Below are positions 1-34,667 of a DNA stretch of 34,667 nt, piece after piece. The stretch is from an uncultured Bacilli bacterium. Lineage in GTDB: Bacteria; Bacillota_I; Bacilli_A; RF39; UBA660. How positions within the stretch are numbered: the stretch's first letter is position 1; every line of letters begins with the position of its first letter. Location of the stretch: positions 1 to 34,667 of the forward strand of contig CANQPC010000014.1 of the NCBI GenBank assembly GCA_947625625.1, read 5' to 3'. The notes beneath the pieces are model-generated. The model ran no database searches, had not been told where the DNA came from, and saw only the letters and a program-made list of their open reading frames with translations. The position numbers and the translations under genes are program-made.

Positions 1-13
1 ACTTCAACCTCAC
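1..13 (-). CDS. Start of an unidentified gene running off the left edge
   Basis: Only the first four codons are inside the window, read on the minus strand as GTG AGG TTG AAG (M-R-L-K). The start is supported by a purine-rich ribosome binding site (AAGGAAGGAG) ending 7 nt before the GTG and by a strong sigma-A-like promoter about 70 nt further upstream (83-111). The product cannot be identified from four residues. The ybeY-dgkA-cdd order often continues into era or recO, but the long gap and separate promoter argue against simple continuation of that operon. Confidence 0.35.
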
Positions 14-49
14 AAAATCACTCCTTCCTTCCGAAATATCGGCAAAAAA

Positions 50-76
50 GAGAGAAACACCTTATGCATTTACCAC
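50..76 (-). repeat. Shared leader element, copy in the leftward transcript
   Basis: The minus strand reads GTGGTAAATGC (76-66) and then AAGGTGTTTCTCTC (63-50). The latter 14 nt is identical to + strand 294-307. Because the two copies are inverted in the DNA and lie downstream of divergent promoters, both transcripts carry the same-sense sequence. Function unknown. Confidence 0.6.
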
Positions 77-82
77 GTTGTA

Positions 83-111
83 ATTATATATATTATTATC
101 TAGTTAGTCAA
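83..111 (-). promoter_or_regulatory. Sigma-A promoter for the gene at the left edge
   Basis: On the minus strand TTGACT (106-111), a 17-nt spacer and TATAAT (83-88). The predicted transcript starts near 76 and runs left through the shared leader element and the ribosome binding site of the edge gene. Confidence 0.7.
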
Positions 112-213
112 CCTTAATTTGATATTTTTTTCATTTTGTCTGTAAAGCCTTATTTTACTTATGATTATGGTTATTTATATTAGCAAACATACGTATTGCT
201 ATTTATAAAGTGA

Positions 214-242
214 TTGACTTTCATAGGAAATAACTATATAAT
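214..242 (+). promoter_or_regulatory. Sigma-A promoter of a candidate small RNA
   Basis: TTGACT (214-219), 17-nt spacer, TATAAT (237-242). It is one of the best promoter matches in the window, yet no protein gene follows on the + strand before the strong terminator at 325-353. Confidence 0.75.
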
Positions 243-275
243 TTATTTAGGAAGAGATATTTATCAAATAAAAAT

Positions 276-307
276 GTGGCAAACACTTATTTGAAGGTGT
301 TTCTCTC
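276..307 (+). repeat. Shared leader element, copy in the small RNA
   Basis: GTGGCAAACAC (276-286) followed by AAGGTGTTTCTCTC (294-307). The 14-nt part matches the minus-strand leader at 63-50 exactly, and the preceding GTGG-pyrimidine-AAA segment is also shared. Confidence 0.6.
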
Positions 308-324
308 CAATGTATATTAATATT

Positions 325-353
325 GGAGCACCCCCTTTAGTGCTCCTTTTTTT
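325..353 (+). terminator. Intrinsic terminator of the small RNA
   Basis: GGAGCAC (325-331), loop 332-339, GTGCTCC (340-346), then seven T (347-353). A 7-bp GC-rich stem plus T-run. Confidence 0.85.
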
Positions 354-371
354 ATTAATCAGTAAATTAAT

Positions 372-394
372 AAAAACCTCACTAAGAGGTTTTT
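372..394 (-). terminator. Terminator at the end of cdd (bidirectional)
   Basis: AAAAACCTC (372-380) and GAGGTTTTT (86-94 of the same block, i.e. 386-394) form a 9-bp stem around ACTAA, with flanking T/A runs on both strands. The hairpin overlaps the cdd stop codon and closes the six-gene minus-strand operon. Confidence 0.75.
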
Positions 395-779
395 ATTTTA
401 AATCATTTTTACCAAAAGGATAAGGACATAAATCTTTTACTAAAAAAGTTTCTTTGTCACCATCATTACTATAAAATGTAACTTCATCATCACGGTCAAA
501 AAATTCATTAATAACTTGTCTGCAGAGAAAACAAGAAGATGAAACTTTTTCACTATCGCACATTACGTACAGTTTACTAAAGTCTCCCTTTTTATAACCA
601 CTGGCAATGGCAGTATCTATTGCTACTCTTTCCGCGCAAACTGTCGCTCCATAAGAAGCATTTTCAACATTTACTCCACCGAAGCTCTTGCCATCTTTCA
701 TAAGGCAAATTGAAGCAACTTTGAATCCTGAATAAGGACTATAACTATTTCTTAACAATCTTTTTAAACTCTCTTCCAT
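393..779 (-). CDS. cdd: Cytidine deaminase
   Basis: Hydrolytic deamination of cytidine/deoxycytidine to uridine forms in pyrimidine salvage; cytosolic, zinc dependent. The CAE motif (Cys, Ala and catalytic Glu near residues 48-50) follows NASYGATV, and two further zinc cysteines lie in SCFLCRQV (near 83-86). In most homologues this second motif reads PCGxC, so the P and G are replaced here although both cysteines remain. About 128 aa, normal for the homotetrameric short form. Two in-frame ATGs exist at 782 and 779; AGGAGG lies 3 nt before the first and 6 nt before the second, so 779 is preferred. The dgkA stop overlaps the upstream ATG (ATGA), indicating translational coupling. Last gene of the operon. 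Confidence 0.93.
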   Translation of the reverse strand: MEESLKRLLRNSYSPYSGFKVASICLMKDGKSFGGVNVENASYGATVCAERVAIDTAIASGYKKGDFSKLYVMCDSEKVSSSCFLCRQVINEFFDRDDEVTFYSNDGDKETFLVKDLCPYPFGKNDLK

Positions 780-1168
780 CATATTCCTCCTAATAAATTA
801 ATTATTTTAGGAATAAAAATAATTATTCCTACTATGACAGCAAAGAAAGAAGCAGTAAGTACTGCACCAGCAGAAACATCTTTGGCTATTCTTGCTATCT
901 CATTGTATTCTTTAGTATATAAATCCACTACCTTCTCAATTGCAGTATTAATAATTTCCATTATAAGAACTAAAAATATGGCAACTAAAATTATTATAAA
1001 ATCTTCAATGTCTACTTTTAGTATGATACTAAAAAGAAGAGTTATAACTGCAATTAATATCTCCCTTTTAAAATTCTTTTCATTTTCAGTAATAAAAGAA
1101 AGACCATTCAGACAATCTCTAAAACTACTTTTAAAGCTTCTCTTCCTCCCTTTTAATTTTGAAAGCAT
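779..1168 (-). CDS. dgkA: Undecaprenol/diacylglycerol kinase (DgkA family)
   Basis: Small integral-membrane kinase that in Gram-positives phosphorylates undecaprenol, recycling the lipid carrier for cell-wall synthesis. Visible family motifs: ENEKNFKREI (about 28-37), EIINTAIEKVVD (about 71-82) with the catalytic glutamates, and AKDVSAGAVL (about 95-104). Three hydrophobic segments (about 38-55, 57-76, 100-122). Length 129 aa is typical. The start overlaps the end of ybeY by 38 nt; it is supported by AGGAGG 9 nt upstream, inside ybeY. The order ybeY-dgkA-cdd is conserved widely in Firmicutes. The choice of undecaprenol over diacylglycerol as substrate is inferred from the lineage. Confidence 0.93.
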   Translation of the reverse strand: MLSKLKGRKRSFKSSFRDCLNGLSFITENEKNFKREILIAVITLLFSIILKVDIEDFIIILVAIFLVLIMEIINTAIEKVVDLYTKEYNEIARIAKDVSAGAVLTASFFAVIVGIIIFIPKIINLLGGI

Positions 1169-1586
1169 CGAGTAGTTCCTCCTGTTTTTCGAACATTTCT
1201 TTTTCTTCTTCTTCGTTCATATGGTCGTATCCTAAAAGATGAAGAAGACCATGCGTAGCTAAAAAGCATACTTCTCTAACTCGTGAATGATTATATTCTT
1301 TAGCTTGATCGTAGGCAACATCGATAGCTATATAAATATCACCTAGCAATCTAAAATCTTCATAGACAATATCTTTGTTATCTTCTAAAGCAAAAGATAT
1401 GACGTCGGTAACTCGATCAGTATGCCTATACTCTCTATTGATATCATGAATTTCATCATTACTCACAAATATTATATTAAATATTCCCGTAGCTATTCCT
1501 AATTTATCGACGACAAAATTCATATATTTTTCCAATGTCTCAATCTCTTTGATTTCTTTTTCAGTATTATTAAATATTTCAAACAT
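1131..1586 (-). CDS. ybeY: Endoribonuclease YbeY (16S rRNA maturation)
   Basis: Zinc-dependent single-strand endoribonuclease involved in 16S rRNA 3' end maturation and ribosome quality control; cytosolic. The signature HGLLHLLGYDH (residues 112-122) supplies the three zinc histidines, and RVTDVISFAL (58-67) is the conserved substrate-side motif with Arg58. The 151-aa length is normal. It begins 2 nt after the VanZ-family gene ends, with an AGGGGG-type ribosome binding site, and its 3' end overlaps dgkA. This normally housekeeping gene is here transcribed behind an ABC transporter promoter with no visible promoter of its own. Confidence 0.95.
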   Translation of the reverse strand: MFEIFNNTEKEIKEIETLEKYMNFVVDKLGIATGIFNIIFVSNDEIHDINREYRHTDRVTDVISFALEDNKDIVYEDFRLLGDIYIAIDVAYDQAKEYNHSRVREVCFLATHGLLHLLGYDHMNEEEEKEMFEKQEELLDAFKIKREEEKL

Positions 1587-1588
1587 TT

Positions 1589-2206
1589 CTATCCCCCTAT
1601 CACACCAAAAATATTAATATTAAAAGAATAAATAATAACAAGTATCAATATAGCAATAATCAAAATATCTAAAACTGTATCATTTTTAAATATTTTAATT
1701 CTACTTTGAATGGCATCAATACCAATATAAATGAGAAATCCTCCTATTCCACCAAGTAAATTTAGAATAATATCATCAATATCGAAAACTCTTCCAATAT
1801 AATATTGAACAGTCTCTATTGTTAGAGATACTATAACTGTAAGAATGGTAATTACTGAAAATTTTTTATTTCTAAGTAAATATGAGGCTAAAAAGCCATA
1901 AGGAACGAATAGCATAATATTTCCCATGATATTTTTCATAAATTTGGCAGAACCAAAACTATATCTAAATATCTCTTTAAATGGTACAAAGTTGGATACT
2001 CCATAGTTAATATCTTGAAAAGTAACAACATGAAATAGACATAATATATATATTATAAATATTAAATATATAATTTCTTTATGTAATTGAAATTTTTTAT
2101 GTCTAGTTAATATATAAGCAATTCTAAGGGTCGTTGCAATAACTGTTATTATAATAATCATCGGCCATATATCAGGCATTACTTCTAAAAATACATTCTT
2201 AATCAT
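1589..2206 (-). CDS. VanZ-family membrane protein
   Basis: A 205-aa polytopic membrane protein with the VanZ family core: NIMLFVPYGFLASY (about 112-125), SLTIETVQYYIGRVFDIDD (about 147-165) and NLLGGIGGF. About five to six transmembrane helices. VanZ of Tn1546 confers low-level teicoplanin resistance by an unresolved mechanism, but most chromosomal homologues have no assigned role. AGGAGG 6 nt before the ATG supports the start; the gap to the upstream permease is 10 nt. Its place after an ABC exporter pair suggests an envelope function; resistance is not implied by sequence. Confidence 0.85.
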   Translation of the reverse strand: MIKNVFLEVMPDIWPMIIIITVIATTLRIAYILTRHKKFQLHKEIIYLIFIIYILCLFHVVTFQDINYGVSNFVPFKEIFRYSFGSAKFMKNIMGNIMLFVPYGFLASYLLRNKKFSVITILTVIVSLTIETVQYYIGRVFDIDDIILNLLGGIGGFLIYIGIDAIQSRIKIFKNDTVLDILIIAILILVIIYSFNINIFGVIGG

Positions 2207-2216
2207 TTAATACCTC

Positions 2217-3689
2217 CTAAATATTCTTTATATCTCTTCTTTTAAATAATATAACTGCTCCCAGTATCATAACTAAAATATAAATTACACTTATTGCTAT
2301 AGCAAAACTAAAATTACTATATTGAAAGGCAGGTAATTTACCAAATAAATATTCTTCCAAGTTCCAATTCAAAGTTGGAAATAATTTCATCCACTTTAAA
2401 TTTAAAGATATAGCTACAGTATTTAGAACTTCTCCAAACATGTAAAAGACAATTGGAAGGGCTATACTAATTTGACTGTTTATCGTTAAAGTACCTAAAA
2501 CAAAAGCTAATGATAGAATCAAAAGAAACATTGGTAAATGACTACCTATCATAATTAAAGTGTAAATAAAGATATTGTACTCTTGTACTTCACCACTGGT
2601 GAAATTATAAACTACGACAGGAATTTTTAAGCTATCAAACGAGAAAAATATTCCTCCGACAACTAAATCACATAAACATACGAATATAATAACACTAAAT
2701 AATATTATCAAACAGGAAATAAATTTTGCCAATAATATTTTGGTTCTCGAATAAGGTCTTATTAAAAGATTTTTTATTGTTCCCTTATTAAATTCACTTG
2801 CTACTATTGTACCCGCTATAATGATCGTTAAGATAACAATAAGTATTTCATAACTGCTTACTGAACTGATAACATTATTTCTTACTGTATTTTGTTTATT
2901 AAGATTAACTTTATTTTCTAAAATATATTTATTGATATTATAACTTTCTAAATTATTATAATAAGCTCTTTTATCGTCATAATTTAATTTATCGATGTTA
3001 TCAGGATCAATATCTTTTATGTATTTATAAGAACTACTATACTCATTTAAAGCATCATTTAAATAATTATTACCATATAGTATTTGTTTTTCTTTTCGAT
3101 AGTTTAATAGCTCTCTATCAAATTCTAAATTCTCTAAAGATTCATCTATTTCAAGTAATAGTTTCTTATCTTCTTCTTTCTCTTTATCTTTCTTTAAACC
3201 TTCAATTTGTTTGTCTATTTCTTCTAATTTACTGGTAATAAATCCATCAAAATCATCTTTGTCAAAATAGTTAATATAATAATCATAATCTTTTTTATTT
3301 TCATTATATAATTCATCATTAGTAAATACGTAAGTATAATAATTCATATTATATACTACATCATACATTTCACTATTTACTATGTAAGATTGCCATGAAT
3401 TAGTTCCATATTTATTAGATAATTCAAACATATCGACATAGGTTTTTTCTTCGACATATAAAAGCTTATCAGTAGCTTTATTAGGATCTAAATCATTTAA
3501 AGTGTCTTTCATTATCGCCGAAGAATAATTTTCAATACTGGCAAGGGCCTTCAAATTACCATCATCATCATACATAGTTTTATATAAAACATCATTTAAT
3601 AAGACTAGTAAGAAAATAATAATTCCGATAATATATATACTTTTTTTATGAAATATCTTATAAAGTTCGTTTCCTATAAGTCTAAACAA
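2217..3689 (-). CDS. ABC-2 type exporter permease with a large extracytoplasmic domain
   Basis: Membrane component of an ABC exporter paired with the overlapping ATPase. One transmembrane helix near residues 17-37 is followed by a hydrophilic, strongly charged region (about 40-275) with a predicted coiled coil near 150-205. Five more helices follow from about 278 to the C-terminus (about 278-300, 315-345, 375-400, 405-430, 460-482). The motif ASEFNKGTIKNLLIRPYSR after the second helix is typical of ABC-2 permeases of the bacitracin/lantibiotic-immunity type. The start codon is TTG at 3689: GGGAGG lies 8 nt upstream inside the ATPase gene, and the two genes overlap by 8 nt. Substrate unknown. 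Confidence 0.85.
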   Translation of the reverse strand: MFRLIGNELYKIFHKKSIYIIGIIIFLLVLLNDVLYKTMYDDDGNLKALASIENYSSAIMKDTLNDLDPNKATDKLLYVEEKTYVDMFELSNKYGTNSWQSYIVNSEMYDVVYNMNYYTYVFTNDELYNENKKDYDYYINYFDKDDFDGFITSKLEEIDKQIEGLKKDKEKEEDKKLLLEIDESLENLEFDRELLNYRKEKQILYGNNYLNDALNEYSSSYKYIKDIDPDNIDKLNYDDKRAYYNNLESYNINKYILENKVNLNKQNTVRNNVISSVSSYEILIVILTIIIAGTIVASEFNKGTIKNLLIRPYSRTKILLAKFISCLIILFSVIIFVCLCDLVVGGIFFSFDSLKIPVVVYNFTSGEVQEYNIFIYTLIMIGSHLPMFLLILSLAFVLGTLTINSQISIALPIVFYMFGEVLNTVAISLNLKWMKLFPTLNWNLEEYLFGKLPAFQYSNFSFAIAISVIYILVMILGAVILFKRRDIKNI

Positions 3690-4563
3690 TTTTATTACCT
3701 CCCGTCTTCTTTAAGAATGCATCTTCGAGAGATAATTTTTCTTCATAAATGCTATATATCTTAATTCCTTTATCAATTAAAATATTAATAAATACTGGTA
3801 TATCTTCTCTATTTATTTTAATCTTAAAACTATTATCTGATAATTTAATATTATCATTTATACTAATAAATTTATCTACTTCAAAGATAAAATAACTTTC
3901 ATCACGTCTTTTTATTTTATCGATGGCATTTTCTTCGACAATTTTGCCATTTTGAATGATTGCTACTTTATTTACGACGTTATCTAATTCCGACAAGGCA
4001 TGACTAGATATCAATATTCCCATTTTTTGTTTGGCTAATTTTTTTAATAGATCTCTTATCTGTCTATTACCTTCAGGGTCTAGTCCATTAGTGGGTTCAT
4101 CTAATATTAACACTTTCGGATTATTTAGAAGGGAAGCCGCTATTCCAAGTCTCTGTCTCATTCCAAGTGAATATTTACTAACTTTATCTTTAATTCTATT
4201 TTCTAAACCGACAAGTTTTACTACTTCATCAATTCTTTCTTTTTTAATATTATACATGTTGGCGATAAGTTTTAAATTATCATAACCACTTAAATATAAA
4301 TACATATCGGGAGACTCGATTATTCCTCCAACGTTATTAATAGCTTTGGTAAATTCTTTTTGGATATCATAGCCACAGATAGTAACACTACCTGAATCAA
4401 TTTTCTGAAGTCCTAAAATAAGTTTAATAGTCGTCGTTTTCCCCGCTCCATTTGGGCCAATAAATCCTAAAATATCTCCCTCTTCGATTGATAAGTTAAC
4501 ATTTTCTAAAACTTTTTTCTTTCCAAATGATTTATTTAAATTACTTACTTTTAGTATTTCCAT
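3682..4563 (-). CDS. ABC transporter ATP-binding protein (BcrA/drug-export type)
   Basis: Cytosolic ATPase of the exporter. Walker A GPNGAGKTT (36-44), Q-loop region GIIESP (80-85, with Glu where Gln is usual), signature SLGMRQRL (132-139), Walker B VLILDEPTNGLDP (151-163) and switch ISSH. The LGMRQ-type signature and GIIESP are common in the BcrA/lantibiotic-immunity subfamily. The frame is open 19 codons further upstream to 4620, but GGAGG placed just before ATG 4563, giving MEILKVSNLNKSF, is the evident start; 293 aa. First gene of the six-gene operon, transcribed from the promoter at 4609-4637. Confidence 0.92.
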   Translation of the reverse strand: MEILKVSNLNKSFGKKKVLENVNLSIEEGDILGFIGPNGAGKTTTIKLILGLQKIDSGSVTICGYDIQKEFTKAINNVGGIIESPDMYLYLSGYDNLKLIANMYNIKKERIDEVVKLVGLENRIKDKVSKYSLGMRQRLGIAASLLNNPKVLILDEPTNGLDPEGNRQIRDLLKKLAKQKMGILISSHALSELDNVVNKVAIIQNGKIVEENAIDKIKRRDESYFIFEVDKFISINDNIKLSDNSFKIKINREDIPVFINILIDKGIKIYSIYEEKLSLEDAFLKKTGGNKIV

Positions 4564-4608
4564 AACTCCTCCGAAATTCTTTAATTGTAATAAGACTTTC
4601 CTAAAACA

Positions 4609-4637
4609 AAGATACCACACTAATGGTACCTTGTCAA
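4609..4637 (-). promoter_or_regulatory. Promoter of the ABC transporter-ybeY-cdd operon with an inverted repeat in the spacer
   Basis: Minus strand TTGACA (4632-4637), 17-nt spacer, TATCTT (4609-4614). On the + strand GATACC (4611-4616) and GGTACC (4625-4630), separated by 8 nt, form an imperfect inverted repeat that covers the spacer and touches the -10. This is the position expected of a repressor operator; no cognate regulator is adjacent. Confidence 0.65.
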
Positions 4638-4643
4638 CATAAG

Positions 4644-5090
4644 TTATTTACTCAAATCATACTTATCAAGTTCATCGGCAAGTTCGAGCTGAGCTTTAAT
4701 AATATTTTTTATTCTATCTTTATATACCGTGACATTCTTTCTTAGCAAATTAGCTTCCATTTCTGTCTTTTCGGCGGTCAAAAGAGCTTCATGAACGATA
4801 GAATTGGCATTATTTCTTGCCTCTTCAACTATCATCTTCGCTTCTTCGCGAGCAAGAGTACGCATTCGATCTGATGCACTTTGAGCGGCTAATATTGCTT
4901 CACTAATTCTATCATCAGATCCATGTTTTTTTTCTTTCTCCCTTTTTAGCTCCTCTTCTAATGAAGAAATTTTTCTCTGCGAAAGCAAATTATCATTATG
5001 TTCTTTTTCTAATCTTTTGATAACTATATCTATGAATCTATTTACTTCATCAATATTATAGCCCTCACTAGCTATTGAAAATCTCTTCAT
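4644..5090 (-). CDS. divIVA: DivIVA-domain cell division/polarity protein
   Basis: A 148-aa coiled-coil protein. The N-terminal EGYNIDEVNRFIDIVIKRLE (about 9-28) corresponds to the DivIVA membrane-binding crossed-loop region (G-Y-x-x-x-E-V-x-x-F), followed by long coiled coils (about 28-60 and 65-140). DivIVA proteins recognise negative membrane curvature at septa and poles and recruit partners, including chromosome-anchoring factors during sporulation. The start has TAGGTGA 5 nt upstream. It follows sepF by 17 nt in the same orientation, the conserved pairing of late division genes. It could be called GpsB by annotation transfer, but its length and coiled-coil extent favour DivIVA. Confidence 0.88.
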   Translation of the reverse strand: MKRFSIASEGYNIDEVNRFIDIVIKRLEKEHNDNLLSQRKISSLEEELKREKEKKHGSDDRISEAILAAQSASDRMRTLAREEAKMIVEEARNNANSIVHEALLTAEKTEMEANLLRKNVTVYKDRIKNIIKAQLELADELDKYDLSK

Positions 5091-5107
5091 AAGTCACCTA
5101 CCGTCTT

Positions 5108-5497
5108 TTACCACTCTATATCTGGATCAGCTTTTTTCTTTCCTTTTTCATCATCTTCAGTAATAGAGCCTTCAACATTGACATTCTTTGGAGTACATAA
5201 AAATATTCCTGCTCCTATTTTTTGAAGATCACCACCGATAGCATATACTGTTCCACTTAAAAAATCTACTATTCTCTTAGCTTGATCTGGTGTTACTCTC
5301 TTCATATTTACGACAACAGTATTTCTTTTCTTCAAATGATCCGCTATCTGCTGACTTTCCGAATAAGCTCTTGGTTCTAGCAAAATCATTTTTCCACCAT
5401 TGGGAATGGTTACCTTTTCTGCGTCATAGTATTCTTCATCACTATTATCATCCATAACTTCTTCAGTTACAAATTTTTTTAATTTATTTAGTGCCAT
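5108..5497 (-). CDS. sepF: Cell division protein SepF
   Basis: Membrane-associated FtsZ-interacting protein that assembles arcs at the septum and helps tether the Z-ring. The N-terminal [10 protein letters not shown] is a short amphipathic membrane-targeting segment. The core domain (about 34-112) shows the family pattern [40 protein letters not shown] and [17 protein letters not shown]. Total 129 aa, slightly shorter than many homologues because the linker after the membrane helix is short. AGGAGAG lies about 6 nt before the ATG and a promoter is at 5522-5550. First gene of sepF-divIVA. Confidence 0.95.
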
Positions 5498-5521
5498 ACT
5501 AATCTCTCCTATTCTTCTTTA

Positions 5522-5550
5522 ATTTTATCATACATTTATTCAAAAAACAA
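5522..5550 (-). promoter_or_regulatory. Promoter of sepF-divIVA
   Basis: Minus strand TTGTTT (5545-5550), 17-nt spacer, TAAAAT (5522-5527), with a TG extension before the -10. Confidence 0.6.
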
Positions 5551-5566
5551 TAATTTTACCATTATT
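5541..5566 (-). terminator. Weak terminator after the pilin-like gene
   Basis: Minus strand AATAAT/ATTATT stem (5549-5566) followed by GTTTTTTG. The stem is only 6 A-T pairs and overlaps the sepF -35, so read-through into sepF is likely. Confidence 0.35.
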
Positions 5567-5576
5567 TTTTAGTTTT

Positions 5577-5957
5577 TTACTCTTCCTCCTTACACTGCAA
5601 ATCAATACTGTAAGTAAACTCTCGCTTATCACAATTGTAAGTTACTGTAACCTTAGTATTATTAGCTAGTTCTTTATTTGTTTTGGGATTTATGAGTTCT
5701 CCCTTTAAATCACCAGAAGATATAAGTGTACTTACAGTAATATATTTTTCAGTATCACAAGAAAAACCTAGCTCATATTTATTATTTTCGACATACATTT
5801 TAGTAGCACCAATAATATTATTTTCAAGTTCAGTACATGCTTCTTCCTTTTCTTTATCAATTAATACTAATACATTAGGAATTAAAATAAGTGACAAAAG
5901 AGCAATAATAGCTACTACTAAAATAACTTCGATTAAGGTAAATCCTTTTCTATTCAC
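5577..5957 (-). CDS. Type IV prepilin-like protein
   Basis: N-terminal NRKGFTLIEVILVVAIIA is a classical prepilin leader: basic residues, Gly before the cleavage site, Phe+1 and Glu+5, then a hydrophobic helix. After cleavage it would be a roughly 120-aa pseudopilin with a globular domain containing four cysteines. The frame is open to ATG 5972, but GGAG sits 9 nt before a GTG at 5957 that gives the compact leader MNRKGF, typical of the class; this GTG overlaps the upstream gene's stop by 8 nt. No pilus assembly genes (ATPase, PilC, PilD) are in the window, so the machinery must be elsewhere. Confidence 0.8.
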   Translation of the reverse strand: MNRKGFTLIEVILVVAIIALLSLILIPNVLVLIDKEKEEACTELENNIIGATKMYVENNKYELGFSCDTEKYITVSTLISSGDLKGELINPKTNKELANNTKVTVTYNCDKREFTYSIDLQCKEEE

Positions 5958-6402
5958 TATCATCAACTCCATTGTAATAAATTTTTGTCAAACGTATATT
6001 ATTTTGATCCGAAATGTTCGAACAATTAGCATCACCAAATAACGAAATGTAATTATTATTATAAACAAGATGGCAAAAGCTATCACTGCAAAAAAGCTTA
6101 ATTTCATAATCTTTAGGTAGGTAAGTAAAGCATTCAAAAGAAACATTTAAATATCTACTATTAGTGATCGAAAAGACATATTTACCATCATATTCTGTCC
6201 TATAACCACTGGTGGTAATTTGTTTATTAGGTTCAGTAAGTTTTTCAAGACTATACTTACTACTTATGTCATCCGTAATTACATCTAATCTATTACTTTT
6301 AGCTCCAAGTACTGCTAGATAAGAAGAAGTTAAAATAACAAACAAGATAAGTAGTCCATATAGAACACTAGTAATAGCAAAACCCTTATTATCTAGTTTC
6401 AT
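5950..6402 (-). CDS. Pilin-like membrane protein
   Basis: A 150-aa protein starting MKLDNKGFAITSVLYGLLIL: a short basic leader, Lys-Gly-Phe and a hydrophobic helix, like a pseudopilin but lacking the usual Glu+5. The exported part has several cysteines (about 90-130). The first ATG (6408) abuts AGGAGG with no spacing, whereas the third codon, ATG 6402, lies 6 nt after it and is chosen. Overlaps the following pilin-like gene by 8 nt and follows the deacetylase gene by 12 nt, so the three are probably one operon. Function unknown; a minor pseudopilin is the best guess. Confidence 0.65.
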   Translation of the reverse strand: MKLDNKGFAITSVLYGLLILFVILTSSYLAVLGAKSNRLDVITDDISSKYSLEKLTEPNKQITTSGYRTEYDGKYVFSITNSRYLNVSFECFTYLPKDYEIKLFCSDSFCHLVYNNNYISLFGDANCSNISDQNNIRLTKIYYNGVDDSE

Positions 6403-6414
6403 CTTCATCCTCCT

Positions 6415-7671
6415 CTAATAAGTAATAAGTTCTTTTTGATAAATATTATTTACTAAATCTTTGTCTTCTTCTTTAACGACGATTGTCTTGGGATTTCCAT
6501 CAGATATGTAGCGGTTATTCTCTAAATTATCAAATACCATTTTAATATCAAATTCATTGCCATTATTATCGTAAGCTCGGCATCTCTTTAAGAAAGTAGC
6601 ATCAAAATCTTTATTATATGGTGATACTTCTGGTTCCCAACCGACTCTAAGAGCCGCTACTGTTTCGTAATTATAGCCATTGTAAGAACCATTTAATACA
6701 TACTTGTAGTTTTCATGACTCTTATTATAAGGACTGCCGAAAGGAAGAGCTATTATCTTACTGTACTTATTAGGAATAATATCATCTAACTCTTGGTATA
6801 CGAAAGCTATTTCTTTTTGAACTCTCTCTCCACTAGAGCTCTTAATATCGAGGTGGGTTTCTGTATGATTTCCTACATTATAGCCATTGTCAATAAGCCA
6901 GTTTAATATTTTTTCATTATATTCTGGTTGTTCGAATAATCCTCCATTGACAAAGAAGATTGCCGTAACATTGGCGTCGCTATGTTTTTTCTTAAATTCT
7001 TCTAAAATACCGACGGCCGAGTCTTTATCGATAATAATATTACCGCTATCATCTAAGCCAGTAACTTTTATATTATCGATATTACCATCATCAAAAGTAA
7101 GGACGATAGGACTCATTCCGTAAGGAACATCAATATTACCTTCGATATAATCTGGTAAGCTAATCATTCGATAGCCTTTTTCATAATAAAACTCTAAGTC
7201 TTGGCGAAAAGCTTCAGGGGTCCTATTGTACCCATCTTTATCGACATTTCCTCCGATAGTTCCCGTACTACTAGATGTTTTCTCTCTAATTCCATGATAC
7301 ATCATAATAGGAACTTTTCCAAGTTCATTGATATTATCACTAGCAAGCTTTTCTTTATCTAGTTTTCCAAGTGATATGACAATATCGATTTTATCACCTT
7401 TTTTTATTTCAGTATTTTCTTTAATACTTTGAGATATTACTTTGTCTTTTTCTACTTCATCACTATATTCATAAGTTATATTAGCATCAAGAGTATATTT
7501 TTCAATAATAGCATTTGCTTCATCTAGAGTATTAAGTTTAGTCATTAAGTTTTTCTCTTCTTCTTTTTTACCTAGAACAAAAAATAATATTACTCCTATT
7601 ATAAGTATTAAGAACACTACTAGGCAAATAATTCTTCCTATTTTAAGCTTACGTTTTTTTCTCTTAGCCAT
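6415..7671 (-). CDS. Membrane-anchored polysaccharide deacetylase with a PASTA-like domain
   Basis: Predicted envelope enzyme removing N-acetyl groups from a cell-wall glycan (PgdA/NodB-like carbohydrate esterase 4). A basic N-terminus and transmembrane helix (about 12-34) are followed by a PASTA-like module (about 42-103; note VISQSIKENTEIKKGDKIDIVIS) and then the NodB domain. TFDDG (192-196) provides the catalytic base and metal aspartates, HTETH (269-273) the metal histidines, and ALPFGSPY the later conserved loop. 418 aa. An AGAGAGG site 7 nt before the ATG and a promoter at 7709-7737 support the start. PASTA modules bind peptidoglycan fragments or beta-lactams in PknB and PBP2x; joined to a deacetylase it may target the enzyme to nascent wall. 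Confidence 0.85.
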   Translation of the reverse strand: MAKRKKRKLKIGRIICLVVFLILIIGVILFFVLGKKEEEKNLMTKLNTLDEANAIIEKYTLDANITYEYSDEVEKDKVISQSIKENTEIKKGDKIDIVISLGKLDKEKLASDNINELGKVPIMMYHGIREKTSSSTGTIGGNVDKDGYNRTPEAFRQDLEFYYEKGYRMISLPDYIEGNIDVPYGMSPIVLTFDDGNIDNIKVTGLDDSGNIIIDKDSAVGILEEFKKKHSDANVTAIFFVNGGLFEQPEYNEKILNWLIDNGYNVGNHTETHLDIKSSSGERVQKEIAFVYQELDDIIPNKYSKIIALPFGSPYNKSHENYKYVLNGSYNGYNYETVAALRVGWEPEVSPYNKDFDATFLKRCRAYDNNGNEFDIKMVFDNLENNRYISDGNPKTIVVKEEDKDLVNNIYQKELITY

Positions 7672-7708
7672 AAAAATACCTCTCTTTATTTAATCTATTT
7701 ACAATATA

Positions 7709-7737
7709 ATTATATCTTAAGACTATATAAAAAGCAA
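7709..7737 (-). promoter_or_regulatory. Promoter of the deacetylase-pilin operon
   Basis: Minus strand TTGCTT (7732-7737), 17-nt spacer, TATAAT (7709-7714). Confidence 0.65.
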
Positions 7738-7752
7738 GAAAATTTCCTTACT

Positions 7753-7782
7753 AAAAAAAAGAAGTTAAATAAAAATTAACTT
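7753..7782 (-). terminator. Terminator of ylbL
   Basis: Minus strand AAGTTAA/TTAACTT stem (7762-7768 with 7776-7782) followed by C and a run of eight T. Confidence 0.7.
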
Positions 7783-7811
7783 TCTTTAATAGTCATAAAT
7801 AATATTTTATT

Positions 7812-8795
7812 TTACTTTCGTAAGTAGTTAGCGGCTTCTTCAAAAGTATCGATTTTAACTATATCAATATCGTAACCATATTTATTTTTCGTACTGATAG
7901 CTTCTTCATAATTAGCACTAGGGACAAAGACAATATCCATACCATCATTTACGGCTCCCATTATCTTATACTTAATACCCGCTATCTCGCCAACTGTTCC
8001 ATCTAATGAAATGGTTCCTGTTCCTGCTATATTTCTTCCTTTTATGATATCTTCACCATTTATTGCGTTATATATCGTAAGTGTTAACATGAGTCCGCCT
8101 GATGAACCTGATTCACTATTTTTAAATTTAATATTAATTTCCGGATCAATTTCATAATCATAATCGGCCATGATAACTACACCTATTACTTTAGTATTAT
8201 TTTGGGTGGTTACTTTACTTTCTACGAGGACATCTTTGCCATCTCTTAAGACTTTAAATTTAATTAAATCGCCATCATTCTTATTACTGATAAATTTTTT
8301 TATCGAATCAGAATCTGTTTCCTCTATTCCTTCGACTTCTTCGATAATATCTCCTACTTTAAGTCCATTATCTAAAGTAGTGGCAATGACAACATTTCTA
8401 GTTTCTTTGATCGTAATTTTTTTATTAGCTTCTTCATAGGCAACTATCGTTGCTATATCGAGAGAATTATCGCGCATTATTTTATTTCTTTCTTCAATTT
8501 CACTGATACTCTCATTGGAAATTTGTCGTTCTTCATTTTTTTCGATTTCCCAAGAATTATTAAGAAAAGCATTTAAAAGATAAAAAGGAGTAGCTTCATA
8601 TTCTGATACATATAGCATATTAAGACTACCATCTTGAGGAATATTATAACCGCTCATTTCTACTCTATCGGTTATGTTTATTGCTCCGCCGGGTGCCATA
8701 ATATAATAAGGAAGAGGTAAATAAAAGAAGGCTATTAGTAATAATAGTAATATAATAAATTTATAATTATCTTTTAATATTTTTTTTATTTTCAT
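7812..8795 (-). CDS. ylbL: PDZ-containing Lon-like serine protease (YlbL/SepM)
   Basis: Membrane-anchored site-specific protease. One N-terminal transmembrane helix (about 12-30), a PDZ-like domain (about 110-200, GLKVGDIIEEVEGI) and a Lon-type proteolytic domain (about 215-310). The Ser/Lys dyad is visible as Ser232 in SGSSGGLM and Lys277 in IAGIKYKIMGA. Streptococcal SepM processes competence peptide; B. subtilis YlbL cleaves the division inhibitor YneA with CtpA. 327 aa, normal. AGGAGG 7 nt before the ATG fixes the start. It lies divergent from ylbJ; in B. subtilis ylbJ and ylbL are also near neighbours, which supports both identifications. Confidence 0.92.
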   Translation of the reverse strand: MKIKKILKDNYKFIILLLLLIAFFYLPLPYYIMAPGGAINITDRVEMSGYNIPQDGSLNMLYVSEYEATPFYLLNAFLNNSWEIEKNEERQISNESISEIEERNKIMRDNSLDIATIVAYEEANKKITIKETRNVVIATTLDNGLKVGDIIEEVEGIEETDSDSIKKFISNKNDGDLIKFKVLRDGKDVLVESKVTTQNNTKVIGVVIMADYDYEIDPEINIKFKNSESGSSGGLMLTLTIYNAINGEDIIKGRNIAGTGTISLDGTVGEIAGIKYKIMGAVNDGMDIVFVPSANYEEAISTKNKYGYDIDIVKIDTFEEAANYLRK

Positions 8796-8807
8796 AAAAT
8801 TTCCTCC

Positions 8808-8837
8808 TTGATATTTTTTTACGTTATATCATATAAT
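8808..8837 (+). promoter_or_regulatory. ylbJ promoter, sigma-E-like, giving a leaderless transcript
   Basis: ATATT (8811-8815), a 14-nt spacer and CATATAAT (8830-8837) fit the sigma-E pattern. The same bases can also be read as a sigma-A promoter (TTGATA 8808-8813, 18-nt spacer, TATAAT 8832-8837). Either way the start of transcription falls at about the A of the ylbJ ATG (8843). Confidence 0.6.
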
Positions 8838-8842
8838 TAACC

Positions 8843-9775
8843 ATGAAAAAATATTCTAATTTTTTAATTGTCTTCTCATCCTTTATTATTCTTTTATTTA
8901 TTTTTATTAAGAGGAGTATCGTAACTTCTACTATTATTTTATCTTTAAGTCTTTGGCTAAATACTCTCGTACCATCGATGTTTCCAATGTTTATTCTATC
9001 AGATATCTTAATTAACTATAATTTTATCGACTATATTCCAGCAAAGATAACGACTCTGCTATCGAAAGTTTTTAACTTAAGTAAGAATGCTATTCTCGTC
9101 ATATTTTTGTCGTTAATTTCTGGATTTCCTTCCAATGCTCGAAATATTAAATCGGCTTACGATAAAAAAATTATTTCTTTAGAGGAAGCTAATCATCTTC
9201 TTCTCTTCAATCATTTTGCTAATCCGCTATTTGTCATTCAGACAGTCGGAAGCTTTTTTCTTCAAAATACCGCTAGCGGTTTAATTATTCTCTTCGCGCA
9301 TATTGTCAGTAATTTTATCATTTGCTTTATATTTAGAAAGAAAAATGTTCCATCTAGAAATAATGATACCACTATTAAAAATGAAAGTCAAAGCTTTGGA
9401 AATATTTTATCATTTTCCATAAAAAAAAGTATCGATTCCCTCTTTATGGTCGCGGGAATTGCTACTTTATTTCTCATATTGAGTACACTTATAACAAATA
9501 TTTTTTCTTTAGGTAGTACAGCATCATTCTTTGTCAAAAGTATTCTCGAAATGACAATGGGATTATCTTCACTATCATCTCTAAAATTAAATGTTGTCAT
9601 AAAGACGGTTTTAAGTACCATGATTATTTCTTTTGGTGGTCTATCAGTTCATCTGCAAGTAATAAGCTCACTTGAGAAAGCAGAGATAAAATATCATAAT
9701 TATTTAAAAGGTAGACTATACCAAGTATTTATATCAGGGTTACTTTCATTTATCTTAGCTAATATTTTACTATAA
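8843..9775 (+). CDS. ylbJ: Sporulation integral membrane protein YlbJ
   Basis: Polytopic membrane protein (about eight helices, 310 aa) required for full spore heat resistance in B. subtilis, where it is in the sigma-E regulon. Family features: LWLNTLVPSMFPMFILSDIL (about 38-57), SLISGFPSNARNIKSAYDK (about 89-108), LLLFNHFANPLFVIQTVGS (about 118-136). No ribosome binding site precedes the ATG: the 5 nt between the -10 and the ATG are TTAAC, so translation is probably leaderless. No other in-frame start precedes the first helix. The gene converges with the thioredoxin-like gene, leaving a 3-nt gap and no clear terminator. Confidence 0.88.
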   Translation: MKKYSNFLIVFSSFIILLFIFIKRSIVTSTIILSLSLWLNTLVPSMFPMFILSDILINYNFIDYIPAKITTLLSKVFNLSKNAILVIFLSLISGFPSNARNIKSAYDKKIISLEEANHLLLFNHFANPLFVIQTVGSFFLQNTASGLIILFAHIVSNFIICFIFRKKNVPSRNNDTTIKNESQSFGNILSFSIKKSIDSLFMVAGIATLFLILSTLITNIFSLGSTASFFVKSILEMTMGLSSLSSLKLNVVIKTVLSTMIISFGGLSVHLQVISSLEKAEIKYHNYLKGRLYQVFISGLLSFILANILL

Positions 9776-9778
9776 TAA

Positions 9779-10507
9779 TTAATCACACAAACTTTCATTC
9801 GTACATGTATTACTTCCATAGACACTACTTAAAAGATTAGTATAGGTATTATATAATTCTTCGTATTGTGAAGTAGTTAATTTATCATATTTGCTTTGAT
9901 TTTCATCTAAAGTAACTGTCCCTGTATGATTAGAGACAACTTTTCCATCCTTAATACCGATAACGAAAGGCATATATATTCTTTTTTCTCCGGTATTATA
10001 TACTTTACCATCTTGGGAAGTTAAAGTATATTCTTCTAAAACGTCATCTAATTTATCTAATAGTTCATAATATTCCTTGCTGCCATCTTTAGTTTTTACT
10101 AAATCGTCATCTTTTATTTCAAAGGCTGACTTATCGTTATCTAAATTTAGATAATAAACTGTATCTACTTTGTAATCTTTGCAGACATCAAATAGTACTG
10201 GTACAGCATTTCGACACCAAGGACACCAATTGGCGCCGACATAAATAATGGCTTCCTTGCTATTTAAAACATCTAATGCTTCCTTTACATCTATATATTT
10301 TATGGGATTATCTATCGGTATATCGACATTATTATAACTAGCTCCATCAGAATCTCTTACCGTATTATTTAAAGATTCATATTCTTCTTTAAATTGATAG
10401 GCATCACTATTTTTAAGTGCTTCATTTGTTAAAAACCAAAAGGCTAATCCTCCTCCTACTAATAATAAAATAAGTACTATGATAATAATTATATTTTTCT
10501 TTTTCAT
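9779..10507 (-). CDS. Membrane-anchored thioredoxin-like protein
   Basis: An N-terminal transmembrane helix (about 5-27) anchors an extracytoplasmic thioredoxin fold. The redox motif is WCPWC (Cys95, Cys98), preceded by the strand EAIIYVGAN, and a probable cis-proline region RIYMPFVIGIKDG (about 177-189). Compared with a minimal thioredoxin there is a long N-terminal linker and a hydrophilic insert (about 125-170); two cysteines occur near the C-terminus. CPWC differs from CGPC of thioredoxin and suggests a thiol-disulfide exchange or bacteriocin-accessory-type role, not a defined pathway. GAGGTGG 5 nt before the ATG supports the start. The spacing after the XRE regulator gene (79 nt) would allow cotranscription. 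Confidence 0.8.
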   Translation of the reverse strand: MKKKNIIIIIVLILLLVGGGLAFWFLTNEALKNSDAYQFKEEYESLNNTVRDSDGASYNNVDIPIDNPIKYIDVKEALDVLNSKEAIIYVGANWCPWCRNAVPVLFDVCKDYKVDTVYYLNLDNDKSAFEIKDDDLVKTKDGSKEYYELLDKLDDVLEEYTLTSQDGKVYNTGEKRIYMPFVIGIKDGKVVSNHTGTVTLDENQSKYDKLTTSQYEELYNTYTNLLSSVYGSNTCTNESLCD

Positions 10508-10586
10508 TTTTCCACCTCATACTAATATTACCTTTAAAAATTAAAAAAAACAATAAACTATTCGTTTAACAAACTAAACTTTAAGT

Positions 10587-11306
10587 TTAATTAAGCGAGC
10601 AGCTATCGTTCATTGTAATTGGTACATTATAGGTAACCGTTTTATTTTTTTCATACCCTTTTATCTCTAAATATAAATTAGAAGAGGTGTATTTTTTACA
10701 ACTGGCTTCATAATTATCGACACCAATTTTTACATTTTCTAAAAAGCTAGACAAAGAAACATTGGAATCGCTTGCACATTTACTTATTTCTCTCTTTTTT
10801 CCATTATAATCTTCAAATAAAGTACATTCTAATTTATCATATATTTTATCTTCATCAGCACCGCAATAATCTATGTTGGAAATATATATCGAAGTTTTAT
10901 CACTACTGTAAGCCATGCTCCCTGTTACATTAAATTCTTCACAATTTGAAGTTAGAGTTTTAAATTGAAATTCAGAATCGCTATCGATAAAAATAAATAT
11001 TAACACTAAAATTATCAGTAATATCAGCAAAATTATTCCTATATATATTATTTTTTTCTTGCTATTTTTGATAGCATTGCTTTCTTTTTTCTTCGTACTA
11101 ATTTCTCCATTTAAAATATCGCTAATTTCGACATTAAATAGTTTACTTATCATCATTAAAATTTCAATATCAGGAATATTTTTACCATTTTCCCATTTCG
11201 ATACAGCCATATTGCTTACGCCAAGTTTTTCTGCTAAATCGTTTTGAGTAAGATTATTCTTTGTTCTTAAATCACGTATGAATTTTCCTATTTTATCTTG
11301 ATTCAT
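10587..11306 (-). CDS. Membrane-anchored XRE-family transcriptional regulator
   Basis: Residues about 1-60 (numbered from ATG 11306) form an XRE helix-turn-helix: IGKFIRDLRTKNNLTQNDLAEKL and SNMAVSKWENGKNIPDI. A charged linker leads to a single transmembrane helix (about 86-108) and a roughly 130-residue exported domain with six cysteines. This N-in architecture would let an outside signal control a DNA-binding domain. A GTG at 11327 is also in frame, but GGGAAG about 8 nt before ATG 11306 and the fit to the XRE N-terminus favour 11306. A promoter and a perfect 9-bp-arm inverted repeat lie just upstream (11339-11369), suggesting autoregulation. Target and ligand unknown. Confidence 0.85.
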   Translation of the reverse strand: MNQDKIGKFIRDLRTKNNLTQNDLAEKLGVSNMAVSKWENGKNIPDIEILMMISKLFNVEISDILNGEISTKKKESNAIKNSKKKIIYIGIILLILLIILVLIFIFIDSDSEFQFKTLTSNCEEFNVTGSMAYSSDKTSIYISNIDYCGADEDKIYDKLECTLFEDYNGKKREISKCASDSNVSLSSFLENVKIGVDNYEASCKKYTSSNLYLEIKGYEKNKTVTYNVPITMNDSCSLN

Positions 11307-11338
11307 GGTATCACTTCCCGACTTCACAATTACTAAAA

Positions 11339-11369
11339 TAATTATAACATTTATAATTAAAGAAGTAAA
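11339..11369 (-). promoter_or_regulatory. Promoter and possible operator of the XRE regulator
   Basis: Minus strand TTTACT (11364-11369), 17-nt spacer, TATAAT (11341-11346). A perfect inverted repeat with 9-bp arms, TAATTATAA (11339-11347) and TTATAATTA (11351-11359), spacer CAT, overlaps the -10. In DNA this A+T-rich such palindromes arise by chance, so the operator role is tentative. Confidence 0.5.
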
Positions 11370-11430
11370 TTAAAATATTTTACTTGCAAGAAGTAAAGGC
11401 AACGATATGATGCAAACTTCATAAAAAGTA

Positions 11431-11459
11431 TTGAAAAAACATTTTTATTATGTTAAAAT
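11431..11459 (+). promoter_or_regulatory. Promoter of tRNA-Glu
   Basis: TTGAAA (11431-11436), 17-nt spacer, TAAAAT (11454-11459) with a TG extension; predicted start about 11466, about 11 nt before the tRNA. Confidence 0.7.
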
Positions 11460-11476
11460 TATAAATGTCAATCGAC

Positions 11477-11553
11477 GGCCTGTTGGTGAAGTGGCTTAAC
11501 ACACTGCCCTCTCAAGGCAGCATTCATGGATTCGAATTCCATACAGGTCACCA
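11477..11553 (+). tRNA. tRNA-Glu (anticodon CUC)
   Basis: Acceptor GGCCTGT (11477-11483) pairs with ACAGGTC; anticodon stem CTGCC/GGCAG encloses loop CTCTCAA, anticodon CTC, reading GAG; T arm ATGGA-TTCGAAT-TCCAT; CCA is encoded. The body resembles Firmicute tRNA-Glu. It has its own promoter and terminator. Confidence 0.93.
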
Positions 11554-11563
11554 TAAGAAAAAT

Positions 11564-11590
11564 AAATCCTTAACGCGTAAGGATTTTTTA
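11564..11590 (+). terminator. Bidirectional terminator between tRNA-Glu and the dehydrogenase
   Basis: AAATCCTTA (11564-11572), loop ACGCG, TAAGGATTT (11578-11586), with T-rich tracts on both strands. It serves the rightward tRNA and the leftward dehydrogenase gene. Confidence 0.85.
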
Positions 11591-11607
11591 TTTTATTTTA
11601 AAAATAA

Positions 11608-12633
11608 TTATAGATGTGGGTCGACAATTATTTTGACAGCAGAATCGTGTCCGCTGGTAAGTCTTTCAAATGACTCTTGAACTTTTTCTAAAGGTACAAT
11701 ATCATCTAAGAATTTTAAGACATCAATTTTCTTTTCCGCTATTAACTCGAGTGCCTTTTTAAATTCGGGTACTGTATAAGCAATTGCTCCTTGAAGTTGT
11801 AATTCGTGAGTAACAGCAATAGCAGTAGGTATCGTAATTGGAGCAAGTGATACTCCGACTAGCATAACTTTTCCTCCAACTTTAGTATACATAATGGCAC
11901 TACTTACAGCGGCTGAATTACCCGAACAATCTATTACAATGTCGAAGCCACCATTACTTTTTTCCATTATTTTATTAGTAATGTTTTCTTCTAAAGCATC
12001 AAACCATTCGTCAGCTACGCCAAGTTCGACGGCTTTATTGCCACGTGCCTTGTTGGTCTCGGTCATTGCTACATAATTAGCTCCTTCCATCTTGGCAAAT
12101 TCGGCACATAATAGTCCAATAATTCCTCCACCGACGACGAGAACTTTATTTCCTACTTTAATGTCCGCTAGATGAATGGCATGTAAGGCTACAGCGGTTG
12201 GCTCGACCATAGCGCCTTCTTCATCAGTAACTCTATCAGGTATTTTTATTACTAAATCGGCTCTAACTCGTAATTTTTCAGCATATGCTCCCGAATTAGT
12301 AAGAGCAAGTCCAACAGCATTATCCCAAGTCTTTAAGCAGTACTGAAAATTACCACTTTCACAAGCTTCACAATGGCCGCAAGGAGATATTGGAAGGGCG
12401 GTAACTCTATCGCCAACTTGTAAATCTTCTCTTCCGCCATTATCTAATACAACGCCACTAAATTCATGGCCCATTATTAGTCCTTTAGGTTCGCCTACAT
12501 CCCAATAATGAATATCGGAACCACATATGCCGGCTTTTATAACTTTTACTAAAACTTCTCCTTCTTTTTTTGTAACATCTTCAGTAGTAGTAACTTCAAA
12601 TTCTTTAACTCCTTTTATTTTAACGCATTTCAT
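11608..12633 (-). CDS. Zinc-dependent alcohol/polyol dehydrogenase (MDR family)
   Basis: Cytosolic NAD(P)-dependent medium-chain dehydrogenase. Catalytic zinc ligands are visible in GICGSDIH (Cys37) and GHEFSG (His-Glu near 57-58); the structural zinc lobe is SPCGHCEACESGNFQYC (about 84-100) with four cysteines; the Rossmann motif is VLVVGGGIIGLLCAEFA (about 164-180), followed by T-E-T at the end of the second strand. 341 aa. Closest family types are threonine, sorbitol and butanediol dehydrogenases; the substrate cannot be settled from sequence alone. The gene stands alone, with an extended -10 promoter upstream and a shared terminator downstream. Confidence 0.87.
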   Translation of the reverse strand: MKCVKIKGVKEFEVTTTEDVTKKEGEVLVKVIKAGICGSDIHYWDVGEPKGLIMGHEFSGVVLDNGGREDLQVGDRVTALPISPCGHCEACESGNFQYCLKTWDNAVGLALTNSGAYAEKLRVRADLVIKIPDRVTDEEGAMVEPTAVALHAIHLADIKVGNKVLVVGGGIIGLLCAEFAKMEGANYVAMTETNKARGNKAVELGVADEWFDALEENITNKIMEKSNGGFDIVIDCSGNSAAVSSAIMYTKVGGKVMLVGVSLAPITIPTAIAVTHELQLQGAIAYTVPEFKKALELIAEKKIDVLKFLDDIVPLEKVQESFERLTSGHDSAVKIIVDPHL

Positions 12634-12665
12634 AAATAACCTCCTAAATTCTACTCTGTATTTAT

Positions 12666-12696
12666 ATTATAGCATGATTTTTATAAATAAAACCAA
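12666..12696 (-). promoter_or_regulatory. Extended -10 promoter of the dehydrogenase
   Basis: Minus strand TGCTATAAT (TG extension plus consensus -10, 12666-12674) with a weak TTGGTT (12691-12696) at a long 19-nt spacing. The extension may compensate for the poor -35. Confidence 0.5.
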
Positions 12697-12851
12697 TTAT
12701 TTAAAATATTTTTTGAAAAGTGTCAAGTAAATAATCTTATTGGATTTATTTTTTGAAGCAATATTTCTTTGCCCTTACTATAATTGTCTTCATTTCATTC
12801 TCTTTATAGTATCATTACACTAATTTTTCTTATGAAAACAAATAATAATAC

Positions 12852-12881
12852 TAAAAAGAAAAAATTACTTCTCAGTAATTT
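12852..12881 (-). terminator. Terminator of gltX
   Basis: Minus strand AAATTACT/AGTAATTT (12862-12869 with 12874-12881) around GAGA, followed by TTTC and a T-rich stretch; the hairpin includes the gltX stop codon. Confidence 0.7.
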
Positions 12882-14502
12882 TATCTATTCTTTTTTGAAC
12901 TCTATTCTTTCCAAGTAATTTCATTATTGCATACAAATCGGGAGTCATTGACTTTGATGTAACCGCTACTCTAATTACTGTCGAGATATCCGCTACACTA
13001 CCCTTATATTTATCAGGATTTTCTTTATATTCCTTCATATTAGAAGAATATCCGAGTTCTTCAGTTAATTTTTTTATCTTATCAAACCATATATCTTTAT
13101 CGCTAATATCAAAATACTTTTCCATATATAGAGTTAGTATTTTCTTTATCTCTTCTCTATCGGTAATATTACCCCAGTCATATTCCTTCGGATTATATAG
13201 TTCGTCATACATATAAAAGGTTTGATTTTTTATATCACTGTAACTTGCATAATCTTTACGAGGTTTCTTTTGCTCTCTTTCAATATTTAATACTTCCTTT
13301 GTATAATCTTCGTATTTGGTAATTAAATCATAAAAGTCATGGTCGTAGATACTGGCCCACTTTGATAAATTATCATATACTTCATCTTTAGTTAATTTAC
13401 TTATGTAATTTTTAGAAATATTGAGAAGTTTTTCTAAATCAAAGAGAGAACCACTGGTACTCATCTTATTAAAAGTAAAAGTAAAGTCTTCATAACTTTT
13501 ATCTTGATTTTGTAGATACCACTCTTCAAAATTTGAGTTTAAGAGGGTGGCAAAATATAATTTAATTGCCTCGGTAGGAATTCCTCTTTCATGATAAAAT
13601 GAAATAGCGGCTTCAGGATCTTTTCGTTTACTTATTTTTCTTATTGTCGTACCATCTTTAATACATAAAGGTAAAATATGAGCGTATTTAGGAATTTTAA
13701 AGCCAAAAGCTTTCCATAACTCTATATGGTAAGGAACAGAAGAAATATATGAATCGTCTCTCGTAATATGTGTCACTCTCATTAAATGGTCGTCGACAAC
13801 ATGGGCGAAGGCATATGGTGGTATTCCATCACTCTTGATAAGTACTTGATCGAGATCGTTTTCGGGAAGTTCGATTGTTCCTTTTATTAAATCTTTAAAG
13901 ATAATCTTTTTATTGAAATCGCCAAGTGATTTTAATCTTATAACAAATTTATCGCCATTATCGATATGTTTCTTAACTTCTTCATAAGTTAAATTACGAC
14001 ACTTAGCATATTTACCATAGTAACCAATTCGTTCTTTTTTTTCTTCTTGTTCTTTTCGCATTTCCTCTAAATCATCTTCCGAGCAGAAACAAGGATAGGC
14101 TCTTCCAATCGATACTAAATATTTCGCAAAGCAGTCGTATATTTCTTTTCTTTCTGTTTGAATGTAAGGACCATAATTTCCTCCATCAATTGGATTTTCA
14201 TCAATTTGATAATTATAATTTTTTAAATCATCAAGTATTAATTCAATACCATTTTCAATAGCTCTTTTACCATCGGTATCTTCAATTCTTAAGATAAATA
14301 CTCCATTACTTTGCTTAGCAAAAACTTGTGGTATAAAGGAAGCAAACAAGTTACCCATATGAACTCTTCCCGTTGGTGAAGGAGCAAATCTCGTTACCAT
14401 TGAGTTTTCAGTTAAATTTCTTTCTGGATACATTTTTTCGTAATCTTCTATTGTCTTAGTTACATTTGGATAAAGTAGTTCCGCTAAATCTTTATTTGTC
14501 AT
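12865..14502 (-). CDS. gltX: Glutamyl-tRNA synthetase
   Basis: Class I synthetase charging tRNA-Glu, and in most Firmicutes also mischarging tRNA-Gln for later amidation by GatCAB. The HIGH-type signature is FAPSPTGRVHMG (39-50), after an N-terminal extension of about 34 residues; the KMSKS-type loop is RKISKRKDP (near 275). Cysteines in YPCFCSEDD and KYAKCRNL recall the zinc knuckle of some GluRS. At 545 aa it is longer than the common 470-500. The start at 14502 is set by AAGGAG 8 nt upstream; an earlier in-frame ATG at 14526 has no such site. Flanked within 3.5 kb by tRNA-Glu(CUC) and tRNA-Gln(CUG). Non-discriminating activity is inferred, not visible. Confidence 0.93.
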   Translation of the reverse strand: MTNKDLAELLYPNVTKTIEDYEKMYPERNLTENSMVTRFAPSPTGRVHMGNLFASFIPQVFAKQSNGVFILRIEDTDGKRAIENGIELILDDLKNYNYQIDENPIDGGNYGPYIQTERKEIYDCFAKYLVSIGRAYPCFCSEDDLEEMRKEQEEKKERIGYYGKYAKCRNLTYEEVKKHIDNGDKFVIRLKSLGDFNKKIIFKDLIKGTIELPENDLDQVLIKSDGIPPYAFAHVVDDHLMRVTHITRDDSYISSVPYHIELWKAFGFKIPKYAHILPLCIKDGTTIRKISKRKDPEAAISFYHERGIPTEAIKLYFATLLNSNFEEWYLQNQDKSYEDFTFTFNKMSTSGSLFDLEKLLNISKNYISKLTKDEVYDNLSKWASIYDHDFYDLITKYEDYTKEVLNIEREQKKPRKDYASYSDIKNQTFYMYDELYNPKEYDWGNITDREEIKKILTLYMEKYFDISDKDIWFDKIKKLTEELGYSSNMKEYKENPDKYKGSVADISTVIRVAVTSKSMTPDLYAIMKLLGKNRVQKRIDKITEK

Positions 14503-14530
14503 TAATATCACTCCTTCAATTAACATAATT

Positions 14531-14559
14531 ATTGTACCATTTATATTACAATAAGTAAA
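14531..14559 (-). promoter_or_regulatory. Promoter of gltX
   Basis: Minus strand TTTACT (14554-14559), 17-nt spacer, TACAAT (14531-14536). Confidence 0.55.
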
Positions 14560-14663
14560 TTATTGTTCTCTATTTTTTGAAAATATTTTATCCAAGTAGG
14601 TATCCACTATATTCACTTTTTATAATTGAAAATATAATAATATCGAGAGGAGGAATAAACACT

Positions 14664-14807
14664 ATGTGTGGTTGTGGATACCCAAGCTATGGATATGGTG
14701 GTTACAACGGAAGTTGGTTCTGGATTATTATCGTTGTTCTATTAATATTCTTTGTTTTATTCTGGGGTAATGGTAATAACTGGAATAACAACAACTGCTG
14801 TAACTAA
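14664..14807 (+). CDS. YjcZ-family small hydrophobic sporulation-type peptide
   Basis: A 47-residue peptide: a Cys/Gly/Tyr-rich head (MCGCGYPSYGYGGYNGSW), a single hydrophobic helix (about 18-34) and an Asn-rich tail ending NNNNCCN. This matches the YjcZ/YrhL-like family of tiny glycine-rich membrane peptides in spore formers, annotated as sporulation proteins. The frame is open farther upstream to 14577, but AGAGGAGG 10 nt before ATG 14664 fixes the real start. A TATAAT at 14633-14638 may be its -10, with no good -35. A terminator follows directly. Its function is not known. Confidence 0.75.
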   Translation: MCGCGYPSYGYGGYNGSWFWIIIVVLLIFFVLFWGNGNNWNNNNCCN

Positions 14808-14812
14808 TTAGA

Positions 14813-14835
14813 CACTCTAATAAGAGTGCCTTTTT
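14813..14835 (+). terminator. Terminator of the YjcZ-like gene
   Basis: CACTCT (14813-14818), AATA-type loop, AGAGTG (14823-14828), then CC and five T. Confidence 0.75.
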
Positions 14836-14840
14836 CAAAG

Positions 14841-14862
14841 AAAAAACCTCAAAAGAGGATTT
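14841..14862 (-). terminator. Terminator of tRNA-Gln
   Basis: On the minus strand CCTC-TTTT-GAGG, extended by A-T pairs across one mismatch, then six T (14846-14841). Confidence 0.65.
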
Positions 14863-14870
14863 TAATCAAT

Positions 14871-14945
14871 TGGTTGCCTCAGCTAGATTCGAACTAGCGC
14901 ATACCAGAGTCAGAGTCTGGGGCCTTACCGCTTGGCTATGAGGCA
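14871..14945 (-). tRNA. tRNA-Gln (anticodon CUG)
   Basis: On the minus strand acceptor TGCCTCA pairs with TGAGGCA; anticodon stem CCAGA/TCTGG encloses CTCTGAC, anticodon CTG, reading CAG; T arm GCTAG-TTCGAAT-CTAGC; CCA is encoded. The D arm AGCCAAGCGGTAAGGC is typical of Firmicute tRNA-Gln, and the U1-A72 type end is a tRNA-Gln identity feature. Confidence 0.92.
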
Positions 14946-14964
14946 GTAATAAAGAAACAATATA

Positions 14965-14993
14965 ATTATATCATTTTCTTTAAACTTATACAA
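14965..14993 (-). promoter_or_regulatory. Promoter of tRNA-Gln
   Basis: Minus strand TTGTAT (14988-14993), 17-nt spacer, TATAAT (14965-14970). Confidence 0.65.
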
Positions 14994-15130
14994 GAACTTT
15001 TTTTCAATTGTGATAAATACGTGATAAGTTTTAATTTTAGTTTTGTATTTAGTTGTCATTTTTAAAAGAAAAATTTCCAAATAACTTTAAATTATGTTTT
15101 AAGTATAGCTAACTTACATATAATATTATT

Positions 15131-15146
15131 GCAAGTTAAAACTTGC
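15131..15146. repeat. Perfect inverted repeat upstream of the toxin-antitoxin promoter
   Basis: GCAAGTT (15131-15137) and AACTTGC (15140-15146) with a 2-nt centre, ending 19 nt before the -35 of the antitoxin promoter. It could be a protein-binding site or a remnant hairpin. The rest of 14994-15165 shows no gene. Confidence 0.5.
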
Positions 15147-15165
15147 TAATTTATTCCTATAAATA

Positions 15166-15194
15166 TTGACTTTTAGGATAAATTATAGTATATT
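15166..15194 (+). promoter_or_regulatory. Promoter of the type III toxin-antitoxin locus
   Basis: TTGACT (15166-15171), 17-nt spacer, TATATT (15189-15194). Predicted start about 15200-15202, immediately before the antitoxin repeats, as in known type III loci. Confidence 0.75.
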
Positions 15195-15198
15195 ATTG

Positions 15199-15230
15199 TT
15201 GCATTTATGGAAACGCAATAATAAGTAAAT
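15199..15230 (+). repeat. Antitoxin unit 1 (degenerate, at the transcript 5' end)
   Basis: TTGC (15199-15202) pairs with GCAA (15215-15218); ATTTA (15203-15207) pairs with TAAAT (15226-15230). TGG before the second half of stem 1 and TAATAA after it match the full units. The predicted start of transcription may cut into the first arm. Confidence 0.5.
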
Positions 15231-15233
15231 GAT

Positions 15234-15271
15234 CTCGCTCCCAGATGGTGCGAGTAATAAATTATTCTGGG
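15234..15271 (+). repeat. Antitoxin unit 2 (pseudoknot)
   Basis: Stem 1 CTCGC (15234-15238) with GCGAG (15250-15254); stem 2 CCCAGA (15240-15245) with TCTGGG (15266-15271); connecting segments 1, 4 and 11 nt. Confidence 0.85.
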
Positions 15272-15282
15272 CGACAATGTTT

Positions 15283-15319
15283 CTCGCTCTCGGGTGGTGC
15301 GAGTAATAAATTATCCCGA
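15283..15319 (+). repeat. Antitoxin unit 3 (pseudoknot)
   Basis: Stem 1 CTCGC (15283-15287) with GCGAG (15299-15303); stem 2 TCGGG (15290-15294) with CCCGA (15315-15319); connecting segments 2, 4 and 11 nt. Stem 2 bases differ from unit 2 on both strands but still pair. Confidence 0.85.
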
Positions 15320-15330
15320 ATGAAAATATT

Positions 15331-15364
15331 GAAAACTTCTATCTATTGATAGAGTTTTCTTTTT
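15331..15364 (+). terminator. Attenuating terminator between antitoxin repeats and toxin gene
   Basis: GAAAAC-T-TCTATC (15331-15343) pairs with GATAGAGTTTTC (15348-15359) with a single bulged T around loop TATT, then five T. In type III loci partial read-through of this terminator supplies toxin mRNA. Confidence 0.8.
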
Positions 15365-15397
15365 GTTTGTGTTATACTAATGAAAGAGGCGAATATT

Positions 15398-15880
15398 ATG
15401 AAAGTTCAAACTGGATATTTATATCATATTAAAGATGAATTTTTTAACGTTGTAAATGATAATAGTCTCATGACTAATCATGAGCGAGGTAAAAAGAGGC
15501 CAACATATTTTACTATTAAAGATAAAAATATTTTATGGTTTATACCTTTAAGCTCTAAAATAGATAAATATAAAAATATTGTTAATAGCAAAATGGAAAA
15601 ATATGGCCGCTGTGATACTATTCTTATTAGAGAGATTTTAGGTAAAGACTCTGCTATTTTATTACAAAATGCATTTCCTACGTTAGAGAAGTATATAGAT
15701 CATGCTCATTTACTTGATAATGGTAAACCTGCTAAAGTTATTGAATCTTTAAAAGAAGAAATACTACAAAATTTTGAATATTTATTAAAACTAAAATCTA
15801 AAGGTATTAATCTATTCTTCACAGATATTGACAGAATTAAAACTTTAATGCTCGAAGAACTTAAAAATTCAGATAAATAA
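15398..15880 (+). CDS. cptN: Type III toxin, CptN/ToxN-like endoribonuclease
   Basis: A 160-aa cytosolic protein with the pattern of the CptIN toxin family: GYLYHIKDEFF (6-16), RPTYFTIKDKNILWFIPLSSK (34-54, in two adjoining parts), KYGRCDTILI (68-77) and FFTDIDRI (140-147). Toxins of this class cleave cellular RNA and their own antitoxin precursor at A-rich sites, causing growth arrest, and several ToxN/AbiQ members abort phage infection. An in-frame ATG at 15380 exists, but AGAGG 8 nt before ATG 15398 gives the start MKVQTGYLYH. It follows the repeat RNA and its terminator by 33 nt and has its own terminator. Identification rests on protein pattern plus the diagnostic RNA-repeat/terminator/toxin order; catalytic residues are not individually assigned. 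Confidence 0.86.
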   Translation: MKVQTGYLYHIKDEFFNVVNDNSLMTNHERGKKRPTYFTIKDKNILWFIPLSSKIDKYKNIVNSKMEKYGRCDTILIREILGKDSAILLQNAFPTLEKYIDHAHLLDNGKPAKVIESLKEEILQNFEYLLKLKSKGINLFFTDIDRIKTLMLEELKNSDK

Positions 15881-15886
15881 CAAACT

Positions 15887-15914
15887 ACTCTATCATATAA
15901 GATAGAGTTTTTTA
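15887..15914 (+). terminator. Terminator of the toxin gene
   Basis: ACTCTATC (15887-15894) and GATAGAGT (15901-15908) followed by six T. The stem core is the same as in the attenuating terminator at 15331-15364. Confidence 0.85.
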
Positions 15915-15952
15915 TAGACAAAATTCTCTTAATTATATGGCTAACTCATATT

Positions 15953-15984
15953 AAAAAAATTAATAACATTTTAGTTATTAATTT
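15953..15984 (-). terminator. Terminator of leuS
   Basis: Minus strand AAATTAATAAC and GTTATTAATTT form an 11-bp stem (15957-15967 with 15974-15984) around a 6-nt loop, followed by a T-run; it spans the leuS stop codon. Confidence 0.75.
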
Positions 15985-18407
15985 TTTATTACTATATTGA
16001 CAATTCTTCCTGGTACGACAATAATTTTTACTATTTCTTTACCATCAGTCCATTTTTTAATTATCTCTGATTCGAGAGCAACCTTTTCAAGTTCTTCTTT
16101 AGAAATATCTTTTAAGACCTCGATTGTAGCTCTTACTTTTCCATTAATTTGAATAGCTATACTGACAGTATCTTCGACCGTCTTTTCTTCATCATAAGTA
16201 GGCCACTTTTCATAAGCAATAGTATCATTGTGTCCGAGCATTTGCCATAATTCTTCACCCATATGAGGACATAGAGGACTAAATACTTTTACGAAACCTT
16301 CAGCATACTTTTTAGGTAAACTTCCATTTTTATAAACGGCATTAATAAAAATCATCATTTGACTAATTGCCGTATTAAAGTTAAGGCTTTCGTAGTCTTC
16401 AGTAACTTTTTTTATTGTCTGATGATATATTTTTTCGAGACTTTTATCTTCGTTATCGACAATTTTTTTATCTTCAAAGATACGATATACACGGTCCAAG
16501 AATTTTTTAGCGGCATCAATTCCACGATTGCTCCAAGGTTTATCTGCTTCTAATGGCCCCATAAACATTTCATACAAACGTAGAGCATCCGCTCCATGGG
16601 AATGAACGATATCAGTAGGACTTACAGCATATTCTGGATATCTTTTTCCCATTTTTATACCGTTTTCGCCGAGAATCATTCCTTGATGAACGAGTTTCTT
16701 AAATGGTTCTTTTACTGGAACGATACCTTTATCATATAGATAATTGTTCCACATTCTCGAATATAAAAGATGACCAACAGAATGTTCTGGACCTCCAATA
16801 TACAAATCTACTGGCATCCAATGTTTTAATAAATCTTTCGAAGCTATCTCTTTATCGTTATGCGGATCAATGTATCTTAAATAATACCAAGAAGAACCGG
16901 CTGAACCGGGCATAGTACTAGTCTCTCTCTTTCCTTTTTTACCAGAAATATCAACATTTACCCAGTCAGTTGCTTTTGATAAAGGTGACTCACCTGTCCT
17001 ACTTGGACTATAATCTTTTAAAATTGGTAGAGTCAAAGGAAGCTTACTATCATCCAAAGCTACGTCGGAGCCATCATCTAAATGAATAATTGGTATTGGC
17101 TCTCCCCAGTATCTTTGACGGGCAAAAATCCAATCACGTAGACGATAATTAACTTGCTTATGTCCTAAATTATTTTTTTCTAAGAAAGTTATCATCTCAT
17201 TTATTGCTTCTTCTTTATTCATTCCATTTAAAAATTCAGAATTAATATGAATGCCATCTCCTACCATAGCACCATCTTTTGTGAAATCAGCAGATGTTTT
17301 TTTAGATAATTCGGATGTTTCTTCTTCAAGGACTTGAATAATTGGTAAGTTAAACTTCTTAGCAAATTCAAAGTCCCTGTCATCATGAGCGGGAACAGCC
17401 ATTATTGCTCCTGTACCATAAGTAGCAAGAACATAATCGGAAATCCAAATAGGAATTTCTCTATTATTTACTGGATTAATAGCATAAGCTCCCGTAAAGA
17501 CACCTGTTTTATCTTTATTTAATTCGGTCCTCTCAATATCAGATTTAGTAGCACATATCTTTTTATAGGCTTCGACTTCTTCTTTTCTATCTTCAGTTGT
17601 AATAAGGTCTACAAGTTCGTGTTCTGGTGCCAAAGTACAATAAGTAGCACCAAATAAAGTATCACATCTTGTCGTAAATACTTCAAATTCTTTATCAGTA
17701 TCTTTAACTTTAAATTTAACTATGGCTCCAGTACTTTTACCAATCCAATTTCTCTGTATTTCTTTGGTCGACTCCGGCCAGTCAATATCGGAAAGACCTT
17801 CTAATAATTTTTCGGCATATTTAGGTATATCGATAACCCACTGTTTCATATTTCGACGAACGACAGGATACCCACCTCTTTCACTCTTACCGTCAATTAT
17901 TTCATCATTAGCAAGAACTGTTCCAAGTTCCTCACACCAATTGACGGGCATATCTACATACTTAGCAAGACCGTCTTCATATAATCTTTTAAAAATCCAC
18001 TGCGTCCACTTATAAAAAGAAGGATCAGCAGTCGATACTTCTCTATCCCAATCATAAGAAAAGCCTAGAGCTTTAAGTTGACTTTTAAATACTTCAATAT
18101 TTTTCTCTGTGAATCCACTAGGATGATTGCCTGTACTTATTGCATACTGCTCGGAAGGAAGTCCAAAGGCATCCCAACCCATTGGATGAAGAACATTAAA
18201 TCCTTGCATTCTCTTCATTCTCGAAATAATATCTGTTGCAGTATAACCCTCGGCATGACCCGTATGTAAACCTACTCCCGATGGATAAGGAAACATATCT
18301 AAAGCATAAAATTTAGGCTTACTAAAATCATGAATATCTGTCTTAAAAGTTTTATTTTTTTCCCAATATTCTTGCCATTTTTTTTCTGTCTTTCTAAAAT
18401 TATACAT
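15978..18407 (-). CDS. leuS: Leucyl-tRNA synthetase
   Basis: Class I synthetase charging tRNA-Leu, with an editing domain that removes mischarged amino acids. HIGH-type motif in [12 protein letters not shown] (40-51); editing domain includes [13 protein letters not shown] (244-256) and [16 protein letters not shown] (331-346) with the conserved aspartates; catalytic-core block [16 protein letters not shown] (425-440). The second signature loop reads KMGKRYPEY (585-593) instead of KMSKS. 809 aa, normal. The start overlaps the preceding small membrane gene by 8 nt, with GAGGAAAGAAG upstream. Transcribed from 18792-18820 with that gene; no T-box leader is visible. Confidence 0.95.
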
Positions 18408-18768
18408 TTTTCTTCTTTCCTCTTTTCTGATAATGTCTTCCTAATAATCCGTAGCAGACGATAATAAGTAATAAAATAATAACGATTCCTAATAATAATT
18501 GCCAAATCCATTTATTCAATAATCGCGATATAATAATGTAGGTAACTACTATTATAAAAGTATTTATGAAAGCTGTCTGATATATGAATTTTTTATAATT
18601 AATATCTTTTTGATTTAGTCTATATATGCTTACTAAATAATAAAATTCGACGGGAACTTTGTTCTTATTATATTTAGTTTTCTTTCTCACAAAAATAAGA
18701 AAGTATAAAATAAACACAAGTACATAAGCAATTACTGCTTCGAGTAAAATATTAAATACTTCCTTCAT
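18400..18768 (-). CDS. Small membrane protein of unknown function
   Basis: A 122-aa protein with three predicted transmembrane helices (about 8-28, 66-84, 88-108), a basic cytoplasmic loop ([21 protein letters not shown], about 32-52) and a strongly basic C-terminus. No family recognised with confidence. GGAGG 6 nt before the ATG and a consensus promoter (18792-18820) support expression. It overlaps leuS by 8 nt, so it is translationally coupled to the synthetase. Confidence 0.7.
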
Positions 18769-18791
18769 AATTAACCTCCATATAAGTATGT

Positions 18792-18820
18792 ATTATACTA
18801 TGCTTTTTCAATATATTCAA
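18792..18820 (-). promoter_or_regulatory. Promoter of the small membrane protein-leuS operon
   Basis: Minus strand TTGAAT (18815-18820), 17-nt spacer, TATAAT (18792-18797); its -35 side lies inside the 3' end of the GH31 gene. Confidence 0.7.
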
Positions 18821-21134
18821 GCAAATTAATAAATATTTTTATATATTTAGAATCGAGTCCTTTTCTCTTTAATTTTCTTATTTTTATTCTCTTTTTACGA
18901 ACTTCTAAATCACTAAATAATATTTCATCAAGCATATCTTTTAATCTTGTCTCGATCTGTAAATCATACAAGATATCTTTAATTTCTTCATTGATAAGAG
19001 TTACTAAACTAACTAACATATCTTTTCCCTTAATATTAACTTCAAAGTCTCTACCTACAATCATATTGTCTATTTTAACAATAAAATCATTTTTATCGTA
19101 ATAGCAATTATAAGTAACAGTCTTATCATTTAAATTTACTTCTTGAACATTCTTTGTATTTTTAAAGCAGATGAGGTAATTTCTTCGACTAAGTAAATTT
19201 TTACCATCAGCTCTTCTAATACTTAGAGTATAATTATCAACTTCATATTTGTACTCTAATTTGGTTATCATGTATAAGCCTTTTTTATAGTTTTGACTTA
19301 TACCATCATCTTCATATAAATTATATTCTCCATTATCTAAAGGATAGACATCTAACTCCAAGGTACTTTGAATATCTTCGCGAATATTAGTGCTTATAGG
19401 TATAATAGCTCCAGCTTTAACAAAGACTGGATAGTCTTCGTCGCGATAAAAGTTATCATATGCCCTACCGCCAGTATACTTTTTTCCTTGAAGGAAATCA
19501 AACCATATACCATCTGGGAAAAATACTTTTTTCATTACCCTATTAATAACGGCATTCTTTCTAGTAGTAATAGGAGCTACAAAGAAATTTCTTCCAAAGA
19601 AGTATTGATTATTGTATTGTGGTTCGTCATAAACTTTGGGGTAATCGTAATAAAATGGTTTTATTATTCCATGTCCCGTCTTATGATAGTCATAACTTTC
19701 TGAATATAGATATGGAATAAGTTTATAACGTAAATTTGTATAGTTAATAATATGTCCTTCAATAATTGAATTCCATTTCCAAGGCTCTCTCTTGTAATAT
19801 TTGCCCCCTTCACTAGCTAACAGAAAGATAGGTGAAAAACAGGCAAACTGAATATATCTCAAATATAATTCGTCTTCCTCAACTCCTCCGACATAACCTC
19901 CTATCGGATGAGCGATAAAAGATATTCCCATATTGTATCCTTGAAGATTATATCTTGGGAGAAGATTTAAAGTCGTCCAATTAACTTTCGTTTTTCCACT
20001 GAAGATAACAGGATATCTGTGAGAAGCAAAACCGCTATTACGTGCTAAAACTATTCCACGGCGATTCTGAATTTCTTCTAGTCCGATATGGTAATGATTA
20101 AATTTCCATAGACTATTCTTATCGGAAGGATTATTATAATCAATACTAAAAAGAGATACTCCCATATTCGTTAAATTACTGACAAATAATTTTAAATATA
20201 CCATCAGTTTTTCATTAGATAGAGGTACAAAGTTAAATTTATCGCCATTATAAAAATTACTTATAAGATTATATTCATTACTTTTTTTAGTGATATTAAA
20301 ATTAGGATTAATTGTTACTCCAAGTCTGATATTATTTGAAAGAAGATACGAGCTGATACTCTTTAAGTCGATAATAGGAGTATATCCACTGACATCATTA
20401 TGCCAATAATCTCCAAGTAAAAAAATTGATATTGGCATATTATTTTCATTAAATTTACTAACTAAACTACCAATGTCGTTTGGAGTATACTTGTCGTTCT
20501 TATACCACCATGCTCCAAGAGCATATCTCGGTATCAAACTTGGATAGCCAGTGAGTGTAAAATAGTCCGTTAGACATCCTTCAAAATCTTTATCGTACAA
20601 AAAGAGATATAAATCTTTAACTCCTTCTTTTCGAGGAACAAAATTATCATTATTATCTAAAACTAACGATTTACTATCATCAATTATACAAAAGCCATCG
20701 AGAGAATATAATCCTTTATCTAGAACAATTTTATCTTTCATACTGTCGATAGAAAAATTAATTGCCCGAAAATTTCGAACTTCGGGATTATTTATTTGCC
20801 ACTCTTTATCAGTACCATTGATAACAGCTTTAATATTAACGCCTAAAACTCCGGCTTTAAATTCTTTATCTTTAGCATAAGTAAGAGTAAAGATACCGGT
20901 ATTTATTTGAATTAAACTAGCACTCTCCGTAATAGAATATTCACACTTCGGAAAAGCTCTATTTATGACAATTGATGTCGGTCTATCTTCAAAGACACCG
21001 TCAGGGGCATATTCAAGTCTGATAAGTCTAGGTGATAAAATAGTAAATCGATATTTATTACCGACAATATATGCTTCTTTAGCACTGATTAATTTTTCTC
21101 TATTATCGATATAATAATTCGATATATTTGCCAT
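18798..21134 (-). CDS. Glycoside hydrolase family 31 protein (alpha-glucosidase/xylosidase-like)
   Basis: A 778-aa cytoplasmic protein (no signal peptide) with a GH31 N-terminal beta domain (about 25-190), TIM barrel (about 200-530, PRYALGAWWYKND at 202-214) and C-terminal beta domains, plus a charged helical tail (about 720-778) that is not usual. The nucleophile is retained in LFSIDYNN (Asp332). The acid/base segment, usually W-S-G-D followed by W, reads IFSGKTKVNW, placing Lys381 at the usual Asp. The later S-D-I-G-G segment reads AHPIGG (408-413). Activity is therefore uncertain, though some GH31 branches vary at these sites. AAGGTGG 7 nt before the ATG. It follows the TasA-like gene by 36 nt, probably cotranscribed. 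Substrate unknown. Confidence 0.8.
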   Translation of the reverse strand: MANISNYYIDNREKLISAKEAYIVGNKYRFTILSPRLIRLEYAPDGVFEDRPTSIVINRAFPKCEYSITESASLIQINTGIFTLTYAKDKEFKAGVLGVNIKAVINGTDKEWQINNPEVRNFRAINFSIDSMKDKIVLDKGLYSLDGFCIIDDSKSLVLDNNDNFVPRKEGVKDLYLFLYDKDFEGCLTDYFTLTGYPSLIPRYALGAWWYKNDKYTPNDIGSLVSKFNENNMPISIFLLGDYWHNDVSGYTPIIDLKSISSYLLSNNIRLGVTINPNFNITKKSNEYNLISNFYNGDKFNFVPLSNEKLMVYLKLFVSNLTNMGVSLFSIDYNNPSDKNSLWKFNHYHIGLEEIQNRRGIVLARNSGFASHRYPVIFSGKTKVNWTTLNLLPRYNLQGYNMGISFIAHPIGGYVGGVEEDELYLRYIQFACFSPIFLLASEGGKYYKREPWKWNSIIEGHIINYTNLRYKLIPYLYSESYDYHKTGHGIIKPFYYDYPKVYDEPQYNNQYFFGRNFFVAPITTRKNAVINRVMKKVFFPDGIWFDFLQGKKYTGGRAYDNFYRDEDYPVFVKAGAIIPISTNIREDIQSTLELDVYPLDNGEYNLYEDDGISQNYKKGLYMITKLEYKYEVDNYTLSIRRADGKNLLSRRNYLICFKNTKNVQEVNLNDKTVTYNCYYDKNDFIVKIDNMIVGRDFEVNIKGKDMLVSLVTLINEEIKDILYDLQIETRLKDMLDEILFSDLEVRKKRIKIRKLKRKGLDSKYIKIFINLLEYIEKA

Positions 21135-21170
21135 TTTTTCACCACCTTTATTCTTTTTTATATTCCTTTA

Positions 21171-21731
21171 TTAGTCTAATTCTACCATTGTTGCTTCACA
21201 TCTGACATTGATGTCAATTGGCTCTCCGCTGGCAGAAGGATTAATATCATAGCCTTCATCAAGCCAAATATATACTGTATAAGTAGTCGAAGTCATGTTA
21301 AGAGGTATATTCTTTCCAATCAAAAATAATTCGCCAGCTTTTCTACCTTTTAAAGTACCAGAAGCTATTGGTTCTTCACTATCGCTACTTATAAGAACAT
21401 ATTTTAAAGCTTCTTCCTTGCTGATATTTTCTCCGATAGTTTTAATATCTAAATATATTTGACCGTAAATGTTTTCATAAGTATCGTCTATTTTCCAAAA
21501 TTCGACGTCAACACTATTTCCTGATTCATAAGTAGAACTAGGTTCTAGAATAGCGCCCGTAAGGTCACTTCCTCTAGTATAGTTAATATAATAGTCAAGT
21601 CCAGGAGTAACTGCATTTACTTCCATATCGTCAAAGATAACAAATTTATACAGAGCATATGTTATACCAGCGACTAAAATACAAAAGGAAATAACTCCTA
21701 TTACTATCAATATATTTTTTTTATTTTTCAT
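21171..21731 (-). CDS. Membrane-anchored or secreted TasA/CalY-like surface protein
   Basis: A 186-aa protein with an N-terminal hydrophobic helix (about 6-27) ending GITYALY, the arrangement of SipW-processed proteins such as TasA and camelysin (G-x-T-Y-A-x-x). The exported part contains a segment SGTLKGRKAGELFLIG and TYTVYIWLDEGYDINP that is matched in the partial BspA-like protein at the right edge. The frame is open to ATG 21743, but GGAGG lies correctly only before ATG 21731. Promoter at 21759-21787. Possibly a matrix-fibre or surface subunit; no SipW-like peptidase gene is in the window. Confidence 0.6.
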   Translation of the reverse strand: MKNKKNILIVIGVISFCILVAGITYALYKFVIFDDMEVNAVTPGLDYYINYTRGSDLTGAILEPSSTYESGNSVDVEFWKIDDTYENIYGQIYLDIKTIGENISKEEALKYVLISSDSEEPIASGTLKGRKAGELFLIGKNIPLNMTSTTYTVYIWLDEGYDINPSASGEPIDINVRCEATMVELD

Positions 21732-21758
21732 AAGTTCCTCCATATTTTCCTATATATA

Positions 21759-21787
21759 ATGATACCATAATAACCTAAAAAGTTCAA
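21759..21787 (-). promoter_or_regulatory. Promoter of the TasA-like/GH31 genes
   Basis: Minus strand TTGAAC (21782-21787), 17-nt spacer, TATCAT (21759-21764). Confidence 0.55.
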
Positions 21788-21795
21788 GGTATAGA

Positions 21796-23250
21796 CTACC
21801 TTTTAACAAGTATAAATTTCGCTATCTGAAAGATACCTGCTACAAATATATAAAATATAATTACAAACAGAGAATGAATTATTCCTCCTGTATCAGGTTT
21901 GACAATTAGAGTAAACAAGACGAGTACTAAACAAAAAATAATGTTCTCATAAATAATATTGAGTAATTTTTCAAAACCTTTCAAAAAATGTAAATGTAGT
22001 TTTTTCTTTATTAGAAAATAACCTGATATTATACTAAATATAAAACCAATAATAGTAGAAAGAATGCTTCCAAATACAAGGGTATAGCCCGCTCTATACA
22101 TGGCATTAATAAGAGGTATTTCAAAGATTAATTTAATTGTCAGTCCAGATAATAATACGAATAGTAATATTTTTTTACCACTGTATTTAATATTAAATTT
22201 TAAAATAACATCATACATTATATAAAATGGTAATAAGAGAAACAAATTAAAAAGTAAATTATATTTAGTAGCACATAAGATTCTCGATAGAGGACCAGAT
22301 ATAACGAGAAGTAAAATAATAATAGGAAGAGAAAATCTAATAACTTCGTTTAATATTTCACTTACGTAGTCACTATCATCATCTTTCTTTTCTAATTTTT
22401 CATATAATGTTTCTAATCTTTTAGAAAGACATTTACTAATAAGCTTATAGAAAAAATACCCAGTAAATATACCAAATAAATAAGTATCAGAGATTACTTG
22501 TCCTATTTCATCATAATTATAGTTATATCTATTAATTAGTGTATAATAAAGTAAAATAATCGATACATAAATATATGAGCTTTTAATAATATTAGTAGTA
22601 GTGGTCTTTTTGTCAATATTCCATACTTTCTTTAATATTTTTAGGTAATTGACTCTCTCTTTTTGGGGCTTTTCTTTTTTGTGCTTTTTAAATATTAAAA
22701 GAAAAGTACTTACGATAAATAAAATAAATATTATAGTAATACTTCCATAGAGAATTAAAATATTAATATCGTTACTAAATTTAAATACTTTAAATAATAA
22801 TATGCTAGCTATTATTTCCCAAGTAATAGAAGTAATATAGTAAATATCTTGAATATTTTTGCCTAGTTTTTTATAGCCTATTACTTCTATATAATTACTA
22901 GTTAATTTTATTAAGATACTGAAAATTACTAGGCTAGAAGCTAAAACATTTATAATAGGCAAATAATCGATATTCATTATTTTTCCAACTAAATAGGCTC
23001 CAAAGCCTAAAAATATTCCTATTAATATTACAGAAAAGAGTGAAACTCTAAAGGTACTATCTCTAATATAATACTTTCCTTTTTTCTCATATTCTACTAG
23101 TATTTTTTTGATATTTAAAAATTTAAATATATTCCAAAATATTAATCCCATACTTAAACTTATGGCAATTAAAAAAACGTTACTATTTCTCGTAAGATGA
23201 GCTAGTAAAACTAAGTATATAAAACATAGTCCATTAACTATCTTTTTCAT
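21796..23250 (-). CDS. Polytopic flippase-like membrane protein (MOP/Wzx-SpoVB type)
   Basis: A 484-aa protein with about twelve to fourteen hydrophobic helices across its whole length and a long charged cytoplasmic loop near 265-290 (LEKKDDDSDYV). The even helix spacing and the pair of helical halves resemble the MOP superfamily of lipid-linked oligosaccharide flippases (Wzx, MurJ, SpoVB), but no single diagnostic motif is visible, so the family call is tentative. AGGTGAG precedes the ATG and a promoter lies at 23267-23295. It stands next to surface-protein and glycosidase genes, consistent with an envelope role. Confidence 0.55.
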   Translation of the reverse strand: MKKIVNGLCFIYLVLLAHLTRNSNVFLIAISLSMGLIFWNIFKFLNIKKILVEYEKKGKYYIRDSTFRVSLFSVILIGIFLGFGAYLVGKIMNIDYLPIINVLASSLVIFSILIKLTSNYIEVIGYKKLGKNIQDIYYITSITWEIIASILLFKVFKFSNDINILILYGSITIIFILFIVSTFLLIFKKHKKEKPQKERVNYLKILKKVWNIDKKTTTTNIIKSSYIYVSIILLYYTLINRYNYNYDEIGQVISDTYLFGIFTGYFFYKLISKCLSKRLETLYEKLEKKDDDSDYVSEILNEVIRFSLPIIILLLVISGPLSRILCATKYNLLFNLFLLLPFYIMYDVILKFNIKYSGKKILLFVLLSGLTIKLIFEIPLINAMYRAGYTLVFGSILSTIIGFIFSIISGYFLIKKKLHLHFLKGFEKLLNIIYENIIFCLVLVLFTLIVKPDTGGIIHSLFVIIFYIFVAGIFQIAKFILVKR

Positions 23251-23266
23251 ATTCTCACCTAACTAA

Positions 23267-23295
23267 ATTATATATTAAAAGCTTTATTTTGTAAA
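23267..23295 (-). promoter_or_regulatory. Promoter of the flippase-like gene
   Basis: Minus strand TTTACA (23290-23295), 17-nt spacer, TATAAT (23267-23272). Confidence 0.65.
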
Positions 23296-23343
23296 TAATT
23301 TGCCTTAGTTACCAATATTTTTATAATATTTTTTAATTTTTGC

Positions 23344-23372
23344 TTGAATTTTTTATCATCTTATTGTATAAT
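23344..23372 (+). promoter_or_regulatory. Promoter of tRNA-Arg
   Basis: TTGAAT (23344-23349), 17-nt spacer, TATAAT (23367-23372); start about 23379, just before the tRNA. Confidence 0.7.
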
Positions 23373-23386
23373 CTATATTGACTGAT

Positions 23387-23463
23387 GTCTTGGTAGCTCA
23401 GCTGGATAGAGCAATCGCCTTCTAAGCGATCGGTCTGGAGTTCGAATCTCCACCAGGACACCA
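23387..23463 (+). tRNA. tRNA-Arg (anticodon UCU)
   Basis: Acceptor GTCTTGG pairs with CCAGGAC; D arm GCTC-AGCTGGATA-GAGC; anticodon stem ATCGC/GCGAT encloses CTTCTAA, anticodon TCT, reading AGA; T arm TGGAG-TTCGAAT-CTCCA; CCA is encoded. Confidence 0.95.
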
Positions 23464-23476
23464 TTTTAATTATAAG

Positions 23477-23500
23477 TCCTTATTTGAATAAGGATTTTTT
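23477..23500 (+). terminator. Terminator of tRNA-Arg
   Basis: TCCTTAT (23477-23483), loop TTGA, ATAAGGA (23488-23494), then six T. Confidence 0.85.
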
Positions 23501-23525
23501 ATTTATATAAATATTAAAGAGTAGC

Positions 23526-23807
23526 TCACTGTCTACTCTTTTCTAATACTTTTTTATTTTTTTTAATTATTGTCATTCTTCTATCATATTCTTCATGATT
23601 TTTAAGTTCTAATTTGTGTAATTCAATATGATTATCTTGTGACAAAAGATAGCTTTCTTCGTAAATGGTATGGCGAGTAATCCTAAAGGGAGGATCGTGG
23701 TGGAGAGTCAAATTTTCTTTGGTATATTTTTGCATATCGTACATGTCTACCTTACCACATTTCAAAAATAATTCTCTTTTGATGTTTTTTACATTTGGTC
23801 TACTCAT
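23526..23807 (-). CDS. Small HNH-like protein
   Basis: A 93-aa protein with a histidine-rich centre LTLHHDPP (33-40) and SQDNHIELHKLELKNHEEYDRRM (56-78, N-H and L-H pair), a spacing resembling a compact HNH/ββα-metal nuclease, but the usual zinc cysteines are absent. The start overlaps the amidase stop by one base (TAATG) and has no clear ribosome binding site, so it is probably translated by reinitiation. A hairpin (AGAGTAG/CTACTCT) around its stop codon may terminate the transcript. Pairing with a wall amidase is reminiscent of prophage lysis regions, but nothing else phage-like is nearby. Nuclease activity is inferred only. Confidence 0.6.
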   Translation of the reverse strand: MSRPNVKNIKRELFLKCGKVDMYDMQKYTKENLTLHHDPPFRITRHTIYEESYLLSQDNHIELHKLELKNHEEYDRRMTIIKKNKKVLEKSRQ

Positions 23808-24727
23808 TACTCAATTATTATTTGAAATTTAACTACATTTACACCAAATACTCCAGCGTATCCGTCTTGACCGTTAGCTATTTCATTATCATATTGGTAT
23901 GGATAATCGTTTACTTTATATTTTGCTTTTTTATAAGGTTTTATATCACTAGGAGTATAATAATATACTTCGACAGCATCAATAGGTTTTCCATCACCGG
24001 CATAACCGCTAGTAATATCATTTATATTATACCCCGTAACATAAGGAAGCCAACTTTTTCCTTTGACATGGACGCGGTATTTTACTGTTCCCCTACTTAC
24101 TCTTATAGCTATATCGGTAACAGGGCTATTTTCAAAACCAGCGTAATCTTCGAGATTTCTAACTTCGGGAAGCCAGCCATGTTTTTGAGTTCGAACTTTA
24201 TAATAGACGTCTACTTCTTTTTCTTCACGAACGCTTTCATTATTATTGTTTCCAAGTTTACTTTCGACCATTTTTAAGAATCTATCCCAGCCCATATCTA
24301 AAGTACGGTGCGGACAATATTTACCGCTGTAATCTTGATGTTTAGTTACTTTATCAATTCCCCAACCGTAACGTTTAAGTATACTGGCAACTAATTCGGC
24401 AGCATTTTCTTCAGCCTTAGTAAATCTATCACCACCACTTTTAGAATAACATATTTCGATAGCTATTCCTTCGCGATTACCTTTACCATTGCCATCACCG
24501 GCATGCCAAGCATTTCTGTTTTCTAGTACTCCTTGTACTATTTCTTTATCATCGACAGCATAGTGAAAAGAAGTTTCACTGTCATTATTAATCATATAAG
24601 ATATTTCATTTCGAGCACTAGCATCATTCGCAGTATTATGAATTACTATTCTACTAGGATTCATCATATTAGGACACTTAATACCATATTTATTTTCTGG
24701 TACTAAATTTTTTACTATATTAACCAT
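23807..24727 (-). CDS. N-acetylmuramoyl-L-alanine amidase (endolysin-like)
   Basis: Cell-wall hydrolase cleaving between muramic acid and L-Ala. The Amidase_2 (PGRP-like) domain spans about 1-150: zinc ligands in VIHNTAND (about 28-35) and HQDYSGKYCPH (about 133-143), with SFHYAVDD between. The C-terminal half (about 165-300) carries Trp/Tyr-rich wall-binding repeats: KHGWLPEVRNLEDYAG, KYRVHVKGKSWLPYVTGYN and GYAGDGKPIDAVEVYYYTP. No signal peptide, as in many phage endolysins. AAGGAGG before ATG 24727 decides the start; an earlier ATG at 24742 is upstream of that site. Could serve in phage-type lysis, sporulation-related mother-cell lysis or wall turnover. Confidence 0.88.
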   Translation of the reverse strand: MVNIVKNLVPENKYGIKCPNMMNPSRIVIHNTANDASARNEISYMINNDSETSFHYAVDDKEIVQGVLENRNAWHAGDGNGKGNREGIAIEICYSKSGGDRFTKAEENAAELVASILKRYGWGIDKVTKHQDYSGKYCPHRTLDMGWDRFLKMVESKLGNNNNESVREEKEVDVYYKVRTQKHGWLPEVRNLEDYAGFENSPVTDIAIRVSRGTVKYRVHVKGKSWLPYVTGYNINDITSGYAGDGKPIDAVEVYYYTPSDIKPYKKAKYKVNDYPYQYDNEIANGQDGYAGVFGVNVVKFQIIIE

Positions 24728-24788
24728 TTTTACCTCCTTCATAATATTTTATTCCGAAGGTAAATACTTACCTGTATTTTTATCAAAG

Positions 24789-24810
24789 AAAAAAAGCCAT
24801 TTAAGGCTTT
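24789..24810 (-). terminator. Terminator of the second TasA-like gene
   Basis: Minus strand AAAGCC/GGCTTT stem (24793-24798 with 24805-24810) followed by a T-run. Confidence 0.75.
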
Positions 24811-24822
24811 ATTAATTTTATA

Positions 24823-25479
24823 TTAAGAGGAAGGGGTAAGCTGTCTTGCTTCGGCATCAATTCTAGCGGTGAAACTAGCATTTTGTGAAGCATCAACCGC
24901 TGTATTACCATCGACATAAAATACTATTAAATATTCTTTTTTGGTATTATCTCTAGGAAGTGGTGTATCTAATATGTTAGTTTTTCCCGTACTGACAATA
25001 TTAGATTTTTTTAGTACCTTAAATGTTTGTTCATACAAAGTATCAGAAGTAATATCGGGGTATTCTTCCGAAGAATATTCTAAAACAGCATATCTTAATG
25101 CCGAAGAACTTTCACCACCTGTCGCATAAGAACTATCTAAATCACTTATTGTAAGATTAATACTTGCTTCAGCATCGATATTACAGCCAATCTTTAATGC
25201 AAGGCTTACATTTGTAATTACCATACCTTTTTTTATTATCATATTATCACTGTCTGGAAAAATAGCACTTTCATCAAACAATTTTAAATTGGCACCGATA
25301 ATATCTTCTCCCTTTAGATAATCAATATCAAAACAGCTCGTATTACCACCTACGACAATATTACTACTCCGCCAAGTAAACCAAGCATAAGTAAATCCAG
25401 CAACTAAAGCGACAAACAAAGTAATGCCGATAATTCCCCCAACTAATTTAGCATTTTGCAAATTTAGTCCCTTTTTCAT
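24823..25479 (-). CDS. TasA/CalY-like surface protein
   Basis: A 218-aa protein. After a basic N-terminus and hydrophobic helix (about 11-32) comes GFTYAWFTW, the signature of SipW-type processed biofilm-fibre and camelysin proteins. The exported domain (about 35-215) is beta-rich by composition, contains an Asn/Ser/Thr-rich core and ends in a short Ser-rich tail. It shares layout with the 186-aa protein at 21171. GAGGAG 7 nt before the ATG, promoter at 25507-25535 and a terminator at 24789-24810 make it a single-gene unit. Fibre formation is inferred from the leader type only. Confidence 0.65.
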   Translation of the reverse strand: MKKGLNLQNAKLVGGIIGITLFVALVAGFTYAWFTWRSSNIVVGGNTSCFDIDYLKGEDIIGANLKLFDESAIFPDSDNMIIKKGMVITNVSLALKIGCNIDAEASINLTISDLDSSYATGGESSSALRYAVLEYSSEEYPDITSDTLYEQTFKVLKKSNIVSTGKTNILDTPLPRDNTKKEYLIVFYVDGNTAVDASQNASFTARIDAEARQLTPSS

Positions 25480-25506
25480 AACTAATCTCCTCTACTCTCT
25501 ATATAA

Positions 25507-25535
25507 AGTATAACATTATCAAAAGTATTAGTCAA
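25507..25535 (-). promoter_or_regulatory. Promoter of the 218-aa TasA-like gene
   Basis: Minus strand TTGACT (25530-25535), 17-nt spacer, TATACT (25507-25512) with a TG extension; among the strongest promoters in the window. Confidence 0.75.
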
Positions 25536-25554
25536 TTATAAGAAAATAAAAAAT

Positions 25555-25581
25555 AAAAAAGAGGATTAGCCGATTTCCTCT
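25555..25581 (-). terminator. Terminator of gerM
   Basis: Minus strand AGAGGA/TCCTCT stem (25576-25581 with 25560-25565) spanning the gerM stop codon, followed by a T-rich run. Confidence 0.7.
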
Positions 25582-26528
25582 AAATTCATATTATATACTT
25601 CTTCATCATTGACATAAAATATTACTTCTTCTAAATTATCATAAATATTATCTACCGATAAACTAACTGTATAAATAACTTCTTCTAAGATATTTTTATC
25701 TTCTAAATCATTAAGTAGTAGTTCATTAAAATTAAGTTTAAGTGATTTATCACTAAGTTCATAATCGATAAGTTCAGTACTAGCATTTAAATAACTCATA
25801 AGGTTAGTTTCATATATTGGAGAACTACTGAGCTCTTTAATAATTACTTTTATTTTATCTTCTCCCGTACTATTTACATATTTAGTAACAGGAACATAAT
25901 ATTCATTATCATTATATTTATTTACGTAGTAGACAGTATATGATTCGATATCGTTAGTAGTAACTAAATTATAAGTCTTATTAATACCATAGCTTCTATC
26001 TAAAACAGTGGGAAGATTCTTTTTACTATTAGGTAAATTAGTAAGTACTTCGCCTTCTACTTTAATTATTACTTTATCGATACCATTAATACTAGTAAGT
26101 GTGTAGACAATAGCCTCGATAACTTTTTCTTCTTCGTTTTCGTTTACTTCTAAAAATTCTTTAGAAAAATCGATGGTAAGAATTTTATCAGTTAAATCGA
26201 GTGATAAAACTCTCGTCTCGGGAGGAATTACGCTTCGAAAGCCATTAGGTATAATATTAGATTTTCCACCATCTATAACAAGGCCCTTTACTAAATCTTC
26301 GGCTAAATCTTTGCCATCACATTTACAAGTTGGAATACTAGTTCTTGCTACGTAATCATTACTATCAACTAAATATATAGTATTTACGACATTATTATAA
26401 ACATATTCAACTCCATCATTAGTAAGTCCAATTTCTTTTCGATTATCTGGTATCAAATAAATAATAAGTAAAATAAGTACCGCACAAGATGCAACCATTA
26501 TCTTTTTAATAGAAAATCTTTTTAACAT
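25566..26528 (-). CDS. gerM: GerM-type sporulation/germination protein
   Basis: A 320-aa membrane-anchored protein with one N-terminal helix (about 7-26) and two GerMN domains: the first about 55-180 (note RVLSLDLTDKILTIDFSKEF), the second about 195-310 (note DKSLKLNFNELLL). In B. subtilis GerM is a mother-cell protein needed for efficient sporulation and germination. It has no lipobox, so anchoring is by a transmembrane helix here. The frame is open to 26591, but AGGTGAT precedes the ATG pair at 26531/26528. Next to gerE, as in B. subtilis where gerE and gerM are near neighbours. A weak sigma-E-like -10 (CATATA near 26545) lies upstream. Confidence 0.85.
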   Translation of the reverse strand: MLKRFSIKKIMVASCAVLILLIIYLIPDNRKEIGLTNDGVEYVYNNVVNTIYLVDSNDYVARTSIPTCKCDGKDLAEDLVKGLVIDGGKSNIIPNGFRSVIPPETRVLSLDLTDKILTIDFSKEFLEVNENEEEKVIEAIVYTLTSINGIDKVIIKVEGEVLTNLPNSKKNLPTVLDRSYGINKTYNLVTTNDIESYTVYYVNKYNDNEYYVPVTKYVNSTGEDKIKVIIKELSSSPIYETNLMSYLNASTELIDYELSDKSLKLNFNELLLNDLEDKNILEEVIYTVSLSVDNIYDNLEEVIFYVNDEEVYNMNLEEIG

Positions 26529-26573
26529 CATATCACCTATTAATATATATGTTTTATAAATAATTAAATGACT

Positions 26574-26603
26574 TAAAAAAAGAAAAGTCACTTTTCGTGA
26601 CTT
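26574..26603 (-). terminator. Terminator of gerE
   Basis: Minus strand AAGTCAC/GTGACTT stem (26597-26603 with 26585-26591) followed by TTC and a run of T; separates gerE from gerM. Confidence 0.85.
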
Positions 26604-26808
26604 ATAAAGTTATTTCTCCTAAACGCATCAATTCGACGACAGCTTGCGCTCTTCCTTTTACTGATAATTTTTGCATTGTATTAGATATATGATTACGAAC
26701 TGTCTTTTCACTAATATTTAATATTTCGGCAATTTCTCTTGTCGTTTTATTTTCCACTAATAGAGAAAACACTTCTTTCTCTCTTTTTGTTAATATACTT
26801 TTATTCAT
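26602..26808 (-). CDS. gerE: Late mother-cell transcription factor GerE
   Basis: A 68-aa LuxR-type helix-turn-helix protein without a receiver domain. The sequence LTKREKEVFSLLVENKTTREI followed by SEKTVRNHISNTMQKLSVKGRAQAVVELMR is an almost direct match to GerE, which acts with sigma-K on spore coat genes and feeds back on sigK in B. subtilis. Full length, with only a shorter N-terminus than the 74-aa B. subtilis protein. GAGG 5 nt before the ATG. The promoter upstream fits the sigma-K consensus (26851-26878), and CCCTAT/ATAGGG motifs surround it. Confidence 0.93.
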   Translation of the reverse strand: MNKSILTKREKEVFSLLVENKTTREIAEILNISEKTVRNHISNTMQKLSVKGRAQAVVELMRLGEITL

Positions 26809-26821
26809 AAATACCTCACTT

Positions 26822-26831
26822 CCCTATAGGG
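26822..26831. repeat. Palindrome in the gerE leader
   Basis: CCCTATAGGG, a perfect 10-bp palindrome just upstream of the gerE ribosome binding site. A further ATAGGG occurs at 26864-26869 inside the promoter spacer, so this may be a regulator site. Confidence 0.45.
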
Positions 26832-26850
26832 TGGTTGTGTTTATTCATAA

Positions 26851-26878
26851 TATTGTATGTCGAATAGGGAAATTAAGT
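26851..26878 (-). promoter_or_regulatory. Sigma-K-type promoter of gerE
   Basis: Minus strand AC (26877-26878), 17-nt spacer, CATACAATA (26851-26859), matching AC-N16/17-CATAnnnTA. gerE is a sigma-K target in B. subtilis. No sigma-A-type -35 accompanies it. Confidence 0.65.
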
Positions 26879-26897
26879 GAAGTATTTTTTTATTATT

Positions 26898-27389
26898 TTA
26901 ATTAAATTTTACGGAAATATACATCTTTTCATCAAATTCATTTTGTACTAGTCTCATAATATTGTTCGCCATAGTAGTACTAGAATCATCAGAATCAAGT
27001 ACTACTCTAATATTATCGCCATCAATCTTGACAAAATTTTCACAAGAACAAGATTCTTTTATCTTTGCTTCTAAAGTTTCTTCGATAGATGAATTTTTAT
27101 TTATCGTCTTTAACTCTTCAAAAGCACTATTTTTTTCTTCGACCGTAGCTTCACTATCAGTAAGTTTTTCTTTTAAAGAGTTAATCTTTTCTAAAATGCT
27201 ACTATCGTCTTCGACTTTTAGGGCCGCTATTAAGGTAGACTCACTGATACTTGTCTCTTCCTCACCTATCCCTTTATCTTCTTGATTACCTACTTTAAAT
27301 ACTTCACTAGGCATTGTAACATAATAAATTGAAAGTACTAGAACTAAACTAAATAAAGTTAGAAACCACAAATTTTTCTTATTTATCAT
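26898..27389 (-). CDS. spoIIIAH: Stage III sporulation protein AH
   Basis: A 163-aa single-pass protein. The N-terminus NKKNLWFLTLFSLVLVLSIYYVT (3-25) matches SpoIIIAH closely, and the C-terminal ring-building domain (about 65-163) keeps EEKNSAFEELKTI, DGDNIRVVLDS and a final YISVKF strand. In engulfed sporangia the mother-cell SpoIIIAH bridges to forespore SpoIIQ and forms part of the channel. The linker between helix and domain is shorter than in B. subtilis. GAGGAAG before the ATG. The rest of the spoIIIA operon (AA-AG) is not upstream, where pilin-like surface genes sit instead; a degenerate CATATTTTA near 27437 is a possible sigma-E -10. Confidence 0.85.
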   Translation of the reverse strand: MINKKNLWFLTLFSLVLVLSIYYVTMPSEVFKVGNQEDKGIGEEETSISESTLIAALKVEDDSSILEKINSLKEKLTDSEATVEEKNSAFEELKTINKNSSIEETLEAKIKESCSCENFVKIDGDNIRVVLDSDDSSTTMANNIMRLVQNEFDEKMYISVKFN

Positions 27390-27440
27390 TTTTCTTCCTC
27401 TTCTTTCTAATTAATTATATTAGATTGATAATAAAATATG

Positions 27441-27471
27441 AAAAAAGATAAGATTTTTTATATATCTTATC
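27441..27471 (-). terminator. Terminator after the 154-aa anchored protein
   Basis: Minus strand GATAAGAT/ATCTTATC 8-bp stem (27464-27471 with 27447-27454) followed by six T; it includes the stop codon of the gene and isolates spoIIIAH. Confidence 0.8.
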
Positions 27472-27931
27472 CCTTAGCTCTTTCAAAATAGTGAATCATA
27501 TAATAATTATTATCAATATCTTCTCGTAAAGTTAGTTTATTATTATCTTCAGACAATGAATATTCATATGTTATCGTTTTTCCATCATAATTATACATAA
27601 GCAAAATATTATTTTCTTTAAAACTATATTTGTGATTTTCACAGTAATCATCTGATTCCTTTGAAATTATACAGTTTGACATAAAATCTTCATTAATATT
27701 AATATAGTATACTGGAAGACTACTAATACTATTTGCTAAATTATTGTCTTTATAATCATCTTGTCTTGTCTTAACCCAAACACCATATAATGCAATATTA
27801 TTGTTATTGATTTCATTAGTATTTTTTTCTTTAGGCTTATAAAAATATTTTAGTAATAGTAGTGATAAAATCATTAACACTAGAACAATTATTAATGCTA
27901 TAAGTAAAAATGATTTATTCTTTTTTTTCAT
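27467..27931 (-). CDS. Membrane-anchored protein of unknown function
   Basis: A 154-aa protein with an N-terminal transmembrane helix (about 8-30) and an exported domain with IALYGVWVKTRQDD (about 46-59), then alternating strands (TITYEYSLSEDNNKLTLRED). The G-x-W start and strand pattern resemble small lipocalin-like domains, but the assignment is weak. AAGGA lies 11 nt before the ATG. It follows the giant pilin-like gene by 30 nt with no terminator between, so it is probably cotranscribed. Confidence 0.6.
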   Translation of the reverse strand: MKKKNKSFLLIALIIVLVLMILSLLLLKYFYKPKEKNTNEINNNNIALYGVWVKTRQDDYKDNNLANSISSLPVYYININEDFMSNCIISKESDDYCENHKYSFKENNILLMYNYDGKTITYEYSLSEDNNKLTLREDIDNNYYMIHYFERAKG

Positions 27932-27961
27932 AACACCAATCCTTTTTTAAAAATTTAGAAA

Positions 27962-30829
27962 TTAAGGTTGTATACAATTACTATTGAATCTGCCTTGCTC
28001 AAGTGGAACATCATCAGCATTTATACAACAGTAACAAGTTCCATTATAAGGTTTAGTATAAGGATAATTAGCTCTACTACATTTTGTAGGGCAATCTTCT
28101 TCAGTACTTCCACCACCGGTACTTCCACCACCGGTACTTCCACCACCAGTACTTCCACCACTATTACAATATGTTTTTAAATAACTTCCTGATAAATAAC
28201 AATTACCATAAGGATAATAATACCAATTATTTCCACTATTATCAACTTTCATTGTAGTTTTATATACATCGACGTATTTGTTATTTGAAACATAACTAAT
28301 AACGCTAGAATTAGAACTAGCACCCGCACGGCAATTTAAGCCATCAGTAGCATCTACACAATAAGTATTACGTGCCTTTTCACATTTTGAATATCCTTCT
28401 CGTAAATTGCCCTCTGCAATTTCCCAATTAGGTTTTGTTACATCATTATTTAAATTATAGCTTGAATTTAATCCATTTATTCTACTATAATTACACTTTC
28501 CGTCAGTACAACTTGTAATATTATAAACAGCAAGTCTTGTACCACTATCCCAATTTTTTACGCCACTATCAGTATAGCAACTATATCTATTACCATTTAT
28601 TAATTTTTCATCCCAATTTACTCCTAAAGTAACCGTACAATCTTTTGAAGAAGCATCACAAAATTCACTAGCATTATATTGCTTACTTTGATCGAATGTC
28701 TTTCCACTACTAGTACATCCTGCCAAGCATAACCACTCATCTTGACTTTTTGCTTTATAATCTGTTAAAACAATATTTAAATAACTACTATTATTATAAT
28801 TAAGCAAGCCATTTTCCCCTAATTTATCATTATAATTGACAACTGTTTCAAATACTTTTCCTGATTCATAAGCATTTCCATCATTACCTTCAGTAAACTT
28901 GCCACCAGATATTTTTCCACCATTGACATTGTATCTGATATGAACTTGATTATTAGTCCAATTTACTCCCAATATGACAGTGCAATCTCCTTTAGAAGCA
29001 TCACAAAAATCTTTGGCATCATACTGTTTACTTTGATCAAATGTCTTTCCATTACTAGTACAACCACTTAGACATTTCCATTCATTTTGACTACTTGCTT
29101 TATAGCCTGTACGAACTATATTCAAATAACTACTATTATTATAATTAAGTAAGCCATTTTCTCCTAATTTATCATTATAATTAATAATCGTTTCTAAAGG
29201 TTTATCATTTTCATAAGCATTTCCATCGCTACCTTGAGTATATTTACCACCTGATATTGATCCACCATTGACATTGTATCTGATATGAACAATATGATTG
29301 TTATATATAGCATAGTATGTACCGCTGTTACTTACATCTTTGGATGCTCCTTTTTCCCAAGTAACTTCATTAGAGCCTTGTACTTCTCCCCATCCTAAAT
29401 GTTCATAACCAGAATATGATAATGATGGTGAAACTATCGAACATGTAGTATTATCATTATATATAGAACAGCTTTTCTTTGTAGCATTTCCCAAAGAATT
29501 ATTGTCATCAAAGGTTATCTCGATATCTTTTTTTGTTATTGCATAATAGTTAACATTATTTCCAATATATTTACTTGCATTATGATTCCAAGTACTTTTA
29601 CTAGAATTTTGATTAGTATCATAGCCTATTATATCGTATCCAGCTCTCGTTATACTAGGTGAAGTTATCTGACATGTTTTTCCTACATCTGCTAGACATC
29701 TTAAACTTACACTATCAGAAGTCTTTCCTCCTATCATAACTGCTCCATTACGATAAAATGTAGCCCCATAAATCATAAATTTTTTATTACTAGAAGCACT
29801 ATTACTACTTTCATCTCTTGTCTCGGCATCAATTGTCACTTCCCCAACATCACTAAATGTTAGACTTACACTGGTATTACTAGTTTTATACCAAATACCT
29901 TCTTGTATATCAGTTGTACTACCTAAGCAAGATCCAGTATTTACTTTACCGCAACTAGCTGCCCTTACATTGCTTGTTGTTCTCTTACTAGATCTAAAAT
30001 AATAGTTACCTTTTCCACCATAAATATTATCACTATAAAATGTTATTTTGGCACTATCACTTTCTGCTACTATAGTTGGTTTTTTAATTGCTTTTGTATC
30101 TTCTTCTGTCTCATTAGAACAAACTTTTGATCCATTTTCTGTTGTAACACAAGCTTTTACATCGTATGATGAGCTACTCGTCAATCCACTTATCACACAC
30201 TTATTACTACTTAAAGGTATTTCTTCTTCTTTCCAATCAGAATAAGAGTCTTCTCGGTAAGTACATACTTTTTCTTTAAAAGGAGAATCAGTAGAAATAT
30301 CAAAGTTAACATCAAATATAACTCTATCAGTATAATTTTCAGCTTCACCAAGTTTAATTTCTCCATCTATTCTTTCATTTCTAACTGTTCCATTACAAAC
30401 ATCGTTAAGTTCACTTGTACTGACTATTTCTTCACCTACTATAGTTTGCGTAACAATATCTTTTTTGACAGCAATATAGTTATCTTCTTTTAATCCATAA
30501 TCGGGATTTAAAGCTTCATCTTCTTTTAGCATTCCTTTATTTATTAATTCCCGAATAGTTACACAAAAATATTTATATTTCTTTAAATTTTCATTCCAAA
30601 CACCAGAAGTTGATATATCTTTCCAAGCATTAAAGGGAGCTTCACTAGAATATATATTCGCAGCTTTTTTAATATTTGAAATAGAAATATTCTTGGCCTT
30701 TTCCTTAGAACTATCGATAGCTTTAATTATTCCAAAAGTAGAGATACCTATTACTAGTGCAGTAATAGCAATCGTCACTAAAAGCTCAACTAAAGTAAAT
30801 CCTTTTCTATTATTAAAATGTCTATTCAT
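27962..30829 (-). CDS. Giant multidomain surface protein with a prepilin leader
   Basis: A 955-aa protein whose N-terminus, NRKGFTLVELLVTIAITALV (about 7-26), is a class III prepilin signal with Gly-1, Phe+1 and Glu+5. Then comes a pilin-like helix and globular part (to about 160), a fibronectin-like segment (about 165-235), InlB-type repeats with the W-x-x-G-Y-D pattern (about 345-500), two 115-aa repeats beginning VHIRYNVNGG (coded by 28601-29290), a bacterial SH3-like domain (about 815-895, YCVDATDGLNCRAGASS) and a GGGST linker before a Cys-rich C-terminus. Most pseudopilins are 100-250 aa, so this is exceptional. Many cysteines suggest disulfide bonding. GGGAGG 7 nt before the ATG; promoter 30855-30883. 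Likely an adhesin or tip pilin. Confidence 0.8.
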   Translation of the reverse strand: MNRHFNNRKGFTLVELLVTIAITALVIGISTFGIIKAIDSSKEKAKNISISNIKKAANIYSSEAPFNAWKDISTSGVWNENLKKYKYFCVTIRELINKGMLKEDEALNPDYGLKEDNYIAVKKDIVTQTIVGEEIVSTSELNDVCNGTVRNERIDGEIKLGEAENYTDRVIFDVNFDISTDSPFKEKVCTYREDSYSDWKEEEIPLSSNKCVISGLTSSSSYDVKACVTTENGSKVCSNETEEDTKAIKKPTIVAESDSAKITFYSDNIYGGKGNYYFRSSKRTTSNVRAASCGKVNTGSCLGSTTDIQEGIWYKTSNTSVSLTFSDVGEVTIDAETRDESSNSASSNKKFMIYGATFYRNGAVMIGGKTSDSVSLRCLADVGKTCQITSPSITRAGYDIIGYDTNQNSSKSTWNHNASKYIGNNVNYYAITKKDIEITFDDNNSLGNATKKSCSIYNDNTTCSIVSPSLSYSGYEHLGWGEVQGSNEVTWEKGASKDVSNSGTYYAIYNNHIVHIRYNVNGGSISGGKYTQGSDGNAYENDKPLETIINYNDKLGENGLLNYNNSSYLNIVRTGYKASSQNEWKCLSGCTSNGKTFDQSKQYDAKDFCDASKGDCTVILGVNWTNNQVHIRYNVNGGKISGGKFTEGNDGNAYESGKVFETVVNYNDKLGENGLLNYNNSSYLNIVLTDYKAKSQDEWLCLAGCTSSGKTFDQSKQYNASEFCDASSKDCTVTLGVNWDEKLINGNRYSCYTDSGVKNWDSGTRLAVYNITSCTDGKCNYSRINGLNSSYNLNNDVTKPNWEIAEGNLREGYSKCEKARNTYCVDATDGLNCRAGASSNSSVISYVSNNKYVDVYKTTMKVDNSGNNWYYYPYGNCYLSGSYLKTYCNSGGSTGGGSTGGGSTGGGSTEEDCPTKCSRANYPYTKPYNGTCYCCINADDVPLEQGRFNSNCIQP
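28105..28164. repeat. Four tandem 15-bp repeats coding a GGGST linker
   Basis: Unit GTACTTCCACCACCG on the + strand, copies from 28105, 28120, 28135 and 28150, the last two with single changes. Coded on the minus strand as a Gly-Gly-Gly-Ser-Thr linker; such arrays can change copy number by slippage. Confidence 0.9.
28601..29290. repeat. Two 345-bp direct repeats in the giant pilin-like gene
   Basis: Copies 28601-28945 and 28946-29290 code 115-aa modules with near-identical blocks such as NYNDKLGENGLLNYNNSSYLN (split as NYNDKLGENG and LLNYNNSSYL) and GKTFDQSKQY. High identity implies recent duplication. Confidence 0.85.
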
Positions 30830-30854
30830 TACTAGCCCTCCCTATGATACTTTA

Positions 30855-30883
30855 ATTTTATCATGCTTAATGATATTTTTCAA
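30855..30883 (-). promoter_or_regulatory. Promoter of the giant pilin-like gene
   Basis: Minus strand TTGAAA (30878-30883), 17-nt spacer, TAAAAT (30855-30860) with a TG extension. Confidence 0.65.
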
Positions 30884-30898
30884 TACACTTTAAAAAAT

Positions 30899-33079
30899 TT
30901 ATATTCTTATTGGATCAAAATCAATTTCTATATTCACTTTACTATTCTGCTTATAAACATTATTAACAAACTTTAATGCTTCTTTAAGTTTATCATCTTT
31001 TCGATATTTAACTATTATCTGATAGTGATAAATATTATTTACTTTAAACATACTAGCCATCGATGGTCCTAAAATAATAGTTTCTATATTAACGTTATTT
31101 TTTAAATAATTACTTACTTTATCGGCTTCTTTAAAACCTAAATCGTAATCTTTCGTAGTAATCTTTACTAGTACCATGTAATAATAAGGTGAATACTTAA
31201 GTAACTTTCTAATTTTCATTTCTTCTCGATAAAATTTTAAATAATTATGTTCTTTAGCTAAAGCTATACTATAATGACTGGGATTGAAAGTTTGAATAAT
31301 AACTTCGCCCTTATTTTCTCCCCTTCCGGCACGACCTGATACTTGTGATAATAGCTGAAAGATATTTTCACTAGCTCGGTAATCTGGAGCAGTAAGAGAA
31401 GAATCAGCCGAGACAACTCCGACTAATGTTACCGAAGGAAAGTCGAGACCTTTAGCAATCATCTGAGTACCAATTAATATATCGTATTTATGTTCTCCAA
31501 AATCATCAATTATCTTTTGATGTTGTCCTTTTTTACTTGTCGTATCGACATCCATTCTAACTATTCTGGCATCATATAATTTAAAAAGTTCTTCCTCTAA
31601 TTTTTCTGTTCCGAGGCCATAATCTTTAATATTAGTACTACCGCAGATAGAGCATTTGGTATTTGGCATCTTGGAAGAAGAACAATAGTGACATTTTAAG
31701 GTATTACTTGACTTATGATAAGTATAGGCAATATCACACTTCGGACATTTTTCGGTATTTCCGCAATCACGACAACTTATAATACTAGAATAACCTCTCC
31801 GGTTGAGTAAAAGAATAATTTGTTCTTTCTTATCTAATTTTTCTTTGATTTTTTTCTTTAATATTTCCGATAAAATAAAATTACCTTTTTTAACTTCTTC
31901 TTTCATATCGACAACATTAACGACAGGAAGAGTCATATTTTGAGCTCTTTTAGTTAGTGTAAGTAATTCGTAGACATTATTACCGGCTCTAGCGAAAGAT
32001 TCTAAACTAGGAGTAGCGGACCCCATGACGACCGGACAATTATGATATTTGCTTCTCCAAATAGCTATATCTTTGGCATTATATCTCGGATTATTTTCTT
32101 GCTTATAAGAAGAAGTATGTTCTTCATCGATAATAATAACTCCTATATTGGTAAAGGGAACAAAGATAGCGCTTCTCGTTCCAATGACGATTTTAACTTC
32201 TCCGTCAGTAATTTTTCGATATTCGTCGTACCTTTCGGCATCGGAAAGCTTCGAGTGTAAGACCGCTACGACATTGCCAAAGCGTGATATAAATTTGCCA
32301 ACTATCTGTGGTGTCAAACTTATTTCTGGAACTAACATAATAGCTTCTTTGTTTAACTTTAAAGTTTCCTCGATTATATTCATATATACTTCTGTTTTTC
32401 CAGAGCCAGTAACTCCATACAATAAAAAAGTTTTGGGTATATTAAAAGAACTAATTATAGTATTTGCAACTTTTTCTTGTTCTAAAGTAAGTTTAACTTT
32501 TTTATAATTACTAATTCCCATATATTTATATCGTTTATTTTCTTCATAATTAATTTCAGCAAGACCATTTTTAATAATTGTCTTAATCGAACTAGTAACT
32601 TTAGATATTGGAATATCTCCCTCTTTTAATTTGCATAAAAGCTCTATCTGACTATCATACTTACAATTTTCAATATAATTATCTATTTCTTCAATACTTT
32701 TGATTCTTTTTAAGTATTTATCGTATTTAATCTTTATACTGGTATTAACTTCTGCTTTTAAGGCTTTAGGAAGCATAGCTTGATAACAAGAAACTAAAGA
32801 ACATAATAATTTATCACTCATATTCTTTCCTAATAATAACATCTCTTCATTCAAGACTGGTTCTTCATCTGTTATACCAATTATTTCCTTAATTTTATTT
32901 TTATCAAAGTCAGGAGTAATATTAATTTTCATGACAAATCCTTCAATTATTGTCTTACCAAAAGGTATCTTAACTCTTACGCCAATTTTTATTTTACTGG
33001 CAAGATTATCTGGTACAAAGTAAGTAAAAGTTTGATCTTCTTTCTTAAGTATTGTCTGAGTAAGAACTTCTATATACAT
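30899..33079 (-). CDS. priA: Primosomal protein N' (replication restart helicase PriA)
   Basis: 3'-5' superfamily 2 DNA helicase that recognises stalled forks and reloads the replisome. N-terminal fork-binding domain (about 1-100), Walker A LLYGVTGSGKTEVY (about 217-230), DEEH box IIIDEEHTSSYKQ (about 315-327), GSATPSLESF, a zinc-binding region with cysteine pairs CRDCGNTEKCPKC, CHYC and CSICGS (about 430-480), and helicase motifs ILIGTQMIAKGLDFP and QVSGRAGRG. 726 aa, a little shorter than many homologues but domain-complete. Transcribed alone from 33120-33148; the ribosome binding site (AGGAAGAAG) is weak. Confidence 0.95.
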   Translation of the reverse strand: MYIEVLTQTILKKEDQTFTYFVPDNLASKIKIGVRVKIPFGKTIIEGFVMKINITPDFDKNKIKEIIGITDEEPVLNEEMLLLGKNMSDKLLCSLVSCYQAMLPKALKAEVNTSIKIKYDKYLKRIKSIEEIDNYIENCKYDSQIELLCKLKEGDIPISKVTSSIKTIIKNGLAEINYEENKRYKYMGISNYKKVKLTLEQEKVANTIISSFNIPKTFLLYGVTGSGKTEVYMNIIEETLKLNKEAIMLVPEISLTPQIVGKFISRFGNVVAVLHSKLSDAERYDEYRKITDGEVKIVIGTRSAIFVPFTNIGVIIIDEEHTSSYKQENNPRYNAKDIAIWRSKYHNCPVVMGSATPSLESFARAGNNVYELLTLTKRAQNMTLPVVNVVDMKEEVKKGNFILSEILKKKIKEKLDKKEQIILLLNRRGYSSIISCRDCGNTEKCPKCDIAYTYHKSSNTLKCHYCSSSKMPNTKCSICGSTNIKDYGLGTEKLEEELFKLYDARIVRMDVDTTSKKGQHQKIIDDFGEHKYDILIGTQMIAKGLDFPSVTLVGVVSADSSLTAPDYRASENIFQLLSQVSGRAGRGENKGEVIIQTFNPSHYSIALAKEHNYLKFYREEMKIRKLLKYSPYYYMVLVKITTKDYDLGFKEADKVSNYLKNNVNIETIILGPSMASMFKVNNIYHYQIIVKYRKDDKLKEALKFVNNVYKQNSKVNIEIDFDPIRI

Positions 33080-33119
33080 GCTATCACTTCTTCCTAAAAA
33101 GGCTCTATTTCCTAACGAA

Positions 33120-33148
33120 ATGATAACATAGTTTTAATTAATATTCAA
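33120..33148 (-). promoter_or_regulatory. Promoter of priA
   Basis: Minus strand TTGAAT (33143-33148), 17-nt spacer, TATCAT (33120-33125) with a TG extension. Confidence 0.55.
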
Positions 33149-33165
33149 GTAGTAAAAATTATCTA

Positions 33166-34667
33166 TCAAAGCGAAACAGTAATATTTTTTAAATTAGAAA
33201 ATCTACTGCTTAGCCATTCTCTTTGAATAGTATCTTTAACATATATGTGTGAGGAAGTTACATCAGCAAACATACCAACATAACCAGTTACATTAGAAAA
33301 GTCAGCATTTCGAAAGTCTATAATTTTTAAATTAGAACATTGCCTAAACATATATTCCATATTTGTTACTTCTTTTGTGTCAAAACTACTTAAATCTAAG
33401 TCTTTTAATTTAGAACTTCCCGCAAACATAAAACGCATATCTGTTACTTTGGAAGTATTAAAATTACTTAAGTTTAAACTTGCTAAACTAGAACAGTCAT
33501 GAAACATATAGGCTGTACTCGTAATTTTTTCCGTATTAAATCTACTTAAATCTAAATTTGTTAAACTAGAGCATGCGTTAAACATACTATATATACTAGT
33601 TACATTTTTAGTATTAAAATTACTTAAATCTAAACTAGTTAAACTAGAACAGCCCGAAAACATATAACCCATTTTTGTTACTTCTTTTGTGTCAAAATTA
33701 CTTAAATCTAAACTAGTTAAACTACGACAACCCGCAAACATATAATTCATATTTGTTACTTTGGAAGTATTAAAATTATTTAAATTTAAGCTTGCTAAAC
33801 TAGGACAGTTATGAAACATATAGGCTGTACTCGTAAGGTTTTCCGTATTAAAACTATTTAAGTTCAATTTGACTAATTTTTTACATTCTTCAAATATTTG
33901 AGCCATATTATTAACATTAGATGTATCAAAACTACTTAAATCTAAATTTATTAATGATTGGCTATTTATAAACATGCGAAACATATTAATTACTTTCGAA
34001 GTATCTAACTTAGATAAGTCTATTTCGCTAGCATTAGTAAGATTGGCAAATAAATAGCTACTGTTAGTATTTAATTTTATTAGGCCACTAGAACTTCCCA
34101 TATATACTTCATATAAACTATTACTATTTGCGTCATCATACCAGAGCATGACACTTTTGTCTCCTTTAGATGAGATATCAAAAGATTTATCTATATTATC
34201 TGGTACAATATTATTTTCTACTGTCTTAATACTTTCAATTTCTTCTCTCATAATATCGGTATTTAAGAACAGTGATGTAGCGGAACTATCACCTACTGCT
34301 CTTATATAGTTTTCCTCATAGATAGCATCTGTTCCTTCACCATAGAGACTAAATCTAAAAGGTCTATTACTCATGGTAATAGGGTTATCTCTCTTACCAT
34401 CGATATAGATATATAATGTATAAGTTAATTCTTTTTCTGTTATTACTTCATTCTCAGCAAATCTAATCGTTTCTCCTTCGCTCTTACCTTTAAAGTTATC
34501 ACTTATAATTAATTCATTATCTTGATATAATTCATAGATAAAAGTATCTTCCTGTAATTCTTTAGGTAATAAGTCTAATGTCATATACATATTCATAATA
34601 GCACTGTCATCATCTTGACATAACTTATTTAATTTAACACTTATTTCTTTTTTTAGTCCATTTTCTT
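33166..34667 (-). CDS. BspA-like (DUF285) repeat surface protein, N-terminus outside the window
   Basis: The frame stays open to the right edge, so the true start is missing; at least 499 codons are present. The visible N-terminal part has a TasA-like segment (DNFKGKSEGETIRFAE, LTYTLYIYIDGKRDNP) resembling the 186-aa protein at 21171. It is followed by about ten 26-residue repeats of the DUF285/BspA type (LDLSSFDTSxVxxMxxMFxxC; coded by about 33244-34026) and a short closing cap. Such repeats form leucine-rich-repeat-like solenoids on surface adhesins of gut and oral bacteria and mycoplasmas. A SipW-type leader upstream of the window edge would be expected. Ligand unknown. Confidence 0.82.
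   Translation of the reverse strand, partial: ENGLKKEISVKLNKLCQDDDSAIMNMYMTLDLLPKELQEDTFIYELYQDNELIISDNFKGKSEGETIRFAENEVITEKELTYTLYIYIDGKRDNPITMSNRPFRFSLYGEGTDAIYEENYIRAVGDSSATSLFLNTDIMREEIESIKTVENNIVPDNIDKSFDISSKGDKSVMLWYDDANSNSLYEVYMGSSSGLIKLNTNSSYLFANLTNASEIDLSKLDTSKVINMFRMFINSQSLINLDLSSFDTSNVNNMAQIFEECKKLVKLNLNSFNTENLTSTAYMFHNCPSLASLNLNNFNTSKVTNMNYMFAGCRSLTSLDLSNFDTKEVTKMGYMFSGCSSLTSLDLSNFNTKNVTSIYSMFNACSSLTNLDLSRFNTEKITSTAYMFHDCSSLASLNLSNFNTSKVTDMRFMFAGSSKLKDLDLSSFDTKEVTNMEYMFRQCSNLKIIDFRNADFSNVTGYVGMFADVTSSHIYVKDTIQREWLSSRFSNLKNITVSL
33244..34026. repeat. Ten 78-bp repeats with a higher-order period of 312 bp
   Basis: The coding repeat has a 26-aa period. A four-unit block recurs: for example GAAACATATAGGCTGTACTC begins at 33501 and again at 33813, 312 bp apart, showing expansion by duplication of four units. 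Confidence 0.8.

Follow-up and report, generated by a model that had tools for sequence, protein, structure and literature searches.

The window, which is the whole stretch of 34,667 nucleotides analyzed from an uncultured Bacilli bacterium, carries on its reverse strand a gene (27962..30829) for a giant modular prepilin of 955 residues. The N terminus of this protein is a complete pilin module, more than a leader, and the module is followed by a long and varied ectodomain. Its length is about seven times that of an ordinary pilus subunit. Judged by its sequence, the giant prepilin belongs with the modular type IV pilins. We consider it probably a modular minor type IV pilin that is displayed at the filament tip and acts as an adhesin or wall binder.

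The giant prepilin gene and its orthologs

The open reading frame comprises 955 intact codons with no internal stop, and the extent of the whole gene is supported by synteny with the loci L073 and L076 of relatives. A strong ribosome-binding site, AGGGAGGG, lies 6 nt upstream of the ATG; together with an extended -10 promoter-like site (TTGAAA-17-TAAAAT), it occupies 30836..30883 on the reverse strand, as a consensus match only. The gene order is priA (30899..33079, reverse strand), the giant prepilin gene, a small membrane-protein gene, and then a spoIIIAH-like gene (26898..27389, reverse strand), priA and spoIIIAH being the conserved upstream and downstream neighbors, respectively. No pilus gene adjoins the giant prepilin gene, which stands alone beside priA. 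A separate small prepilin of 131 residues is encoded elsewhere in the window (5577..5972, reverse strand). The window also holds an open frame for a DUF285 (BspA-like) leucine-rich surface protein that reaches the contig edge (33166-34596) and a gene for a 218-residue protein (24823-25479) with a TasA/SipW-like N terminus, recognized by eye and with no profile match; similar proteins are found in L024 and L029. No relative of the giant prepilin was found in plasmid and phage records, so there is no sign of a mobile element.

Relatives of the locus were found with priA as bait, and those that are named belong to uncultured Tenericutes/Bacilli MAGs; genome size and relatives suggest that the family falls within the order RF39. 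A search of genome contigs with the whole giant prepilin returned no relative, the search patterns having fallen in variable parts of the protein. At L073 and L076, giant prepilins of 1167 and 1121 residues, respectively, occupy the same position between priA and spoIIIAH; at L075, from a close relative, priA is followed directly by spoIIIAH without a giant prepilin gene. The orthologs keep the pilin module (44-55% identity) together with a class III signal bearing Glu5. The ortholog ectodomains vary in the number, order, and kind of their modules, with extra Flg_new repeats in L073 and OmpL47/Ig-like repeats in L076. The locus combines a conserved pilin module with a mosaic ectodomain.

The leader and the type IV pilin module

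All features of the protein described below lie on the reverse strand. The class III leader peptide spans residues 1-10 (30800..30829), with a predicted PilD cut after Gly10 and a glutamate at +5 (residue 15). The N terminus reads MNRHFNNRKG up to Gly10, which ends the leader, and continues as FTLVELLVTIAITALVIGIS into a hydrophobic helix. A sequence-only reading of the window had described a 955-residue protein with a prepilin leader at 27962-30829, and this description is borne out: the open frame coincides exactly, Pfam N_methyl reaches 31.8 bits where the cut-off is 21.2, and TIGR02532 also lies above its curated cut-off. The accompanying premise that a prepilin of such size is anomalous is outdated, as modular pilins are a described class of more than 1,200 proteins in 264 architectures (PMC8179133).

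The type IV pilin module, delimited by homology, AF2, and PDB pilins, covers residues 1-145 (30395..30829), in which a helix (13-62) is joined to a small beta domain. A stand-alone prepilin of 122 residues from the same genome aligns, for most of its own length, with residues 7-143 (34%, E 6e-10), and residues 7-137 align with the N terminus of an 824-residue paralogous prepilin (45%, E 2e-22), the remainder of this paralog being unrelated. A profile of the module matches type IV pilins in the PDB with E-values down to 6e-9. The AF2 model of residues 1-150, built from four sequences, has a pLDDT of 75 and shows a 50-residue helix followed by the small beta domain. Foldseek of this model gave no significant PDB match; in a second structural comparison, pilins or a pseudopilin (the XcpGHIJK pseudopilus, F. 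tularensis PilE, PAK pilin, and FimA) made up four of the top five rows at modest Z scores of 3.5-4.3. The AF2 fold of the full-length protein (three sequences, pLDDT 37) was unreliable and was set aside.

Sequence features of modular pilins occur here together. The class III signal (N_methyl, IPR012902) ends in glycine and is followed by glutamate at +5, a long helix and a small globular domain with a modest structural Z precede the extra modules, and the genome encodes a prepilin peptidase, an assembly ATPase, and a platform protein. Identity as a Tad (Flp) pilin was rejected: the protein matches N_methyl, has no Tad-family match at E 0.1, and is encoded outside the tad clusters. In a scan of viral contigs with the pilin module, almost all matches were confined to the first 52-85 residues, and at least 80 viral contig loci in IMG/VR (L087-L166) encode proteins with a prepilin-type N terminus.

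Modules of the ectodomain

The ectodomain begins with an Fn3-like stretch at residues 146-250 (30080..30394), a weak assignment made by eye and from a sub-threshold Fn3 match, and an Ig-like stretch at residues 251-350 (29780..30079), which was recognized by eye and is homologous to L073 (36%). Profile comparison places two InlB-type repeats at residues 354-432 (29534..29770) and 434-510 (29300..29530). The InlB-like repeats of the earlier reading are upheld: in profile-profile comparison, residues 354-510 match a relative's clear Flg_new repeats (95.8%, E 7e-9), for which internalin B is in turn a PDB match (E 7e-7). A single-sequence Pfam scan gave no Flg_new match in residues 354-510.

Repeat comparison delimits two four-cysteine modules of 111 residues, module A at residues 514-624 (28958..29290) and module B at residues 629-739 (28613..28945), and modules of this type have homologs in other proteins of the family. 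They had been described as two almost identical modules of 115 residues. Two repeats with a 115-residue period are indeed present, but the modules themselves measure 111 residues and are 79% identical at the protein level, for which "almost identical" is too strong. The underlying DNA direct repeat is 300 nt long and 80% identical, with its copies 345 nt apart. Profile comparison of the 111-residue modules with the Flg_new repeats aligned only 15 columns at a probability of 5%, which does not demonstrate an InlB-like character.

The distal part comprises a Cys segment at residues 742-820 (28370..28606), an SH3b domain at residues 821-887 (28169..28369), a flexible linker, GGST(GGGST)x3, at residues 891-909 (28103..28159), and a six-cysteine C-terminal tail of 46 residues at 910-955 (27965..28102). 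The SH3-like domain and the GGGST linker had been recognized before; the linker stands, the domain is supported by profile comparison, and the tail had gone unmentioned. SH3_3 scores 25.4 bits on the SH3b region, just below the cut-off of 27 (E 1.6e-5), and a three-row profile of the region matches PDB entry 8b2f, a cell-wall-binding domain of SH3-like type (E 7e-5). The giant prepilin contains 34 cysteines, none of them before residue 89. Because every segment, within boundaries that we chose, carries an even number of cysteines, disulfides within the modules are suggested. No VKOR or Thioredoxin_4 oxidase was found in the 91.8% complete genome, where other oxidases may be present. In several ectodomain modules, acidic residues outnumber basic ones.

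The Cys segment and SH3b domain form a portable distal unit. In the relative G061 they recur on two 400-residue proteins (35-37% identical, E 1e-21 and 8e-20). One (L170:1333-2532) has an N terminus that matches a minor prepilin, the one beside PilB (47% over 66 residues), and the other (L171:1729-2928) is not a pilin and bears a SipW-type signal, sub-threshold for TIGR04088 at 18.2 bits against 19. In both proteins, a Ser/Gly-rich stretch comes after the unit, and next comes a Cys-rich tail that contains CxC motifs (tandem in L170). Because the distal unit sits on differing proteins of G061, the outer parts seem to be exchanged among carriers at the surface.

Pilus machinery and long prepilins

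The source genome (1.16 Mb in 48 contigs, 91.8% complete) encodes PilD, its gene adjoining that of PilC, so the lack of a prepilin peptidase, which the sequence-only reading had named as evidence that would speak against it, does not arise. A gene for a PilB/GspE-type ATPase is flanked by two atypical minor prepilins. At L025:12333-13698, two atypical prepilin-like proteins (GYITVEV and GFMLGEV), divergent from pilB, were missed by Pfam; they are candidates for minor pilins of the tip complex. No PilT was seen in the source genome. PilM was considered as a means of telling T4P and Com systems apart and was rejected for this purpose: its sole strong match is FtsA beside FtsZ, which gives no evidence of a dedicated PilM. 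As neither PilT nor a dedicated PilM was seen, a retractile T4P is unsupported. The pilins of the genome show weak ComG-family similarity. ComEC, a class B sortase, and two Tad-type loci with TadE proteins are also encoded.

The other large prepilin-signal proteins that had been sought in the genome are present: among about eight further N_methyl proteins, three reach 824, 546, and 435 residues. The 824-residue paralog (L026:5948-8422, contig C6) bears Ig-like repeats and a Cys-bearing C terminus of its own and has only the pilin module in common with the giant prepilin. The 546-residue prepilin (L027:8628-10268), encoded near a contig end, carries a weak FGE-sulfatase-like domain (E 0.002), and a further N_methyl signal follows it where the contig stops.

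Long prepilins are common in the family and rare outside it. N_methyl proteins occur in 58 of the 59 surveyed family genomes, with a mean of 11 and a maximum of 35 per genome, and PilD occurs in 55 of the 59. Among the prepilin ORFs listed, which for the family are those with the best E-values, 36 of 149 in the family have at least 400 residues, and the corresponding figure for the remaining families in the phylum sample is 1 of 64 (Fisher p 2e-5); lengths run from stop to stop, and the genomes are not independent. Complete long prepilins free of N reach 1669 and 1820 residues in the family. A 24,037-residue prepilin ORF in G030 proved to be a masked run of N and was dropped from the counts; contig C11 of G030 (L064-L068) holds about 72 kb of masked N, and open-frame lengths across such runs are artifacts.

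Discussion

We propose that the hydrophobic helix would insert the giant prepilin into the cell membrane, where PilD would cleave the leader after Gly10 and PilB and PilC would build a type IV filament that takes in the N-terminal pilin module. An ectodomain so bulky would probably be tolerable only at the filament tip. The stalk of Fn3-, Ig-, and InlB-like modules and Cys-rich modules would then push outward the SH3b head, plus the six-cysteine tail on its flexible linker, and head and tail may bind a surface, which could be the peptidoglycan of the cell itself or of its neighbors or a host glycoprotein. A tip adhesin on a type IV-like pilus, as first suggested from the sequence, is the best-supported reading in view of the pilin module, the presence of PilD, PilC, and PilB, the conserved Glu5, and the precedents, but the support is partial overall, the tip position and the adhesion being what we infer.

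SH3b domains usually bind the cell wall, and such binding would also fit self-anchoring, which would count against a tip adhesin. The giant prepilin could instead be a membrane-tethered, wall-spanning protein that is not polymerized, its pilin helix, processed or not, being a mere anchor and its SH3b domain holding the cell's own peptidoglycan. The cell-wall binding of SH3b relatives, the Cys segment and SH3b unit on the SipW-type-signal non-pilin (L171), and a number of prepilin-signal proteins per genome that exceeds the apparent need of one filament all favor this explanation; however, the whole pilin module with Glu5 is conserved although the rest is reshuffled, and the genome holds PilB, PilC, and PilD. 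We judge it rather unlikely, although it is the main rival. A role as a minor pilin of a competence (Com-like) pilus, with the ectodomain aiding DNA capture, seems improbable. ComEC, the minimal set of PilB, PilC, and PilD with neither PilT nor a dedicated PilM seen, and the weak ComG-family similarity of the pilins would suit such a pilus, but the ectodomain modules are of wall or adhesion type with no known DNA receptor, several are more acidic than basic, and the giant prepilin gene is dispensable in L075. The fragmented assembly might raise the suspicion of an assembly or binning artifact or a chance ORF; this is refuted by synteny, since two independent assemblies each carry a giant prepilin at this locus, and protein-level conservation, a good ribosome-binding site, and the uninterrupted frame likewise make it extremely improbable.

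The tip-displayed minor pilin that we prefer has precedents. Models place Streptococcus sanguinis PilB (vWA) and PilC (Ig-like and lectin) at the pilus tip as adhesins, and both bind host ligands (PMC8179133, PMC9934059). Like the giant prepilin, they belong to a monoderm host and combine a class III signal with Glu5, a small pilin module, and C-terminal extra modules. However, they are about half of 955 residues in length, whereas the giant prepilin has about eight extra modules of other kinds, namely InlB repeats, Cys modules, an SH3b domain, and a Cys tail; moreover, they are encoded in a pil operon, whereas the giant prepilin gene lies alone next to priA. CofB/TcpB (T4bP) and GspK (T2SS), compared by description, are similarly large pilins with extra domains and a tip position (PMC8179133, PMC9934059), but these domains differ from those of the giant prepilin, and GspK has an insertion in the pilin sheet and no Glu5, whereas the giant prepilin has Glu5 and carries its modules after the pilin domain. 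Residues 354-510 resemble InlB B-repeat or Listeria-Bacteroides repeat proteins (Flg_new, PF09479), but the giant prepilin is anchored by a pilin helix, and neither leucine-rich repeats nor a sortase motif were seen in it.

The most extreme multi-domain modular pilin in the published survey has 860 residues (PMC8179133, PMC9934059). Modular pilins are already known, and the giant prepilin is a longer, lineage-expanded variant, one of many in a reduced genome, with an array that differs from those of the described class in how long and how varied it is. No description of giant modular pilins of this lineage was found in the part of the literature covered.

For the family as a whole, we tentatively raise the possibility of a "common stem, exchangeable ectodomain" system. 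A minimal type IV machine would be supplied with many giant modular pilins, distal units such as the Cys segment with SH3b and Cys tail would be swapped among giant pilins, small minor pilins, and SipW-type fiber proteins, and pili would be the main variable surface of this reduced-genome lineage. Should the giant prepilin prove to be a tip adhesin, type IV pilins would serve an uncultured gut lineage with reduced genomes as the main carriers of large binding proteins, and the modular-pilin idea, so far one of a single or two added domains, would come to include long stalks of many domains. The fixed pilin stem with its varied ectodomains would then be a natural domain-swap set, and these proteins would be candidates for how the bacteria attach to hosts or neighbors.
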